Shown piece after piece: positions 1 through 64,000 of a stretch of 64,000 nucleotides of DNA (position 1 is the stretch's first letter; each line of letters starts with the position of its first letter). A model generated the notes under the pieces. That model did not search any database, was not told the DNA's origin, and saw only the letters and a program-made list of their open reading frames with translations. Both the position numbers and the translations under genes were made by a program. The stretch comes from an uncultured Dyadobacter sp. (GTDB lineage Bacteria > Bacteroidota > Bacteroidia > Cytophagales > Spirosomataceae). The stretch lies in assembly GCF_946482605.1 (NCBI RefSeq), contig NZ_CAMLSE010000019.1, positions 102,588 through 166,587 on the forward strand, in the 5' to 3' direction.

Positions 1-889
1 CGTAGTCGATCAGGTTGTTATAGTCGCGCGTCGAAGTATTTGGAAATATCTCCATATTATATGAAAACACCTCGTTTCCATCCATCCGGATTTCAATGCA
101 TTGCAAACCGTACCTGAAACCGGTCCCCGTCATCTGGTCGTGAGCAACCAGATCGATACCGACGATACCCGTAGCTGACACAGGGTAAGGCAAACGGTAC
201 GAACCATCCTTAAGTTTGACGGCCGCATACACCCTCCGGTCGAATTGCCCATTAACACGCCCGTTAATATCCAGCGGCCTGATCGCCAGGTTTACAAATT
301 TCGGGGGTGTTACATCCTTGATCTCCGGAAAACCGAAATACAGGGGATTCAGGTAATTATCTTTCGAATCCCGTATCTCAAAATGCAGGTGTGGCCCAGC
401 CGAGCCGCCTGTATTACCCGATAATGCAATGATCTCCCCTTTTTTGAATACATACTTGCCTTGCTCCGGAAAAAGGTCGATTTCGAAAGTCTGCTTCTTA
501 TACTGCTCCTCCCGCACATAGGTAGCCAGCGGGCCACTGAATTTCAACAGGTGCCCGTAAACGGTCGTTTGACCATTCGGATGCCGCAGGTAAATTACAT
601 TTCCATAGCCGGTGCGCTGGACGGCCACTTTGTACACGTAGCCTTCCGCCGCCGCATAAACAGGCAGTCCTTCACGCTGCTGCGTACGAATGTCCAGGCC
701 TGCGTGAAAGTGATTGCTCCTGAGATCTCCCAGCCCGCCTGCCAGTGAATTAGCCAATCCCGGACGAATGGGAAACTGATAGTAACCTTGTGGATAAGAT
801 TGTTTTTGAGCCAGCAGCATTGTTCCAATGCCCGACAAGCCCAATACAAACATTCCGGAACGGACGAATGCCCGAAAATACTTTTGCAT
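1..889 (-). CDS. M23-family metallopeptidase, secreted (C-terminus beyond window)
   Basis: Partial: the frame is open from the ATG at 889 down to the window's left edge (296 codons). The N-terminus has a basic start and a hydrophobic stretch ending around LLAQ, a likely signal peptide. The LytM/M23 signature follows: HFHAGLDIR near residue 65, GYGNVIYLRH, and the closing HLHFE near residue 145. These supply the zinc ligands of lysostaphin-type endopeptidases, which cut peptidoglycan cross-bridges or act in cell-wall remodelling. A further beta-rich region follows the peptidase domain. The gene lies 52 bases downstream of the FAH-family gene on the same strand and may be cotranscribed. Family assignment is secure; the cell-wall role is by family. 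Confidence 0.88.
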   Translation of the reverse strand, partial: MQKYFRAFVRSGMFVLGLSGIGTMLLAQKQSYPQGYYQFPIRPGLANSLAGGLGDLRSNHFHAGLDIRTQQREGLPVYAAAEGYVYKVAVQRTGYGNVIYLRHPNGQTTVYGHLLKFSGPLATYVREEQYKKQTFEIDLFPEQGKYVFKKGEIIALSGNTGGSAGPHLHFEIRDSKDNYLNPLYFGFPEIKDVTPPKFVNLAIRPLDINGRVNGQFDRRVYAAVKLKDGSYRLPYPVSATGIVGIDLVAHDQMTGTGFRYGLQCIEIRMDGNEVFSYNMEIFPNTSTRDYNNLIDY

Positions 890-941
890 GAAAAAGTGTA
901 TGAAAAGGCGATACAGCGCCCGGTGATATGAAGACTACGGT

Positions 942-1553
942 TTACCTAACGAACAGTTCGAGCATCTTCTTGCCTTCTATCGAAGCAGTCAGTTTGTCGC
1001 CGATCTGCACGGGGCCCACACCCTTCGGTGTTCCCGTAAAAATCAGATCGCCTTTTTTGAGCATGAAGAATTTGGACACGAACGAAATCAGGTAATTGAT
1101 CCGGTAGATCATCATCGAAGAATTGCCATTCTGGCGTGCTTCGTCATTGACATCCAGACTGAAATTGATATTCTGAATGTCTTCAAAGTCGGAGATGGGT
1201 ACAAATTCCGAAACCGGAGCCGACCCATTGAATGCCTTGGCCAGCTCCCACGGGAGTCCTTTTGCTTTTAGTTCTGATTGCAGGTCGCGGGCTGTAAAAT
1301 CGATCCCAATGCCTATTTCATCATAATATTTGTGTGCGAATTTTTCCTCTATATTCTTCCCGGTCCTGTTGATTTTCACAACGAGCTCCACTTCATAATG
1401 AACGTCCTTTGAAAAATCCGGATAGAAGAAAGGCTCTCCCAGGCGGACTTGTGCGGTTTCAGGTTTCAGAAATATAACCGGGGAATCGGGTGTCTGGTTG
1501 TTCAGTTCGGCGATATGCTCTGCGTAATTCCGGCCTACACAAATAATTTTCAT
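942..1553 (-). CDS. Fumarylacetoacetate hydrolase (FAH) family protein
   Basis: 203 residues, the usual size for single-domain FAH enzymes. It opens with the typical KIICVGRNYAEH motif, has the metal-binding acidic stretch HYEVELVVKI near residue 60, the GIDFTARDLQ segment, the conserved KGLPWELAKAFNGSAP segment, and ends with the ISFVSKFFMLKKGDLIFTGTPKGV block. Family members act on C-C bonds of acyl-pyruvates, oxaloacetate or related 2-oxo acids with Mg2+. The exact substrate cannot be told from sequence; oxaloacetate decarboxylase or acylpyruvase activity is common in such short homologues. It is the first gene of a probable two-gene unit with the M23 peptidase. Confidence 0.88.
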   Translation of the reverse strand: MKIICVGRNYAEHIAELNNQTPDSPVIFLKPETAQVRLGEPFFYPDFSKDVHYEVELVVKINRTGKNIEEKFAHKYYDEIGIGIDFTARDLQSELKAKGLPWELAKAFNGSAPVSEFVPISDFEDIQNINFSLDVNDEARQNGNSSMMIYRINYLISFVSKFFMLKKGDLIFTGTPKGVGPVQIGDKLTASIEGKKMLELFVR

Positions 1554-1720
1554 CAGGGGTCAATGCTGTTTTAAATGGAATGAAAGTCAGCGACAAAGCT
1601 ACTTACAAAGCCGGCAGCCTCGCAACATTTATCACAATTTTTCAGCGTGCGCGGAGTTAAAATAGTAATAGTTCCTCCGCCGGGTTTACATTGAAAATAT
1701 CCTCGCAAACATATAATTGT

Positions 1721-1728
1721 TATTTTTG
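1721..1728 (+). promoter_or_regulatory. Candidate Bacteroidota -7 promoter element
   Basis: TATTTTTG matches the Bacteroidota sigma-A -7 consensus TAnnTTTG and lies 33 bases before the NlpC/P60 start codon. I see no clear -33 TTG at the usual distance, so this is a half-supported promoter. Confidence 0.4.
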
Positions 1729-1760
1729 AATCAACCATCGGGTCAATACATCGCTCACGC

Positions 1761-2375
1761 ATGAAGAAGCAAATTCCCTTTTCCCTTTACGCATTCTGTC
1801 TATTCTCTATTACCTTCCTGCTGTTTTCCTGCGATACCCTTCGCAGAACTCCCGAAAGAAACAATAACGCACGGGCCCGGAGCGCCCCCGCGCGAAGGCC
1901 GGTAGCAAAAGCACCGGCTCGCAAACCAACCTCTTCCCGGGCAACTCCTCCGGCCGCTTCCCGCACGAGGCCTGTGTCTGCCGCCGACATTCCGGAGGTG
2001 GTGCAGGTCGCCCGCACTTACACCGGGACACCCTATCGCTCCGGAGGTAACGACAAAGGTGGTATCGACTGCTCGGGGCTGATCTGCTCCGTTTATTCTG
2101 AAATGGGCGTAAAAGTACCCCGCATTTCATGGCAGCAATCCGAGTTCGGTCAGGAAATCAACAAAATCGAGGACATTAAGCCCGGCGACTGGCTGTTTTT
2201 TGTACCAGAGGCCGGAAAAGAAGGCTATGTTTCCCACGCCGGCATCGTCACCGATGTGAAAAGCCGCCAGGAAATCATCTTTATCCACGCATCCACATCC
2301 AGAGGCGTGCGGGAAGACAATCTGTTTTCTACCTATTTTAAGGGACGGTTTGTGAAGGCTATGCGCCCTTTCTGA
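1761..2375 (+). CDS. NlpC/P60 (C40) peptidoglycan peptidase, lipoprotein
   Basis: 204 residues. The N-terminus is a lipoprotein signal with a lipobox ending at Cys24 (LLFSC), so the protein is probably anchored in the envelope. A low-complexity Arg/Ala/Pro linker follows (about residues 35-75). The C40 domain occupies about 78-204, with catalytic Cys104 in GIDCSGL, His159 in YVSHAG and a third polar residue at His176. Such enzymes cut D-Glu/DAP or related peptide bonds in murein stems and act in cell separation or recycling. The start gives a clean signal peptide. It is followed after 100 bases by the copper monooxygenase-like pair, with no obvious terminator between them. Confidence 0.93.
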   Translation: MKKQIPFSLYAFCLFSITFLLFSCDTLRRTPERNNNARARSAPARRPVAKAPARKPTSSRATPPAASRTRPVSAADIPEVVQVARTYTGTPYRSGGNDKGGIDCSGLICSVYSEMGVKVPRISWQQSEFGQEINKIEDIKPGDWLFFVPEAGKEGYVSHAGIVTDVKSRQEIIFIHASTSRGVREDNLFSTYFKGRFVKAMRPF

Positions 2376-2474
2376 AATGCGACGCTCACAAATGTGAAGC
2401 GACAATGGGGGACTTGACGATCCTGATTGTCTATTTACAAGATTTAAAGCCATACTCAATTTCCTCTATACAGC

Positions 2475-3695
2475 ATGCAAAACACGATAGCCCCGCCCCC
2501 GGCTTTTACCGACCGGATGGCGACTCTGCAAGGGAATCCGGGCATACCCGTTTATATTTTCGCCACAGTGTTTGCCTCCTTTTGCGTTATCACAGGGCTG
2601 ATCTGGGATATTTGTTGGCACATGAGTATCGGCCGCGACGGACTGCTGTCGCCACCGCACCTGGTCATTTACCTGGGAGCAGTAGTCGCCGGTTTATTCT
2701 CAGGTTATGAAATTCTTCGGAAAACGTTCTGGGGCAGTTCTTTTGAAAAGGCGGGCAGCGTCCGGATCTGGGGCTTTTTTTATAGCTCCCTGGGTTCGCT
2801 GTTCTGCGTGTGGGGCGCATTGTCCATGCTTACATCCGCTCCGTTTGATGATTGGTGGCACAATACCTACGGCCTTGACGTCACCATCCTGTCGCCTCCG
2901 CACACAGTACTCATCCTGGGCATCATCGGCATTCAGTTCGGAGCTATGATCAGCGTTATCGCTATTAAGAATCAGCTCAAAATCGCCGCAAATCTGGTCC
3001 ATGCACGGAGTCAGAGATCCGCTACCACATTATTCTGGCTCTTTGCATTATCGGCCGGATTTTTGCTTACCATCTGGTACACATTGATTTCCGAGGAACT
3101 GGGACGGATGCAGTCCCATCGTTCGAGCTTTTATATATTTGCAGGTGCGGCGTTGCCCCTGTTGCTCATGTCGGTGGGCAAAGCGGTTTCTCACAAATGG
3201 GCGATTACCGCCGTGACCGGCGTGTACACTTTGCTGATGCTCGCCACGCTATGGATCATCCCGCTTTTCCCGGCCGAACCCAAGCTTGGCCCGATCCTCC
3301 ACCACATTGATCACTACCAGGGATTTCATTTCCCGCTGCTGCTCATTATACCCGCCATGGTTATCGATATCGTAAGGCACCGGTTCACCTATCTCAACGA
3401 CTGGAAACTGACGGTATTACTCGGCTGCACATTCCTGATTGTATTCTTTCTGGTCCAGTGGTACTTTGGTGCTTTCCTGATGGAATCACCATACGCGAGA
3501 AACTGGTTTTTCGGAAGTCACTATTGGTATTTTGGGAATGATCCGAACTGGCAATACCGCTACAAATTCGGCCCGTGGATGATGGAAGAAACTCCGGAGT
3601 TGATCAAAGGTCTGGGCATAGCGCTGTTATTAACGTTGATTTCCACAAGGATCGGACTGGCGTGGGGCAACTGGATGCATAAAATTCAACGATGA
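2475..3695 (+). CDS. PmoC/PmoA-like membrane protein (divergent copper membrane monooxygenase, CuMMO)
   Basis: 406 residues with about ten membrane spans. Seen directly: two copies of a D-x2-W-H-x4-[RL]-D-x5/6-P-P-H motif. The first has Asp45, His49 and His62 (steps +4 and +13). The second has Asp125, His129 and His143 (steps +4 and +14). From memory of the family, PmoC of Methylococcus binds Cu_C through D156, H160, H173 (+4, +13) and Cu_D through N227, H231, H245 (+4, +14), and AmoC has the same W-H, R-D and P-x-H pattern. The later half, about residues 278-332 (HY, proline-rich span, Asp298, NDW 308-310, T313, G317, W329, FG 331-332), resembles the PmoA core. I infer a PmoC-PmoA fusion. 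The stop overlaps the next gene's start (ATGA), so the two are translationally coupled. Substrate unknown; a non-catalytic copper protein remains possible. Confidence 0.65.
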   Translation: MQNTIAPPPAFTDRMATLQGNPGIPVYIFATVFASFCVITGLIWDICWHMSIGRDGLLSPPHLVIYLGAVVAGLFSGYEILRKTFWGSSFEKAGSVRIWGFFYSSLGSLFCVWGALSMLTSAPFDDWWHNTYGLDVTILSPPHTVLILGIIGIQFGAMISVIAIKNQLKIAANLVHARSQRSATTLFWLFALSAGFLLTIWYTLISEELGRMQSHRSSFYIFAGAALPLLLMSVGKAVSHKWAITAVTGVYTLLMLATLWIIPLFPAEPKLGPILHHIDHYQGFHFPLLLIIPAMVIDIVRHRFTYLNDWKLTVLLGCTFLIVFFLVQWYFGAFLMESPYARNWFFGSHYWYFGNDPNWQYRYKFGPWMMEETPELIKGLGIALLLTLISTRIGLAWGNWMHKIQR

Positions 3696-5347
3696 AAAAG
3701 AACCTCATAATATTGCTGCTGCTGTTTCAAAGCATCGCCTCCTACGCGCACGTGGGCAGTGCCGGCGTGCAAATGCAGGCCCAGGCAGGTCCTTATAAAG
3801 TACTGGTTAGCATTGTGCCGCCCGATGTCATACCCGGGACGGCGCAGATTACTGTTTTTGTGGAAAACGGAGAGGCACAAAGGGTTAGCGTCCGGCCGGT
3901 CTACTTCTATTCAGGCGGCAAAGGCGCCCCTTCCTCGGACGAGCTTACCGTCATAGCAGGGCAAAAAAGCCAGTTTCAAGGTTCGGTATGGCTTATGGAA
4001 TGGGGCTCGTCCAGCGCCCAGATTCGCATCGAGGGAAGTCAGGGTACGGGCGAACTGATCGTGCCCATTGTTGCGGTATCTACCGCCCAAAGGGAAATGC
4101 CAGCCAAATTGGGTGTCGGCCTGGGTGTCCTTGGGTTGCTGTTATTTCTGCTGATGATTACGACCATCGGGGCAAGTGTGAGCGACGGCTTACTGAAACC
4201 CGGTGAACAATTGAGCGCAGCGCAGAAGCGCAAACGTTGGCTGAACATGGGAATTGCTACCGTCGTGTGCTCGCTGATCCTCTATGGAGGCAGCAGCTGG
4301 TGGGACAGCTGGGCAGCGGACTACAAACAATGGCTTTATAAGCCGCTCAAAGCCAATGCAACAGTTGCACAGGCCGGCCCTCAGCGTACATTCAGGCTGC
4401 AAATCGATACAACCGGCTGGAACAGGCGATTCAGGGGCAGCATGCTGAGTATGCTCGTGCCTGATCACGGCAAGCTGATGCACACCTTCCTGGTACGTAC
4501 ACCCGGCCTCGATGCGTTCGCACATATTCACCCCGACCGCAAAGACAGCCTTACATTTGAAGCATTGCTCCCCAACCTGCCCGCCGGTAAATACCTGGTG
4601 TATTCGGACATCGTGCAATACTCGGGTTTTGCCGAAACCATTGTCGACACCTTGGATCTGCCCGGCGCCATAGCTAATGCCCCTTCTCCCGCGAGCCCGC
4701 CTGTTGAAGACACTTACATTGTTACAGATCCGCTGGATATGCCCGGTAAGGTGCCAATGGGTGATAATGTTGTGATCTGCGGCAAACCAGGCACCAAGAC
4801 GGTCTTCAAGGACGGCTCCTATGCAATTTGGGAAGGTAAACCGGATAAGCCATTGGAAGCGGGAAAACCCTACCAGCTCAACTTTGAAATCTACAACCCG
4901 GATAACAGTCCTTGTTTTCCGGAACCCTACCTGGGAATGCTGGGTCATGCCGTGGTGGTACGTTCCGACGGATCCGTTTACATTCACCTCCATCCCACGG
5001 GGTCTTATTCGGTAGCGGCCGAAAAGTCATTCCAAAACCGGATAGCCGATACTGCCCGGGTAGCCCCGCGGCCCAAACCTGAGGCATTCCGGGACAGCGT
5101 CGATAAGCACATTGCGAAACTTAACGCGATGCCGATGGTAGATCGCGAGCTATTTCTAATGACTGAAATGGGCATGTACAATGCAAGCGGCGGCGGCATG
5201 ACGGATATGGAACACGGAACGCGTATTTCATTCCCATATTCATTTCCGAAAGAGGGGCAATACCGTGTTTTTCTTCAGATCAAAAGAAATGAAAAAGTCC
5301 TGACAGGCGCCTTTGATATTAAGGTCACCGATCCGGCCGCACTGTAA
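3692..5347 (+). CDS. PmoB-like secreted/membrane cupredoxin protein, partner of the PmoC/A-like gene
   Basis: 551 residues. A signal peptide ends at Ala19, which leaves His20 as the predicted first residue, the arrangement used for copper in PmoB and CopC. A beta-rich domain (about 20-135), two spans (about 139-160 and 185-201) and a long beta-rich outer region follow. This is the order seen in PmoB: cupredoxin, two helices, cupredoxin. The HxH pair that completes the Cu_B site of PmoB is not visible in the first domain, so that site looks degenerate. The outer region instead has two similar His clusters: H259, H264, H278, H280 (HIHP) and H419, H432, H434 (HLHP). It is coupled to the preceding gene by an ATGA overlap and ends six bases from the convergent HAD gene. 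The PmoB relation is inferred from architecture and context. Confidence 0.6.
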   Translation: MKKNLIILLLLFQSIASYAHVGSAGVQMQAQAGPYKVLVSIVPPDVIPGTAQITVFVENGEAQRVSVRPVYFYSGGKGAPSSDELTVIAGQKSQFQGSVWLMEWGSSSAQIRIEGSQGTGELIVPIVAVSTAQREMPAKLGVGLGVLGLLLFLLMITTIGASVSDGLLKPGEQLSAAQKRKRWLNMGIATVVCSLILYGGSSWWDSWAADYKQWLYKPLKANATVAQAGPQRTFRLQIDTTGWNRRFRGSMLSMLVPDHGKLMHTFLVRTPGLDAFAHIHPDRKDSLTFEALLPNLPAGKYLVYSDIVQYSGFAETIVDTLDLPGAIANAPSPASPPVEDTYIVTDPLDMPGKVPMGDNVVICGKPGTKTVFKDGSYAIWEGKPDKPLEAGKPYQLNFEIYNPDNSPCFPEPYLGMLGHAVVVRSDGSVYIHLHPTGSYSVAAEKSFQNRIADTARVAPRPKPEAFRDSVDKHIAKLNAMPMVDRELFLMTEMGMYNASGGGMTDMEHGTRISFPYSFPKEGQYRVFLQIKRNEKVLTGAFDIKVTDPAAL

Positions 5348-5353
5348 ATTCCG

Positions 5354-6010
5354 CTAAAAAAGGGCCTCGATCTTTTCAAAAGAAAGCCCCGTGTAATCAT
5401 CTATGTACAGGTTGCAAGGCGGCAGTTCGTCCTTCGAATGGGAGCTCAGCACCCCTACTACACGCATACCCGCATTCAACGCGGCCGATACGCCGGAAAA
5501 CGAATCTTCAAAAACCACACATCGGTCCGGCGTTACTCCCAGGTTCCTGGCCGATGTAAGGTAAACCTCAGGATCCGGTTTGTGTCTTTTCACGTCTTCA
5601 CTCGCCAGTATCGATCCCAGCAAATCGCTGATAGGCACTTTACTGACGATCAGGTCGAGGTTGGCACGGGGAGCCGAAGTCGCCACACCGAGCACCGTAC
5701 CATTAGAAACAAGGTCGTGCATAAAAGTGACTATGCCGGTAATCGGTTCCACGTAGGGAGCATACAATTCCCGGAAGAGTCCCTCCTTCTCTTCCTCCAT
5801 TTGCAACAGCTCATCCCCCTCCACCACTCTTTCCAGGAAATGGCTCAGAATGTAGCTATTGCTTTTTCCATACATATGCAGCGCGAAATCTTCGTCTGTG
5901 GGTGCAAGGTCGCGTTTCGAAAAAAATGCACGGAAGGCCCGGGAATGGTAGGGATTAGTATGACAAATGACCCCATCCATGTCAAAAATCACTGCTATTT
6001 TGTCTTTCAT
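5354..6010 (-). CDS. HAD-superfamily hydrolase, beta-phosphoglucomutase-like
   Basis: 218 residues from the start chosen here (MKDKIAVIFDMDG); an ATG six codons earlier at 6028 is also open. Motif I is FDMDGVI (Asp10 nucleophile, Asp12 acid/base). Motif II is VATSAPR, motif III the Lys in KRHKPDPEVYL, and motif IV FEDSFSGV. A four-helix cap lies between motifs I and II, as in subclass I phosphatases and phosphoglucomutases. It probably dephosphorylates or isomerises a small sugar phosphate; the substrate cannot be read from sequence. It converges on the PmoB-like gene with only six bases between the stop codons. Confidence 0.87.
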   Translation of the reverse strand: MKDKIAVIFDMDGVICHTNPYHSRAFRAFFSKRDLAPTDEDFALHMYGKSNSYILSHFLERVVEGDELLQMEEEKEGLFRELYAPYVEPITGIVTFMHDLVSNGTVLGVATSAPRANLDLIVSKVPISDLLGSILASEDVKRHKPDPEVYLTSARNLGVTPDRCVVFEDSFSGVSAALNAGMRVVGVLSSHSKDELPPCNLYIDDYTGLSFEKIEALF

Positions 6011-6255
6011 AACGGCAAAGTTAACCATCAGAAAAACTTCCTGAAAATGAAGTTTTATACTTAACCCGCTGAAGTCTTTGAAATTAGTTTGACAAAAAAG
6101 GCCTACTTTCCATTAACAAATCACCTTTTTTGCCTTATTCTATTAAATTTACGGAGCAGGCTTCATGTTATTTGTTTAAAACTTTCCTAACTTCAATAGT
6201 TTACGCTTTTTCATCTCTTACCTGACCCAAGAATCCGCATCATTAATTTTAGTGT

Positions 6256-6708
6256 ATGAATGAATTAGAACGAGCTGGCAATGGAGTCGATGGCCAGGCA
6301 CTTTCAAGGCCAAAAACACTCACCTCTCTCGAAGTGTACGATCAGTACGGGGCGATGGCTTATGGCATTATTTTGCAAATCCTGCCACAGGTACATCTGG
6401 CCCAGGAAGTACTGGTGAGTGTATTCTCCTCTCCCCAGCTGCAATCCTGTAACAGTTATCCTTTTACCTTTGCAGCCTGTGTGATCAAGTTGGCACGAAG
6501 CAAAGCAGTGGAAGCTAAGCGCAAACTGACAGCCCTCGCACCGGCCGGAACAGAATATGGAAGTTCGGATGTATCTCCGCAACGGATTTTTGACCTTGCC
6601 TTTCGTCAGGGTTTTACACCGGAAGAAGTAGCAGGAAAACTCAATATATCTAAATTAGAAGTCCTGCGTTCTTTTCATGAGTTTTTCAAATCCTATCGCA
6701 CCGCATAA
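6256..6708 (+). CDS. Small sigma-70-like (ECF-type) regulator, divergent
   Basis: 150 residues, shorter than usual ECF sigma factors (about 170-200). The fold is suggested by a region-2-like N-terminal part (LEVYDQYGAMAYGIILQIL, a partner-binding helix) and a region-4-like end, where GFTPEEVAGKLNISKLEVLRSFHEF forms a helix-turn-helix. The -10 recognition part is poorly conserved. It is followed after 11 bases by a small single-span protein with an anti-sigma-like N-terminus, which supports the reading. It may control its own operon. Whether it still binds RNA polymerase is uncertain. The gene follows a 240-base AT-rich gap in which I see no secure promoter. Confidence 0.6.
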   Translation: MNELERAGNGVDGQALSRPKTLTSLEVYDQYGAMAYGIILQILPQVHLAQEVLVSVFSSPQLQSCNSYPFTFAACVIKLARSKAVEAKRKLTALAPAGTEYGSSDVSPQRIFDLAFRQGFTPEEVAGKLNISKLEVLRSFHEFFKSYRTA

Positions 6709-6719
6709 ACTTACGCACG

Positions 6720-7181
6720 TTGAACAAACAGGAATTCATCGAGAGCGGCATGCTCGAATCGCATTTAATGGGACTTTCCAGCGAAGAAGAGCAGGAACAG
6801 GTCGCGGAAATAATGTTGTCGGACCGGACGCTCCCTCCCTATGCCGTGAAGCTGGAAGAAGACATTAAACGCTACTTTTCCGAGGGCTCTGTACCTCCTC
6901 CCGAGGCCGTCAGAGAAATTATTCTGTTGAGAAGTATCCGCGAGAAGAAAGGACAGCGTTCGTCCGACCCACGTGATACAGCCAAAGCACCCCAGTTTCT
7001 TGACGTGGAAGTCAACGACACGCATATGAAGGTCCACAAATTATGGCGGCCTGCATTTATTGCGGTGTTTATTCTTTCGAAGATTTTTCTGATCGCGGGA
7101 TTGTATTTCTATTTCAAGTCGGTCAGCCAGCAGGAAGAGTTGCAGAAGATCAAGACGAAAATGCAGCAACAACGCAAATAA
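6720..7181 (+). CDS. Putative anti-sigma factor, single-span membrane protein
   Basis: 153 residues. The N-terminus EFIESGMLESHLMGLSSEEE resembles the anti-sigma N-terminal domain of Bacteroidota RskA-like proteins (the usual pattern is YIESGxLExYVLGxLSxEE). One span lies at about 110-132 and a short charged tail follows; the large outer domain of RskA is absent. The start appears to be TTG at 6720: this keeps the conserved NKQEFIESG segment, whereas the next ATG (6750) would remove half of the motif. It is encoded 11 bases after the sigma-like gene, so the two are very likely cotranscribed. The inferred role is holding that sigma factor at the membrane. Confidence 0.62.
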   Translation: MNKQEFIESGMLESHLMGLSSEEEQEQVAEIMLSDRTLPPYAVKLEEDIKRYFSEGSVPPPEAVREIILLRSIREKKGQRSSDPRDTAKAPQFLDVEVNDTHMKVHKLWRPAFIAVFILSKIFLIAGLYFYFKSVSQQEELQKIKTKMQQQRK

Positions 7182-7193
7182 AAGTAATAATTG

Positions 7194-7242
7194 GATACTA
7201 AAAAGCCGGAGGATCTGATGATCGCTCCGGCTTTTTAGTATC
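7194..7242. terminator. Bidirectional terminator
   Basis: A perfect 18-base inverted repeat (GATACTAAAAAGCCGGAG and its complement) with a 13-base loop, with A/T tracts on both sides, between the convergent anti-sigma and dps genes. It would end transcripts from both directions. Confidence 0.9.
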
Positions 7243-7256
7243 AGAAATCTACGCTG

Positions 7257-7727
7257 CTATTTCAGGAAAGCGCGAAGCATCCAGGCCATTTTTTCGTGCT
7301 CCCGGAGCAGGCCTGTAACATAGTCACTGGATCCAAGGTCTTTGTAAGTATCCGCAAACTCGGTCACGAGCGGGCGCAGGATACGGATAATGGTTTCGTG
7401 ATCGTTCAGAAGGTTCTGCAACTGGGTCTTTTCTTCCGTGGTGTATTCGGGTTCCAGCAGGTCTGTCAATTTAAGGATGTCGACCAGACGGGCTTCTGAG
7501 TAATGCCCGATTGCGCGGATACGCTCAGCAATTTCGTCCATAATCTCCTGCAATTGCTCATACTGTCCTTCAAACAACTTGTGCAATTCGAAAAAATTCA
7601 TCCCACCGATGTTCCAGTGGTAATTGCGTGTTTTGGTATAAAGTACAAACTCGTTGGCCAGCAACTTATTGAGCTGATAGGCAACGGCCTGGGTATGCTC
7701 ATCCGATATTCCGATGTTTGCTTTCAT
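7257..7727 (-). CDS. dps: Dps-family ferritin-like DNA-protection protein
   Basis: 156 residues, the family's normal length. The ferroxidase residues are visible: His37 in NYHWN, and Asp64 and Glu68 in the EIMDEIAER helix. Dps forms a 12-subunit shell that oxidises Fe2+ with peroxide and stores it, protecting DNA during starvation and oxidative stress. The N-terminal tail has few basic residues, so direct DNA binding is not obvious. The gene stands alone between a strong bidirectional terminator and a 210-base upstream gap in which I see no clear OxyR-like or other operator. Confidence 0.92.
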   Translation of the reverse strand: MKANIGISDEHTQAVAYQLNKLLANEFVLYTKTRNYHWNIGGMNFFELHKLFEGQYEQLQEIMDEIAERIRAIGHYSEARLVDILKLTDLLEPEYTTEEKTQLQNLLNDHETIIRILRPLVTEFADTYKDLGSSDYVTGLLREHEKMAWMLRAFLK

Positions 7728-7936
7728 GTGTTTTTAAATTGTTTGATTCTACGGTTTGTACCGGTTATATACGTAACCAAAGCTAAATAGTAAAAAGTTG
7801 CCCTGCAATGCCAAAAAACACAAATTTAGGGTCCCTTTTTACCGCAGGAAAATTCCACCACGATATATCGTTACTATCCGCCTTCCTGCCCGTATAGCTA
7901 AGAAAAGAATTGTACATTTGCTAACGCACTTTTCAC

Positions 7937-8485
7937 ATGAACGATCGCGATAGGATCAGTAACCTTGAAGAAATGGCAGCAGAAGTATTCATCAAACTGG
8001 ATAAAGTCGAGAACGACCTCAAAAGCGTGAAGACGGGACTAGGCCAACTTGGAGGCCGGACGGGCTCGATGGAAGATATATTGCTTGGGCTCGCTCACAG
8101 GCAGACCATCGTGGATGATAGTAACGCTATTCTCAAACAAAGCTTGTTGGAGCTGACACAGGTCTCCAAGAAAAATTCCCGGGAAATCGAATCCACAGCA
8201 AGGAACACGCTTAACAAGGATGATCTCGCCAAGCTGTTTGAATACATGATGCTGCGATTCGATGCCATCGAGGAGCGCTTTAAAAGAATTGAGGAGCGAA
8301 TTGACCGGATGGAGGAACGTATCGACCGAATCGAGGAACGGCTGGATAGAATCGAAGCGCGGATCGATCGGATCGAGGAACGGCTTGACAGAATCGAAGC
8401 GCGGCTCGATCGGGTCGAGGAACGGCTTGATCGTGTCGAGATTGACGTAAAAGAGGTCCGGCAAGAGCTCAATGCGCGAAAATAA
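7937..8485 (+). CDS. Coiled-coil protein with tandem heptad repeats
   Basis: 182 residues of unknown function. It is predicted to be helical throughout. From about residue 110 to the end it is an almost perfect series of seven-residue units of the type RIEERLD (I/L/V at a and d positions, R/E salt pairs elsewhere), about eight in a row, encoded by near-identical 21-base units. There is no signal peptide or membrane span. Similar 'DRIEERLDR' proteins serve as structural or scaffolding coils, but nothing here points to a partner. The number of repeats probably varies between strains. It precedes ispF by 45 bases on the same strand. Confidence 0.75.
   Translation: MNDRDRISNLEEMAAEVFIKLDKVENDLKSVKTGLGQLGGRTGSMEDILLGLAHRQTIVDDSNAILKQSLLELTQVSKKNSREIESTARNTLNKDDLAKLFEYMMLRFDAIEERFKRIEERIDRMEERIDRIEERLDRIEARIDRIEERLDRIEARLDRVEERLDRVEIDVKEVRQELNARK
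8270..8447 (+). repeat. Coding 21-base tandem repeats in the coiled-coil gene
   Basis: About eight imperfect copies of a 21-base unit (with a 42-base higher-order period) encode the heptads ending the coiled-coil protein. The copies are similar enough for slippage or recombination. Confidence 0.8.
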
Positions 8486-8530
8486 GATTTGTATAATAAC
8501 CCATAACTTTCCCCCAGACTTTCCGTAAAT

Positions 8531-9034
8531 ATGTTTCCTTTCCGCGTAGGCCAGGGCTATGACGTTCATCAATTGGTAGAAAACCGGCCCTTCTGGCTTG
8601 GAGGAATTTTAATCCCGCATGCCCACGGCGCCAAGGGGCACTCGGATGCGGACGTCGTATGCCATGTCATGTGCGACGCGCTTCTGGGCGCTGCCAACCT
8701 CCGGAACATAGGCTATCATTTCTCGGACAAAGATCCGCAATGGAAGGGCGTCGACAGCAAGCTGCTTCTCGTCAAAGTAATGGAAATGATCCGCGAAAAA
8801 GGATATGAGGTTGGGAATGTCGACGTCACGATCGTGCTGCAGAATCCCAAACTTAACCCGCATATCCCGGCGATGAAGGCTTGCCTGGCCGGCGTTACAA
8901 ATATTTCCGAAGAAGACATTTCCATCAAGGCGACCACATCCGAGCATTTGGGATTCGTAGGGAGAGAAGAGGGCATCGCGGCTCATTGTGTTGCATTGAT
9001 TTACAGGCCGGAGCTGCTCCCCGGCAAAGCCTAG
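8531..9034 (+). CDS. ispF: 2-C-methyl-D-erythritol 2,4-cyclodiphosphate synthase
   Basis: 167 residues, the normal IspF length. The zinc ligands are Asp11 and His13 in GYDVH and His45 in VVCHVMCDALLGA. The flexible loop GHSDADV and the terminal TSEHLGFVGREEGI block with its substrate-contacting Thr-Ser are present. The enzyme releases CMP from CDP-ME 2-phosphate to make the cyclic diphosphate, the fifth step of the non-mevalonate isoprenoid pathway, in the cytoplasm. No other MEP-pathway gene lies in this window. It may share a transcript with the downstream amidohydrolase, which starts 31 bases after its stop. Confidence 0.97.
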   Translation: MFPFRVGQGYDVHQLVENRPFWLGGILIPHAHGAKGHSDADVVCHVMCDALLGAANLRNIGYHFSDKDPQWKGVDSKLLLVKVMEMIREKGYEVGNVDVTIVLQNPKLNPHIPAMKACLAGVTNISEEDISIKATTSEHLGFVGREEGIAAHCVALIYRPELLPGKA

Positions 9035-9065
9035 TCAACGATCCAGATCAATTTGATAAATCCGC

Positions 9066-10202
9066 ATGAAAAAAGTACTCCTCTTCCTTTCCGTTTCCAT
9101 TGGTACCACATTCAGTGCTTGCGCCCAGGATACCGCTCCTTCCATTACCCAGCCCCTCGGATTCGAAGAATACGACCCGATTTCGACGCTTAAAGTAGAG
9201 GAACATCCCATCAAAAGGGCCAAATTCCCGTTTATCGACGTCCATAATCACCAATATCAGATGCCGACCCAAGACTTGAAAGCATTGGTAAAGCAAATGG
9301 ATAGTCTTAATATGGCGATCATGGTCAATCTCAGCGGCAGGGGGTGGTCGCAGGAATGGGCCGAGGGCACAGCCACTTTGAAAGGCTCCCTCGAAAATGT
9401 GGCAAAAAACTATCCCAAGCGCATTGGCGTGTTTACAAACCTGCAATTCAAAGGCTTCGGAGAGAAAGACTGGTCGCAAAAGGCAGTCAAGCAACTCGAA
9501 GAAGACGTTAAAATGGGTGCCAAAGGTCTGAAAATATACAAGAGCCTGGGTTTCAGTGGCATTAAGGATGACAAAGGTAACCGCGTAGCAGTAAGCGATC
9601 CGCGACTGCAGCCCGTATGGCAAAAATGCGGTGAACTGGGGATACCTGTGCTAATCCATACTGCCGACGTGCCCTCGTTCTGGGATCCTATGGACCGGTA
9701 TAACGAGCGCTGGCTCGAATTAAAAACGCATCCTGGCCGCCGCCGGGGCGCCAATGACCCGATCCCGTTCGATTCACTAATCGCCGAGCAGCACCACATT
9801 TTCGCGAAGAACCCCAAAACCACCTTTATCAATGCACACATGGGCTGGTATCCCAACAACCTCCGGAAGCTCGACAGCCTCATGATCGCTTTCCCGAATA
9901 TGTACGTGGAAATCGGTGCGGTCATCGCCGAACTGGGCCGGCAGCCGCGTACGGCGAAGAAGTTTTTTGAAAAGTATCAGGACCGTGTGCTATTCGGAAA
10001 GGATAGCTGGGTACCCGCCGAATATGCCACTTATTTTCGCGTACTGGAAACGGAAGACGAGTATTTTCCTTACCACAAAAAATACCACGCATTCTGGCGT
10101 ATGTACGGAATGGGACTTTCCGATGAAGTGCTTAAAAAGCTCTATTATAAAAATGCATTGAAGATTATCCCGGGATTAGATCAAAGCCTTTTCCCAAAAT
10201 AA
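9066..10202 (+). CDS. Secreted amidohydrolase (amidohydrolase_2 / ACMSD-like)
   Basis: 378 residues with a signal peptide (cleavage probably after TFSACA). The metal-binding TIM-barrel signature is visible: VHNH (HxH) near residue 60, IHTAD near 197, NAHMGW near 258 and the late Asp in LFGKDSW near 315. These match the amidohydrolase_2 branch, which includes ACMSD-type decarboxylases and lactone hydrolases. An exported position suggests action on an extracellular or periplasmic compound. The substrate cannot be told. It follows ispF closely and converges on a TPR gene 18 bases away, with no clear terminator between. Confidence 0.85.
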   Translation: MKKVLLFLSVSIGTTFSACAQDTAPSITQPLGFEEYDPISTLKVEEHPIKRAKFPFIDVHNHQYQMPTQDLKALVKQMDSLNMAIMVNLSGRGWSQEWAEGTATLKGSLENVAKNYPKRIGVFTNLQFKGFGEKDWSQKAVKQLEEDVKMGAKGLKIYKSLGFSGIKDDKGNRVAVSDPRLQPVWQKCGELGIPVLIHTADVPSFWDPMDRYNERWLELKTHPGRRRGANDPIPFDSLIAEQHHIFAKNPKTTFINAHMGWYPNNLRKLDSLMIAFPNMYVEIGAVIAELGRQPRTAKKFFEKYQDRVLFGKDSWVPAEYATYFRVLETEDEYFPYHKKYHAFWRMYGMGLSDEVLKKLYYKNALKIIPGLDQSLFPK

Positions 10203-10220
10203 TCCGCTCCCACACATTAC

Positions 10221-11339
10221 CTATCTGAATGCCTTGGCCTCTCTGACTACCGACCGGTATTCGGCTTTGCCAAGGCATTTTTTATAGTAATCCTTCGCTT
10301 TTGCCTTGTTCCCTGCCCGCGCCGATATGCGCGCGAGGCCTGCATAGGCGAACGCGTGATATTCTTTGGTATACTGATCGTCGTGCGGCGTTCTCAATGC
10401 AAGCAGATACTCCTTCTGAGCTGCGGCATCATTCTTCATGCTTTTTTCTTCCAGGATACCTTGAAATGTCCGCCAGGCAGCCGGGTAAAATCCTGTGTTG
10501 TTCTTGCGCAGAAGTTGTATGCCGTCACCCGCCTGGTCATATTTGCCGGCGAGTAGCTGCGCTTCGATGTGTTTCATCAGGTATATGGGATTGCGCGGAT
10601 ACAGATCGACCAGTTTTTCCATATAAAACACGGCCTTTTCGGGTTTTGCCTCGTATTTGAGATAAATATGCGAGATATAATAGCAGGATTCCGCCCGGGT
10701 AATGGTGCCCACCTTGGTCGCGGTATCGATCTGTTTTAAACCCAAAGCCTTGTCACCATTTTTGAAAAACACGAGCAGGGGCTTCACAATCGGGTGCTCT
10801 TCGGGATATACCTCCACGTAGTAGTTGTACATCCCGGATGTAAAATAGAATTCAGGGTTTTTATTCAGCAATTTAAACCCCTCTACAAAAGCATTATAAG
10901 CTTTTTTCCCTTCTCCGGCAGCATTCATCATTTCGCCCCGATAGTTGTAGATCATAGCCATATATCCGCGGGCCACCATCGTGTAAAACACCGCTTCCGG
11001 ATCCAGGCTGTTTTTCCCGTACCTTTTGCTGATTGCTTCCAGACACTGATCGAGCTTCTGGATGTATTCCTTCGATTTCGCAGGATTGTCCTTGATTGGC
11101 AAATACTTCCAGTACAAAATGAACGAATCCAGTATATAAGAGACAGGGTGATTGGGATACTTCTTCTCGACCTGGCCGATGATCTCTACTGCTTCCTCGA
11201 ACTCATAATTGTAAATCTTGTCCAGGCTGCTCTGTATATTCTTTAACGAAACGGGGTCATTAAGGAGTTGTGCCCGGGCCTGAACAGAACAAAAAAATGT
11301 CATGAACAGCAAGCACAATGAACGAAGTGTAATTTGCAT
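10221..11339 (-). CDS. Secreted TPR-repeat protein
   Basis: 372 residues from the ATG at 11339, chosen because a signal peptide (MQITLRSLCLLF to VQARA) begins there; the frame stays open upstream to 11408 without adding a sensible N-terminus. The mature protein is alpha-helical, with several tetratricopeptide-like pairs such as AVEIIGQVEKKYPNHPVSY and KAVFYMEKLVDLYPRNPIY. TPR arrays mediate protein contacts. Its job is unknown; periplasmic or outer-membrane assembly is possible. It is divergent from the M16 peptidase gene at 11484 across about 145 bases. Confidence 0.75.
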   Translation of the reverse strand: MQITLRSLCLLFMTFFCSVQARAQLLNDPVSLKNIQSSLDKIYNYEFEEAVEIIGQVEKKYPNHPVSYILDSFILYWKYLPIKDNPAKSKEYIQKLDQCLEAISKRYGKNSLDPEAVFYTMVARGYMAMIYNYRGEMMNAAGEGKKAYNAFVEGFKLLNKNPEFYFTSGMYNYYVEVYPEEHPIVKPLLVFFKNGDKALGLKQIDTATKVGTITRAESCYYISHIYLKYEAKPEKAVFYMEKLVDLYPRNPIYLMKHIEAQLLAGKYDQAGDGIQLLRKNNTGFYPAAWRTFQGILEEKSMKNDAAAQKEYLLALRTPHDDQYTKEYHAFAYAGLARISARAGNKAKAKDYYKKCLGKAEYRSVVREAKAFR

Positions 11340-11483
11340 GGCTTTCACTATTAACTCAAAATGGTTTGGTGGTATCCCAACTGAACAGTAGCTTTGTTTA
11401 TAACCCATAATTCAATGCGTGGGTTTCGGGCCACCGCTTATTTTGGCCAAAAATGTCAACATTCAACTTCCTTTTTTGAACAT

Positions 11484-12725
11484 ATGATTCGCTATAAGCA
11501 GTTTACATTGGGTAACGGCCTTCAGGTATTCGTACACGAGGATTTTTCGACACCCATGGCTGCGGTTAATATCCTTTACAATGTCGGCTCACGGGATGAG
11601 GACGAAGAGCGCACCGGATTTGCACATCTCTTTGAGCACCTGATGTTCGGGGGGTCCGGGAATATCCCCAGCTACGATATCCCAGTCCAGAATGTGGGTG
11701 GCGAGAACAATGCATTCACCTCCCCCGACATTACCAACTACTACATCACCTTACCCGCCGACAATGTGGAGACTGCTTTCTGGCTTGAATCCGACCGGAT
11801 GCTCAGTCTGTCGTTCGACCCCAATGTGCTGGAAGTACAGCGCAAAGTGGTGATCGAAGAGTTTAAGCAGCGATACCTCAACCAGCCCTACGGTGATATG
11901 TGGCTCAAATTGCGCCCCCTCGCCTACAAGGAGCACCCTTACCGCTGGGCAACGATAGGAAAAGACATCGGCCATATCGAACGGGCGACCATGGACGATG
12001 TGCAGGCATTTTTCTTCAAGTTTTACAGACCCAACAATGCGGTGCTAGTCGTTGCGGGAGCCGTTTCTTTCGAAAGAGTTCAGGCGCTGGCCGAAAAATG
12101 GTTCGGGAGCATTCCTTCCGGCCCGGCATATGTACGCAATATTCCCAAAGAACCCGCTCAGAACGAAGCCAGACATCTTGAGATCTCGGCGGCGGTACCG
12201 TTGAATTCGCTGATCAAGGTGTTCCATATGCCTGGCCGGTACGAGCCGGGCTTCTATGCGGCCGATCTGCTCAGCGATGTTTTAGGCAGAGGTAAGTCTT
12301 CCCGTCTCTATCAGAAACTGCTCAAAGAGCGGTCGCTTTTCAATAGCATCAATGCAAGTATCACATCATCCCTCGATCCTGGCCTCCTCCTGATCAAGGG
12401 AAATCTGAATCCCGGCGTGACCTTAGAAGAGGCCGATGAGGCGGTCAAGGAGGTTTTGCAGGAAATAGTGGCCACGGGTGCTTCTGAGGAAGAGGTCACG
12501 AAGGTCAAAAATCAATCGGAAGCTTCGCTCGCTTTTTCAGAAGTCGAAGTGCTGAACAGAGCGATGAATCTTGCATTCGCGGCCAATGCAGGCAATGTCG
12601 AATGGGCGAACAGCGATGCCGGCATCATCAGAGCACTTACTGCTTCGGATATACATGCAGCAGCCCAAAGCATTTTACGGCCGGAAAACGCATCGACTCT
12701 TTATTACAGAACGGAAGGAAAATAA
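11484..12725 (+). CDS. M16-family zinc metallopeptidase
   Basis: 413 residues from the ATG that opens MIRYKQFTLGNGL; an upstream TTG at 11394 adds a non-conserved stretch. The inverted zinc motif HLFEH (HxxEH) and the distal Glu in KVVIEEFKQR are present, followed by the inactive second M16 half. There is no signal peptide, so it should be cytoplasmic unless exported otherwise. Family members degrade unstructured peptides inside a two-half chamber. A second M16 gene of similar size converges on it across a shared terminator, so the two products may pair. In the C-terminal half, the Tyr of the usual R-Y motif appears replaced by Phe (ERSLFNS). Confidence 0.93.
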   Translation: MIRYKQFTLGNGLQVFVHEDFSTPMAAVNILYNVGSRDEDEERTGFAHLFEHLMFGGSGNIPSYDIPVQNVGGENNAFTSPDITNYYITLPADNVETAFWLESDRMLSLSFDPNVLEVQRKVVIEEFKQRYLNQPYGDMWLKLRPLAYKEHPYRWATIGKDIGHIERATMDDVQAFFFKFYRPNNAVLVVAGAVSFERVQALAEKWFGSIPSGPAYVRNIPKEPAQNEARHLEISAAVPLNSLIKVFHMPGRYEPGFYAADLLSDVLGRGKSSRLYQKLLKERSLFNSINASITSSLDPGLLLIKGNLNPGVTLEEADEAVKEVLQEIVATGASEEEVTKVKNQSEASLAFSEVEVLNRAMNLAFAANAGNVEWANSDAGIIRALTASDIHAAAQSILRPENASTLYYRTEGK

Positions 12726-12737
12726 ATATCCGGATAG

Positions 12738-12777
12738 CAAAAAGCCCTGACTGGTCGAAATCAGTCAGGGCTTTTTG
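12738..12777. terminator. Bidirectional terminator between two M16 genes
   Basis: A perfect 16-base stem (CAAAAAGCCCTGACTG and its complement) around an 8-base loop, with A and T tracts at the ends, placed between two convergent stops. Confidence 0.92.
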
Positions 12778-12799
12778 TTGTCCCAATCACTCAAACCGG

Positions 12800-14092
12800 T
12801 CAGTCTTCCGGCAGAAAAGTAAGGTAGCTAAAATTCTGTTCATTGAATATATCCTGCGCCAATTCCTGTAACTGGCCTGCGTTGATTTGCTCAATTTCTG
12901 TAAAGATCTCCGGCAATGAATCAACCTTTCCGGTATCCAGGATGCTTTTGGCCATCATCAGCATGAAACTCATGTTGCTTTCTTCCGACATAGCCAGTTG
13001 TCCCATTAGCTGCACCTTGGTTTGGTGCAACTGCAAAACAGACAAGGGCACTTCCCTGATACGTTTCAGCTCCTTATGGATGAGAGCGATGCTCTTGTTC
13101 AGCTGCTTTTTCTCGGTGCCGAAGAAAATACCCATAAATCCGGTATCCAGATAAGGTGTATAATTTGCTTCGATGGAATATACGAATCCATATTTCTCAC
13201 GCAATGAGAGGTTGAATCTCGAATTCATACCCGGACCGCCCAACAGGTTCACCAGCATAAAGAAAGGCAAACGGCGATCGTCCAATAATGCATATGCGGG
13301 TTGTCCCATGGCGCATTGTGCCTGCTGGATCGGGCGTTCGCGCTCGTTACGCACCGGCGTGTAAATCAGCGGTGCTTTTCGCTCTCTTTGGGTTTTCCGA
13401 TACGGCACATCGGCCAGGTATTTCTCTGCCATTCGAATGACCTTCGAAAATGGCAAGCGGCTTACCGACGAAACGACAATGCGCTCGGTGTCGATATTCT
13501 CATGGATAAATTCATAGAGCTGTTCCTTGCCAAACGAATTGACCGTATCTGCCGTGCCGAGTATGTTGCTGCCCAATGCATGGTCCGGAAAGATCAGCTG
13601 ATCAAAGTCGTCTTGTATCGCATCCTCGGGCGAATCGACATACATCGACATTTCTTCCAGGATCACATTCCGCTCCCGTTCGATCTGCTTATCCGGAAAA
13701 ACTGAATGGAAGGTGATATCTGCCAACAGATCGATGGCTTTCTCGAAATGATCGTCGAGTACTGACGCGTGGAAACAAATTTTCTCTTTGGTAGTGTACG
13801 CATTCAGCTCGCCGCCCACATTTTCGAGCCGGTTAATAATATGGTAAGAGCTCCTTTTCTCAGTGCCTTTGAAAGCCATATGCTCCCAGAAGTGGGCAAG
13901 ACCCTGCTGGTGCGGCATTTCATCGCGGCTACCGATATCGAGCATGATACCACAATGCGCTATTTGCGTGTATGGAACCTGCTTGTGTGCAATGCGGATC
14001 CCATTCGCCAGCGTATGTACCTGATATTCTTCGGTCAGTGAAAGGGAGGTGGCTTTGGGGTTTCCCCGTTTGCGGACATTGTTTCTCTTCAT
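12800..14092 (-). CDS. M16-family zinc metallopeptidase
   Basis: 430 residues. It has the HFWEH zinc motif (HxxEH) near residue 67, the distal Glu in RNVILEEMSMY, and in the second half the intact LREKYGFVYS segment carrying the Arg/Tyr pair that positions substrate in M16 enzymes. It thus has every catalytic element in one chain, unlike the convergent neighbour. There is no signal peptide. It is similar to bacterial processing-protease-like enzymes (PqqL/YmxG type). The gene is divergent from a glycosyltransferase across about 90 bases. Confidence 0.93.
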   Translation of the reverse strand: MKRNNVRKRGNPKATSLSLTEEYQVHTLANGIRIAHKQVPYTQIAHCGIMLDIGSRDEMPHQQGLAHFWEHMAFKGTEKRSSYHIINRLENVGGELNAYTTKEKICFHASVLDDHFEKAIDLLADITFHSVFPDKQIERERNVILEEMSMYVDSPEDAIQDDFDQLIFPDHALGSNILGTADTVNSFGKEQLYEFIHENIDTERIVVSSVSRLPFSKVIRMAEKYLADVPYRKTQRERKAPLIYTPVRNERERPIQQAQCAMGQPAYALLDDRRLPFFMLVNLLGGPGMNSRFNLSLREKYGFVYSIEANYTPYLDTGFMGIFFGTEKKQLNKSIALIHKELKRIREVPLSVLQLHQTKVQLMGQLAMSEESNMSFMLMMAKSILDTGKVDSLPEIFTEIEQINAGQLQELAQDIFNEQNFSYLTFLPED

Positions 14093-14182
14093 TCCATTTT
14101 AACACAAAATACCCACCAATAATTTTCGGTGGTATCCACAAAAATACGGACTTTTGCCCGGAAACCCTTGCAGTTTACCCTT

Positions 14183-15301
14183 ATGCGCATTGGATTTGAC
14201 GCCAAAAGAGCTTTTGCCAATAAAACAGGACTTGGAAATTACAGCCGCTTTGTCCTCGATGCTTTGACCGCCAATCAGCCAGGTTCCGAATACCTGGCAT
14301 TTACGCCCAAAAACTCGCAAAAACTTTTCCCCGGATACCCCGAGGATGCGATCCGGTACCCTGAAAACTTCATTGACAAAAAACTTTCAGCATACTGGCG
14401 CTACGCACGCATCACGGAGCAGCTTCTCCGGGAGAAAATCGACATATTCCACGGTCTGAGCAATGAAATCCCACAGGGTTTGCAGCACGCAGGTATCCGT
14501 TCGGTCGTCACGATCCACGATCTTATTTTTGAAAGGCTTCCTTCGCTTTTCAAACCTATCGATCGCGCCATTTACCGGCACAAATTCCAATCTGCATGCA
14601 AAAGGGCCGATTCAGTTGTGGCAGTGAGCGACCAGACCCGGAGAGATCTCATCGAGCTGTATCATGTAGACGACCGTAAAATACGGGTGATCTACCAAGA
14701 CTGTAACCCTGTATTTAAGCAATCGGTGGCGCCGGAAGAACGCGCACTGGTTTGTTCCGGATATGGCATTACAGGGCCGTTCATTTTGTGCGTCGGTACC
14801 ATGGAGGAACGCAAAAACCAGCACAGGCTGGTAGAAGCTTTTGGTAATCTGAAAAATCAGGATTTCACACTGGTGCTTGTGGGAAAACCGACTCACTACG
14901 TACAGAAAATAACGGAAACCATCGGTCGGCTGGGTCTCCAAAAACAAGTTATGCTGCTGCATGATGTTTCGACACCGCATTTGCCTGCATTGTACCAGCA
15001 AGCGGCATTGTTCGCCTACATATCCATTTACGAGGGTTTCGGGATACCGATCGTGGAGGCATTGCATAGCGGAATTCCCGTATTGGCAGCAAAGGGCTCA
15101 TGCCTGGAAGAAGCCGGAGGGCCAGGGGGCTTGTACGCGGACCCTTTTCAAACAGAAAACATCAGCGAACAGCTTGAACGGCTGCTTACTGATGTTCCAT
15201 TGAGAAGTTCCCTGGCAGAAGCCGGCCGGATTCATGTGAGGCAATTCTCGGGAGCACATATCGCCGGACAGCTCACATCACTTTATCGCAGCCTGGTTTA
15301 G
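14183..15301 (+). CDS. GT4-type glycosyltransferase
   Basis: 372 residues from the ATG beginning MRIGFDAKRAFANKTGLGNYSR; an upstream GTG at 14129 is less likely. This is a GT-B fold enzyme of the GT1/GT4 clan: the N-terminal acceptor domain ends with SVVAVSDQTRRDL, and the donor domain has FILCVGTMEERKN and the E-x7-E motif in YEGFGIPIVEALHSG near residue 290. Such retaining transferases add sugars to surface polysaccharides or glycolipids. The donor and acceptor are unknown. It converges on a TPR gene nine bases away, and no polysaccharide cluster surrounds it. Confidence 0.9.
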   Translation: MRIGFDAKRAFANKTGLGNYSRFVLDALTANQPGSEYLAFTPKNSQKLFPGYPEDAIRYPENFIDKKLSAYWRYARITEQLLREKIDIFHGLSNEIPQGLQHAGIRSVVTIHDLIFERLPSLFKPIDRAIYRHKFQSACKRADSVVAVSDQTRRDLIELYHVDDRKIRVIYQDCNPVFKQSVAPEERALVCSGYGITGPFILCVGTMEERKNQHRLVEAFGNLKNQDFTLVLVGKPTHYVQKITETIGRLGLQKQVMLLHDVSTPHLPALYQQAALFAYISIYEGFGIPIVEALHSGIPVLAAKGSCLEEAGGPGGLYADPFQTENISEQLERLLTDVPLRSSLAEAGRIHVRQFSGAHIAGQLTSLYRSLV

Positions 15302-15309
15302 GCAGGTAT

Positions 15310-16716
15310 CTATTTTTCGCGGTACTGTTCGATGATCCGGAACAATGCCTTCTGTTTTTCAAGGTCGGGGAAGAAGTCGAACAGCTGAACGTGGGAATCA
15401 TAATCCAGCGTCAATCCGATTTCAAGATTTACCAATGCTTCCCGGTATTGTCCCGCATGGATCTGGTACACTGCCATCCGGTAATATAAGTCAGCCTCTT
15501 CGGCCATTTCATCAATCGCCGCCTGTAAAAGATCGCAAGCCCGCTCATAGTTGCCTTGTTCAAAAAGCACGTAGGACCATTTGAGCCAGATATCCGGGTT
15601 GGACGGTTCGATTTCTGCCGCCTTTTCAAAGGCTTCGAATGCTGAAACCACATTACCGACCTTAAATTCGGTTTCCGCCAGTGCCAGCCAATAGTCAGGG
15701 TTAAGCTCTGTGATCTGTATTGCTTTTCTCAGAAATCCCACCGCTTCATACCACCGTCCCAGTTCACTGAAACAAATGCCCAGTCCGTACCAGCCGTCGT
15801 CCCATTGGTTATCCAGTTTGACTGTCTGCCTGTAATACTTGATAGCCGTTTCAAATTCCCCCAGTTTTTCGTAGCAGGTTCCCAGGCAACAGCATGTTTC
15901 AGGCTGTTCGCCTTCCAGTTCTATTGCCCGAAGGTATTGCGCCTTGGCATCTTCAAATTTTTCCAGGTTCATGTAAGAATTCCCTAGCTGGAAAAAAGCC
16001 GATGCGAAATCATCCTTGATCAGCGTAGCGTATTCGTAAGCATGAACCGCATCTCCATGACGTTCCAGCTTACTGAAAGCAATCCCAAGATTATACCATG
16101 CATGATGCGAGAACGGATCCCGGTCTACCAGCTCATTATAGTATCCCAGATGACTTTCCAGCTGCCCCACGAGATCGAGACAATGGGCAAGTTCATAAAG
16201 CGCATTCTCGTTATTCAAGTTATTACGAAGCGATCTTTTGTAGTACTTGATCGCGTCTTCGTATTTCCCCCAATTTTGATAGGTCTGTCCGATCTGAAAG
16301 TAGATCTCGTCTTTGTCCTCTACCCTTCCCAGCAAGTTCTCGAGCAACTCGATCGCTTCCTCGTATTCCCCCATCATGTTAGCTACTGCCACCTGCATGA
16401 AAGAAATTTCTATATCACCGGGGTGAAAAAGCGATGCACGCTCCAATATTTCCAACGCCAATTCATGTTCACCCCTGTTGGCGTGTAATTGCACCATGTT
16501 CAGCAGGAGATCGAGCGAGTAGGGATAATCCGAGAGACCCATTTCACAAGCTTTGAAAGCTTTGTCCCAATCCCCCTTTTCTATGTAGTGTACTGTAACC
16601 CTTTCGTAAGTATCCAAATCAAAAAAGACCGGCTCGCTGGTTTTCAGCATTCTTTCAAACCTGAGCAGTGTTTCCTTCATATAGTCCTTCCTTTCTCCGA
16701 AATTTTTCTCCATCAT
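15310..16716 (-). CDS. TPR-repeat protein
   Basis: 468 residues composed almost entirely of tetratricopeptide repeats, about twelve by eye, for example YYKRSLRNNLNNENALYELAH and AIKYYRQTVKLDNQWDDGWYG. There is no signal peptide, so a cytoplasmic scaffold is likely. The alternative upstream ATG seven codons before would not change the reading. Function unknown. It is a single gene, with a stop only nine bases from the convergent glycosyltransferase. Confidence 0.85.
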   Translation of the reverse strand: MMEKNFGERKDYMKETLLRFERMLKTSEPVFFDLDTYERVTVHYIEKGDWDKAFKACEMGLSDYPYSLDLLLNMVQLHANRGEHELALEILERASLFHPGDIEISFMQVAVANMMGEYEEAIELLENLLGRVEDKDEIYFQIGQTYQNWGKYEDAIKYYKRSLRNNLNNENALYELAHCLDLVGQLESHLGYYNELVDRDPFSHHAWYNLGIAFSKLERHGDAVHAYEYATLIKDDFASAFFQLGNSYMNLEKFEDAKAQYLRAIELEGEQPETCCCLGTCYEKLGEFETAIKYYRQTVKLDNQWDDGWYGLGICFSELGRWYEAVGFLRKAIQITELNPDYWLALAETEFKVGNVVSAFEAFEKAAEIEPSNPDIWLKWSYVLFEQGNYERACDLLQAAIDEMAEEADLYYRMAVYQIHAGQYREALVNLEIGLTLDYDSHVQLFDFFPDLEKQKALFRIIEQYREK

Positions 16717-16792
16717 ACGAACCGCTAGGTTAGAATTGAGGGCTGACGCACCACTGTTAATGAAAGAAAGTTATAAAATAATTCCCCGGATT

Positions 16793-17791
16793 TCAAATCC
16801 TCCCGAGCAAACTTTCACTAATCCGGGACACGGTTTCCTCAACCGACTGAAACTTAAAATTTAATGCATTTCTTATTTTGGCATTGTCATAGGTTATTTT
16901 CCGTGCGGCTGATTGGGCCGTTTCTCTGGTAATCAGAGGCTTGGTACCCAATAGCCAGGTTCTTACCGCCTCGATACGCCATATCACACCGGCCAATCCG
17001 GGCCCGACCTTCAGAGAAGGCCTTTTACGATTCATCTTGTCCGCTATGATATTGAACAAATTACGGTACGAAATGCTCCCCGCGCTGAGCAAAAAGCGTT
17101 CTCCGGTGATATCCGAGACGGTTAACCGGCATACGATTTCGGCCACATCCATCACGTCCACATAGTTGGCAATGCCCTCGGTATAAAATGGCTTTTCCCG
17201 ATATACGTACCTAAAAATCTGCGTGCTGCTCTTGTTCCAGTCACCCTCACCCAAAATTAGCGTCGGATTAACGATCACCGCATCCAAGCCCTCCGCAACA
17301 CCTCTCCACACTTCGAGCTCGGCGAGGTGTTTGGTCTTGGCATATTCAGAGTTTTCGGGTGAGTCTTCCCAGCGCTGTTCTTCATTCAACACGATGTTCT
17401 GGTCCTTCTGTTGTTTCCTCGAATCCGGTCTGCCTACCGCGGCGATGCTGCTCACATGACAGAGTTTTTTGATCCGGTGTTTCAGGCATACGTTCACCAC
17501 ATTCGCAGTTCCCTCTGCATTGACCTTATACATCATCTTCCGGTCACTGGGAACAAAAGACACCACAGCTGCCGTATGCACCACATAATCAACCCCTTCG
17601 ATGGCTTTTTCCAGTGACAGAATATCCAGTATATCTCCTTCTAACCAGGTCAGTTGCGCACTTTCATCGGCCAAAAGGCTCTTATCCGCTCCCGGGCGTG
17701 CCAATGCAAATACTTCATGATTTTCCGCCAAAAACTTTCTAGCTACTGCACTTCCAACGAGTCCCGTCGCACCGGTTATGAGAACTTTCAT
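16793..17791 (-). CDS. NAD-dependent epimerase/dehydratase (extended SDR)
   Basis: 332 residues from the ATG of MKVLITGATGLVGSAV. The Rossmann TGATGLVG motif, the catalytic Tyr-x3-Lys in SEYAKTKHLAE, VNPTLILG and a NYVDVMDVAE segment identify an extended short-chain dehydrogenase. It is close to the dihydroflavonol-reductase/HpnA-like group, which reduces or epimerises sugar nucleotides or other carbonyls with NAD(P). The substrate is not evident. It lies upstream of, and on the same strand as, the TPR gene. The 294-base gap on its far side, before metG, holds nothing I recognise. Confidence 0.85.
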   Translation of the reverse strand: MKVLITGATGLVGSAVARKFLAENHEVFALARPGADKSLLADESAQLTWLEGDILDILSLEKAIEGVDYVVHTAAVVSFVPSDRKMMYKVNAEGTANVVNVCLKHRIKKLCHVSSIAAVGRPDSRKQQKDQNIVLNEEQRWEDSPENSEYAKTKHLAELEVWRGVAEGLDAVIVNPTLILGEGDWNKSSTQIFRYVYREKPFYTEGIANYVDVMDVAEIVCRLTVSDITGERFLLSAGSISYRNLFNIIADKMNRKRPSLKVGPGLAGVIWRIEAVRTWLLGTKPLITRETAQSAARKITYDNAKIRNALNFKFQSVEETVSRISESLLGRI

Positions 17792-18084
17792 ATAAACGAA
17801 ACAAATTGTTCGGGTCAAAGTTCGGTTATTCAAACGGTTTAAGAAAGATAAAAAAGCATGCGTGCCGTAAGTCTCACTCCCGGATGTCGGCAGCCTCTAC
17901 CTACTATGGGCTACCCAACAAAATACACAAAGCCCTGATCAGCATTCGGGCATTCGCACAGTTTTAGATTTCCATTTGCCAAAAACACGCCATTGCAAGC
18001 CTTTTTACTAATTTTACGCTCCGGCTCGCACCGGGGAGCATCTCCGCTCCATTGATTGACCAATATTCAAATCCCTGAATTCAA

Positions 18085-20160
18085 ATGCCGATTTCAAATC
18101 CAAAAAGATATACCGTTACAGCGGCGCTGATTTACGCGAATGGCCCCATTCACATTGGCCATTTGGCCGGATGTTATGTACCGGCTGATATATACGTTCG
18201 CTACCTGCGTGCATCAGGCAAGGAAGTGGCCTTCATCAGCGGGACCGACGAACATGGCGTACCCATCACGATTCGCGCTAAAAAGGAAGGGTTGACCCCG
18301 CAGCAGGTCGTGGATAAATATTATGCGCAGATCGACGCTTCTTTTAAGGATCTGGGCATTTCTTTCGATATCTACTCGCGTACCAGCAAGTCCGTTCATC
18401 ATGAAACGTCCCGGGAAATTTTCAGGGATCTCTACGACAAGGAGGTTTTCATTGAAGAAACTACAGAACAGTATTATGACGAGACAGCGCAGCAGTTCCT
18501 GGCCGATCGTTACATCGTAGGTACATGTCCTGTGTGCGCGAACCCGAATGCATATGGGGATCAATGCGAGCGCTGCGGGTCGACACTCAGCCCGCTCGAA
18601 CTCAAAGACCCCCGTTCCACATTGTCGGGGGCGAAACCTGTTCTGAAAGCGACCAAGAACTGGTATCTGCCGCTCGATGCCATGCAGCCCGACATTGAAA
18701 AGTACGTAAACAGTCATCCCGAATGGAAGACCAATGTAGCAGGACAATGCCAGTCATGGCTCAAAGACGGACTAAAACCCCGTGCAATGACCCGCGATCT
18801 GGACTGGGGCATTAAAGTCCCCGTTGAAGATACCGATGGCAAAGTACTTTACGTGTGGTTCGAAGCGCCTATTGGCTATATTTCCGCCACCAAGGACTGG
18901 CTGATCCAGAAAAACGGTAATGAAGAAGGCTGGAAGAAATGGTGGCAGCCAAACCCCGAAGATTCCGGGGAGGAAACAAAGCTGGTCCATTTTATCGGCA
19001 AAGACAATATCGTGTTTCACTGCATTATTTTCCCGGCGATGTTAATGGCCGAGGGAAATTACATCCTGGCCGATAATGTCCCTGCTAACGAATTCATGAA
19101 CCTCGAAGGGGACAAAATCTCCACCTCACGTAACTGGGCTGTATGGCTTCACGAGTACCTGGAAGAACTTCCCGACAAGCAGGATGTTTTGCGGTATGTT
19201 CTGACAGCCAATGCACCGGAAACCAAAGACAGCGAATTTACCTGGAAAGATTTTCAGACAAGAAACAATAGCGAACTCGTCGGCATTTATGGTAATTTTA
19301 TCAACCGGGCCGTCGTCCTGACACAGAAATTCTGTGAAGGCTTGGTACCGGAGCGCGGAGAAATCCTCGAGATCGACCAGAATGCGCTGAACGAATTGGC
19401 TGCATTCCCGACGAGGATAGCGGATTCGATGGAAAATTACCGCTTTCGCGAAGCGCTGTCGCTCATCATGGATCTTGCCAGAACCGGAAACAAGTATCTG
19501 GCCGACACCCAGCCATGGCATGCCATCAAGACAGACCCGGCCCGTGTAAATACGATCCTCAACATTGCCCTGCAGATTTCTGCGACATTGTCCATTGTAT
19601 CGGAACCGGTTTTGCCTTTTACCGCAGCCAAGATCCAGGCGCAGCTCGGACTATCGGGTAAAAATTGGCAGGACGCAGGTAATGCCAACTTACTCCCGTC
19701 CGGGCAGATTGTTTCGGAAGGAAAGCTTCTATTTGAAAAAATCGAGGATCATGTGATTGAACGGCAGATTCAGAAACTTCACGATGCCAAGCGGCTGAAC
19801 GAACTTGAAGGAAAAGTGGTGGCGCCTGTTAAGGCTGAAATCCAATACGATGACTTCGCCAAAATGGATATCCGCGTCGCGACCATATTGGAAGCCGAGA
19901 ACGTTCCGAAGAGCAAAAAACTCCTCAAATTGCGCATAGATATTGGCTCCGAACAGCGCACTGTATTGAGTGGCATATCCGAGCATTTCAGCGCCGACGA
20001 AGTAATTGGAAAGAAAGTTTTATATCTGGCTAATCTGGCACCCCGCAAGATGATGGGAATGGAAAGCCATGGAATGATACTGATGGCCGAAGACCGCGAC
20101 GGCAGCCTGGCTTTCGTACAACCGGGCAAAGAAGTGTGGGACGGCGGTACTGTTAACTAG
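18085..20160 (+). CDS. metG: Methionine-tRNA ligase with C-terminal tRNA-binding domain
   Basis: 691 residues, the full long form. The class I signatures are HIGH at 23-26 and KISTS from Lys344. The zinc-binding insert has two Cys pairs, CPVC and CERCG (about 150-172). After the helical anticodon domain, an EMAP-II/Trbp111-like OB domain occupies about 590-691 ([20 protein letters not shown] to [11 protein letters not shown]). It charges initiator and elongator tRNA-Met in the cytoplasm. It forms a single-gene unit with its own terminator. I see no T-box, as expected outside Firmicutes. Confidence 0.98.
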
Positions 20161-20173
20161 CAGTTGGCCACCC

Positions 20174-20218
20174 GGCTCTGCAAAGGTTTCAAAACCGCTG
20201 CAGAGCCCTTTTTTCTTT
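20174..20218 (+). terminator. Terminator after metG
   Basis: Nine-base stem GGCTCTGCA/TGCAGAGCC, then a run rich in T (CTTTTTTCTTT), 14 bases after the metG stop. Confidence 0.88.
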
Positions 20219-20546
20219 ATTGGAATTCCTTCCGGACCTGGTCATAAATAGAATTGACACGCTCGACAAGGATCTGACATTCTTTATCGCTCAGATGATC
20301 GATCGTGTTGCTTACTGCATTGGATACCACACGACCTTCTTCGTTCACCTTTGCACCCTTCTGTTTCACGATGGCCAGAATGCGCTCCCACTCCTCGACA
20401 AGTCCATCCGAAAAGTACCTGGGCTCGATAATATTGAAGTAGGCTGACTGCGATTTCAGCTTCTGCCGGAGTTTCGCCGGGTCGCCACTGAGTTCGCCGA
20501 CGAGTTTGGTAAGTTCTATAAAAGCAAAAATATTCGACTTTTTCAT
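20217..20546 (-). CDS. Hypothetical small cytoplasmic protein
   Basis: 109 residues from the ATG of MKKSNIFAFIELTKLVGEL; the frame runs 26 codons further upstream, but with a hydrophobic low-quality extension. It is predicted all-alpha and charged, with no signal peptide or known motif. I do not recognise the family. It converges on metG, its stop abutting the metG terminator, and it is followed upstream by a 256-base gap before the hsp20 gene. Codon use looks like the neighbours', so it is probably a real gene. Confidence 0.6.
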   Translation of the reverse strand: MKKSNIFAFIELTKLVGELSGDPAKLRQKLKSQSAYFNIIEPRYFSDGLVEEWERILAIVKQKGAKVNEEGRVVSNAVSNTIDHLSDKECQILVERVNSIYDQVRKEFQ

Positions 20547-20749
20547 AACGTTGAGATTGAAGAGCAACAAGGATTTGCTATGCAAGATAATGATATGAAA
20601 CTCCTTTTTCGACATCAGAGCCAATCTTTACTCAATCTTAATGCATTCTATTGGAAGGATACAAGACTATATATAATTATTACCACACCCTCGCAGCACC
20701 ACATTTTTTCCCGGATTCTGAATTCCTGTTTCTTACCTGAAAATCACAA

Positions 20750-20782
20750 AAAAAGGGCCTGACCGCATTCGCGGCCAGGCCC
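20750..20782 (-). terminator. Terminator after hsp20
   Basis: A 12-base stem with one mismatch (GGGCCTGACCGC pairing with GCGGCCAGGCCC, 4-base loop). On the minus strand it is followed by a run of seven T, 20 bases after the hsp20 stop. Confidence 0.85.
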
Positions 20783-20801
20783 TGTAATGTACTTGATTGT
20801 A

Positions 20802-21224
20802 CTACCAGCGTTCGATCTCGACCTTGCGATGGTAGTCTCCCTGCTCATCTCCGAATGGGAGAAAAAGCACCAGGTGACGAAGTGTATCGTCATACTTAGC
20901 TGAAATATTATCTATGTCAACTCCTTCAGGGATAACGAAGGTATTGATGAAACGGATTGTCTTCCACTGCTCTTCATCGGACAAATTCTCCTGTGAAAAT
21001 ATCGGCAACAGATGAAAAAGTTTAAGATTATTGGAATTTCTCTTTCCTTTCACAACCTCCAATTGCAGATCCTCAACTTCGATGCCTGGAATTTTCACAA
21101 CTACTTCAAAACCGTCCGATCCTTTATCAAGCTTTATAGCGGGCTCACTCATTCCACCGTTCACAGTGTTGATGAAATCTATATTCATCAACATCTCCCG
21201 TGGTATTTTCAGTTTGCTTTCCAT
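20802..21224 (-). CDS. Small heat-shock protein, Hsp20/alpha-crystallin family
   Basis: 140 residues. The alpha-crystallin domain covers about 28-140: PAIKLDKGSDGFEVVVKIPGI is the first strand pair, FVIPEGVDIDNISAKYDDTLRHLVLFLP the closing block typical of Hsp20 (usual form A-x-x-x-x-G-x-L-x-x-x-x-P). The conserved Gly of that block appears replaced by DTLRH, so this is a divergent member. It would hold unfolding proteins in the cytoplasm under stress. Upstream, a minus-strand CAAAATTA block at 21411-21418 reads TAATTTTG and could be its -7 element with a long leader. Confidence 0.75.
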   Translation of the reverse strand: MESKLKIPREMLMNIDFINTVNGGMSEPAIKLDKGSDGFEVVVKIPGIEVEDLQLEVVKGKRNSNNLKLFHLLPIFSQENLSDEEQWKTIRFINTFVIPEGVDIDNISAKYDDTLRHLVLFLPFGDEQGDYHRKVEIERW

Positions 21225-21474
21225 AGCTATCGCGTTTTAGGTTCACAAGTTTTATCTATTAACGAAAAACTGCGTGCCAAAGATCGCGTTCCGGCAAAAA
21301 TCTGAGAATACCGGATCTGAACAAACCAACACACTCTTTGATTATCAGTACTTTAATTCAAATACACCACAATCGGAATCATAAATATATTTGAGCGACC
21401 TGTATAATGCCAAAATTACAGTAAAGCACTTCACAGCACGCCATTATGGCGTATTCTCCCACAAAAGGCCGCAC

Positions 21475-21750
21475 TCAACGATCCGAATGTCCCAAATCTT
21501 TCGTCGGAGCAATTACGTCTCTGACCCTCTGTTTGATTTCCTTGGGCTCAGGAAAGCGGCCTTCCTTCTTCCTGTCCCACAAAACCTGCCCGTTGATACA
21601 GATTAAATACCTGCCGGCCACTTCGGACGGCCTCAGCTGCAAGGCATGCACATCGTCGGTGAAGGTTGTAAGTAGCTCCTGCGCCATCCAGGCTGCCCGC
21701 AATAGCCAGCCGCATTTGGGGCAATATTCGATTTCTACGGTTGGTTTCAT
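21475..21750 (-). CDS. SelW/Rdx-family selenoprotein-like protein (Cys form)
   Basis: 91 residues from the ATG of MKPTVEIEYCPKCGW. The CxxC motif (Cys10, Cys13) sits in a thioredoxin-like fold of the SelT/SelW/SelH (Rdx) family; here the second position is Cys rather than selenocysteine. The conserved GRYLICINGQVLWDRKKEGRFPE segment matches the family's end. A thiol redox role is assumed for the family but poorly known. It has no close partner on its strand: a terminator for an upstream minus-strand transcript lies 50 bases before its start. Confidence 0.85.
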   Translation of the reverse strand: MKPTVEIEYCPKCGWLLRAAWMAQELLTTFTDDVHALQLRPSEVAGRYLICINGQVLWDRKKEGRFPEPKEIKQRVRDVIAPTKDLGHSDR

Positions 21751-21799
21751 TGCAAGTGATTTGATACACTGCAAAAATCATCAACGAAAGAAACAAATC

Positions 21800-21833
21800 A
21801 AAAAAAGCCGCGGAGGACATCCCCCGCGGCTTT
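21800..21833 (-). terminator. Minus-strand terminator, probably of a small RNA
   Basis: Ten-base stem (AAAGCCGCGG with CCGCGGCTTT) around a 10-base loop, with seven T following on the minus strand. No minus-strand protein gene lies upstream within 2 kb, so it most likely ends the structured RNA candidate at 21864-21972. Confidence 0.75.
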
Positions 21834-21863
21834 CGATCATAACCTAACCCTTTAATCTGATGA

Positions 21864-21972
21864 GAAAGCTTGTAGAAGTCTTCCCTAACGCTTTACAAAT
21901 GTACAGTGCTCAACCAAAGTGTTTTAGAGTGAAAATCCCTGATTTTAAGGCCAGGTAAGGCTACAAGCTTTC
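21864..21972 (-). ncRNA. Candidate structured small RNA (6S-Flavo-like size)
   Basis: A 410-base gap between genes holds a perfect 12-base inverted repeat (GAAAGCTTGTAG at 21864 and its complement at 21961) enclosing 85 bases. Inside lies a second hairpin, AAAATC-loop-GATTTT. On the minus strand, 31 bases after the structure, comes a strong terminator. The total of about 110 bases fits the 6S-Flavo RNA class of Bacteroidota, a 6S-like long hairpin thought to bind RNA polymerase, but I cannot score it against that model. The minus strand is chosen because of the terminator. It could instead be a regulatory leader. Confidence 0.45.
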
Positions 21973-21995
21973 GCCGGTATTTCTCCTTACGCTCT

Positions 21996-22013
21996 ACACG
22001 TAATTTTACGTGT
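21996..22013. repeat. AT-rich palindrome ACACGTAA-TT-TTACGTGT
   Basis: A perfect 8-base inverted repeat with a 2-base spacer, followed on the plus strand by TTTT. It may be an operator between the small RNA and the gene at 22160, or a weak plus-strand hairpin. Confidence 0.5.
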
Positions 22014-22159
22014 TTTTACCGGACACATCTCACTTTCGATTGACATTCAAGCAGTTACCAAATAACCGTTAAATCAATTCAGGTCGGTTACTTTGCCTAT
22101 GGATTCCTGCCGGTTTACATTTACCTTTAATTGTTAAACCATAACTTTTCACGTAAATC

Positions 22160-22564
22160 ATGCCAAAATACGACGGAACAGAAGGTAAGCTCATCTCGGC
22201 AAGAGATGCCAAATTATTGACTTCAAGTCATCAAAACGTCAGGGAGCAAATCGTCAAGGACGGAAGAAATTATGTAGAAGCTGAATTTTTCGGACTGGAA
22301 ACGTTCAACAGACTCTTGAAGGAATGCGGTGGTGATCCGGTGGGATTCAGGGTTTATTACGGCCTGAGAGAAGAAAATCATGATGGAGAACGTCCGGTCG
22401 TGACGAGTGATGGTAAGGGTAAAACGACCCCACGGCTGATCATCGTCCCTGTTGATGCCAATGGTACAGACCTTTCGGGTATCGTGCATGTGGGCGGACA
22501 CAAAGATATGCCTGCGCAAGGACAGGCTATGGTCGATGGTCCAATTTGCCCGCGTCTTTGCTAA
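22160..22564 (+). CDS. Small hypothetical protein of a signalling cluster
   Basis: 134 residues, no signal peptide, not recognised. The sequence is mixed alpha/beta with a conserved-looking middle (YVEAEFFGLETFNRLL, GFRVYYGL) and a Gly-rich end closing with two Cys in CPRLC. It starts the plus-strand run at 22160-24796: its stop is 12 bases before a membrane protein that overlaps a histidine kinase gene, followed by the response regulator. The arrangement suggests a sensor input or accessory of that kinase, but nothing in the sequence shows a ligand. Confidence 0.6.
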   Translation: MPKYDGTEGKLISARDAKLLTSSHQNVREQIVKDGRNYVEAEFFGLETFNRLLKECGGDPVGFRVYYGLREENHDGERPVVTSDGKGKTTPRLIIVPVDANGTDLSGIVHVGGHKDMPAQGQAMVDGPICPRLC

Positions 22565-22576
22565 CATTCAAAACAA

Positions 22577-23278
22577 TTGCCGATGCTCGAGATTTACTTC
22601 TCCTATATCAAAAGGCAGCCGGTCGTCAGCGCACCCGTTTTTCTAACACTGCTGCCTATTTTTTTGATATGGCGAAAGAAAGCATACCACGATCAGGTAT
22701 TTTTAGTTTTACTGATTTATCTCATTTTGAAGTTCGGCGTCGACTTTGTAATGTTCGATTGGGCTTCCAGAAAAAAAAATACAGTTCTTTTATACAATCT
22801 AAGCATTCCGGTAAGGTATGTTCTGACGAGTTGGATGTACTATTACAAACTGGACTTTAAAATCCAGAAAATCTGGCTCATTATTAGTTTACCGGTTTTT
22901 GTGGGTTTTTCGGTCTGGGATATCATACAGACAAACCCAACGATGTGGGATTTACATAACCACAGCATGGTACTGTATTCGACGACAGTTGAAAGTCTTC
23001 TGATGCTCTTCTGGATCCTGTTATATTTCTATAATACCATCCGCACACTAAAAATCCCGAACCTGCTGAACTACCCGTTTTTTTGGATATGTTCGGGATT
23101 ACTTTTATATTATTCCAGCTTCCTGTTCATTGCTCCCGTGTTGCATTATGCCTCCAAATGGGAACAGTGGATGGAAATTGGCTTTCTCTACTATATTCCC
23201 TATGTTTTTGAAAGCGTGAGTATAATCCTTTTCAGCATTGGCATCTCGCAATATTCTGACAGATCTTATGCAAAATAA
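22577..23278 (+). CDS. Multi-span membrane protein next to histidine kinase
   Basis: 233 residues with about seven hydrophobic spans (for example VFLTLLPIFLIW, VFLVLLIYLILKFGVDF, IWLIISLPVFVGFSV, LFSIGISQY) and short loops. There is no known motif. Its last 11 bases overlap the start of the histidine kinase, so the two are translationally linked and probably form one sensory unit: a membrane receptor module split from its kinase, similar in shape to 7TM sensor domains. Function inferred from context only. Confidence 0.65.
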   Translation: MPMLEIYFSYIKRQPVVSAPVFLTLLPIFLIWRKKAYHDQVFLVLLIYLILKFGVDFVMFDWASRKKNTVLLYNLSIPVRYVLTSWMYYYKLDFKIQKIWLIISLPVFVGFSVWDIIQTNPTMWDLHNHSMVLYSTTVESLLMLFWILLYFYNTIRTLKIPNLLNYPFFWICSGLLLYYSSFLFIAPVLHYASKWEQWMEIGFLYYIPYVFESVSIILFSIGISQYSDRSYAK

Positions 23279-24131
23279 TGACGAACTAAAACTGGTATTG
23301 CTTATCGCATCCATCGCAATGCTGATGATGGCATTTTTTGTCATCACTTTTGTGATGTATTACCAGAAAAAGCGGTTCGAGGAAGAAAAGAAAATCAACG
23401 ACATCGAGAAAAATTACAATCGCCTGCTGCTGGACACGGCGCTCAATTCAGAAGAAACGGAGCGTCGTCGCATTGCACAGGATCTTCATGACGACATCGG
23501 CACGATGCTCTCTCTCACCAAATTAAGCCTTAACCAACTAAGTAAACTGGTCGCAAAATCGGGTGATGAGAAAGAAGATACGATCATGAAAAAATCCCAG
23601 TCACTCGTGGAAGAGACAATTCTTCACGTACGGCGCATTACGCGTGACCTCGTTCCCACAACCTTGGAGAGGTTTGGTCTGATGGAAGCTATCGAGGAGT
23701 TCATACACAAGCTGGAAGAGGACAGCTCACTGATCATTTCCTTTCAATCCAATACCGAAGAATTTCCCCGCCAGGGCCAGAAGCTCGAACTTACGCTCTA
23801 CCGCATTATGCAGGAACTCGTTAACAATGCGATTAAGCACGCGAACTGCACAAAAATCGATATTTCGCTGGAAATCGACGAAGAAATCATAGGTTTGCGG
23901 GTTACCGACAATGGCGTTGGCTTCGACCCGGAAAAAATCAAGGAAAGTAACCTGGCCGGACTCGGCCTTTTGGGAATCGAAAGCCGATTGGCTATCGTGA
24001 ATGGAACAGTCCAGTATGAGCAACCTGCAAGGGGCGGTTCCAGTGCCATTGCGAGGATACCGGTCAACCCGGCATCCGGTAATAAACCTGAACCATTACA
24101 TCCATTCCGCCGGGAACGAGTGAATATTTAA
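23268..24131 (+). CDS. Membrane histidine kinase, NarL-type (HisKA_3)
   Basis: 287 residues from the ATG of MQNNDELKLVLLIAS. One span (9-31) and a short coiled linker precede the HisKA_3 dimerisation helix with His74 in RRRIAQDLHDDIG, then a HATPase_c domain with the N box MQELVNNAIKHA, G1 DNGVGFD and G2 GLGLLGIESR. There is no sensor domain of its own, so signal detection must come from the overlapping upstream membrane protein or another partner. It pairs with the LuxR-type regulator whose start lies five bases after its stop. Confidence 0.93.
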   Translation: MQNNDELKLVLLIASIAMLMMAFFVITFVMYYQKKRFEEEKKINDIEKNYNRLLLDTALNSEETERRRIAQDLHDDIGTMLSLTKLSLNQLSKLVAKSGDEKEDTIMKKSQSLVEETILHVRRITRDLVPTTLERFGLMEAIEEFIHKLEEDSSLIISFQSNTEEFPRQGQKLELTLYRIMQELVNNAIKHANCTKIDISLEIDEEIIGLRVTDNGVGFDPEKIKESNLAGLGLLGIESRLAIVNGTVQYEQPARGGSSAIARIPVNPASGNKPEPLHPFRRERVNI

Positions 24132-24136
24132 ATGCT

Positions 24137-24796
24137 ATGGCAACCCTTAAACTAGGAATCGCAGACGATCACGAATTGTTCAGAAAGGGGTTCATCTCCA
24201 TGCTGAGCGGCATTCCTGATTTCGAATTCATACTGGAAGCTGCAAACGGCCAGGAATTGCTGGACCGCCTGCCGGCCAATACACCCGATATTGTATTTAT
24301 GGATCTCCAGATGCCCGTCATGGACGGAATTCAAGCTACCGAAGCCGCATTCGAACGTTTTCCGAATATCAAGGTCATCGTCGTATCGATGTATAATGAA
24401 GACCGCTTCGTGATCCACATGCTTGAAAAGGGAGTTCAGGGCTATCTGCTCAAAGATACCAGTCCCGACGAAGTAGAAAAGGCGATCCGCCGGGTGCATG
24501 AGGAGGGATTTTACTACAATGACTTCGTTTCCAAAGCGATGCACCGCAAAATGGTCAACCGCCAGGTCAACAAGCATCCGTTCTTTCCCAACGCCTGTAA
24601 TGTGGCACTTTCGTCACGGGAGAAGGAAGTACTCCAGTTAATTTGTGACGGTCTTTCCACGACTGAAATTGGAGACAAGCTCTTTATCAGCGTGAGGACG
24701 GTAGAGGGGCACCGGCTCCGGGTATTGGAAAAAACGGGCACGAAAAGCACGGCAGCAGCGGTCGCTTTCGCCTACAAGAACCAGCTTCTCAGCTAA
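24137..24796 (+). CDS. NarL/FixJ-type response regulator
   Basis: 219 residues. Receiver domain at 1-125: acidic pair Asp10/Asp11, phospho-acceptor Asp56 in FMDLQMP, Lys in LLKDTSP. The LuxR-type helix-turn-helix is near 150-215 (LSSREKEVLQLICDGLSTTEIGDKLFISVRTVEGHR). Phosphorylation by the adjacent HisKA_3 kinase should allow dimerisation and DNA binding. It is the last gene of the signalling unit. The palindrome at 21996-22013 upstream of the cluster is one possible target, which is speculation. Confidence 0.95.
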   Translation: MATLKLGIADDHELFRKGFISMLSGIPDFEFILEAANGQELLDRLPANTPDIVFMDLQMPVMDGIQATEAAFERFPNIKVIVVSMYNEDRFVIHMLEKGVQGYLLKDTSPDEVEKAIRRVHEEGFYYNDFVSKAMHRKMVNRQVNKHPFFPNACNVALSSREKEVLQLICDGLSTTEIGDKLFISVRTVEGHRLRVLEKTGTKSTAAAVAFAYKNQLLS

Positions 24797-24874
24797 ACTT
24801 TCAGCTTTACCACTTTCTGGTGGAAACCTCTCGGATTTGTACTATATTTCCCGGAGTCATTCCGATATGTAGCT

Positions 24875-25555
24875 ATGAAAGTCCTTATTGTCTGTACCAA
24901 CCACAGTGCCTACCCGACCAAAACCAATAAAACCGGCTTGTGGTTGAGCGAACTCACCCATTTTTATGACGTGATGGCAAAAAGGCGGATCCTGATGGAC
25001 ATTGTAAGCCCTTTGGGCGGGGCCGTACCCATCGACGAAAGAAGCCTTGACTTGAAAGACGAATGCAATGCACGGTATTGGGGAGATGCTACTTTTCAGA
25101 ACAAACTTCAGACCTCACTTAAACCTTCCCAGGTTGACCCCGCTGACTACCGCCTGATATACTTCGCAGGCGGCCATGGCGCCATGTGGGACTTACCTGA
25201 AAATACAGAACTACAAGAGATCGTCAGGCGCATCTACGAAAGGAACGGAACTATTACCGCGGTTTCTCACGGGGTGTGCGGATTACTGAACATCAGGCTG
25301 TCCGACGGGTCGCTGCTGATACAAGACAAGTATCTGACAGGCTATTCCAATGTGGAGGAAGCGCTGGTCAGCTTTGTCAGCGAAGTTCCTTTTTACCTAG
25401 AAGACCGACTAAAGGAGCAGGGAGTACACTACACCAAGGCAATGATCCCCTTTGTCGAATTTATTGAGATGGATGAACGTCTCATCACGGGCCAAAATCC
25501 ACATTCCGCCCGGAAAGTGGCCTCAAAGGCATTGGAAGAGCTTTTTGAAAAGTAA
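24875..25555 (+). CDS. DJ-1/PfpI-family protein, Hsp31-like
   Basis: 226 residues, the length of the class I glutamine amidotransferase-like Hsp31/YDR533C branch. The nucleophile elbow AVSHGVCGLLN carries Cys135. The N-terminal block SAYPTKTNKTGLWLSELTHFY supplies the conserved Glu, and FAGGHGAMWDLPEN follows. Members act as glyoxalase III, holdase chaperones or deglycase-like enzymes; which applies here is open. It stands alone after the response regulator (78-base gap) and converges on rfbC with seven bases between stops. Confidence 0.9.
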   Translation: MKVLIVCTNHSAYPTKTNKTGLWLSELTHFYDVMAKRRILMDIVSPLGGAVPIDERSLDLKDECNARYWGDATFQNKLQTSLKPSQVDPADYRLIYFAGGHGAMWDLPENTELQEIVRRIYERNGTITAVSHGVCGLLNIRLSDGSLLIQDKYLTGYSNVEEALVSFVSEVPFYLEDRLKEQGVHYTKAMIPFVEFIEMDERLITGQNPHSARKVASKALEELFEK

Positions 25556-25562
25556 GTAAGCC

Positions 25563-26117
25563 CTATTTAGCGTTCAGTTCACCAAATAAAGACCGGAACG
25601 AAGGAAGGATAAGGTCTTTTTCAGACACGATCGGATCAGAAACGCCCCAATCGATATTCAGGTCAGGATCATTCCAGAGAATCCCCGATTCGGAAACTTT
25701 ACTATATAGGTTGGTGCATTTGTAGCTGAAAATGGTATCTTCCAAAGCCACAAAACCGTGCGCAAAGCCCTCAGGAATATAGGCGATATTGTTCTGCACA
25801 CCGCTCAGTTCAAATATTTCGTGCTTGCCGAATGTAGGCGAGTCGGGACGGATATCCACCGCTACATCCAGTACCCTTCCGGAAATTACACGGACCAGTT
25901 TTCCCTGAGCGAACGGTGCGTTTTGAAAGTGTAAACCTCTCACAACGCCTTTCTTTGAAAATGACTGATTATCCTGAACGAAGTTGACCGGCAAACCCAG
26001 TTTTTGAAACTGCTCCTCATTATACGATTCGAAGAACATCCCGCGGTCATCCTCAAAAACCCTTGGGAAAATTTCAACTAAACCGGCAATGGAAGTTTCT
26101 CGGATCTGCATGGACAT
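25563..26117 (-). CDS. rfbC: dTDP-4-dehydrorhamnose 3,5-epimerase
   Basis: 184 residues from the ATG of MSMQIRET; the longer frame to 26138 begins with TTG. It is a cupin-fold enzyme: FVQDNQSFSKKGVVRGLHFQ holds the catalytic His (in RGLHFQ), LVRVISGRVLDVAVDIR follows, and IPEGFAHGFVAL and the Tyr in FSYKCTNLYS close the site. It converts dTDP-4-keto-6-deoxyglucose to dTDP-4-keto-L-rhamnose in the cytoplasm for surface polysaccharide. The companion rfbA, rfbB and rfbD genes are not in this window. Confidence 0.96.
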   Translation of the reverse strand: MSMQIRETSIAGLVEIFPRVFEDDRGMFFESYNEEQFQKLGLPVNFVQDNQSFSKKGVVRGLHFQNAPFAQGKLVRVISGRVLDVAVDIRPDSPTFGKHEIFELSGVQNNIAYIPEGFAHGFVALEDTIFSYKCTNLYSKVSESGILWNDPDLNIDWGVSDPIVSEKDLILPSFRSLFGELNAK

Positions 26118-26209
26118 TTTCTTCTGTTGGTGGAGCAAAGCTTAATATTGGAGCAAATTTATGAATCTATTGATAGAGGTTGTAATTTCGGCGCAATATT
26201 TACAAAATC

Positions 26210-27037
26210 ATGACCTATCTAGAGCTGTTTCAACAAATTTCCAGTAAAAAGTCCTATTTATGTGTGGGTTTGGACACGGATATCGAAAAAATTCCGGCGC
26301 ATTTGTTGAAAACTGACGACCCTGTTTTCGAATTCAACAAACAGATCATCGACGCAACTGCAGACTATTGCGTTTCCTACAAACCAAACATTGCGTTCTA
26401 CGAAGCATTAGGACCGAAGGGTTGGGAAAGTCTTCAAAAAACCGTCGAATACATTCCAAAAAGTCATTTCACGATCGCGGATGCCAAGCGCGGCGATATC
26501 GGAAACACCTCAGGTTTGTATGCACGGGCATTTTTTGATCCGGCATCCTCCGGCCTTGATTTTGACTCGATTACCGTGGCTCCTTATATGGGAGTCGATT
26601 CAGTCACCCCATTCCTGGCATTTGAAGGAAAATGGGTAATCTTGCTCGCTTTAACGTCCAACTCAGGCAGCTCGGATTTCCAGCGACTCGATGTAGCAGG
26701 TTCTGCATTGTATGAAAATGTATTACACAGATCGCAGACCTGGGCGGGTGCGGAACGTATGATGTACGTGGTTGGCGCAACGCACCCATCCGATTTTGAG
26801 AAAATCAGGGCCATTGTCCCCGACCATTTTCTCCTCGTACCTGGTGTCGGCGCACAAGGTGGCAACCTCGAAGAGGTTTCAAAATTTGGTATGAACAAAA
26901 ACTGCGGGTTGCTCGTGAATGCGTCGCGCAGCATTATATATGCCGGCAATGGAACCGATTTTGCGGAGAAGGCGAAGCAGGAAGCTTTCGCGCTTCAACA
27001 GGAAATGGCCGTCTACCTTGATAAATACTGCAATTAA
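26210..27037 (+). CDS. pyrF: Orotidine 5'-phosphate decarboxylase (type 2)
   Basis: 275 residues, the longer type-2 form. It has [10 protein letters not shown] at the N-terminus and the catalytic signature [12 protein letters not shown] with Lys93, the Asp pair around it, and GVGAQGG for phosphate binding. It decarboxylates OMP to UMP, the last step of de novo pyrimidine synthesis. pyrH lies at 62.5 kb in the same window but in a separate unit. lysA follows after 36 bases, and the two are probably cotranscribed. Confidence 0.97.
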
Positions 27038-27073
27038 ATTGTTCCGACACACTTAAAAACACTCTTCGCTTCA

Positions 27074-28303
27074 ATGCAACTCTCTGATCATTATCCCTAT
27101 TCGATCCAAGGAATCGACCCTATCCAGTTAATCAACCAGTACGGAAGCCCGCTTTACGTGTACGACGGCGCGACCATCCGCAGGAAAGCCGCCGAGCTGC
27201 AACATGCATTTGCAGGCGTGAATATGAAGATCAAATATGCCTGCAAAGCCAATACCAACCTGGCAGTGCTGCGCCTGATGCGCGAGATCGGTGTCGAACT
27301 GGACGTGGTGTCTCCCGGCGAATTTGAAATGGGGAGAATTGCCGGCTATGAGCCTAATCAGATCACATTTACTCCGAGTGGCGTACCTTTTGAAGAAGTA
27401 CAGGCTGCGGTAGAAGCCGGCGCAATCGTGAATGTCGACAGCATTCCATTGCTCGAATGGTTTGGGCAGACTTACGGAAACACCAAACCTTGCCTGATCC
27501 GGATTAAGCCCAACGTGGCAGCTGGCGGTAACGCGAAAATCATGACCGCCCACGCCGATTCTAAATTCGGGATATCGGTATTGTTGTTAGATGACATCCT
27601 CGAAGTCGTTAAAAAGTACAATATCCGGATTGTCGGCCTTCATCAACATACCGGTTCGGATATCAAAGATGCCGAGCCATTTTTAAAGGTTGCCGACATT
27701 ATTTTCGAAACAGCCAAACATTTCCCGGACCTCGAAATCATCGATCTCGGAGGCGGGTTCAAAGTTTCTTACCTGCCTGGCGACGCGATCACGGATATGG
27801 ACCTGCTGGGCAAAAAAATATCGAAGCGCTTCCAGACCTTCTGCCAGGAGTACGGCCGCGAATTGCAGCTCTGGTTTGAGCCTGGCAAATTCCTGGTGAG
27901 CGAATCGGGATTCCTTCTCGTCCGGACGACGGTAGTAAAGGAAGATCCCGCACGTCATTTTGTTCACGTGGATTCCGGCCTGAATCACTTGATCCGTCCG
28001 ATGATGTACGGATCTTACCATCATATCCTTAACATTTCCAATCCGAAGGGAGAACCCAAACACTATAATGTGGTAGGCTACATTTGCGAAACCGATACAT
28101 TCGCCTCGGATCGCGAGCTACCCCAAGTACGTCCCGGCGACGTGCTTGCTTTTTTGAATGCGGGTGCCTACGGACTCACCATGAGCTCAAATTACAATGC
28201 ACGTTTCAGGCCGGCCGAAGTGCTGATCGATAACGGCGAGGCTAAACTGGTGAGGCGTCGCGAAACAATGGAAGATCTGCTCAAAACACAGACGGATCTT
28301 TAA
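27074..28303 (+). CDS. lysA: Diaminopimelate decarboxylase
   Basis: 409 residues. This is a fold-III PLP enzyme: Lys58 in YACKAN forms the Schiff base, the His in GLHQHTGSDI stacks on PLP, DLGGGF binds phosphate, and CETDTFASDRELP supplies the partner-chain Cys and acidic residues. It makes L-lysine from meso-DAP in the cytoplasm; DAP itself is used in murein. It follows pyrF closely and is ended by a hairpin at 28326. Confidence 0.96.
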   Translation: MQLSDHYPYSIQGIDPIQLINQYGSPLYVYDGATIRRKAAELQHAFAGVNMKIKYACKANTNLAVLRLMREIGVELDVVSPGEFEMGRIAGYEPNQITFTPSGVPFEEVQAAVEAGAIVNVDSIPLLEWFGQTYGNTKPCLIRIKPNVAAGGNAKIMTAHADSKFGISVLLLDDILEVVKKYNIRIVGLHQHTGSDIKDAEPFLKVADIIFETAKHFPDLEIIDLGGGFKVSYLPGDAITDMDLLGKKISKRFQTFCQEYGRELQLWFEPGKFLVSESGFLLVRTTVVKEDPARHFVHVDSGLNHLIRPMMYGSYHHILNISNPKGEPKHYNVVGYICETDTFASDRELPQVRPGDVLAFLNAGAYGLTMSSNYNARFRPAEVLIDNGEAKLVRRRETMEDLLKTQTDL

Positions 28304-28325
28304 TTTCAGTAGAAGCAAAAATGAG

Positions 28326-28357
28326 GAAGCTGCACCGGACACCCCGTGCAGCTTCTT
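28326..28357 (+). terminator. Terminator hairpin after lysA
   Basis: A 13-base stem with one mismatch (GAAGCTGCACCGG with CCCGTGCAGCTTC) and a 4-base loop, with a weak T tract after it. Confidence 0.65.
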
Positions 28358-28438
28358 GCATTTCGCACCTCCTCATATACGTTTTAAGTCAAAATTTCAA
28401 TACATTTATTCACTGACACACAACCTAATCCGCGACTT

Positions 28439-28903
28439 ATGAAACCACAATACTTCACACTCCTGCTGGCCGGCCTGCTATTTGTCTTCAATGCCGCCCA
28501 TGCTCAATCAACAAACACCGTCTACGATTCGGCGCTCGCCAAAAAGCTCAATGCGGATGAGCGCGGCATGAAAAAATATGTGATGGTATTCCTCAAAACC
28601 GGAAGTGCGACCAATGTACCCAAAAGCAAGTCGGACAGTGCTTTTGCGGGGCATATGCAGAACATCAGCCGGCTTGCGGAATCCGGAAAGCTGGTCGTTG
28701 CAGGCCCGTTCGCCAAAAATGACAAGTACCGCGGCATTTTCATTCTCAACACGGATTCGATCGAGGAAGCCAAAAAGCTTGTCGAAAGTGATCCTGCCGT
28801 GCAGGCGAAGTTGCTCGATATGGAATTGCTGGTATGGTACGGCTCGGCAGCGCTGGCCGAAACGCTCGAAATCCACAAGAAGATCACGAAGAAAGACGAC
28901 TGA
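28439..28903 (+). CDS. Secreted YciI-like (YCII-related) protein
   Basis: 154 residues with a signal peptide ending at AHAQ. The mature part is a dimeric ferredoxin-like YCII domain: KYVMVFLKTGSATNV opens it, HMQNISRLAESGKLVVAGPFAKNDKYRGIFIL is the core, and SIEEAKKLVESDPAVQAKLLDMELLVWYG is the typical end with its conserved Asp-Pro. Members are linked to chlorocatechol metabolism or unknown functions; a secreted form is frequent in Bacteroidota. It is a single gene between lysA and clpB. Confidence 0.85.
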   Translation: MKPQYFTLLLAGLLFVFNAAHAQSTNTVYDSALAKKLNADERGMKKYVMVFLKTGSATNVPKSKSDSAFAGHMQNISRLAESGKLVVAGPFAKNDKYRGIFILNTDSIEEAKKLVESDPAVQAKLLDMELLVWYGSAALAETLEIHKKITKKDD

Positions 28904-29025
28904 TTCTTGCCATTTTGTCCGAAACAATCGTTTCAAGTCACTCTTTTGAGACAAAATTTCCGATTTAGCGGATCGGCATACCCTTTTTCATGTAGCGTTG
29001 TATCATCAACCAAGCGATAGACGCC

Positions 29026-31629
29026 ATGAATTTCAACCAATATACCATTAAGGCGCAGGAGATCATCCAGCATGCAGCCCAGATGGCCCAGGGCAACCAG
29101 CAGCAGGCCATTGAAACGGGACATGTATTGAAATCTATTCTGGAAGAAGACCCGAACACATCACTTTTTTTATTGAACAAACTCAATATCAGTGCGGATG
29201 TCCTCAATGAACGTCTTCAGAAGGTATTGGACGGCTATCCGCGTGTAAGCGGTGGCCAGCCCTACCTGGGCAACGATATGGCTGCTGCCAGCGGCAAAGC
29301 GCAGAATTACCTGAAAGAGTTCGGCGACGAATTCATCAGTATCGAATTACTGATCCTGGGTATACTCAGCGGAAAAGATTCCACAGCGACCCTGATGAAG
29401 GAACTGGGATTCAAGGAGAAGGAACTTATCAACGCAATTAAGGAACTTAGAGGAAAGAATAACCCTGTGAAAGATCAAAATGCAGAAGCCAAATACCGTT
29501 CACTGGAACGGTACAGCAAAAATCTCAATGAACTGGCCAAGGCTGGTAAAATCGACCCGGTAATCGGCCGTGATGAAGAAATCAGGCGCGTGTTGCAGAT
29601 TCTCAGCCGCCGTACCAAAAACAACCCGATCCTGCTCGGCGAGCCGGGTGTGGGTAAAACCGCTATTGTGGAGGGACTCGCCCAGCGCATCGTGCAGGGT
29701 GACGTTCCCGAAAACCTGAAATCCAAAACGATCGTATCACTCGATATGGGGCTGCTGATCGCTGGAGCCAAATACAAGGGAGAGTTCGAAGAACGGCTCA
29801 AAGCGGTTATTAAAGAAGTAACCGACTCTGAAGGTGAGATTGTCCTTTTTATCGATGAAATACACACGCTGATCGGTGCCGGTGGTGGCGGCGAAAGCGC
29901 TATGGATGCTGCAAATTTACTGAAACCTGCTTTGGCGCGAGGCGAGCTGCATGCGATTGGTGCTACGACGCTGAAAGAATATCAAAAATACGTGGAGAAG
30001 GATAAGGCTCTGGAACGTCGCTTCCAGGCGGTGATGGTGGACGAACCCAACATCCCCGATGCCATCAGTATCCTCAGGGGCATTAAGGAAAAATATGAGT
30101 TGCACCACGGTGTCCGCATTCAGGATGATGCCGTTATCGCAGCCGTGGAACTTTCGAACCGCTATATCAGCGACCGTTTCCTGCCCGACAAAGCCATTGA
30201 CTTAATGGACGAAGCTGCTTCCAAACTCCGGCTGGAAATGGATAGTGTACCCGAAGAGCTGGACGAACTGAACCGCCGGATCATGCAGCTGGAAATCGAG
30301 CGTGAAGCCATCCGCCGGGAGAACAATAAGGACAAGGAAACCGTATTGAACAAGGAAATTGCAGACCTGAGCGAGCGCCGAAATGCATTGAAAGCCCAGT
30401 GGGAAAATGAAAAAGGCAAAGTCAATGAGGTGCGCGCGCTGAAAGAGCAAAGCGAACAGCTCCGTCTGGAAGCAGAGCAGGCCGAACGTTCCGGCGACTT
30501 CGGTAAGGTTGCTGAGATCCGTTACGGACGCATTCCGGATGTACAAGCCAAATTGGAGGAGTTGCAAAAATCCGAAAACGCGGAAAGCCTGATGCAGGAG
30601 GAAATCACGCCGGAAGATATTGCAGAAGTGGTTGCTAAATGGACCGGTATTCCGGTGAGCAAAATGCTTCAGAGCGACCGTGAAAAACTGCTGCAACTCG
30701 AAGAACACCTGCATCAGCGGGTAGCCGGGCAGAACGAGGCGATCGAGGTTGTTTCCGACGCGGTACGCCGTAGCCGGGCAGGCTTGCAGGATGCGAAAAG
30801 ACCTATCGGCAGCTTCCTGTTCCTTGGACCGACCGGTGTGGGTAAAACCGAGCTTGCCAAAACGCTGGCCGAGTACCTCTTTAACGACGAAAATGCCATG
30901 GTACGGATCGATATGAGTGAGTACCAGGAACGTCATTCGGTCAGTCGGTTGGTGGGAGCGCCTCCGGGATATGTAGGTTACGATGAAGGCGGACAACTCA
31001 CGGAGGCGGTAAGAAGAAAGCCATATAGCGTCATCCTGCTTGATGAGATCGAGAAAGGACACCCGGATGTTTGGAATATTCTCTTGCAGGTGTTGGATGA
31101 AGGGCGATTAACCGATAATAAAGGCCGTGTCGCGAATTTCAAGAACACGATCATTATCATGACATCCAATATCGGGAGCCACATTATCCAGGAAAAGTTT
31201 GCGGAAGACGAAGGCTGGAACCACACGCTTATCATCGAAGAAGCCAAGCAGGCCGTGCTCGATTTGTTGAAAGCTTCGGTAAGGCCCGAATTTCTGAACA
31301 GAATCGACGAGATCGTTCTTTTCGAACCACTGACTCTGAAAAACATCCGCAAAATCGTAGACATTCAGTTCAAAGGCATTCAAAACATGCTGAAAGAACA
31401 AGGCATTACACTGGATGCGACCGATGAGGCTTTGACCAAATTGGGTGAAGATGGTTTTGATCCTGCATTCGGAGCCAGGCCATTGAAGCGGGTGATGCAA
31501 AGAAGGATTTTGAATGAATTGTCCAAAGGCATACTGAGCGGGCAAGTTGCGAAAGATGCGGTGATTATGATGGAACTTGATTCCAAAGGCGACTTGATTT
31601 TCGAGAACGTCGGCAGTGTAGAGATCTAG
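29026..31629 (+). CDS. clpB: ATP-dependent disaggregase ClpB
   Basis: 867 residues, full length. Clp N-domain at 1-145; NBD1 with Walker A GEPGVGKT near 205 and Walker [11 protein letters not shown]; middle coiled-coil domain about 400-520 ([17 protein letters not shown] and following), which marks ClpB rather than ClpA/C; NBD2 with Walker A GPTGVGKT near 605, [11 protein letters not shown], and sensor segment GARPLKR near the end. With DnaK it rescues aggregated proteins after heat shock. No IGL/IGF loop for ClpP is visible, consistent with ClpB. No HrcA-type CIRCE element is seen upstream. Confidence 0.98.
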
Positions 31630-31652
31630 TCATCCCGGAATAATGATAATAG

Positions 31653-31685
31653 GACGAGCGGCAGTAATGTCGCTCGTCTCATTTT
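31653..31685 (+). terminator. Terminator after clpB
   Basis: Eight-base stem GACGAGCG/CGCTCGTC with a 10-base loop, then TCATTTT. Confidence 0.7.
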
Positions 31686-31780
31686 CCCCAGAATGGGATT
31701 TTACAATTATTCCACTCCACACATGTGGAAAGCCCGCAACGCGCCTTCACTCCTTTCGACCCAAAGGCACAAACTGTTTC

Positions 31781-31797
31781 TGGCATGGTTTTTGTGC
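31781..31797 (+). promoter_or_regulatory. Possible sigma-54 promoter before DJ-1/PfpI gene
   Basis: TGGCATGGTTTTTGTGC resembles the -24/-12 consensus TGGCAC-N5-TTGCA: the -24 half is near perfect, the -12 half has TTGT in place of TTGC. It lies 46 bases before the start codon. Confidence 0.35.
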
Positions 31798-31842
31798 AAA
31801 TATATGCCCGAATAATCTAACCTTTTATCCGCACCTGAATCC

Positions 31843-32394
31843 ATGGAACAGTCACTCAATTCTTTTAAAGTCGCAATACTGGTCGCGGATGGATTCGAGC
31901 AGGTCGAGTTGACTTGCCCCAGAAAAGTCCTAAATCAGCATGGCGCCACGACCCATGTTATATCTCCTAATAAGGACATCGTAAAAGGGTGGAACCATTT
32001 GGACTGGGGCGAAAAACATCAGGTGGATGTTCCCCTCGAAATGGCACGTCCGGAATATTACGATGCGCTCCTGCTGCCTGGGGGTGTAATGGGCTTGGAT
32101 GCGCTTAGAATCAATCAGAAAGCCGTTGATTTTGTGCGTTCGTTCTTTTTTGCAGGGAAGCCCGTCGCAGCCATCTGCCACGGCCCTCAAATCCTGATAG
32201 ATGCCGATGTGGTACTGGGACGCACACTTACTTCGTATGCTGCGATCCGCCACGATCTCGAAAATGCCGGCGCTATCTGGGTCGATCAGGAAGTGGTGAC
32301 GAACAATGGGCTGGTCACCAGCCGCACCACGGATGATCTCTCCGCATTCGTCGACACGATGATCAAGGAATTCAATATGGAATTGCATCAGTAA
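31843..32394 (+). CDS. DJ-1/PfpI-family type 1 glutamine amidotransferase-like protein
   Basis: 183 residues, the PfpI/YhbO branch. It has Glu19 in DGFEQVEL, Cys112 in AAICHGPQ with the following His113, and LLPGGVMGLD. Family members act as stress-related glyoxalase, deglycase-like or peptidase-like proteins; the triad for hydrolase activity is present by eye. It is the second DJ-1 superfamily gene in the window and belongs to a different branch from the one at 24.9 kb. A possible sigma-54 promoter precedes it. The 214-base gap after clpB holds only that site and the clpB terminator. Confidence 0.9.
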   Translation: MEQSLNSFKVAILVADGFEQVELTCPRKVLNQHGATTHVISPNKDIVKGWNHLDWGEKHQVDVPLEMARPEYYDALLLPGGVMGLDALRINQKAVDFVRSFFFAGKPVAAICHGPQILIDADVVLGRTLTSYAAIRHDLENAGAIWVDQEVVTNNGLVTSRTTDDLSAFVDTMIKEFNMELHQ

Positions 32395-32511
32395 TAAGTA
32401 ATCTCGGGACATTCAGACGCTCGGTAAAGCATCCACAACGGATGCTTTTTTTGTTTCCATTTAAATCCAAAATCGTAATCTTTGCCCCTACCATTATTTT
32501 GCCTTTCCCGC

Positions 32512-34011
32512 ATGACACTCATTTCGCTTCAAAACGTCGCTGTCCGCAAGTACGAAACCACAGTATTATCCGAACTAAACTGGAACATTGAACAAGGAGA
32601 AAACTGGGCGATTGTAGGCCCCAACGGCTCCGGCAAATCGGTGTTGCTGGAAATTCTGGCAGCAAAATGGCCCGTTTTATCTGGCAAAATCGCTTACGAC
32701 TGGATCTCGCCCGTCCGTGAAAATATCGAACTTGCATCGAACGATTACTCTTTCAACCGCATTGTGAGCGCAGGGGCGGAGTATTACCAGCAGCGTTTCC
32801 ACGCATACGAGTCTGAGCGCGCGCCCAGCGTGCGGGCTATCCTGACCGATCAGCTGAGGCCGGTAGGAACCGTGGACGACAAATCTGTGAAGCTGGCCCC
32901 CTCAAAGGTCAGCGACGAAGAACTGGCTCGGGTAAGCGGGTTGCTTTCGATTACCCATCTGCTCGACCATCCGTTTGTAACGCTTTCCAATGGCGAAACC
33001 AGGCGAATGCTTTTGGCAAAATCGTTACTAAAAAAGCCGAAGGCACTTATGCTCGATAATGCATTCAGCGGCCTCGACGTGCATTCGCGTGAGGTGCTGC
33101 GCAACGCGCTAACTGAACTGGCCAAACAAGGCGTAACGATAATCATGGCCACCACCGCCACCGAAATCCCGCCTTGCATTACGCACGTGCTGGAACTTGA
33201 AGCCGGTAAAATAGCGGCAACGAAAGTCGTGGCGCAGTTTAAAAATGCAGGAGCTCACGCTGCACATTTCCCCCAGCCCGACCCCCAGAAACTGGCGCAT
33301 TTCGGCCATCCCGAATTTACCAGCTTTGAGAATGCACTGGATTTGAGAAGTATGCGGGTCAAATATGGCGAAGATCTAATACTGGATAGCGTCAACTGGA
33401 AGATCGCCAAGGGGGAGAAATGGGCACTATCCGGGCCGAACGGTTCCGGAAAATCCACATTGCTCAGTATCATCACAGCCGATAATCCGCAGCGCTTCGC
33501 CAACGACTTTGATTTGTTTGACAAAAAACGGGGTGGAATCGGAGCGTCGATCTGGGATATCAAACAAAAAATAGGACACGTATCTCCGGAACTTCACCTC
33601 TACTTCCCACGCAATACGACCGTTTTCAAGACCATTGCATCCGGCTTTTTTGATGCTACCGGCGTATTCTTTAAAAAATTAACGGATGTTCAGACAGAAC
33701 GTGTTCATGAAGTAGCAGAACTGCTGCATGTACACGCGCTGATCGAAAAAGACTTTTCCCAACTTTCAAAAGGCCAGCAGAGAATGGTGCTCCTCGCTCG
33801 CGCGCTGGTCAAAAATCCGCCTTTACTGATCCTCGACGAACCTTGCCAGGGACTGGATACCGATGCTATCGAGTATTTCAAATCGGTCGTCAATGCGATT
33901 TGCGATACGGACCAGCGGACGTTGATCTACGTTTCGCATTATCCTCACGAGATACCAAGCTGTGTAACGCATTATCTGAAACTGGAAAAAGGGAAAGTGG
34001 CATCCGCATAG
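32512..34011 (+). CDS. ModF-like tandem ABC ATPase
   Basis: 499 residues from the ATG of MTLISLQ. There are two ABC nucleotide-binding domains and no membrane spans. NBD1 has Walker A GPNGSGKS at 36-43, signature LSNGE, and a Walker B Asp182 followed by Asn183 where the catalytic Glu should be. NBD2 has Walker A GPNGSGKS, signature LSKGQ and a normal LILDEP. Thus one of the two composite ATP sites should be weak. ModF-like proteins are linked with molybdate transport or photorepair (PhrA), but no mod genes are here, so the role is open. Confidence 0.85.
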   Translation: MTLISLQNVAVRKYETTVLSELNWNIEQGENWAIVGPNGSGKSVLLEILAAKWPVLSGKIAYDWISPVRENIELASNDYSFNRIVSAGAEYYQQRFHAYESERAPSVRAILTDQLRPVGTVDDKSVKLAPSKVSDEELARVSGLLSITHLLDHPFVTLSNGETRRMLLAKSLLKKPKALMLDNAFSGLDVHSREVLRNALTELAKQGVTIIMATTATEIPPCITHVLELEAGKIAATKVVAQFKNAGAHAAHFPQPDPQKLAHFGHPEFTSFENALDLRSMRVKYGEDLILDSVNWKIAKGEKWALSGPNGSGKSTLLSIITADNPQRFANDFDLFDKKRGGIGASIWDIKQKIGHVSPELHLYFPRNTTVFKTIASGFFDATGVFFKKLTDVQTERVHEVAELLHVHALIEKDFSQLSKGQQRMVLLARALVKNPPLLILDEPCQGLDTDAIEYFKSVVNAICDTDQRTLIYVSHYPHEIPSCVTHYLKLEKGKVASA

Positions 34012-34052
34012 ATTCCAACTTTCGGAGACGAAACGGTATCCCTTCCCTTCAG

Positions 34053-34086
34053 CATCATTTCAATCATCATTTCAATCATCATTTTA
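34053..34086. repeat. Tandem 12-base repeat before DHFR-like gene
   Basis: CATCATTTCAAT occurs almost three times in tandem and ends just before the start codon at 34088, covering the expected ribosome entry region. Confidence 0.7.
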
Positions 34087-34087
34087 C

Positions 34088-34621
34088 ATGGCCAGAAAAA
34101 TAATACTCTACATCGCCGCCAGCATGGACGGCTACATTGCAACGCAGGACGAAAATCTGGATTTCCTCTCCATAGTGGAGCAAGAAGGGCAGGATTACGG
34201 TTACAATGCATTCATCCGGACTGTCGACACCGTGATCCTCGGACGCCGTACCTATGACAAGGTCCTGTCATTCGGCATCGATTTCCCGCACAGCGATAAG
34301 GAATGTTACGTCATCACCCGCACGCCCCGGGAACAGGAAGGCAATATCCGCTTCTATACAGGAAACCTCACCACATTGGTGGCAAACCTGAAACAGCAGG
34401 ACGGCGGAACGATCTTTGTCGATGGAGGCGCGGAAGTTGTGAATGCGATGATGAAGGAAGACCTGATCGACGAATTTGTCGTTTCCATTATCCCGGTCTT
34501 CCTGGGCGATGGGATACGCCTTTTCCAGGATCACCGTCCGGAGCAAAAGCTGGAACTGATGGGCTCGCAGTCTTTTGAGAAAGGCCTCGTACAGCTGCAT
34601 TACAAAAGAAAAACACACTGA
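34088..34621 (+). CDS. DHFR-family (RibD C-terminal-like) reductase
   Basis: 177 residues of the RibD_C/YyaP-YwjB type. It starts ARKIILYIAASMDGYIA and contains GRRTYDKVLSFG near residue 55, IFVDGGAEVVNAMM and LIDEFVVSIIPVFLGDGIRLF, the usual layout of the NADPH-binding DHFR fold. Real folate or flavin-precursor activity is unproven for this group. The start codon lies directly after a 12-base tandem repeat. It follows the ABC ATPase gene by 76 bases and converges on porQ. Confidence 0.88.
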   Translation: MARKIILYIAASMDGYIATQDENLDFLSIVEQEGQDYGYNAFIRTVDTVILGRRTYDKVLSFGIDFPHSDKECYVITRTPREQEGNIRFYTGNLTTLVANLKQQDGGTIFVDGGAEVVNAMMKEDLIDEFVVSIIPVFLGDGIRLFQDHRPEQKLELMGSQSFEKGLVQLHYKRKTH

Positions 34622-34655
34622 CCGGCTGATGGCGGACCGGCTGCTACCCAATCCG

Positions 34656-35723
34656 TCATTTGCTTTCTTTCACAAATCCTTCTTTCAGGTTCATGACAAT
34701 GGAAAGTGAACTGCTCCCGAATCCGGGCGTATACTGAGCGCGTCCGTAACTGATCTCAAATCTCCTGATCCTCAGCCACGCGCCGAATGAGAACCCGGCC
34801 AATGCTCCTTTTGTGGAAAGCCTCAACTCCTGCCTTTTAAGGTGATCATATCCCAGCAGAATGCGGAAATTGGAATGCGCGAGAATCTCGGCACCCAATG
34901 CGATATGCCTGCCCAGTTTCTCCACGACCCCAACCTTTTTCAACAGCTTGTTTCCATTCAGATCATAAGTGTAAAACAAATTCGGATCATTGTAAACCAT
35001 ATCAAAGCGGTTGAGATGATGGGCGGTCAGGGAAACCCGGATAGGCATGTACTCAGGCTTGAAAGTTACGCCTGCGCGGATATCCGTCGGCAGCGAGGGT
35101 ACCCCTGCGCCATTGTAATTCTGTTTTAAAAATCCGAAGTTCTTTGCCGCAAATCCGATCGTGAGGTCCTGGCGCGGATGTTTAAAAACAGCGCCCCAGT
35201 CGAATGCGAGGCCCCAGGTCTGGTAGGATTCGATCGAAGCGCCTGCCAGCTTAACGGTGCCCCCGAGCGTGAATGCACCCAGTGTATGCCCGTAACCAGC
35301 CGATAATCCATAGTCCGCAGCCCTAAACTCCCCGATCACGTTGCCGACATCGTCGGTTTCCTGCATCGTGCCATAGTTGAGGTATTGAAGCCCGACAGCC
35401 CATACGCCGCCGGTTTTACGGATGCGGTTCGCGTACGCCATATTGACGAACTTCGTATCGGCCAGATAAGGCATCAGGTTCAGGGACACGTTGTTGAGCT
35501 TCGAAGAATCCAGCAGCGAAGGGTTCTGGATAAACAATGCGGGGTCATTCCCCTGTGCGGTGATGTGATTGGCCCCCAATGCGGTGCTTCGGGCCTGCGC
35601 TGGTAATTGCAGAAAATCCAGCCGGGTACGGCCTCCGGTTGGTTGCGCACATAAGGTATTTCCCAAAAAAGAAACCCATACCATCAGGAAAAGTATGCCC
35701 CAGCCAGTCGCCCTCATAAACAT
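34656..35723 (-). CDS. porQ: Type IX secretion system protein PorQ
   Basis: 355 residues. A signal peptide ends near LCAQ. PorQ features follow: TRLDFLQLPAQARSTALGANHI near the mature start, then alternating amphipathic strands of an outer-membrane beta-barrel (PorP/PorV-like family) to the end SSLSIVMNLKEGFVKE. PorQ belongs to the attachment complex with PorU, PorV and PorZ, which processes and anchors cargo in Bacteroidota. No other por/gld gene is near. A -7-like TATATTTA lies between it and the divergent carboxylase gene. Confidence 0.87.
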   Translation of the reverse strand: MFMRATGWGILFLMVWVSFLGNTLCAQPTGGRTRLDFLQLPAQARSTALGANHITAQGNDPALFIQNPSLLDSSKLNNVSLNLMPYLADTKFVNMAYANRIRKTGGVWAVGLQYLNYGTMQETDDVGNVIGEFRAADYGLSAGYGHTLGAFTLGGTVKLAGASIESYQTWGLAFDWGAVFKHPRQDLTIGFAAKNFGFLKQNYNGAGVPSLPTDIRAGVTFKPEYMPIRVSLTAHHLNRFDMVYNDPNLFYTYDLNGNKLLKKVGVVEKLGRHIALGAEILAHSNFRILLGYDHLKRQELRLSTKGALAGFSFGAWLRIRRFEISYGRAQYTPGFGSSSLSIVMNLKEGFVKESK

Positions 35724-35804
35724 CCAATAATTTCCCGAATCATTAAAATGACGCTATATTTATAACCCGTTCACCAGCAAATGTAACCATATCGCCTGTA
35801 TTAC

Positions 35805-37364
35805 ATGGAATCAGTATCCGCCGCAACTTCAAAAAAAGAACTTTTAGATCAAAAAAACGCTGAAGCCGAACTCGGCGGCGGGCCGGCCAGGATCCAGGCC
35901 CAGCACGCCAAAGGCAAACTGACAGCCCGGGAGCGGATCGCTGTTCTGATGGATAAGGGTTCATTTGAAGAAATAGGGCGGTTTGTGATACATCGTAGTA
36001 AGGACTTTGGCCTGGACAAGGAGCATTATCTGGGCGATGGCGTGGTAACGGGTTATGGAAAGGTCAATGGCCGCCTGGTATACGTTTTCGCGCAGGATTT
36101 CACGGTTTTCGGCGGCTCATTATCCGAAACCCATGCTGAGAAAATCTGCAAACTGATGGATCTTGCCATGAAAAATGGGGCCCCGCTGATCGGTCTGAAC
36201 GACTCCGGCGGTGCACGCATTCAGGAAGGCGTTTTGTCACTGGCGGGGTACGCCGATATTTTTTATAAAAACACACTGGCTTCTGGCGTCATTCCACAGA
36301 TTTCGGCCGTAATGGGTCCATGTGCAGGCGGCGCGGTATACTCTCCCGCCATCACGGATTTTATATTAATGGTCGAAAATACGAGCTACATGTTCGTGAC
36401 CGGGCCAAACGTCGTCAAAACAGTCACCCACGAAGAGGTAACTTCCGAGGAATTGGGCGGCGCTATGACCCACGCCACCAAATCGGGTGTAACGCATTTC
36501 GTCTCAGCCAATGAGGTAGAATGCCTCCTGGCCATCAAAAAGCTGCTGAGCTACATGCCGCAAAACTGCGAGGATGAAGCCCCACGTCATCCCTACACCT
36601 CCGGCGACGAAAACCGTCCTGCATTGAACACCATTATTCCCGACAGTGCCAATCAACCCTACGATATGCGGGAAGTCATTGCTGAGCTTTCCGATCCCGA
36701 CAGCTTTTTCGAGGTGCACGAGAATTTCGCAGAAAATATCGTCGTGGGCTTTTCGCGCATCGCAGGCCGCAGCATAGGCATCGTGGCCAATCAGCCTGCG
36801 GTACTCGCCGGGGTACTCGACATCCATGCCAGCCAGAAAGCGGCGCGATTTGTGCGTTTCTGCGATAGTTTCAATATTCCGCTGCTTGTCCTGGAAGACG
36901 TTCCCGGCTTTCTGCCCGGCACCGACCAGGAATGGAATGCTATCATTACCAATGGCGCCAAGCTGCTCTACGCATTTTGTGAAGCCACGGTTCCGCGCAT
37001 TACCGTCATTACGCGCAAGGCTTACGGCGGCGCGTACGATGTGATGAATTCCAAACACATTGGCGCGGATATGAACTTCGCATGGCCCTCGGCAGAAATT
37101 GCGGTGATGGGCGCCAGCGGGGCGGCCGAAATCATCTTCAAACGCGAAATTGCCCAGGCCGAAAATCCTGCCGAAAAGTTGAAGGAAAAAGTAGACGAAT
37201 ACACCACCAAATTCACCAATCCTTACCGCGCCGCAAACCGTGGTTATATCGACGAAGTGATCTATCCCGATCAGACGCGCGTGAAGCTGATCCGGGCGTT
37301 CGAAATGCTCGAAAACAAGGTGGATGTACTCCCTCGAAAGAAGCACGGCAACATTCCGTTGTAA
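35805..37364 (+). CDS. Acyl-CoA carboxylase beta subunit (carboxyltransferase)
   Basis: 519 residues, the normal length of PccB/MmdA-type subunits. There are two crotonase-like halves: [20 protein letters not shown] at the start, [13 protein letters not shown] (first oxyanion-hole region), [12 protein letters not shown], and in the second half [41 protein letters not shown]. It moves CO2 from biotin to propionyl-CoA or another acyl-CoA, or works the reverse way in a decarboxylase. No biotin carboxylase gene is adjacent; a biotin carrier gene is found at 61.9 kb. It could be propionyl-CoA carboxylase or methylmalonyl-CoA decarboxylase. Confidence 0.93.
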
Positions 37365-37530
37365 CGAGCACGCAGCGCGTATTGCGGCTTTTTGTGGTTT
37401 CAGGAGCATTCCGTGGCCTTACGGGACTATTGTGCCGTAATGCTTGTGGAATACTTTGCTACATTCTGAATATTATTATAATTTCACCGGCATTTAATAA
37501 TAAATTTTACTTCCTAAAGGACCTTAACGA

Positions 37531-38805
37531 ATGAAAGAAGAGAAAGGAACTTCCTCGTCACGGCGAAGCTTTATCAAAGGCTCGCTGGCGACGCTGGCCA
37601 CGTTTTCTATCGTTCCCCGCCACGTGCTGGGGAAAGGTTACCTCGCCCCCAGCGACCAGCTCACCAAAGCGATCGTCGGAACCGGCTCCATGGGCCGCGG
37701 ACACATTCCCTACGCGGGCACAAAAGTCGTTGCGCTTTGCGATGTAGACAAAAAGCACCTCGCCACGGCGGTGAACATGGTGGACAAGGGAGTCAAAACT
37801 TTTTCCGACTACCGCGAACTCATCCAGCTTCCGGAAGTTGACATTGTGCACGTAGCCACGCCTCCGCATTGGCATGGCATCATTGCCGCAGATGCTGCGC
37901 GCGCAGGAAAGGATGTGTGGTGCGAAAAACCCATGACCAGGACGATCGGTGAAGGGAAGCGCCTGTTGGAAGCGGTCCAGCAACACGGAAGGGTTTTCCG
38001 CCTCAACACCTGGTTTCGTTTCGAAGACAATTTTTATGGAATGAGAACACCGGTCAAACCTATTAAAAAGCTGGTTCAAAGCGGATTATTAGGATGGCCA
38101 TTGAAAGTGACTGTAAGCAAGCACACCGGCTTCGACTGGAAATTTTATTGGGTTGGCAAAACAAATAATGCGCCCCAACCTGTACCAGCCGATCTGGACT
38201 ACGAAATGTGGCTTGGTCCTGCTCCCTACAAACCATATAGTGAACACCGTGTGCATCAGACGTTCCGGGGGTATTGGGATTATGACGGCGGCGGATTGGG
38301 CGACATGGGCCAACATTATATCGACCCCATTCAATATTTCCTTGGAAAAGACGATACCAGTCCCGTAAGCGTGGAGGTAGACGCTCCACAGCAACATACC
38401 GAAGCGGTAGGTACCTGGCGCCGCATTACCTACACCTATGCCGATGGTTGCCAGATCGTGCTCGATGGTGAAGCCAAAGATGAAAATGTAGCCTACATCG
38501 AAGGACCCAAAGGAAAGCTCTACCCTAATTTCAAATCGGATATCCCTGACCTCGAACGGAAACTGGCCGCGTTCCCGGATCCCGAACCACAGGTAACGGA
38601 TTTTGTAGACGCTGTCAAGAATCGCAAAAAGTTCGCCCTGAACGAGGAAAATGGTCACCGCTCCTGCACCATTGTGAACATGGGCCTGATTGCATTGCGT
38701 TTGGGCCGGTCGCTGAAATTCGATCCCGACAAACAGGAATTTATCGACGATGAAGGTGCAAACCGCCTGGTGAATCAACCCATGCGCGGCCCCTGGACCA
38801 TTTAA
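37531..38805 (+). CDS. Tat-exported Gfo/Idh/MocA-family oxidoreductase
   Basis: 424 residues. The N-terminus has a twin-arginine signal (SSRRSFIKG, Arg11-Arg12, then a hydrophobic stretch), so the folded protein with cofactor should be exported. The Rossmann part has GTGSMGRGH, the conserved EKP in WCEKPMTR, and the C-terminal part has the GGGLGDMGQHYID catalytic segment. Exported members oxidise the 3-OH of glycosides. The next gene encodes two DUF1080 domains, a family known for 3-keto-glycoside cleavage, 53 bases downstream from this stop, which fits a two-step pathway. Confidence 0.92.
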   Translation: MKEEKGTSSSRRSFIKGSLATLATFSIVPRHVLGKGYLAPSDQLTKAIVGTGSMGRGHIPYAGTKVVALCDVDKKHLATAVNMVDKGVKTFSDYRELIQLPEVDIVHVATPPHWHGIIAADAARAGKDVWCEKPMTRTIGEGKRLLEAVQQHGRVFRLNTWFRFEDNFYGMRTPVKPIKKLVQSGLLGWPLKVTVSKHTGFDWKFYWVGKTNNAPQPVPADLDYEMWLGPAPYKPYSEHRVHQTFRGYWDYDGGGLGDMGQHYIDPIQYFLGKDDTSPVSVEVDAPQQHTEAVGTWRRITYTYADGCQIVLDGEAKDENVAYIEGPKGKLYPNFKSDIPDLERKLAAFPDPEPQVTDFVDAVKNRKKFALNEENGHRSCTIVNMGLIALRLGRSLKFDPDKQEFIDDEGANRLVNQPMRGPWTI

Positions 38806-38858
38806 GAACTCAAAAAGCTACTTTGAAGCAGTCAACTGCTCAGCCACCGGCATATCCG

Positions 38859-41800
38859 ATGAAAAAAAGAATATACAATATCATGGCCCTCTGCCTTGCA
38901 ACCTCGCAGCTCATGGCCCAGACCGACAATTCGCTTGACACGAAAGTCAAGACAGTGTTGTCAAAATTTCCTTCCCAGAATGAGGCGGGCTTGAAAAAAA
39001 ATATGGAGGAACTGGCTCAGCTCGGCAAACCGGGACTGGTACAGATCGCTTCGATGCTGACGCCCCTCGGCAAAGGAGATAACACCAGCATTCAATATGC
39101 ATTGGGTGGCTTTACATATTATGCCTCACAGGCTGGCAAGGAAGCATTGCGAAAAAATGCCGCCGAAGCCTACGGCGAGGCACTTTCCAAAGTTAATGAT
39201 CCGGATAGCAAGAACTTCCTGATTTACCAGCTGCAAACGGTCGGCAAAGACGAATCCGTGAATGTTTTGAAAAGCTATCTGGCCGACGAAAGACTCTCGG
39301 GACCCGCTGCGCGAGCACTGTCACGCATAGGCACCCCCGCTGCAGGCGCGGCGCTGCTGCAAAGCCTGAGCAACGTGGGTAGCGGCAATCAGGTTGCAAT
39401 CACAGAGGCATTGGGCGGGAGCCGGCACAAAGAGGCCGCAGGAGCCATTGAAAAAACGGCTTCCAGCGGAGACCTTAACCTTCGCAAAGTAAGCCTTTAT
39501 GCACTTTCAGAAATCGGCGCGGCATCGTCTGAAACGATTCTCGCAAGTGCGGCCCAAAAAGCGGCGTACGGCTATGACGAAGCCGATGCAACGGCTGTTT
39601 ATCTCAAATATCTGGCTCGCCTCGCAGACAATGGCAATGCAGCAGCGGCTGAAAAAGCAGCGCTGGCATTGATCAAAAACACCCCGGACGTGAAGCAATC
39701 GGCAACACGGTCTTCTGCTTTGAAAATTTATTCCGATATCAAGAAGAGGGAGTCGGTACCCGTGCTGGTCAGCGCATTGCAAAGCAGCGATGCACAGTAT
39801 CGTGCGGCTGCATTGAAACTGGGGCAAAAATACCTGATGGCCGACGGCACTACGCCCTGGCTAAATGCATTGAAAAAAGCCAACCCCGAGGTACAGGCAG
39901 AGATCATCACGATGCTCGGCCGCGCCGAATCCAGGGATGCATTGCCCACGGTACTCAAGTCGCTTTCCGCCAAGGATAGCAAAGTAAAAACCGCGGCCAT
40001 CTGGGCGGCTGGGAGAATCGGGCAGGAAAGCAGCGTGCCAAAACTGGTATCGGTTCTGAAAACGGGCAGCGCGGCAGACATCGCTGCGGTCAAAAGCAGC
40101 TTGCTGACCATTAAGGGTTCGGGATTGACCGACCAGCTGGCAGCAGCCATCCCTACCCTGCCTGCTCCGGCACAGTCGGCGATGATCGACGTTCTGGCAG
40201 CGAGGGCGGCGAGCACCAAACTTCCCGTGGTTTCCGCACAGTTGAAGAATACGAATCCGGAAGTACGTAAATCAGCGTTCACGGCATTAAAATCACTTGC
40301 CACCGCCAATGACCTGCCCCAATTGTACGCATTGCTGAACTCCACAACATCACCGGAAGAAATCGCTGCCACACAAATGGCAATCAGTACGGCGATCAGG
40401 GAAAATGGCGATGCAAACAGCCAGGGCGAAGCAATTCTGAAACAAATGCAGGGCTCCTCTGCCGATAAGCAACGCAACTACCTGGCTATACTGGCAAGTG
40501 TCGGCGGCAAGAAAGCTTTGGCGTCGGTGGTGTCCGCTTACGAAAACGGAGATGCCGGAATGAAAAAGTCTGCCATCTCCGCATTATCGGCCTGGACAGA
40601 CGCCAGCGCAGCCAACGAGCTCCTCGCTATTGCACGGAAGACCACCGATTCTGATGATTTCAATGCAGCTATTACCGGATATGTTTCAGCTGCTTCGAAA
40701 GCGCAGAAAACGCCTGCCAATAAAGTGATCATGCTTCGAGAAGCATTGGCGCTTGCCAAAACAGACGCTCAAAAAGAAGCCATCCTGAAAGAACTTGCCA
40801 GAAACCGCACATTCAATGCATTGTTACTGGCCGGGAAGTACCTCGACAACGCCGGTACTCAGCAAGCAGCCGCCCAGGCGGTCATGAGCATCGCATTGGC
40901 CAACAAAAACCTGTACAGCGCCGAGATCCGAGATTTGCTGAATAAGACAGCTTCCGTATTAAAAGGCCAGGACAGCGATTACCAGAAAGAATCGATCCGC
41001 AAGCATTTGTCGGAACTGCCAACGGGTGAAGGTTTCGTGCCGCTATTCAACGGCAAAGATCTTTCCGGATGGAAAGGATTGGTGGAAAACCCGATTGCAC
41101 GAGGAAAAATGAGCGCAGACACGCTCGCATTCAAACAGAAAAAAGCAGATGAGGCCGCATTCAAGGACTGGTATGCCAAAGACGGCGAACTGATTTTCTC
41201 CGGCCACGGCGACAACCTCTGTACCGTCAAACAATATGGCGACTTTGAAATGTACGTCGATTGGAAGATCCAGAAAGACGGGGATGCGGGCATTTACCTG
41301 CGCGGCACTCCTCAGGTGCAGATCTGGGATACGTCGCGCGTGAAAGTAGGGGCACAGGTAGGCTCCGGCGGACTCTATAACAATCAGAAAAACCCGAGTA
41401 AACCTTCCAAAGTAGCGGATAATGCGATCGGCGAGTGGAATACGTTTCATATCACGATGATCGGCGACCGTGTTTCTGTGGACCTGAATGGTGAGAATGT
41501 CGTAGACAATGTGATCCTGGAAAACTATTGGGACCGCAACCTGCCGATCTTCGCCAAAGAACAGTTGGAATTACAGGCCCATGGCAACCAGATCCATTAC
41601 AGGGACGTTTACGTAAGGGAAATTCCACGCCAGGAGTTCACATTGCCGGAAGCAGAAAAGAAAGATGACTTCAAGGTCTTGTTCGACGGCACGAATATGT
41701 TTGAATGGGTTGGCAACAGAACGGATTACTTCATCCAGAACGGCGAATTGGTGGTTGATCCGAAAAAAGGAGGTAAAGGAAACTTGTACACCAAAGACGA

Positions 41801-42296
41801 GTACAGCGACTTCGACTTCCGTTTTGAGTTCCAGCTTACGCCAGGGGCTAATAATGGACTGGGAATCCGGACACCGATGGAAGGTGATGCCGCTTACGTA
41901 GGAACCGAAATCCAGATCCTCGATAACGAGGCCGAGATTTACAAAGACCTGCACGAATACCAGTACCACGGTTCGGCTTATGGTATTATTCCTGCCAAAA
42001 GAGGTTTCCTGAAACCATTAGGTGAGTGGAACTACGAAGAAGTACGTGTACAGGGATCCAAAATCAGGGTGACCCTGAATGGTACCGTCATTCTCGATGG
42101 CGACCTCGCAGAAGCCAGCAAGAACGGCACGGTCGACCACAAAGAGCACCCGGGCCTGAACAGGACGAGTGGGCATCTCGGCTTCCTGGGACATGGATCC
42201 GAGTTGAAGTTCAGAAATATACGGATCAAGGATTTGAGTAAGGTGATTCCACAGACAGAGCAACCTGCCAAAAAGAAAAGTAGGAAGAAAAGATAG
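38859..42296 (+). CDS. HEAT-repeat protein with two DUF1080 (3-keto-glycoside hydrolase-like) domains
   Basis: 1145 residues from the ATG of MKKRIYN; a TTG at 38823 would add 12 residues before the signal peptide, which ends at LMAQ. About residues 25-715 form HEAT-type helical repeats (for example AARALSRIGTPAAGAAL, KTAAIWAAGRIGQESSVPKL). Two DUF1080 jelly-roll domains follow, near 720 (LFNGKDLSGWKG) and 935 (LFDGTNMFEWVG), each with a Trp-rich sugar-binding face. The end is Lys/Arg-rich. Some DUF1080 proteins cleave 3-keto-glycosides, so the protein likely acts with the upstream oxidoreductase. Which of the two domains is catalytic is not clear. Confidence 0.88.
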   Translation: MKKRIYNIMALCLATSQLMAQTDNSLDTKVKTVLSKFPSQNEAGLKKNMEELAQLGKPGLVQIASMLTPLGKGDNTSIQYALGGFTYYASQAGKEALRKNAAEAYGEALSKVNDPDSKNFLIYQLQTVGKDESVNVLKSYLADERLSGPAARALSRIGTPAAGAALLQSLSNVGSGNQVAITEALGGSRHKEAAGAIEKTASSGDLNLRKVSLYALSEIGAASSETILASAAQKAAYGYDEADATAVYLKYLARLADNGNAAAAEKAALALIKNTPDVKQSATRSSALKIYSDIKKRESVPVLVSALQSSDAQYRAAALKLGQKYLMADGTTPWLNALKKANPEVQAEIITMLGRAESRDALPTVLKSLSAKDSKVKTAAIWAAGRIGQESSVPKLVSVLKTGSAADIAAVKSSLLTIKGSGLTDQLAAAIPTLPAPAQSAMIDVLAARAASTKLPVVSAQLKNTNPEVRKSAFTALKSLATANDLPQLYALLNSTTSPEEIAATQMAISTAIRENGDANSQGEAILKQMQGSSADKQRNYLAILASVGGKKALASVVSAYENGDAGMKKSAISALSAWTDASAANELLAIARKTTDSDDFNAAITGYVSAASKAQKTPANKVIMLREALALAKTDAQKEAILKELARNRTFNALLLAGKYLDNAGTQQAAAQAVMSIALANKNLYSAEIRDLLNKTASVLKGQDSDYQKESIRKHLSELPTGEGFVPLFNGKDLSGWKGLVENPIARGKMSADTLAFKQKKADEAAFKDWYAKDGELIFSGHGDNLCTVKQYGDFEMYVDWKIQKDGDAGIYLRGTPQVQIWDTSRVKVGAQVGSGGLYNNQKNPSKPSKVADNAIGEWNTFHITMIGDRVSVDLNGENVVDNVILENYWDRNLPIFAKEQLELQAHGNQIHYRDVYVREIPRQEFTLPEAEKKDDFKVLFDGTNMFEWVGNRTDYFIQNGELVVDPKKGGKGNLYTKDEYSDFDFRFEFQLTPGANNGLGIRTPMEGDAAYVGTEIQILDNEAEIYKDLHEYQYHGSAYGIIPAKRGFLKPLGEWNYEEVRVQGSKIRVTLNGTVILDGDLAEASKNGTVDHKEHPGLNRTSGHLGFLGHGSELKFRNIRIKDLSKVIPQTEQPAKKKSRKKR

Positions 42297-42300
42297 ATTA

Positions 42301-42330
42301 AAAGTCCCGCTGATGAGCGGGACTTTTTTT
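42301..42330 (+). terminator. Terminator after the DUF1080 gene
   Basis: A perfect 11-base stem AAAGTCCCGCT/AGCGGGACTTT with loop GATG and a T7 tract, four bases after the stop. Confidence 0.92.
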
Positions 42331-42346
42331 ATTTTTGAAAAAAGTA

Positions 42347-42368
42347 TAAATTTGTACTGATAGCAGTA
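42347..42368 (+). promoter_or_regulatory. Promoter -7 element with adjoining palindrome before Xre antitoxin
   Basis: TAAATTTG (42347-42354) fits TAnnTTTG, and TACTG-ATAG-CAGTA (42355-42368) follows at once, 16 bases before the antitoxin ATG. This is where an autorepressing antitoxin would bind. No good -33 TTG is seen. Confidence 0.45.
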
Positions 42369-42383
42369 GACAAATAGACTACA

Positions 42384-42893
42384 ATGAAGAAACACACACC
42401 GAAAACTTATCCAGAGCCAGAGGAACAGCCGGGTACAGCATTCTCCGAGCCCTATGCCGCCTATTACAGCGCACATCCCGGCATCATTTTCAAATCGTCC
42501 CAACAACGCCCTGAAAGTCAGATGACCAGCTTTCAGAAGATAGAAATGATCCGGAATGGGATCAGCAAAAATGAATTCGAACGCTTCAAGGACAAAACCA
42601 AACTGGACTATGACCAGCTCGCACTTGCCTTATCCGTCGCAAGAGCAACCCTGATCAATAAAAAAGGGGATGAGAAATTCAATCAGGTATTAAGTGAAAA
42701 GATCATCAGTCTGGCTGACATGTACTCTTACGGATACGAGGTTTTCGAAGATATCGATCGCTTCAATCAGTGGATTTTCAGGCCGAACCAGGCTCTTGGA
42801 GGGCAGCGGCCTTTCGATTTTCTTGATACCCAGTTTGGCCGTGAAGAAATAAGGAACCTGATCGGCCGGATTGACTACGGCGTATACTCCTGA
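42384..42893 (+). CDS. Xre/MbcA/ParS-type antitoxin
   Basis: 169 residues. An N-terminal tail is followed by an Xre-like helix-turn-helix (about 50-105: IEMIRNGISKNEFERFKDKTKLDYDQLALALSVARATLINKK) and the C-terminal DUF2384 toxin-binding domain (about 110-169: ISLADMYSYGYEVFEDIDRFNQWIFRPNQALGG). It neutralises the RES toxin encoded 12 bases later and usually represses the operon; a palindrome overlapping the putative promoter supports this. The pair order, antitoxin then toxin, is normal. Confidence 0.92.
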   Translation: MKKHTPKTYPEPEEQPGTAFSEPYAAYYSAHPGIIFKSSQQRPESQMTSFQKIEMIRNGISKNEFERFKDKTKLDYDQLALALSVARATLINKKGDEKFNQVLSEKIISLADMYSYGYEVFEDIDRFNQWIFRPNQALGGQRPFDFLDTQFGREEIRNLIGRIDYGVYS

Positions 42894-42905
42894 TAGCCGT
42901 AGCCC

Positions 42906-43361
42906 ATGATCGTTTACAGAATCGGGCGTACCCGTTACGCCAAAGACCTCGACGGCGAGGGAGCCCGTCTTTTCGGCGGCAGATGGAATCACAAGCTCAC
43001 ACCCTGCATTTATTCTTCTGAAAGCAGGGCATTAGCGCTGCTGGAATACACCGCAAATGTCAACATCGACGACATTCCCAGGGCGCTCAGCATTACGGCA
43101 TTTGAAATAGATCCTGCGTATATGCTTGCGGTACCCGTAAGCGCACTTCCCGGTGACTGGCGAAATGCCCCCGCGCCTGCTGCCACAAAGGATTTCGGAA
43201 CCGATTTGCTTAGAAAGGCCGACTATGGTATCCTCAAAATTCCCTCGGCTATCATGGAAGACGAGTTCAATTACCTCCTCAATCCCCGGTTTACGAAAGC
43301 TGAGGTCTATTCCATTCTTTCGGTCCGCGATTTTGTGTATGATGTCAGACTCAAATTATAG
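42906..43361 (+). CDS. RES-domain toxin
   Basis: 151 residues, a complete RES domain. It shows YRIGRTRYAKDL at the start, the GEGARLFGGRWN motif, and the SSESRALALLEY segment with the Ser and Glu that mark the family (R-x-S in its name from conserved Arg, Glu, Ser). RES toxins break down NAD+ and stop growth when the antitoxin decays. It is intact here with all typical segments. It forms an operon with the Xre antitoxin. A promoter-like site for the next gene lies just after it. Confidence 0.93.
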   Translation: MIVYRIGRTRYAKDLDGEGARLFGGRWNHKLTPCIYSSESRALALLEYTANVNIDDIPRALSITAFEIDPAYMLAVPVSALPGDWRNAPAPAATKDFGTDLLRKADYGILKIPSAIMEDEFNYLLNPRFTKAEVYSILSVRDFVYDVRLKL

Positions 43362-43383
43362 AAAAAAATTAAAAAATGCCCTC

Positions 43384-43416
43384 TTGGATCAGTTAGTGCA
43401 TTTTTATTTAGCTTTG
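43384..43416 (+). promoter_or_regulatory. Candidate Bacteroidota promoter (-33 TTG, -7 TAGCTTTG)
   Basis: TTGG at 43384 and TAGCTTTG at 43409-43416, 22 bases apart, fit the Bacteroidota sigma-A pattern. The start of the beta-propeller gene is 112 bases further. Confidence 0.5.
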
Positions 43417-43528
43417 ATATAATGAACAGAAAATCAAGATCGGAAAAGTATATAAGCCCAGTTTGACCCTTGATATGAAAACGTATTCGTGCAGGCAACT
43501 GGCAAGATCTATTTTCAAAATCAAACTT

Positions 43529-44362
43529 ATGAAAACCAAACATTTTTTACTCACGACGCTATTATCCACCTGTGCAGCCCTCAGTTCTCAGGCACAACAC
43601 TCATTGACCCAGCTCTGGTCTACCGAAGCTACTTTGCCGGTTCCGGAGTCTGTCCTGTACAGCTCGTCGGGAAAAGTGCTGTATGTTGCCCAGATCGATG
43701 GTAAAGCAGGCGAAAAAGATGGTAAAGGTGGCATAGCGAAAGTGGGATTAGATGGAAAAATCATTGCTCATGACTGGGTTACGGGACTGAATGCCCCCAA
43801 AGGAATGGGAATCGCCGGCTCCAAACTGTACGTCGCCGACCTCACCGAAGTAGTTGAAATCGACATTAAATCGGGAAAGATCCTGAAAAAACACGAGGTA
43901 GAGGGAGCGAAATTCCTGAACGACCTGACGATTGATTCCAAAGGCTCCATTTACGTTTCTGATTCGGACACCAAGAAAGTGCACCTGATCGCCGGCGGAA
44001 AAATCTCTGTATACTTTGAAGACCTGACACGCCCCAACGGCCTGCTTGCGGTGGGTAGCGACCTGCTGATCGCCGATAGCGGTACCCTGAAAAAATTAAG
44101 TCCTGCCAAACAGGTAACCGTGGTCGCCGAAGGTATGGACAAGAGTACCGACGGTATCGAACAGGTGAAACCGGGTGAGTACATTGTTTCTTCCTGGGCA
44201 GGAGTCGTTTATTATGTCAAGTCTGACGGAACTACCGAAAAATTGCTGGATACAAGCGCAGAGAAAATCAATTCTGCGGATATTGGTTACGACGCTAAGA
44301 AAAAGATCGTGTACATACCGACCTTCATGAAAAACAGTGTTGTAGCATATCAGTTAAAGTAA
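43529..44362 (+). CDS. Secreted SMP-30/gluconolactonase-like beta-propeller protein
   Basis: 277 residues from the ATG of MKTKHFLL; the upstream frame to 43463 gives a poorer signal peptide. A cleavage site near SSQAQ precedes six blade-like units such as GLNAPKGMGIAGSKLYVADLTEVVEID and DLTRPNGLLAVGSDLLIADSGTLKKL. The pattern fits six-bladed SMP-30/strictosidine-synthase-like propellers. A calcium-dependent lactonase activity is possible but the metal ligands are not certain by eye. It may be a single gene with the leader 43417-43528. Confidence 0.8.
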   Translation: MKTKHFLLTTLLSTCAALSSQAQHSLTQLWSTEATLPVPESVLYSSSGKVLYVAQIDGKAGEKDGKGGIAKVGLDGKIIAHDWVTGLNAPKGMGIAGSKLYVADLTEVVEIDIKSGKILKKHEVEGAKFLNDLTIDSKGSIYVSDSDTKKVHLIAGGKISVYFEDLTRPNGLLAVGSDLLIADSGTLKKLSPAKQVTVVAEGMDKSTDGIEQVKPGEYIVSSWAGVVYYVKSDGTTEKLLDTSAEKINSADIGYDAKKKIVYIPTFMKNSVVAYQLK

Positions 44363-44403
44363 ATATATTTATAACATCTAAATCAATAAAAAACAGGCGT
44401 TTC

Positions 44404-45078
44404 ATGGACATTTTTGTTGGGAGTCTTTCTTTTAAGTTAAAGGAAAGCGAGCTGCGTGAAGCTTTCGAAAAGTATGGCAAAGTGAGCTCGGCGAAAATTA
44501 TCATTGACAAGATCACGCGTCAAAGTAAAGGTTTCGGGTTCGTTGAAATGCCAGATGAAATCGAGGCCAGGGCAGCTATTAATGCATTGAACGGTGCTGA
44601 TATGTATGGCAGGCCACTGGTTGTGAATGAATCCCAAAAGAAAGAATCCAGAGGCGATAGTGGCGCTCCCCGACCCGATTCACGCAGCAGAGAAGGTTTT
44701 AACCGGCCAAGACCGGGCGGAGATGCGACAGGTAACAGAGCCAGCTCCCCAGACAGAAATACCGGAAGAGACTATACCCGGCCACAGACGAGTGACGATG
44801 ATGAGCCGGATGATGACGACCTGCCGGCAAGACCTGATCGTCCCGCTGGCAGCGAGCGGAGCACAAACAACGATCGGGGCTTTTCAGGCGGTGGTGGAGG
44901 CTTCCGGAACGCCGATAAACCTCGCGACCGTGGACATGGTCACGACAAGCCGCATGGAGACCACAACCGGCATCAGGGAGGCCGCCCTTCCAAGTTTGAA
45001 GATCGGTACAGTAAAAAAGGCGGAGGCGGCTCGAAAGATTTCGGACGTCGCTATGATGAGGACAAAGATTGGTATTGA
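44404..45078 (+). CDS. RRM-domain RNA-binding protein with long charged disordered tail
   Basis: 224 residues. One RNA recognition motif lies at 1-80: RNP2 IFVGSL at 3-8 and RNP1 KGFGFVEM at 42-49, with both aromatic RNA-stacking positions. The remainder is a disordered, Arg/Asp/Gly-rich tail with RG, RD and GGGG clusters, resembling eukaryotic glycine-rich RNA-binding proteins. Cold-induced members are common in Bacteroidota and cyanobacteria. It follows the propeller gene by 41 bases and is ended by a very strong terminator. Confidence 0.92.
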   Translation: MDIFVGSLSFKLKESELREAFEKYGKVSSAKIIIDKITRQSKGFGFVEMPDEIEARAAINALNGADMYGRPLVVNESQKKESRGDSGAPRPDSRSREGFNRPRPGGDATGNRASSPDRNTGRDYTRPQTSDDDEPDDDDLPARPDRPAGSERSTNNDRGFSGGGGGFRNADKPRDRGHGHDKPHGDHNRHQGGRPSKFEDRYSKKGGGGSKDFGRRYDEDKDWY

Positions 45079-45084
45079 TGATAT

Positions 45085-45122
45085 AAAACGGCCTGCAAGC
45101 AAAACTTGCAGGCCGTTTTTTT
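45085..45122. terminator. Strong bidirectional terminator
   Basis: A perfect 15-base stem AAAACGGCCTGCAAG/CTTGCAGGCCGTTTT with a 5-base loop and T tract. It overlaps the stop codon of the DUF486 gene on the other strand. Confidence 0.93.
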
Positions 45123-45489
45123 ATTTCCTGAATATGAAATAAACTGCCAGGATCAGGAATAAAAACCCTACAAAGTGATTCCACCGGAAAGTTTCGGTCT
45201 TGAAGAAGACGAGTGTGAACAAGGTAAATATGACCAGGGTAATGACCTCCTGAATTACTTTCAGTTCAACCAAAGAAAACGGCCCGCCATTCTCCTTGAA
45301 ACCGATCCTGTTGGCAGGGACCTGGAAACAATATTCGAAAAGGGCTATTCCCCAACTGACCAGAATAACGGAGAACAGCCCCAATTTGCTGAACCAACCG
45401 AGCTCCTTGAATTTCAAATGCCCATACCAAGCCATGGTCATGAATGCATTGGACAGTATCAGAAGGCCGATGGTCAGGAACGATTTCAT
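45121..45489 (-). CDS. DUF486/DMT-like membrane protein
   Basis: 122 residues with four membrane spans and the conserved middle SWGIALFEYCFQVPANRIGF, which marks the DUF486 family, a small relative of drug/metabolite transporters. Function unknown. It starts four bases before the stop of the upstream nucleoside permease gene (ATGA overlap), so the two are translationally coupled. The end of the gene lies inside the bidirectional terminator. Confidence 0.88.
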   Translation of the reverse strand: MKSFLTIGLLILSNAFMTMAWYGHLKFKELGWFSKLGLFSVILVSWGIALFEYCFQVPANRIGFKENGGPFSLVELKVIQEVITLVIFTLFTLVFFKTETFRWNHFVGFLFLILAVYFIFRK

Positions 45490-46676
45490 GCGGTTGCCTT
45501 GATTTTGTTGTCCCGGAAGAACAACACGAAAAGTACCAGCACTACCGCCGCGATACCGGCAGGTACCATCCAGATACTGGTCCAGTTTTTCACGTTGTCG
45601 ACCGTGTACATGTCAGCCACGATACCGGCGATCCAGGAACCAATACCCATACCGATGCCATAAGTAGCGATGGAGATCAATCCTTGCGCAGATGAACGGT
45701 ACTTCTCACCCGCTTTACTGTCGGTATAAATCTGACCGGTTACAAAGAAAAAGTCGTAGCAGACGCCGTGAAGTACAATCGCCAGGTACAGCAGCCACTC
45801 GCTGGACGCGTCGCCATAACCAAAACCGATGAAACGGATGATCCAGGCGATAAGGCCCACCACAAGCATCCATTTAACTCCGAAACGCGCGAATGCAAAT
45901 GGAATGAGCAACATGAAGACAACTTCGGAAGCCTGCCCCAACGACATTTTATTTTCGACATTCGTCATACCCGAATCGGTAAGCGACGGGTTGGCCATGG
46001 CGTAGTAGAACGACAATGGAATACAGATCAGCAGCGAAGAAATAAAGAAAATCGCGAAAGAGCGGTCTTTGAACAATTTGAATGCATCCAAACCAAGGAT
46101 ATCGGCAAATGTCGTGTGCGAGCTTGGCTTTGGCGGGGTATCCGGCAAAAAGAATGAATAGACGCCCAGAAACGCCGCGGAAAACATGGAGATCTTAAAG
46201 ATAATGGCGCTTCCACCGATGTTGTAATAACCAATGATGTTAGTCACCGCAATCCACGCGATCGTGCCCATTACCCGGATGGCCGGAAAATCCTTTTCAG
46301 AATTGGTCACCTGCTGCATGGCGATCGAGGTGGTGAGCGACATGGCGGGTGCAAATGTGATACAGTACAGTAATATCACCCAGAAAAACGTATCCGGATC
46401 CTTAACTTCCGCCAATACATACAGGATGGCTGCCCCGGCAAGGCTTAATATCCCCAATACCTTCTGCGCGGCAAAATAGCGGTCGGCAATCATTCCGACA
46501 AAGAAAGGTGCGATGATCATTGCAATTGAAAAGGCCGCATAAGCATTCCCCACCTGAACGCCGGTCGCGCCCAACTCGGTAAACATATACTTGCTCATTT
46601 GCCCATACCACGAGCCCCATATAAAATAGAGCAGGAACATCATGGCCATCAATTGAAAGCGGGTCGAGTTTTTCAT
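45486..46676 (-). CDS. Nucleoside:H+ symporter-type MFS permease
   Basis: 396 residues with twelve spans. The start RFQLMAMMFLLYFIWGSWYGQMSKYMF and the loop ADRYFAAQKVLGILSLAGA match the NupG/XapB-like nucleoside:H+ symporter family (Nuc_H_symport). It is expected to import purine or pyrimidine nucleosides across the inner membrane. In Bacteroidota such permeases often sit with sugar or nucleoside catabolic genes; here only the coupled DUF486 gene follows. Substrate range unknown. Confidence 0.88.
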   Translation of the reverse strand: MKNSTRFQLMAMMFLLYFIWGSWYGQMSKYMFTELGATGVQVGNAYAAFSIAMIIAPFFVGMIADRYFAAQKVLGILSLAGAAILYVLAEVKDPDTFFWVILLYCITFAPAMSLTTSIAMQQVTNSEKDFPAIRVMGTIAWIAVTNIIGYYNIGGSAIIFKISMFSAAFLGVYSFFLPDTPPKPSSHTTFADILGLDAFKLFKDRSFAIFFISSLLICIPLSFYYAMANPSLTDSGMTNVENKMSLGQASEVVFMLLIPFAFARFGVKWMLVVGLIAWIIRFIGFGYGDASSEWLLYLAIVLHGVCYDFFFVTGQIYTDSKAGEKYRSSAQGLISIATYGIGMGIGSWIAGIVADMYTVDNVKNWTSIWMVPAGIAAVVLVLFVLFFRDNKIKATA

Positions 46677-46722
46677 AAAAAAGGTATAGGAGATTTATTG
46701 ATACAAAATTGAAAAAATGGTG

Positions 46723-49317
46723 TCATTTCTTGATGATTTTCTGGAATTCGTTCAGTTTCAGCAGCGCCTCGATGGGCGAAAGTGTGTTGACGTCCACCAG
46801 CGAAAGTTTTTCTTTCAGTTCTTCCAGGCGTGGATCGGCCGGCTCGAAAATGCTGAGCTGAAAGTTGTTTTTAGGTATTTCCCTGACGCGTTTTTTGTGC
46901 TCATGCGCCACGTGATCTTTTTCGAGGTGGTGCATGATCTCACTTGCCCGCAGCACGATCGGTTGCGGCATTCCGGCAATCTGTGCTACGTGGATCCCAA
47001 AGCTGTGGGCGCTTCCGCCGGGTTTTAGTTTTCGTAGAAAAACAACCTTATTGTCAACCTCCTTCACCGCCACATTGAAATTCTTGATCCTTGGAAAATC
47101 CTCGGCAAGCTGGTTCAGCTCGTGGTAATGCGTGGCAAACAGGGTCTTGGCGCGGCAGTCCGACTGATTATGAAGGTATTCGGTGATAGCCCAGGCAATG
47201 GAAACACCGTCGTAAGTACTGGTTCCCCTACCGATTTCATCCATGAGAACCAGACTCTTATCACTCAGATTGTTCAGAATACTGGCCGTCTCGGTCATTT
47301 CAACCATAAATGTACTTTCCCCCCGGCTGAGGTTATCGCTTGCCCCCACGCGGGTGAAGACTTTATCCACCAACCCTACCACTGCCGATTTCGCGGGCAC
47401 GAAAGAACCCATCTGGGCCATCAGCACAATGAGGGCTGTTTGTCGGAGCAATGCGGATTTACCGGCCATGTTCGGGCCTGTGATGATGATGATCTGCTGC
47501 GTGTTATCGTCGAGATAAACATCGTTCGGCACATAGCTTTCGCCGGTAGGAAGCTGCTGTTCGATCACCGGATGGCGTCCATCCTTGATATCCAGCTCAT
47601 TTCCTTCGCTGATCACCGGCTTCGCATACTTATTTTTTCTCGCCACCAGCGCAAACGAGCTCAGTACATCAAGCGCGGAGATCACCAATGCATTTTGCTG
47701 TATCGCGGCAAGATACCTGGAGGCCGTTTGAACAACGTCGTTGAATATCCTGAACTCGATCACCGCGATCCGGTCTTCGGCATTGAGTATCTTCTCTTCG
47801 TATTCTTTAAGTTCCGGTGTAATGTAGCGCTCCGCATTCACCAGCGTCTGCTTCCTGATCCAGTCGGCTGGTACTTTGTTCTGGTGTGCGTGCGTCACTT
47901 CGAGATAATAGCCGAAAACCTTGTTATATGCTATTTTCAGCGACCCGATTCCGGTGCGTTCGATCTCCCGGTTTTGCAGTTTGATAAGGTAATCTTTGCC
48001 TTCATAGGATATGCCGTGCAGCTCGTCCAATTCCGCATCGACACCGCTTTTGATCATCCGTCCCTGGTTGGACAGGACAGGTGCATCGTCGCGGAGCTCG
48101 TTCTCGATCTTGTTAACCAGTTCGTCACAGGCGTCCAGCTGCTCAGCAAACTTAGCGAGAATGCCCTCCGCCAACAGTTCCTTAACCGGGCCAATTTGCT
48201 TCAGCGACTTTTTGAGCTGGACCAGTTCGCGCGGATTGATGCGTTTTACCGCCACTTTGGAAATCAGGCGTTCGAGGTCCCCTATCTGTTTGAAATACTG
48301 AACAAGTGATTCGTGTAGTTCCTCGTGACTCAGGAAATGGGCCACTGCGTTCAGACGCTCTTCGATAGGCGCTTTGTCCTTCAACGGCAACACCATCCAT
48401 TTCCGCAACAGCCGCGCGCCCATGGGAGTTACGGTCTTGTCCAGAATGTCGATTAGTGGGACACCGCCCTCCTGTTGCGGATAAACCAATTCGAGATTGC
48501 GAACCGTAAAACGATCAAGCCAGACATATTTTTCTTCTTCCAGCCTTGTAATCCGGCTGATATGCGCTGTTTCCTTATGTTCTGTCTCCCGGAGGTAATG
48601 CAGGATCACGCCGGCAGCGATAATCCCCATTGGCAGGGATTCTACACCGTACCCTTTTAACGTCGTTGTTTGGAAGTGACCGGTAAGCTGTTCATAGCCG
48701 TAGTCATAGCCGAAGCACCAGTCTTCCAGGTGGAAAGTGTGGTATTTGCCGCCGAAAAGTTGTTGAAATTCCTGCTTATGTTTTTTGCAATAGAGCACTT
48801 CGGATGGTCCGAAGCCTTGCAACATCTTGTCGATATAGGCTGCATTCCCCTGCGAGGCCATGAATTCGCCGGTCGAAATGTCGAGAAAGGCAATTCCGTA
48901 GAGATCTTCCGATGCGACGTGCACCGCCGCGAGGTAATTATTCCGCCGGATATCCAGTACGTTGTCATTGAAGGAAACACCGGGGGTAACCAGTTCAGTA
49001 ACGCCTCGCTTTACAATGCCTTTGGCAGTTGCCGGGTCTTCGAGCTGATCGCAGATAGCGACGCGTTCACCCGCGCGGACGAGTTTTGGCAGATAATTAT
49101 CAAGGGAATGGTGAGGAAACCCGGCCAGTTCTTCGTGTGAGCCGCCATTGTTCCGGCGCGTGAGCACGATACCCAGAATCTTGGAGGCTCTAACCGCATC
49201 TTCTCCAAAAGTCTCATAAAAATCGCCGACCCTGAAAAGCAGAAGTGCTCCCGGGTACTTGGTTTTGATCTGATTGTATTGTTTATTAAGCGGAGTTTCT
49301 TTGTGTGCCTTTGCCAA
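46723..49317 (-). CDS. mutS: DNA mismatch repair ATPase MutS
   Basis: 864 residues. The mismatch-binding domain has the Phe-x-Glu motif in VGDFYETFGEDA near residue 33, and the N-terminus TPLNKQYNQIKTKYPGALLLFRVG is typical. Connector, lever and clamp domains follow. The ATPase domain has Walker A GPNMAGKS near 620, DNLSRGESTFMVEM, Walker B LVLMDEIGRGTS, and a C-terminal dimer helix. It recognises base mismatches with MutL. It is a single gene; the 46-base gap to the permease gene has no clear terminator. Confidence 0.98.
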   Translation of the reverse strand: MAKAHKETPLNKQYNQIKTKYPGALLLFRVGDFYETFGEDAVRASKILGIVLTRRNNGGSHEELAGFPHHSLDNYLPKLVRAGERVAICDQLEDPATAKGIVKRGVTELVTPGVSFNDNVLDIRRNNYLAAVHVASEDLYGIAFLDISTGEFMASQGNAAYIDKMLQGFGPSEVLYCKKHKQEFQQLFGGKYHTFHLEDWCFGYDYGYEQLTGHFQTTTLKGYGVESLPMGIIAAGVILHYLRETEHKETAHISRITRLEEEKYVWLDRFTVRNLELVYPQQEGGVPLIDILDKTVTPMGARLLRKWMVLPLKDKAPIEERLNAVAHFLSHEELHESLVQYFKQIGDLERLISKVAVKRINPRELVQLKKSLKQIGPVKELLAEGILAKFAEQLDACDELVNKIENELRDDAPVLSNQGRMIKSGVDAELDELHGISYEGKDYLIKLQNREIERTGIGSLKIAYNKVFGYYLEVTHAHQNKVPADWIRKQTLVNAERYITPELKEYEEKILNAEDRIAVIEFRIFNDVVQTASRYLAAIQQNALVISALDVLSSFALVARKNKYAKPVISEGNELDIKDGRHPVIEQQLPTGESYVPNDVYLDDNTQQIIIITGPNMAGKSALLRQTALIVLMAQMGSFVPAKSAVVGLVDKVFTRVGASDNLSRGESTFMVEMTETASILNNLSDKSLVLMDEIGRGTSTYDGVSIAWAITEYLHNQSDCRAKTLFATHYHELNQLAEDFPRIKNFNVAVKEVDNKVVFLRKLKPGGSAHSFGIHVAQIAGMPQPIVLRASEIMHHLEKDHVAHEHKKRVREIPKNNFQLSIFEPADPRLEELKEKLSLVDVNTLSPIEALLKLNEFQKIIKK

Positions 49318-49405
49318 TTATCAGCCTAATTTTAAGAACAGGATTTGTACAAAATTAAGCCTTCTCTCCGGTTTGGCAAGTCAGGGCAAATGTTTTATCG
49401 GCTCG

Positions 49406-50011
49406 TCAAAAGCTCCTTTCATAAAAAAGTTTGGCCTCTTCCGGCGTAACTTCCCATACGTCCCCGGGTTTAGGAAAATTTATTTTCTTGTCGGCCAATG
49501 AAATTTTTCCGATAGACCATCGCACCAGCCGAAGGGTCGGAAATGCCACGCTGGCAGTCATCCGGCGCACCTGCCTGTTTTTACCCTCATGTAATGTAAC
49601 CGATAGCCATGAAGTCGGGATGTTTTTGCGAAACCGGATCGGTGGATTACGTTCCGGAAGCGTTGGTTCTTCAATGACCGCTACTTCGGCGGGAAGCGTT
49701 TTATACTGTTTCCCATTGATCGAGATGTTTACGCCTCTGCTGAGCTGCGCACAGGCTAATTCTGTCGCTTCGCCTTCTACCTGTACGTAATACGTGCGTG
49801 TATGCTTATTACGAGGTTCCAGCAGCTTTGTTTTGAGGAAATTGTCATTAGTCAGAAGCAATAGCCCCTCACTATCGGCGTCCAGCCGGCCAACGGGGTA
49901 AACATCTTTCGGGAAATCGAAACCAAGGTCCGCCAAAGTTTGATGATCACCTTCGCGCGTGAACTGCGAAAGCATTCCAAATGGCTTGTAAATAAGAAAG
50001 TAGCGAAACAA
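49406..50011 (-). CDS. RluE-type pseudouridine synthase (RsuA family)
   Basis: 201 residues, without an S4 domain, as in RluE. The catalytic Asp is in GRLDADSEGLLLLTND near residue 42. The N-terminal MFRYFLIYKPFGMLSQF and the ENRQVRRM-type motif KNRQVRRMTASVAFPTLRLVRWSIG are characteristic. It should make a pseudouridine in 23S rRNA (position 2457 in E. coli numbering if a true RluE). It lies alone between mutS and a Uma2 gene. Confidence 0.93.
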   Translation of the reverse strand: MFRYFLIYKPFGMLSQFTREGDHQTLADLGFDFPKDVYPVGRLDADSEGLLLLTNDNFLKTKLLEPRNKHTRTYYVQVEGEATELACAQLSRGVNISINGKQYKTLPAEVAVIEEPTLPERNPPIRFRKNIPTSWLSVTLHEGKNRQVRRMTASVAFPTLRLVRWSIGKISLADKKINFPKPGDVWEVTPEEAKLFYERSF

Positions 50012-50044
50012 AATGTGCTGTTTTTTTGAAAATAAGATGGCCCC

Positions 50045-50665
50045 CTACTTGATCAGCGAGCCCAGGTCGAGGGAAAATCCAGGCAGGACGTCTTCGCCGG
50101 AGAGCGTAACATCGAACTCCTCCATAGAGGCCGAGCCGTCACCTCTGAATACATATGCCTTGCGGTCAAAGCGATCTATCAGCCAACCAAGCCTTGCCCC
50201 ACTCGCTATATACTCTTTCATTTTTTCCAGGAGATATTTCAAATCGTCTGTCTTGGAGCGTATCTCTACAACAAAGTCAGGACAAACGGGCGCAAATCGC
50301 TCTTTTTCAGATTGCGACAGCTTTATCCACTTATCCTTCCTGATCCAGGAAGCATCGGGAGATCTTACAGCGCCATTCGGCAAAGTGAATCCCGTTGACG
50401 AGTCAAATGCTTCGCCAAGCCCTGACTGTTCATTCCAAACGAATAGTAATCCTGAAACCCGGAGATTAAGATTACCGCTAAAAGATCCTGTTGGTGACAT
50501 AACTATGATATTTCCATGCGAGTCCCTTTCGAACTCTAGTGTGTCGTTTATCTGACAGAACTGAAAGAATTCTTCATCACTCATCAGGTCTCCCATTCTT
50601 AAAGTTACAGGCATTGAAATGTTCATAACGCTCATTGAGTTTTCGCTTCTATCAAAAATAAGCAA
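50045..50665 (-). CDS. Uma2-family (DUF820) PD-(D/E)XK endonuclease
   Basis: 206 residues. The Uma2 core is visible: SDEEFFQFCQ with LEFERDSHGNIIVMSPTG, then the active-site block CPDFVVEIRSKTDDLKYL, with Asp and Glu in the PD-x-E arrangement, and ASGARLGWLIDRFDRKAYVF. Start codons at 50665, 50635 (MSVMN) and nearby are all open. The role of Uma2 nucleases is poorly known; they are widespread in multiple copies in cyanobacteria and Cytophagales. It is the only copy here. Confidence 0.9.
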   Translation of the reverse strand: MLIFDRSENSMSVMNISMPVTLRMGDLMSDEEFFQFCQINDTLEFERDSHGNIIVMSPTGSFSGNLNLRVSGLLFVWNEQSGLGEAFDSSTGFTLPNGAVRSPDASWIRKDKWIKLSQSEKERFAPVCPDFVVEIRSKTDDLKYLLEKMKEYIASGARLGWLIDRFDRKAYVFRGDGSASMEEFDVTLSGEDVLPGFSLDLGSLIK

Positions 50666-50703
50666 ATATCACGGCTATTGAAAGTGCGCCAAATGGGTGG
50701 TCA

Positions 50704-51468
50704 TCAGTCAATTTCCAACCATACCGGACAGTGGTCCGAATGGACGGCATCATTGAATTGCCGGCTTGCCCGGATGCGATCTTTGAGTGTATCGGCCACC
50801 GAAATGTAATCGATCCGCCACCCCTTATTATTTCCTCTCGCCCCCGCTCGATAGGTCCACCAGGAATACTCCCGCAACGTCGGGTTTTTGAAGCGGAACG
50901 CGTCGGTGTAACCGTTGCCAAACCATTGCGTCATCCACGCGCGCTCTTCGGGAAGGAAGCCGGAGGATTTCCGGTTCCTGACCGGATCGTGAATATCGAT
51001 TTCGTCATGCGCTATATTGTAATCCCCGCAGATAATGAGATGAGGCCGCTCTTTCCTCAGTTCATTAACCCATTCAAAAAAATCGGCAAGGAAGTTCATT
51101 TTGACACCCTGGCGTATCTCACCGCTGGTTCCGGATGGGAAGTAGCAGTTCAACACGGTAATGTCCCCGAAATCGGCCCGCAGTACACGGCCTTCCATGT
51201 CGTAAGCCGGAATTCCGCAGCCGGCAATGACGCGATCAGGTTTGATTTTGGAAAAAATAGCTACCCCGCTGTATCCCTTCTTCTCGGCGGCATGCCATCC
51301 GGCCAACTCATAGCCAAGCGCTTGAAAGCCTGACAAATCCACTACATCCGGCGTTGCTTTCACTTCCTGAAAACAGAGGATATCCGCCGGAGTGGTTTGG
51401 AGCCATTCGAGCAAACCATTTTTTAATGCGGCACGGATGCCGTTGAGGTTATATGTAAGTATTTGCAT
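50704..51468 (-). CDS. xth: Exodeoxyribonuclease III / AP endonuclease
   Basis: 254 residues from the ATG of MQILTYNLNGIRAAL; the upstream open frame to 51555 is not conserved in type. Motifs: N7-LNGIR, LCFQEVKA with the metal Glu, YSGVAIFSK, HLIICGDYNIAH, and the end HSDHCPVWLEI with the catalytic Asp-His. Belongs to the XthA/ExoA group, working in base excision repair on abasic sites and 3' blocks. Its upstream neighbour, a large membrane protein on the same strand, ends 26 bases before its start. Confidence 0.95.
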   Translation of the reverse strand: MQILTYNLNGIRAALKNGLLEWLQTTPADILCFQEVKATPDVVDLSGFQALGYELAGWHAAEKKGYSGVAIFSKIKPDRVIAGCGIPAYDMEGRVLRADFGDITVLNCYFPSGTSGEIRQGVKMNFLADFFEWVNELRKERPHLIICGDYNIAHDEIDIHDPVRNRKSSGFLPEERAWMTQWFGNGYTDAFRFKNPTLREYSWWTYRAGARGNNKGWRIDYISVADTLKDRIRASRQFNDAVHSDHCPVWLEID

Positions 51469-51494
51469 AAACGAGGGACGCCGCTCCGCGCGGC

Positions 51495-53321
51495 TTAATA
51501 GAACAGCACTTGCTTTCCGGTATAAACAGACTCCCATTTGCCGGAATCGCCACACGACATGATCCAGGCGCGGTATTTTCCTTCCGGAAGCTTTGGTTTA
51601 TAAAGCGAGTACTCGTAATTGTTACTGTAATATGTAGCTTTTTGAAGGAATCCGGAAACCGTATTCGGTACCGGGACTGCCGGAAGCACAATACTCCATT
51701 TATCAGATTCCAGAACGAAGTAGAATGGTCCCTTGGGCTCGGCCTTCGGTGTAACAAAAAACTTGAAATATTTCAAATAGTGATTGTTCTCTCCATTCCG
51801 GTACTGTGAAACAGCATCGAAATGTCCTTCGAACTTTCGGTCGCCGGATGCCGTCTCCCGGATCAGCGTTTGATGGCCCGGCATGTCGTAGAACTGGTAA
51901 AAATCCGTCAGCCCTTCCGATTCTAAGCCAATAATCAGATCCCGCATTTTGGTTGGGTGGTTCCAGAAAGGAATATCCGTGAACTTATCCCCGACAGAGA
52001 GAAACGTGCGGTAATTTTTCCAAAAATAGCTGTCGATCACGAGCTCGTCATGCAGTCTTCTGATCTGCACAATCGACATATAGTAGCTCACAAAATTAAA
52101 TACCAGGAAACCCAGGCCCCCGGTCACCAGTACTATGCTTTTCCACGGCCGGGAGCTTTTAGCCAAAAGCACCAGACACACGTAGCACGTAGCTAGCAAC
52201 ACCACGCCGAATGTCATATATCGACGGGAAAAGACTGTTCCGCCATACATTACATAGTTGCTGATCGGGCGACTGATCACGAACATGACACCAGTGCCCA
52301 TCACAAACATCATTGCTCCCCACAAAAACCAGTCGCTACGCCCAAACGTACGTTTGATCAGCAATCTTAGCGTCCAGACAGCGAACAACAATGCGATCGC
52401 CGCTCCAAGCAGCACGCAGGCGATCAGGTCCTGATGAAACGAGGGTACCAGCGGATGCCGGATATCGAGAAACAGCGCATTACCCCAAAACGAAAACAGA
52501 AAAAGGCTGTTAAAAATCGGGTGGTGCCAAACCTTCTCGCCCGGAGAGGAAATGAAAACGTAATCGAACAGGAAGTAAAAAAGGAGTATTAGGACCGTGG
52601 CCAAAAACCACCCTATCAGCGCTTTGAAACGCTTTTGAAAAGCCAGCATCACGACCCCGATGAGCAGGGTAAGCAACCCGCTCCCACTCGTGAATGTAGT
52701 TAGCAGAGCCGCCAGGAGTGCGATCCAAAAGCCCTTCCTGTCTTTCCTGGCCAAACCGTATGCGGAAAGTAATGCGAAGAATATCAGCGGCGTGTTCTGC
52801 AACGCCGCAATTCCCCAGAATGCATTCTCAAAGTAAGCCAGATTGAAAATGACGTATGGGACCGGGATGAAGTAATACCAGGATATGCGTTCCCTTTTTA
52901 AATTCAGAAACAGCAAATAGCAGATTCCCAACAGAAACAGGTCTCCGATCAGGATCTGTGTTTTGATATTGACCGTTCCTGTAAACAATATCATCAACAG
53001 CATCACCATTCGCTCAAAGGCAAACCGATGCTGATTGACCTGCTCAAAAAGGACTTTCAGGTATTCGATGAAACCGTCTACCTTTCCAAACTTCTCGACT
53101 GTTTCAAGTAAATTGAAATCGTCCGTATAGGGAATGTTGACGGTATGGGCATCCAGGAGAAGAAAAAAGTACAGGATCGGCGCCACAAGTAGTCCACCTC
53201 CGACCCATTGCCTCAAGGGCTGCATCTTCGCAGAAAAAAATGTAGCGCTGAAAAGCAGGGTTAAGACTAAGACTACGCCGTAATACTCTAATAAATGAGG
53301 GTTCTCATAAAATGACTCCAA
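51495..53321 (-). CDS. Large multi-span membrane protein, glycosyltransferase-like
   Basis: 608 residues. About eleven spans lie in residues 15-425, then a soluble beta-rich region of about 180 residues ends the protein. The first outer loop has DAHTVNIPYTDDFNLLETVEKF; the DD/ Asp-containing first loop after a span is like GT-C enzymes, but the match is weak. I do not recognise the family. No signal-peptide cleavage site is evident. It lies between exonuclease III and a lipoprotein gene on the same strand and could be cotranscribed. Function unknown; a surface sugar-transfer role is a guess. Confidence 0.6.
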   Translation of the reverse strand: MESFYENPHLLEYYGVVLVLTLLFSATFFSAKMQPLRQWVGGGLLVAPILYFFLLLDAHTVNIPYTDDFNLLETVEKFGKVDGFIEYLKVLFEQVNQHRFAFERMVMLLMILFTGTVNIKTQILIGDLFLLGICYLLFLNLKRERISWYYFIPVPYVIFNLAYFENAFWGIAALQNTPLIFFALLSAYGLARKDRKGFWIALLAALLTTFTSGSGLLTLLIGVVMLAFQKRFKALIGWFLATVLILLFYFLFDYVFISSPGEKVWHHPIFNSLFLFSFWGNALFLDIRHPLVPSFHQDLIACVLLGAAIALLFAVWTLRLLIKRTFGRSDWFLWGAMMFVMGTGVMFVISRPISNYVMYGGTVFSRRYMTFGVVLLATCYVCLVLLAKSSRPWKSIVLVTGGLGFLVFNFVSYYMSIVQIRRLHDELVIDSYFWKNYRTFLSVGDKFTDIPFWNHPTKMRDLIIGLESEGLTDFYQFYDMPGHQTLIRETASGDRKFEGHFDAVSQYRNGENNHYLKYFKFFVTPKAEPKGPFYFVLESDKWSIVLPAVPVPNTVSGFLQKATYYSNNYEYSLYKPKLPEGKYRAWIMSCGDSGKWESVYTGKQVLFY

Positions 53322-53359
53322 AACAGTGTGTAGTTGGGGTTTGGGTGCTATCTATACAT

Positions 53360-53992
53360 TCACCGCGCTCCGGTGATCATTTGGCTCGTTATTTCTTTTT
53401 CAAAGGTAATATAACCGGGGTAATTGACCTGCTTGCCGGCGATATCCAATGTTGGCCTCACTTTCACTACAAACTTCGTCGGTTTGGCGTCGGATTTCCC
53501 TGTCAAAGACATGATCATATTGATAAATTGGTCCCTGGTCTGGTCGTTAGAGATCAACTGATATGCATTCGTTTTAAGGCTGACAGGCACACGCGTCGGG
53601 CTTGTACCGGGCAACACCTCGATCAACTGGCTTAGATATCCGTTAAAAATCTCACTTTTAGACAGTAGCACCCGATATTCCAGCTGATTAATGGCGGCAC
53701 GTTTCCGTGTTGGATTGGTTATGTCAACATTCACCCGCAGATCCAGCGGAACGTTCTTCCGCAATAATCCCATGGCCAGCCCCGGATACCGCGCCAGATC
53801 GAAATCGCTAAAACTCTTAATGTTCTTAAATTCCCTGATGTCAATGCCCGCAAGATACACGCTATCGACCGAGGCAATGTTGTATTTACAATCTCCGAAC
53901 GTCTTAGCTTCCGACACTTGCCGGCTTACCCCACAACCCGTCATTACAGCCGCAGTCAGCGCGATTACGACTATCCAAATGTGTTTTTTCAT
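53360..53992 (-). CDS. LEA-type-2-like lipoprotein
   Basis: 210 residues with a lipoprotein signal (VMTGCGVSR; Cys20), probably outer- or inner-membrane anchored. The mature part resembles the water-stress LEA14/WHy fold: the LARYPGLAMGLLRKNVPLDLRVNVDITNPTRKRAAINQLEYRVLL segment with the NPT motif is typical. Proteins of this fold are found in many Bacteroidota lipoproteins, role unknown. It is 38 bases upstream of the large membrane protein gene on the same strand. Confidence 0.75.
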   Translation of the reverse strand: MKKHIWIVVIALTAAVMTGCGVSRQVSEAKTFGDCKYNIASVDSVYLAGIDIREFKNIKSFSDFDLARYPGLAMGLLRKNVPLDLRVNVDITNPTRKRAAINQLEYRVLLSKSEIFNGYLSQLIEVLPGTSPTRVPVSLKTNAYQLISNDQTRDQFINMIMSLTGKSDAKPTKFVVKVRPTLDIAGKQVNYPGYITFEKEITSQMITGAR

Positions 53993-54136
53993 TAGAATTC
54001 TATTTTGCGCAAGTTAAACATCAGGTATCAGAACGCATACAAACAGGCAGGATTATTACTTTATGGATTATTTTTTGCGTGCTTTAAGCCAAGCATCTAC
54101 ATTTGCAAACTCTAATTTTCAACAATCAACACGATT

Positions 54137-54646
54137 ATGGCCAGCTGGTATTTAGGAAAGATTCGGTATCAAAAAGAAGATGAAGCAGGAAGCCTGAAAA
54201 CGATCAACGAAACCTACCTGGTGGACGCGGTTTCGTACACCGAGTCCGAAGCGAGGCTGTACAAGCAGATCGTAACCGGCGCCAGCGATTTCAGTGTGAC
54301 TGCCATTAGTCGCATGCGCCTGGCCGACCTATTCGCGTATGAGGAAGGTGAGCAATGGTTCAAAGCGAAGGTCATTTATTTCTCTGTCGATGAGAAAAGC
54401 GGAAAGGAAAAGAAAATTGTCAATTACATGCTAGTGAATGCGGATGGCATCCAGCAAGCGCTTGACAGGATCAACGAGAGCATGCGTAATTTCCTGATCC
54501 CCTATGAGACGACCGATATCAATCTCACTCCCATTCTGGATGTGTTCCCGTATTCGGCCGAGGAAGACGAACAGCAGGAGATCCCCGCCAATATGCGCCC
54601 GCTAGCGGAAGTAATGGCGGAACGCGCACAAACCGAAACCGTATGA
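54137..54646 (+). CDS. DUF4494 protein
   Basis: 169 residues. The whole chain matches the Bacteroidota-specific DUF4494 family: WYLGKIRYQKEDEAG near the start, VDAVSYTESEARLYKQI, and the closing ISESMRNFLIPYE-like segment. It is small, cytoplasmic and acidic at the end. Function is unknown; no informative neighbour. It is a single gene ended by a hairpin at 54655. Confidence 0.9.
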   Translation: MASWYLGKIRYQKEDEAGSLKTINETYLVDAVSYTESEARLYKQIVTGASDFSVTAISRMRLADLFAYEEGEQWFKAKVIYFSVDEKSGKEKKIVNYMLVNADGIQQALDRINESMRNFLIPYETTDINLTPILDVFPYSAEEDEQQEIPANMRPLAEVMAERAQTETV

Positions 54647-54654
54647 ATGCAAGA

Positions 54655-54679
54655 GCCCGGCGTATGCCGGGCCTTTTTT
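54655..54679 (+). terminator. Terminator after the DUF4494 gene
   Basis: GCCCGGC-GTAT-GCCGGGC stem and T6 run. The run overlaps the stop codon of the convergent gene at 54678. Confidence 0.88.
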
Positions 54680-55421
54680 AATCATTTACTTTCAAGAGCT
54701 GGTAACCCTTCAGGTTGGCGGTGTAAGGATCTTTACCAAAACTGGCCAGCTTTAAAACCAGGTCTTTGGAATTGATTTCCGACAGCAGCAGATCGGATGG
54801 AAGCAAGTTCATATAGTCGAATGAGACCGGCAGGCTCACGGCTCCTTCCACGAATTCGAGCCCATAAAGCGGATACACGCTGAATGGAGTCCTGGTCAGC
54901 CAGATTTTCTCCTTGTTTCCCGAAGTGGCATAAGTAAGGTCATATTCGGTACTGGTAAAGCCAAACTCTTCGCGTTTGTTTTCGGACGGGATACAGTAAG
55001 TTGCAAAATCGTCCTGCTGCTGCTTTTTGCTATCCGCATCGGGCTTAAACTCATTCACCGTTTCATTGATCTTCACTTTTTTGCCCGCTTCATCCACTCC
55101 GCAATAAATATACTTGCCGTCGGGAAAGCCAATGATGAAATCGAATGCCTTTCCACCCTGACCAAAACTGCTTTCCTTCACAAAACACATAGCGCCGGTC
55201 ACCGGATCCAGATAAACCTTGATGGTACCGCTTGACTTTTCTGCTTTGTTCTGATAGTTGAAAACCAGCGAGTGGCTGAAATAATACTGGCCTTTCTCAG
55301 GTTTCCACAACAATGCGCGCTGCTTGTCCGCAGGAATCTTTTTCGGCGCCTGACCAAATGCAGCGCCAGACGTCATCCAGAGGCATATCGGAAGGATAGA
55401 GAATAAAAGGTAACGTTTCAT
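54678..55421 (-). CDS. Secreted hypothetical protein
   Basis: 247 residues. A signal peptide ends near AAFG|QAP. The mature part is predominantly beta-stranded, with no motif I recognise. The sequence FSHSLVFNYQNKAEKSSGTIKVYLDPVTGAMCF suggests a DUF4412-like beta-sheet lipid-binding fold, which is only a guess. Probably periplasmic. It is followed on the same strand, upstream, by the OmpA-family gene with a 60-base gap; both may be expressed together. Confidence 0.7.
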   Translation of the reverse strand: MKRYLLFSILPICLWMTSGAAFGQAPKKIPADKQRALLWKPEKGQYYFSHSLVFNYQNKAEKSSGTIKVYLDPVTGAMCFVKESSFGQGGKAFDFIIGFPDGKYIYCGVDEAGKKVKINETVNEFKPDADSKKQQQDDFATYCIPSENKREEFGFTSTEYDLTYATSGNKEKIWLTRTPFSVYPLYGLEFVEGAVSLPVSFDYMNLLPSDLLLSEINSKDLVLKLASFGKDPYTANLKGYQLLKVND

Positions 55422-55481
55422 TTCATCGGTTCTTTAAATGAATGCAAGCTAGAAAGAGGCCTCCGAAAAACCATGCCGCAG

Positions 55482-56861
55482 TTACATTTTTACAAATTCC
55501 ACTCGGCGGTTGCCCGCCCTGCCCTCAGGCGTTGTGTTCGGCGAAGCCGGCTCGGCCTCGCCCTTGCCATCGGTCTGCATCCGTGAGCTGTCAATACCAA
55601 AGTCTGACGTTAATGCTGCTCTCACTGCTTCTGCTCTTCTTTTGGACAAGACCAAATTCTGCGCATCATCGCCGTCAGAATCGGTATGACCAATGATTTT
55701 CACTTTTACACCTGCATTCTCGGTCAGCACCGCTGCGATATCTTTTAATGTACCGTAAGACTCAGGCCTTATACCCGCAGAATTTATGTCGAATAATATT
55801 CCGGTTGTAGAGAATTTCCCTTCTGTGATCAGCTTGTTGCGTGTGTCGGGCGCGCCGACAGCCAGTCTCAGGTCCGAAATAAAGTACCGATTGGCTTCCT
55901 CATGATACCCGTGATTTGAAAATGCGATGAAATTATACTTCCGGGTAGCATCAAATGCCCTGGGTAAGTCCCACACTTTGAAATCGTCCACGTACAACCG
56001 CAGCCGCATTTTCTGGCGCCAAACCGATACCTTCACGACGTTGTGTTCCGGCACATGAAAAGCAGGAAAGCTCTTTTCATTTTTCATAACCGAGCTCCCA
56101 TCCTCACCGAACACATTAAATGCGGCAATTCCTTGCGTCCCTCCCGCGTCCTTCGGATGCAAGCCCAGTTCCAGGCCGTTCTTTTTACCCCCATCGTACC
56201 ATTTCCAGTTCGTAAACTCCCTGGCAGGTGCAGGCAACTCTGCGATGATCGTACGCAGGAAGCCTGAATAGTAACTGAATTCCGAGGTAGTAGCCAGGGA
56301 AAACTCCAGTGTAAAGTTCTCCGGTAATGCCGTTATGAATTCGGGATAAAAGACGCCCTCCGGCCCCAGCAGCAACCATTTCCCTTCCGTTCCGCTGATC
56401 GTCACGACTTCACCGGATGAATTGGTATTCCATTTGGAAGGAAAATCCCCGATCGCGTCCTGAGAAAAGTCTTCTACCGCAACAATCTTGTCCCCCGGAA
56501 TAAAATCGAACCTGCTATATGATTTCAGGGTAGGTTTTCCAGCGCTCCCCGGCGCTGCATCGTCCTTTGCTCCGGCATCACTAATTCCGCCGGGCTGACC
56601 GCTGCTACTTTCGGACGGGGCCTTGGATGCCGGATTGTTCGTACTCTTTTTCTCCTTCTTCTTAAACAGATCACCGATCCCCTGTTCCACGGAATCGAGG
56701 CCTTTGTCAACCGCCTGGTCGATTTTGCGGTTAGCCCGGTTCTCAGCCTGCCGTTCTACCACCCTTCCGGGGTCATTGATTCTCACCTGACCAAAAGCCA
56801 CACCTGAAACCGCCATCAGCAGCAACGTACCACGCACAAAACTGTTCGTTAACTTCTCCAT
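55482..56861 (-). CDS. OmpA-family outer-membrane/peptidoglycan-binding protein
   Basis: 459 residues from the ATG of MEKLTNSFVRG; a longer frame from 56906 would add a non-signal extension. After the signal peptide come a charged coiled linker (RQAENRANRKIDQAVDKGLD), a lectin-like beta domain (about 130-330) and a C-terminal OmpA domain (about 350-459). The OmpA domain has GILFDINSAGIRPESYGTL, the murein-binding Asp/Arg in IGHTDSDGDDAQNLVLSKRRAEAVRAAL and PNTTPEGRAGNRRVEF. It anchors the outer membrane to DAP in peptidoglycan. Confidence 0.93.
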   Translation of the reverse strand: MEKLTNSFVRGTLLLMAVSGVAFGQVRINDPGRVVERQAENRANRKIDQAVDKGLDSVEQGIGDLFKKKEKKSTNNPASKAPSESSSGQPGGISDAGAKDDAAPGSAGKPTLKSYSRFDFIPGDKIVAVEDFSQDAIGDFPSKWNTNSSGEVVTISGTEGKWLLLGPEGVFYPEFITALPENFTLEFSLATTSEFSYYSGFLRTIIAELPAPAREFTNWKWYDGGKKNGLELGLHPKDAGGTQGIAAFNVFGEDGSSVMKNEKSFPAFHVPEHNVVKVSVWRQKMRLRLYVDDFKVWDLPRAFDATRKYNFIAFSNHGYHEEANRYFISDLRLAVGAPDTRNKLITEGKFSTTGILFDINSAGIRPESYGTLKDIAAVLTENAGVKVKIIGHTDSDGDDAQNLVLSKRRAEAVRAALTSDFGIDSSRMQTDGKGEAEPASPNTTPEGRAGNRRVEFVKM

Positions 56862-57018
56862 GTGCAATAAATTTAATGGGGTGATCACTACATTAAATTT
56901 ACACATTTACCGGAAGTCGCTGACATTATTTGAGTTATTGGCTTGGTATACGCAAAAGCAGCCCGTCTAGGCCATTTGAAGCGAACATTGTAAATTGCGC
57001 CGCATTTGTCAGATCTCC

Positions 57019-57828
57019 ATGAGTCTTCAGTTTCAGAAAAAAAGCATTACGCTCAAACCAGGCCGCCGCATTTACTTCTCTTCAGATTATCACCTCGGTG
57101 TACCCACTGCTTCCGCCAGTCGGGATCGGGAGCGGCTGATCGTCGCCTGGCTGGAATCCATCCGGACCGACGCACAGGTGATCTTCCTGGTAGGAGACAT
57201 TTTCGATTTTTGGTTTGAATACCGCAGGGCTGTTCCAAAGGGTTTTGTGAGGCTGCTCGGCAAACTGGCAGAACTGGCCGACGAAGGTATCGAGCTGATC
57301 ATTTTCACTGGTAATCACGATATGTGGATGTCGGGCTACCTGACTGAGGAGCTGGGCGCGGCGATTTACCGAAACCCTGTCAACTTCACCATAACGTCCG
57401 AATCGGGGACAAAAGAACTATTGGTGGGCCACGGCGATGGACTCGGACCGGGCGATCACACTTATAAGTTTCTCAAAAAGGTATTTGAAAATTCCTTCTT
57501 CCAATGGCTGTTCCGTGTGGTGCACCCCGATGTGGGAATGTGGATCGCCACTGCCTGGTCGAGGAGAAGCCGCCTGGCCAATGTCAACAAGGGAGAAGAG
57601 CGATTTCTGGGCGAAGACAAGGAATGGCTGCTCATATACTGCCGGGAGGTCGAATCCGCTCTGCATCACGACTTCTACATTTTCGGTCACAGGCACCTCA
57701 CGCTCGACATGCAGGTGGCCGCAAACGCCCGTTACATTAACCTTGGAGAATGGGTTACGCAACAATACTATGCAGCCTTCGACGGGAAAAATGTGAATCT
57801 CCTGAAATTCAGTTTGGAAGGCCGCTGA
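57019..57828 (+). CDS. LpxH-like UDP-2,3-diacylglucosamine diphosphatase
   Basis: 269 residues from the ATG of MSLQFQKKS; the first open codon is a TTG at 56995. Metallophosphatase motifs: FSSDYHLG (Asp23, His25), VGDIFDFWFE (Asp60), FTGNHDMWM, GHGDGLGPGD and FGHRHLTLD. The full set matches LpxH, which cuts UDP-2,3-diacylglucosamine to lipid X at the inner membrane for lipid A. The size is slightly longer than E. coli LpxH (240). Its stop abuts the stop of the convergent CarboxypepD gene. Confidence 0.92.
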   Translation: MSLQFQKKSITLKPGRRIYFSSDYHLGVPTASASRDRERLIVAWLESIRTDAQVIFLVGDIFDFWFEYRRAVPKGFVRLLGKLAELADEGIELIIFTGNHDMWMSGYLTEELGAAIYRNPVNFTITSESGTKELLVGHGDGLGPGDHTYKFLKKVFENSFFQWLFRVVHPDVGMWIATAWSRRSRLANVNKGEERFLGEDKEWLLIYCREVESALHHDFYIFGHRHLTLDMQVAANARYINLGEWVTQQYYAAFDGKNVNLLKFSLEGR

Positions 57829-58587
57829 TCAGTTACCGCCGCTATTCTTCTTGGCAGCATCGATTTCACTTTGGCTTTGCGGGATGAAGTCTTGCTTGGT
57901 AATGTTTTCGCGCGGAGTCGCATTGAGTTCTTTACGCCAGTCTTTCTGCTTAAGATCTCCGTTTTTCACCGATTTGATAAACTTCGCCCAGGCAAAAGGA
58001 TTCAGAAAAGGAAAACTGGTTGCAAAACCTTTGTTCGCAGCGGATTCACGCCCAAACATCAGCTGATCCATGGAGTACCGGTAGTTTGTCTGGGCATTGT
58101 TGGGCATCTGCGCAGCCAGCCGGTTGATGTAATCGGGATCCGTACTTTTCGCCAAAGCGTCGCGCTCGGCCTGATCCGGTAATTTAAGTGCGAGAAACGC
58201 CTTCTTGAATTCTTCTTCCGTCGAATAGGGATAGATGGTTACTCCAGAAAGCGTTACAACGTCCTCGCGAAGTGCTACAATAGCGGAGTACAACTCTGAA
58301 TTATAGTTTCTGGGCACAACATGATATTGCTTTTTGTAGCCGACGTAGCTAAAAACGATACTATCACCCGGAAAAACGGGAATAGTAAAGGATCCGTCGC
58401 TTTTGGCCAGCGTTCCACGCCCTGCATTCACAATGAAGATCGTTGCACCGGGTAACCGTTCAGTGGTTTTACCTCCTACAACGACACCCGAGAATATAAT
58501 GGCCTTTTGCTCACCTTGCGCAAATGCGTCCCGAAAACCCAACATCCCTGCCAATACCAGGAAAAATATCAAAAAACTACGTTTCAT
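57829..58587 (-). CDS. Secreted CarboxypepD_reg-like domain protein
   Basis: 252 residues. A signal peptide ends at AFAQ. Residues about 30-110 form a carboxypeptidase-regulatory-like beta domain (IIFSGVVVGGKTTERLPGATIFIVNAGRGTLAKSDGSFTIPVFPGD...), similar to the N-terminal part of SusC-type receptors. No TonB barrel follows; the C-terminal half is charged and helical. These proteins are common on Bacteroidota surfaces with unknown roles. Its stop lies directly beside that of lpxH. Confidence 0.85.
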   Translation of the reverse strand: MKRSFLIFFLVLAGMLGFRDAFAQGEQKAIIFSGVVVGGKTTERLPGATIFIVNAGRGTLAKSDGSFTIPVFPGDSIVFSYVGYKKQYHVVPRNYNSELYSAIVALREDVVTLSGVTIYPYSTEEEFKKAFLALKLPDQAERDALAKSTDPDYINRLAAQMPNNAQTNYRYSMDQLMFGRESAANKGFATSFPFLNPFAWAKFIKSVKNGDLKQKDWRKELNATPRENITKQDFIPQSQSEIDAAKKNSGGN

Positions 58588-58752
58588 TCCTTCCAGATTT
58601 TACCTCAGGAAAATTCTTCCTGTAAGCCTATGAGCACAATTACAAACTTGCTTTCCCAGCCTTTACACCTATCGTGTAAAAATCCATTCCTTAATAATCA
58701 AACGACCTTTGCAACGGGGGATTGCCCCGGGTTATATACAAAGCCATTTCAC

Positions 58753-59586
58753 TCAGGAAAATAACTTTAAAAAAGTGACAATAAACGGAGCCGACAACAG
58801 AAGGCCGTCAAATCTGTCCAAAAAACCACCATGCCCCGGAATACTACTGCCCGAGTCTTTGATGGCAATACTTCTTTTAAACAAAGATTCTACCAGGTCC
58901 CCGTAGGTACCTACTACCACGATGATAGCGCCTATGCAATACCACTTCCAGGGTTCGAAGGTACGGAAATAATGCCCCAGAGCAAACGCGATGACCGCAG
59001 CGAACAATGCGCTCCCCATCGCTCCTTCCCAGGATTTTTTTGGTGAGATCCGCTCAAACAGCTTCCTTTTCCCAAATTTCGTACCTGCAAAATATCCTCC
59101 GATGTCGGAAGCCCAAAGTAACAGCAGGCTACCCAGCACGATTTCGTAATTATAATGCCCTCCCCTCATCGCCATAACGATGATCAATGCGAAAGGCAAT
59201 GCCACGTAAATAATCCCGAGAAATGTAAAGCCAATGTTTGTAAATGGCTTAAGGTCGTTCTTTTTGTAAAGCTTGATAAAAAATATCATCGACAGCAAAG
59301 GGCTGATAATGAAGTAATTTTCAAACTTGACAATGTCCTGTTCTATCAGATACGCAAGCAACATCATGACTGTGCCACAGAAGGTGCCATAATATGTGAG
59401 GGGCTGGTTGCCGTCCAGGCCGAGCAACTTGTAAAATTCAAGCTGCGTCAGCGAACTGATTGCGCAAAAGAGCAACAGGAAAGTCCATTCACCGTAAACA
59501 ATACAACCGATGATGACAAATACGCCTGCAAGCGCCGTGATGGTTCGTTGTTGTAAATTACTCAGACTGTTTAAGCGCGTCTTCAT
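58753..59586 (-). CDS. cdsA: Phosphatidate cytidylyltransferase
   Basis: 277 residues with about eight spans. The CDS signature is near the end: GVLVSSIPGHGGFLDRFDGLL-like segment with the conserved Ser, Pro, Gly, Gly, Asp-Arg-x-Asp, preceded by KRSIAIKDSG. It makes CDP-diacylglycerol from phosphatidate and CTP for phospholipids at the inner membrane. Its start overlaps the DUF2007 stop by 29 bases, so translation is coupled. The cluster CPBP, DUF2007, cdsA on one strand is in one operon. Confidence 0.96.
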   Translation of the reverse strand: MKTRLNSLSNLQQRTITALAGVFVIIGCIVYGEWTFLLLFCAISSLTQLEFYKLLGLDGNQPLTYYGTFCGTVMMLLAYLIEQDIVKFENYFIISPLLSMIFFIKLYKKNDLKPFTNIGFTFLGIIYVALPFALIIVMAMRGGHYNYEIVLGSLLLLWASDIGGYFAGTKFGKRKLFERISPKKSWEGAMGSALFAAVIAFALGHYFRTFEPWKWYCIGAIIVVVGTYGDLVESLFKRSIAIKDSGSSIPGHGGFLDRFDGLLLSAPFIVTFLKLFS

Positions 59587-59779
59587 TCGTCAGTATGGTT
59601 TGGGCCTTTAACAGGTCGCCCGCGGGCACATGGACTTCACACATTCCAAAAATCGGATAGCTGCTGTCCTGCTTGTTCACGATCACCGCCGCTATTCCAT
59701 TCTGTTCCAAAATTTCCCGTGCTATTTCCGCCCGGATCATTTGTCCGCTTTGATAGGCCTTCGCCCAATTCTCATCCAT
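59558..59779 (-). CDS. DUF2007 putative signal-transducing protein
   Basis: 73 residues. The typical DUF2007 chain shows WAKAYQSGQMIRAEIAREILEQNGIAAVIVNKQDSSYP, GMCEVHVPAGDLLKAQTIL: an ACT-like small fold annotated as putative signal-transducing, without known ligand. It overlaps cdsA by 29 bases downstream and starts 22 bases after the CPBP-protease stop. The position between a membrane protease and a lipid enzyme hints at envelope homeostasis. Confidence 0.9.
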   Translation of the reverse strand: MDENWAKAYQSGQMIRAEIAREILEQNGIAAVIVNKQDSSYPIFGMCEVHVPAGDLLKAQTILTNEDALKQSE

Positions 59780-59801
59780 TCTATTCTGTTTCTTTAATAT
59801 G

Positions 59802-60767
59802 CTAATCTATAACTCGTTGAAACGCCCCATCCCGGGTCCGGCTCTTTCTGATTACCAGTAAAATCCCCAGGGAAGCAACCAAAGAGGCCAGTATCAACAT
59901 CAGGGGCATTGATTTGGTCTCCTCGATATTCATTTTTATTGCCTTGATATTATGCAGGTACATCATCACCAGCACGAAGCCGTTGTTAACAAAATGCGCC
60001 AGTACCGCCACCCACAGGCTACCGGTCCAATAATACAGGTAGCCAAACAATGCGCCCAGCATCATTCTGGGCAAAAAACCGTAAAACTGAAAATGGATGG
60101 CGCTAAAAATAGCAGCTGCCAGCCATATGGCCACATGGACGTTGTTCAACTGCTGCAATAACTTCGTCTGGATCACCCCGCGAAAAAGCACTTCCTCTCC
60201 GAAAGCAGGCAAAAGGGTCACGACGAACAGGGCGATCAGCAACTGGCCGAAATCCTTGTAACTGGTGAGAAAAGCTGTCATAACCGAAAGCTGATCTTCC
60301 TTTTCACGCATCCATTTTTCAAGGCCCGACAATGGATCAGGAAGATTCATCGCGGCGTTCCATTCGATAAACTTGCTGTTAACCGGGATAAAAGCGAGTA
60401 CCAGCACAAAAGCTAGCAACCAGATGTACAATGCAGGTTGCCTGCCGGAACTGAACTGCTTGATCGATTTCCGTTCGATATAAATCCAGAAGATCAGGGA
60501 TGGCAGCAGGTAAGAAAAAAAGTGGACAGTGCCTTGCAGGATCATCAGCGCATTCCATCCGTTTTGGACTTTTTCAGGTTCGCTGAGCAATTGCCCCAGG
60601 AGTGTTGCCACACCGTCGGTATCCGCAGAGAGGTAGATGGCCAGCATCATAACCGCCAGGATGTTGCCCACGGCCATTCCAATAAGCACAAAGCCTATCA
60701 GGACCAATAAACTACCCCAGGTGCCGGGTACGCGGGAAACAACCAGATTCGGGTTACTATTTTGCAT
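59802..60767 (-). CDS. CPBP-family intramembrane glutamic protease-like protein
   Basis: 321 residues from the ATG of MQNSNPN; the open frame runs 93 codons further upstream across the divergent promoter region and is not real protein. Eight or so spans; the CPBP (ABI) motifs are FGEEVLFRGVIQ (the two Glu and Arg), the following His in FSAIHFQFYGFLPRM and the last HFVNNG. Members are Rce1-like proteases or bacteriocin-immunity proteins. It is the first gene of the DUF2007-cdsA unit, divergent from dusB across about 100 bases. Confidence 0.92.
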   Translation of the reverse strand: MQNSNPNLVVSRVPGTWGSLLVLIGFVLIGMAVGNILAVMMLAIYLSADTDGVATLLGQLLSEPEKVQNGWNALMILQGTVHFFSYLLPSLIFWIYIERKSIKQFSSGRQPALYIWLLAFVLVLAFIPVNSKFIEWNAAMNLPDPLSGLEKWMREKEDQLSVMTAFLTSYKDFGQLLIALFVVTLLPAFGEEVLFRGVIQTKLLQQLNNVHVAIWLAAAIFSAIHFQFYGFLPRMMLGALFGYLYYWTGSLWVAVLAHFVNNGFVLVMMYLHNIKAIKMNIEETKSMPLMLILASLVASLGILLVIRKSRTRDGAFQRVID

Positions 60768-60867
60768 AATTGGTGTAAATTTACAGTTTATTATCAATTT
60801 ATAAATAAGGGCTTCGTAAGTCGGCTTCCCACAGGGCTTTATCCCCGGCGAGCTTTCACTTCGAAGT

Positions 60868-61872
60868 ATGGATGAAGCGAAAATGGTAAAAATTGGAAAT
60901 ATAGCGCTGAGTGACTTCCCGCTCCTGCTGGCACCTATGGAGGATGTGAGCGACCCGCCGTTTCGTGCAGTGTGCAAGGAAAACGGTGCCGACCTCATGT
61001 ATACCGAGTTTGTATCCTCCGAAGGCCTGATCCGCGATGCGGCCAAGAGCGTTCAGAAGCTGGACATTTTCGAGTATGAGCGCCCGGTGGGGATCCAGCT
61101 GTTTGGCAGTGATGTGGAAACAATGGGCTCCTGCGCGGAAATAGCTTCGCGGGTTAATCCTGATCTCATCGATATTAATTACGGATGCCCGGTCAAGAAT
61201 GTGGCCTGCCGCGGCGCAGGTGCTGCCTTGTTGCAGGACATCCCCAAAATGGTCAGAATGACCGAATCCGTGATCAAGTCAACGCACCTGCCAGTTACGG
61301 TTAAAACGCGGCTTGGTTGGGACGAAAATACCCGGAACGTCGAAGATGTAGCCGAACGCCTTCAGGACATCGGCATCAAAGCACTCTCCATTCACGGACG
61401 TACACGTGTACAGATGTACAAGGGTTCCGCCGACTGGTCGCTGATCGCCAGGATCAAGGAGAATCCGCGCATTACCATCCCGATCTTCGGAAACGGAGAT
61501 GTGGACAGTCCGGAAAAGGCATTGGAATACCGGAATAAATTTGGCGTCGACGGCATCATGATCGGTCGGGCGACGATAGGAAATCCCTGGATCTTTAATG
61601 AAATCAAACATTACATGAAGACCGGGGAGAAATTGGCTCCACCCACTATGGAACAGCGCGTGGACGTCTGTCTCAGGCACCTGGAATTCTCCATTCGATG
61701 GAAAGGGCCGGTTGCCGGTGTGTTTGAAATGCGCAGGCATTATACCAACTATTTCAAAGGGCTCGAACATTTTAAACCATACCGCATGAGGCTGGTAGAA
61801 GCAATGACTTTTGAAGAACTGAACAGCATACTTAAAGAAATTTCCAACGATTACAGCGAAGCATTATGCTGA
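60868..61872 (+). CDS. dusB: tRNA-dihydrouridine synthase, DusB-like
   Basis: 334 residues. An alternative ATG five codons in (MVKIGNI) is equally possible. FMN-binding TIM barrel: LLLAPMEDVSDPPFRAVCKENGADLMYTEFV, the catalytic Cys107 in DINYGCPVKNVACRGAGAALL, KTRLGWD, SIHGRTRVQMYKG and the phosphate-binding GIMIGRATIGNPWIF; a helical tRNA-recognition domain ends the chain. It reduces specific uridines in tRNA D-loops. Its stop overlaps the start of the biotin carrier gene by seven bases. Confidence 0.96.
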   Translation: MDEAKMVKIGNIALSDFPLLLAPMEDVSDPPFRAVCKENGADLMYTEFVSSEGLIRDAAKSVQKLDIFEYERPVGIQLFGSDVETMGSCAEIASRVNPDLIDINYGCPVKNVACRGAGAALLQDIPKMVRMTESVIKSTHLPVTVKTRLGWDENTRNVEDVAERLQDIGIKALSIHGRTRVQMYKGSADWSLIARIKENPRITIPIFGNGDVDSPEKALEYRNKFGVDGIMIGRATIGNPWIFNEIKHYMKTGEKLAPPTMEQRVDVCLRHLEFSIRWKGPVAGVFEMRRHYTNYFKGLEHFKPYRMRLVEAMTFEELNSILKEISNDYSEALC

Positions 61873-62402
61873 AAGTAAACGTTGCAAACGGCCCCGCAGG
61901 AGATTCCTCTCCTGCCCTGTCACAAAACAATCCATTTGAAATCGACCACGGAAAAGAGGGGTGGTCTGTCAGTGGCAATGCGTTTGATGGTGATATCGTA
62001 GCCGTCGGGCCGAACCGCTTCCACGTTATCTGGAATAACAAATCCTACAACATTGAGGTTGTGGATCAAAACGCGGCGGAAAAAACGGCCCATTTACTGA
62101 TCAATGGCCAACATTATTACACCACTGCCAAAGATCACCTTGATCTGTTACTGGAAGGAATGGGCATGCAAAATGGTTCTGCTCAAAAGATCAACAATGT
62201 AAAAGCACCAATGCCGGGACTGATACAGTCCATCACCGTGTCGGAAGGCGACCATATCAATAAGGGCGACAACCTGCTGGTGCTGGTTGCTATGAAAATG
62301 GAGAATGTGATCAAATCTTCCGGCAGCGGCGTGGTGAAAACACTGAAAGTATCTCCCGGACAGATTGTGGAAAAAAACCAGGTATTATTGGAGTTTCACT
62401 AA
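61866..62402 (+). CDS. Biotin carboxyl carrier protein-like subunit
   Basis: 178 residues. A free-standing biotinyl-lipoyl domain occupies about 108-178, with the biotin-accepting Lys144 in VAMKMEN (AMKM motif) and the hammerhead PMPGLIQSI. The N-terminal 100 residues resemble the linker domain of propionyl/acetyl-CoA carboxylase alpha subunits. It is not a full biotin carboxylase. A carboxyltransferase beta subunit is encoded at 35.8 kb, and a separate biotin carboxylase would be needed. It overlaps dusB and precedes pyrH. Confidence 0.9.
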   Translation: MLKVNVANGPAGDSSPALSQNNPFEIDHGKEGWSVSGNAFDGDIVAVGPNRFHVIWNNKSYNIEVVDQNAAEKTAHLLINGQHYYTTAKDHLDLLLEGMGMQNGSAQKINNVKAPMPGLIQSITVSEGDHINKGDNLLVLVAMKMENVIKSSGSGVVKTLKVSPGQIVEKNQVLLEFH

Positions 62403-62464
62403 ATTACTTGTGAATCTGAACTTCACACGCTTATTTTTACGAATCAAAACACCACATCGCTACC

Positions 62465-63187
62465 ATGCCGGAACCAAAATTCAAACGTTTATTACTCAAA
62501 CTCAGCGGAGAAGCACTCAACGGGGGCGATAAAGCCCAGGTCATTGACTTTAACATTCTCGACAATTATGCCAAGGAAATCAGAAGGATTACCGAGGTAG
62601 GCGTACAGGTTGCGATCGTGATTGGTGGTGGAAACATTTTCCGGGGCGCATCGGTCGAAAAATCCGGAATCGACCGTGTTCAGGGTGATCATATGGGCAT
62701 GCTGGCAACGGTCATTAACGGTATGGCTATCCAGAGCTCCCTCGAAAAACATGGCATGAATACGCGCCTGATGTCGGCCATTAAAATGGAACAGGTATGC
62801 GAGCCATTGATCCGCCGGCGGGCTATCCGCCATCTCGAAAAAGGACGCGTGGTAATCTTTGGTGCAGGAACCGGGAATCCTTACTTCACGACGGACACCA
62901 CTGCGGGGCTGCGTGCCATCGAATCAGAATCGGAGGTTGTACTGAAAGGGACCCGCGTCGATGGCGTTTATACTGCCGATCCGGAGAAAGATCCGACCGC
63001 GACGAAATATGCTCAGCTTACCTTCGACGAAGCACTGTCTAAAAACCTCAAGATCATGGACCTCACTGCATTCACACTTTGCAAGGAAAATGACCTCCCG
63101 ATCATTGTATTCGACATGAACAAGCCTGGTAACCTGTATGACCTGGTGATGGGCGAAGATGTCGGAACCCTGATATCGAACCAATAG
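62465..63187 (+). CDS. pyrH: UMP kinase
   Basis: 240 residues, the normal length. Amino-acid kinase fold: [13 protein letters not shown] with the P-loop-like Lys/Gly, [27 protein letters not shown] (UMP binding), and the end [20 protein letters not shown] with [11 protein letters not shown]. The hexameric enzyme makes UDP from UMP and is activated by GTP in most bacteria. It is followed by frr after 24 bases, the classical pyrH-frr pair. Confidence 0.97.
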
Positions 63188-63211
63188 AAATATACAGCTT
63201 ACTATAAAACA

Positions 63212-63772
63212 ATGGAAGAAATAGAATTATATCTGGATGACGCCAAGGATACCATGGACGGCGCAATCAAACACCTTATTATTGAATTAGGTAAAATCCG
63301 CGCCGGAAAAGCATCCCCCCAGATGCTGGAAGGTCTTCAGATCGATTACTATGGCTCGATGACGCCGATTCAGAATGTAGCAACGATCAATACCCCCGAC
63401 GCACGTACGATCGCTATCAAGCCTTTTGAAAAGAAAATCATCAACGATATCGAAAAGGCGATCCGCAATAGTAACCTGGGTTTCTCGCCTTCCAACGACG
63501 GCGAATTAATCCGTATTTCCGTTCCGCCATTGAATGAAGAACGCAGACGTGAGCTCGTAAAACGTGCCAAAAACGAAATAGAAACCGCGAAAATCAATGT
63601 CCGCAACATCCGTCAGGATGCGAACAACTCGCTCAGAAAGCTAACCAAGGAAGGCGTTTCCGAAGATCTGGTAAAATCGAGCGAAGACCGTGTCCAGAAA
63701 CTGACAGACGGTTTTGTGGCAAAAATCGAACAGATATTCTCCGTCAAAGAAAGGGAGATCATGGAAGTCTAA
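63212..63772 (+). CDS. frr: Ribosome recycling factor
   Basis: 186 residues, full-length RRF. The L-shaped protein has domain I helices (MDGAIKHLIIELGKIRAGKASPQMLEGL... with the conserved R-A-G-K/R segment), a domain II beta region (IDYYGSMTPIQNVATINTPDARTIAIKPFEK) and the last helix VQKLTDGFVAKIEQIFSVKEREIM. With EF-G it splits ribosomes after termination. It forms the standard operon with pyrH and is ended by the terminator at 63789. Confidence 0.97.
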   Translation: MEEIELYLDDAKDTMDGAIKHLIIELGKIRAGKASPQMLEGLQIDYYGSMTPIQNVATINTPDARTIAIKPFEKKIINDIEKAIRNSNLGFSPSNDGELIRISVPPLNEERRRELVKRAKNEIETAKINVRNIRQDANNSLRKLTKEGVSEDLVKSSEDRVQKLTDGFVAKIEQIFSVKEREIMEV

Positions 63773-63788
63773 GACTAATTCCTGCTTT

Positions 63789-63829
63789 AACCAACAAAAA
63801 ACCCGCGAAATGCGGTTTTTTTGTTGGTT
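63789..63829. terminator. Terminator after frr
   Basis: An 18-base, A/T-rich stem with one mismatch (AACCAACAAAAAACCCGC against GCGGTTTTTTTGTTGGTT) around the loop GAAAT; T7 tract within the right arm. Confidence 0.85.
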
Positions 63830-63835
63830 AACTTT

Positions 63836-63930
63836 GGCTTTCGGCCGTCGGCTATCGAACTTTTTTGGCTGGCTGAAAAACAAAGTTTAATAGTGCAAAA
63901 AGCTCGACAGCCGAGAGCTGAAAGTCGAAG
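63836..63930. repeat. Imperfect long inverted repeat, REP-like
   Basis: About 63836-63868 (CTTTCGGCCGTCGGCTATCG) and the complement of 63898-63930 (CTTTCAGCTCTCGGCTGTCG) share a degenerate 27-base pattern, with A/T runs at the inner ends. It resembles dispersed intergenic repeats of Cytophagales. Confidence 0.5.
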
Positions 63931-63936
63931 TTCTTC

Positions 63937-64000
63937 TTATTTTGCGCTGAATCCTTCGAAACCGCGGTGGTTTGACTCTTCATACAAACGCTCGGTAGGC
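63937..64000 (-). CDS. C-terminal end of an unidentified gene (partial)
   Basis: From the right edge the minus strand holds an open frame ending at TAA 63937-63939. It codes for the last 20 residues, PTERLYEESNHRGFEGFSAK. Clean codon use and the position next to a repeat after the frr terminator suggest a real gene running in from outside the window. I do not recognise the family from so few residues. Confidence 0.55.
   Translation of the reverse strand, partial: PTERLYEESNHRGFEGFSAK

What the first reader, a model, noticed from the sequence alone, without database searches (positions are those of the whole stretch)
2475..5347. Divergent copper membrane monooxygenase-like system in a Bacteroidota genome
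Two translationally coupled genes look like a rearranged pMMO/AMO. Seen: in the first gene, D-x3-H-x12-H (Asp45, His49, His62) within a W-H-x4-R-D-x5-P-x-H frame, and D-x3-H-x13-H (Asp125, His129, His143). Known, recalled from the family: PmoC Cu_C ligands D156/H160/H173 and Cu_D ligands N227/H231/H245 have precisely these two spacings in this order, about 70 residues apart (80 here). The second gene has PmoB's order of signal peptide, beta domain, two spans and beta domain, with a His at the predicted mature N-terminus. Inferred: a two-gene CuMMO relative, in a phylum not known for methane or ammonia oxidation. Substrate unknown.
Basis: partly seen in the sequence, partly recalled or inferred. 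Interest (0 to 1): 0.95.

Follow-up and report, generated by a model that had tools for sequence, protein, structure and literature searches.

The report
Fused copper monooxygenase relative in Bacteroidota
Bacteria related to Dyadobacter carry a two-gene membrane system that shares the copper-ligand motifs of the enzymes that oxidise methane and ammonia and is predicted to fold partly like them, so it is likely an overlooked, rearranged branch of that enzyme family whose own task is still unknown.

The parts
2475..3695 (+). gene 1: 406-aa membrane protein, PmoC-like core joined to PmoA-like half
   Evidence: ORF; AF2 model pLDDT 90.5, pTM 0.89; 5,792 database clusters at E<=1e-3 among 7,997 scored
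2535..2990 (+). N-half, residues 21-172: four predicted helices, PmoC/AmoC core
   Evidence: hhalign and own profile test against PmoC/AmoC; joint alignment
2607..2660 (+). CuC-like motif D45-x3-H49-x12-H62 (D..WH....RD....P.H)
   Evidence: invariant ligands in 115 of 115; same register as PmoC D156/H160/H173
2847..2903 (+). CuD-like motif D125-x3-H129-x13-H143
   Evidence: invariant in 115 of 115; PmoC has N227/H231/H245
2991..3692 (+). C-half, residues 173-406: PmoA-like fold (predicted)
3692..3695 (+). ATGA overlap coupling the two genes
   Evidence: sequence; 26 of 75 loci overlap by exactly 4 bases, 40 of 75 overlap
3692..5347 (+). gene 2: 551-aa secreted/anchored partner, PmoB-like topology (predicted)
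   Evidence: ORF; AF2 model pLDDT 81.7; directly downstream of gene 1 in 75 of 78 loci checked
3692..3748 (+). predicted signal peptide, residues 1-19
   Evidence: helix 2-14; A, G or S at -1 in 48 of 48 rows
3749..3751 (+). His20, predicted mature N-terminus
   Evidence: 48 of 48 rows
3761..4075 (+). beta domain 1, residues 24-128
   Evidence: model; rows of similar Z include a CBM56 domain (9.6) and H. pylori CrdA (9.5 over 102 residues)
4103..4333 (+). two predicted membrane helices, residues 138-165 and 176-214
   Evidence: model
4466..4531 (+). His cluster H259, H264, H278, H280 in beta domain 2
   Evidence: each 48 of 48
4937..4993 (+). Met/His cluster M416, H419, H432, H434 in beta domain 3

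Best explanation
The two genes encode a membrane system that shares both copper-ligand motifs of PmoC and is predicted to be a rearranged relative of the copper membrane monooxygenases: gene 1 would be a PmoC core fused to a PmoA-like half, gene 2 its PmoB-like periplasmic partner, and together they likely bind copper at the two PmoC-type sites and use it to activate oxygen against an unknown small substrate. Shown by calls: conserved motifs, gene pairing, profile match to PmoC/AmoC. Predicted: PmoA-like fold, PmoB-like topology, signal-peptide removal exposing His20. Inferred: copper binding at D45/H49/H62 and D125/H129/H143, copper reception by the His clusters of gene 2, electron supply from the quinone pool, and oxygenase chemistry. 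Untested: substrate.
Confidence: 0.5

Rival explanations
1. It is a copper-handling machine (import, efflux, storage or copper loading of other enzymes) built on the same scaffold as CuMMOs; the PmoC-type sites and the His clusters of gene 2 would pass copper rather than activate oxygen.
For: Five of six actinobacterial plasmid loci read lie near copper genes: P-type metal ATPases in two, multicopper oxidases in two, CopY-type regulators in three, heavy-metal-associated, YHS, cupredoxin, DUF305 and four-helix copper proteins in some. Beta domain 1 resembles H. pylori CrdA and beta domain 3 FetP/P19 copper proteins, among other beta sandwiches. YtkA is a weak Pfam match in 5 of 48 gene-2 rows (best E 9e-4). 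No oxidation pathway is conserved nearby.
Against: The sixth plasmid locus, Rubrobacter, shows no annotated copper gene in 16 kb. By sequence pattern, none of the 80 Bacteroidota loci has a CPC-type P-type ATPase or multicopper oxidase ORF, and no copper family is among the 25 commonest of 125 families in 139 of 161 neighbours. Both PmoC sites with their W and R-D frame are kept without exception in 115 rows, more than a relay would seem to need (inference).
Confidence: 0.33
2. The resemblance is convergent: an unrelated polytopic membrane protein with two D-x3-H...H metal sites made by internal duplication, and a helical bundle that looks like PmoA by chance.
For: Weak hhalign probabilities, no Foldseek significance; the two motifs resemble each other, as a duplication would give (sequence).
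Confidence: 0.1
3. An ordinary methane or ammonia monooxygenase in a phylum where it had been overlooked.
For: Same ligand motifs.
Against: Sequence far outside AmoC/PmoC (no AmoC match for gene 1 at E<=10), found in 50 of 291 genomes of the order, no conserved partner genes, organisms named are not methane or ammonia oxidisers (recalled).
Confidence: 0.02

Closest known systems
PmoC/AmoC (Pfam PF04896), CuC and CuD sites
   Same: D-x3-H-x12-H with W-H-x4-R-D-x4-P-x-H, then a second x3/x13 site; a short N-terminal part as in archaeal-type AmoC (187 aa in the copy read)
   Different: CuD Asn is Asp; 80 instead of about 71 residues between sites; no N-terminal helices before the first site helix; fused to a second half; below the Pfam cut-off
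PmoA/AmoA
   Different: not a separate gene; sequence identity 9-14% in the structural alignments
PmoB/AmoB
   Same: signal peptide, mature N-terminal His, beta domain, two spans, beta domain; last place in the operon
   Different: no HxH of the CuB brace in domain 1; extra third beta domain; new His clusters; no profile or listed fold match
Divergent archaeal CuMMOs of Ca. Angelarchaeales (PMC9038741)
   Same: very low identity to known subunits, CuC triad kept, truncated AmoC (section 6)
   Different: still separate A, B and C subunits with all CuB His kept
Copper proteins CrdA, FetP/P19, YtkA/FixH-like domains
   Same: fold of single beta domains of gene 2
   Different: no PmoC/PmoA-like partner is known to me for them (recalled)

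Membership tests
CuMMO (pMMO/AMO) | CuC triad D-x3-H-x12-H in the C subunit | tested here: met
   115 of 115 rows; register
CuMMO (pMMO/AMO) | CuD His pair at x13 spacing | tested here: met
   H129 and H143 in 115 of 115
CuMMO (pMMO/AMO) | CuD Asn | tested here: not met
   Asp in 115 of 115; the D-site is also not observed in some archaeal CuMMOs (PMC9038741 section 6)
CuMMO (pMMO/AMO) | score above the curated AmoC model cut-off (26.7 bits) | tested here: not met
   no AmoC match for gene 1 at E<=10, none among the 25 families shown for 115 members; plasmid relatives 13.6 and 12.5 bits
CuMMO (pMMO/AMO) | PmoC fold of the helices that bear the sites | tested here: inconclusive
   one search prints one chain per entry, always subunit A; Foldseek rows for AmoC/PmoC chains at E about 2, TM 0.10-0.15
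CuMMO (pMMO/AMO) | PmoA-like fold | tested here: met
CuMMO (pMMO/AMO) | three separate genes xmoC, xmoA, xmoB | tested here: not met
   two genes; the order of the parts is C-A-B
CuMMO (pMMO/AMO), PmoB | mature N-terminal His | tested here: met
   H20 in 48 of 48, at a predicted cleavage site; processing itself not tested
CuMMO (pMMO/AMO), PmoB | CuB HxH in the first beta domain | tested here: not met
   no other position in residues 20-135 has His in more than 30% of rows; CuB is said not to be kept in all pMMOs (PMC12576850, passage)
CuMMO (pMMO/AMO), PmoB | PmoB fold | tested here: inconclusive
   no PmoB row among the 50 entries listed
CuMMO (pMMO/AMO) | copper-dependent oxygenase activity and trimeric assembly | not testable with these tools
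   needs protein
copper resistance/handling systems | setting among copper genes | tested here: inconclusive
   yes for five plasmid loci, no for Rubrobacter and for 80 Bacteroidota loci

The most novel reading that the evidence does not exclude
A further great branch of the copper membrane monooxygenase superfamily, unnoticed because it falls below every profile, lives in ordinary heterotrophs: PmoC and PmoA are one chain with a PmoB-like partner in Bacteroidota, and all three are one chain on actinobacterial copper plasmids. It either oxidises a substrate nobody has looked for, or keeps the copper-handling role from which methane and ammonia oxidation arose.
Probability: 0.5. Interest if true: 0.95.

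Novelty: new variant of a known kind. Interest (0 to 1): 0.85.

Why it matters
CuMMOs are few, hard to purify and hard to express (recalled), and which copper site does the chemistry is still argued (PMC12576850, passages). A far relative with both PmoC sites, fewer parts and hosts that include many cultured heterotrophs would give a natural cut-down system to test which ligands matter, and an outgroup for how methane and ammonia oxidation began. If the copper-handling reading is right, it would suggest that these enzymes grew out of copper homeostasis.

Tried and rejected
Pfam, NCBIfam and PDB sequence searches with the window proteins alone: nothing above cut-off. Profiles A4 and A3 against PDB sequences: nothing for gene 1, seven chance-level rows for gene 2. 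Foldseek of gene 1 against PDB and viral models: nothing at E<=0.001; two AmoC/PmoC chains at E about 2 with TM 0.10-0.15. Foldseek of gene 2: 58 rows at E<=0.001, of which 50 are listed, mostly complement and other multi-domain beta-sandwich proteins, and two CrdA entries; no PmoB row is listed. hhalign of gene 2 against three AmoB/PmoB sequences: P 0.36. C-half of gene 1 against PmoC as a control: 15.6, no better than shuffles. Viral scans for gene 1, PmoA and the plasmid relative found no relative; phage records gave no match. Source names such as low affinity Fe/Cu permease or XapX-like were rejected as having no support.

Full report
What is there. Gene 1 (2475-3695) and gene 2 (3692-5347) are intact, on one strand, overlapping by ATGA. 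The closest named relatives are from Dyadobacter, so the host is taken to be a Dyadobacter-like member of the Cytophagales. Gene 1 has 5,792 database clusters at E<=0.001 among 7,997 candidates scored (7,336 with a distant member as query; only the best 120 of each are listed). One scan of one-genome-per-species contigs gave 379 relatives, of which the best 80 were kept; by my reading of the titles all that name a taxon are Bacteroidota, and the other 299 were not seen. In drawn samples the family is in 5 of 395 genomes of the phylum and 50 of 291 genomes of the order.

The pair is a unit. Among the 80 loci, clustering placed gene 1 in 78 and gene 2 in 77; the next cluster, an NlpC/P60-type lipoprotein upstream, is in 42, of which 12 lie outside Dyadobacter. 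In 75 of the 78 loci with a clustered gene 1, gene 2 lies within 200 bases downstream on the same strand, 40 of 75 with overlap and 26 of 75 with exactly four bases; the three without are L047 (no clustered gene 2 in its 17 kb) and L049 and L055 (contig ends). Divergence of the two genes goes hand in hand (r 0.95 over 75 pairs); shared descent of the hosts alone would give much of that. Some genomes have two gene-1 copies (L049, L079, L083).

Motifs. D45, W48, H49, R54, D55, H62, D125, D126, W127, H129, P141 and H143 are identical in 115 of 115 rows; P60 in 91 of 115. PmoC holds CuC with D156/H160/H173 and CuD with N227/H231/H245, about 6 A apart and not filled together in the structures described (PMC12576850, passages). 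The PmoC and AmoC chains printed show D..WHQ...RD..FTPSH and NEWGH...APLH. Archaeal-type AmoC read from viral contigs shows D..LHQ...RD..FTPAH and NEMWH. A joint alignment puts the N-half of gene 1 in register with both groups over both sites.

Is this more than chance? hhalign of the 115-row family against 52 PmoC/AmoC rows returns one local match, covering both motifs: P 0.0017 and 0.0014 in the two directions, 0.0012 against 44 rows with archaeal-type ones added. The reported probability is only 16-19%. A profile alignment of my own gave N-half against bacterial PmoC/AmoC 27.1, with 0 of 300 column shuffles and 0 of 300 block shuffles as high (whole gene 1: 0 and 1 of 300), ending just after the first motif; the C-half control scored 15.6, reached by 117 of 300 shuffles. 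With archaeal-type rows added it gave 33.1, z 8.6, 0 of 300, and ran on to the second motif; in a screen of 266 families from the same loci (gene 1 included; median length 150-900; profiles of at most 25 members; one numerical warning) gene 1 came first with 31.1, the next being 18.3.

Intermediates. tblastn of gene 1 against plasmids found two actinobacterial records, both through the PmoC-like half (E 6e-6 and 1e-8); the Mycolicibacterium aubagnense protein then led to others from M. chubuense NBB4, Leifsonia, Streptomyces and Rubrobacter (7 records in all). The five read in full are single chains of 475-496 aa with both sites (first Asp to first Asp 70-71 residues), then the second half, then A-x-A|HDPGQG, a further domain and a last hydrophobic stretch. 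That the chain is cut there is a prediction, but it would again free an N-terminal His. By itself the M. aubagnense protein has one Pfam match at E<=1, AmoC (E 0.044), and its six PDB matches at E<=10 are all AmoC or PmoC chains (E 0.22-1.8); Leifsonia also has AmoC on top (E 0.094), while M. chubuense had none, one Streptomyces has FixH/YtkA and the other an acyltransferase on top. None reaches a cut-off; that the same family comes out by independent routes is the point.

Function. Five of six plasmid loci read lie among copper-type genes: P-type metal ATPases (two loci), multicopper oxidases (two), CopY-type regulators (three), heavy-metal-associated, YHS, cupredoxin, DUF305 and four-helix copper proteins, cytochrome biogenesis genes; the Rubrobacter locus shows none and the second Streptomyces (FR1) record was not opened. 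In the 80 Bacteroidota loci no such ATPase or oxidase was found by pattern, and none of the 25 commonest of 125 families in 139 of 161 neighbours is a copper family. I commit to a copper enzyme of monooxygenase type because both metal sites and their frame are kept without exception on a PmoC/PmoA-like scaffold, but give copper handling one chance in three. Substrate, copper and activity are untested.

Known or new. [quoted passage not shown] Divergent archaeal forms have 8-17% mean identity to bacterial subunits and still separate subunits with CuB and CuC ligands (PMC9038741, passages and section 6). A 2025 study lists further phyla, but the word stem Bacteroid does not occur in it (PMC12533140, passages). 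Searches of an open-access library without preprints showed no fused or Bacteroidota CuMMO in the titles and abstract starts listed; most of those papers were not opened, and subscription papers and preprints are not covered. I file it as a new variant in the wider superfamily, outside the canonical family as tested above.

Noticed in passing
L049, L079, L083: Tandem or near-tandem second copies of gene 1 (63-74% identical), in L079 in the order gene 1, gene 2, gene 1'; all ligands kept.
   Followed up: partly
L243:7895-9022 (Rubrobacter marinus plasmid): Relative split over two frames; the annotated gene starts after the motif part. Left as it is.
   Followed up: no
G454:C10:234290-235497: Gene-1 relative in two overlapping frames, probably a frameshift.
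   Followed up: no
gene 2 residues 255-283 and 410-437: Beta domains 2 and 3 share an M/K-x-x-H ... [FY]xHxHP pattern, as if one metal-binding domain had been duplicated.
   Followed up: partly
window 1761-2375: NlpC/P60-type lipoprotein just upstream, a neighbour in 42 of 80 loci but only 12 outside Dyadobacter; NlpC/P60 (RipB) genes also lie near the mycobacterial plasmid relatives, perhaps coincidence.
   Followed up: no
window 7937-8485: ORF with a strongly repetitive coiled-coil-like tail (RIEERLDRIEAR repeats).
   Followed up: no
L242, L245-L248: Recurrent genes of actinobacterial plasmids beside the relatives: PLP-dependent cysteine synthase plus MFS transporter, DUF5134, DUF6153, DUF305, M56/BlaI pairs.
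   Followed up: no
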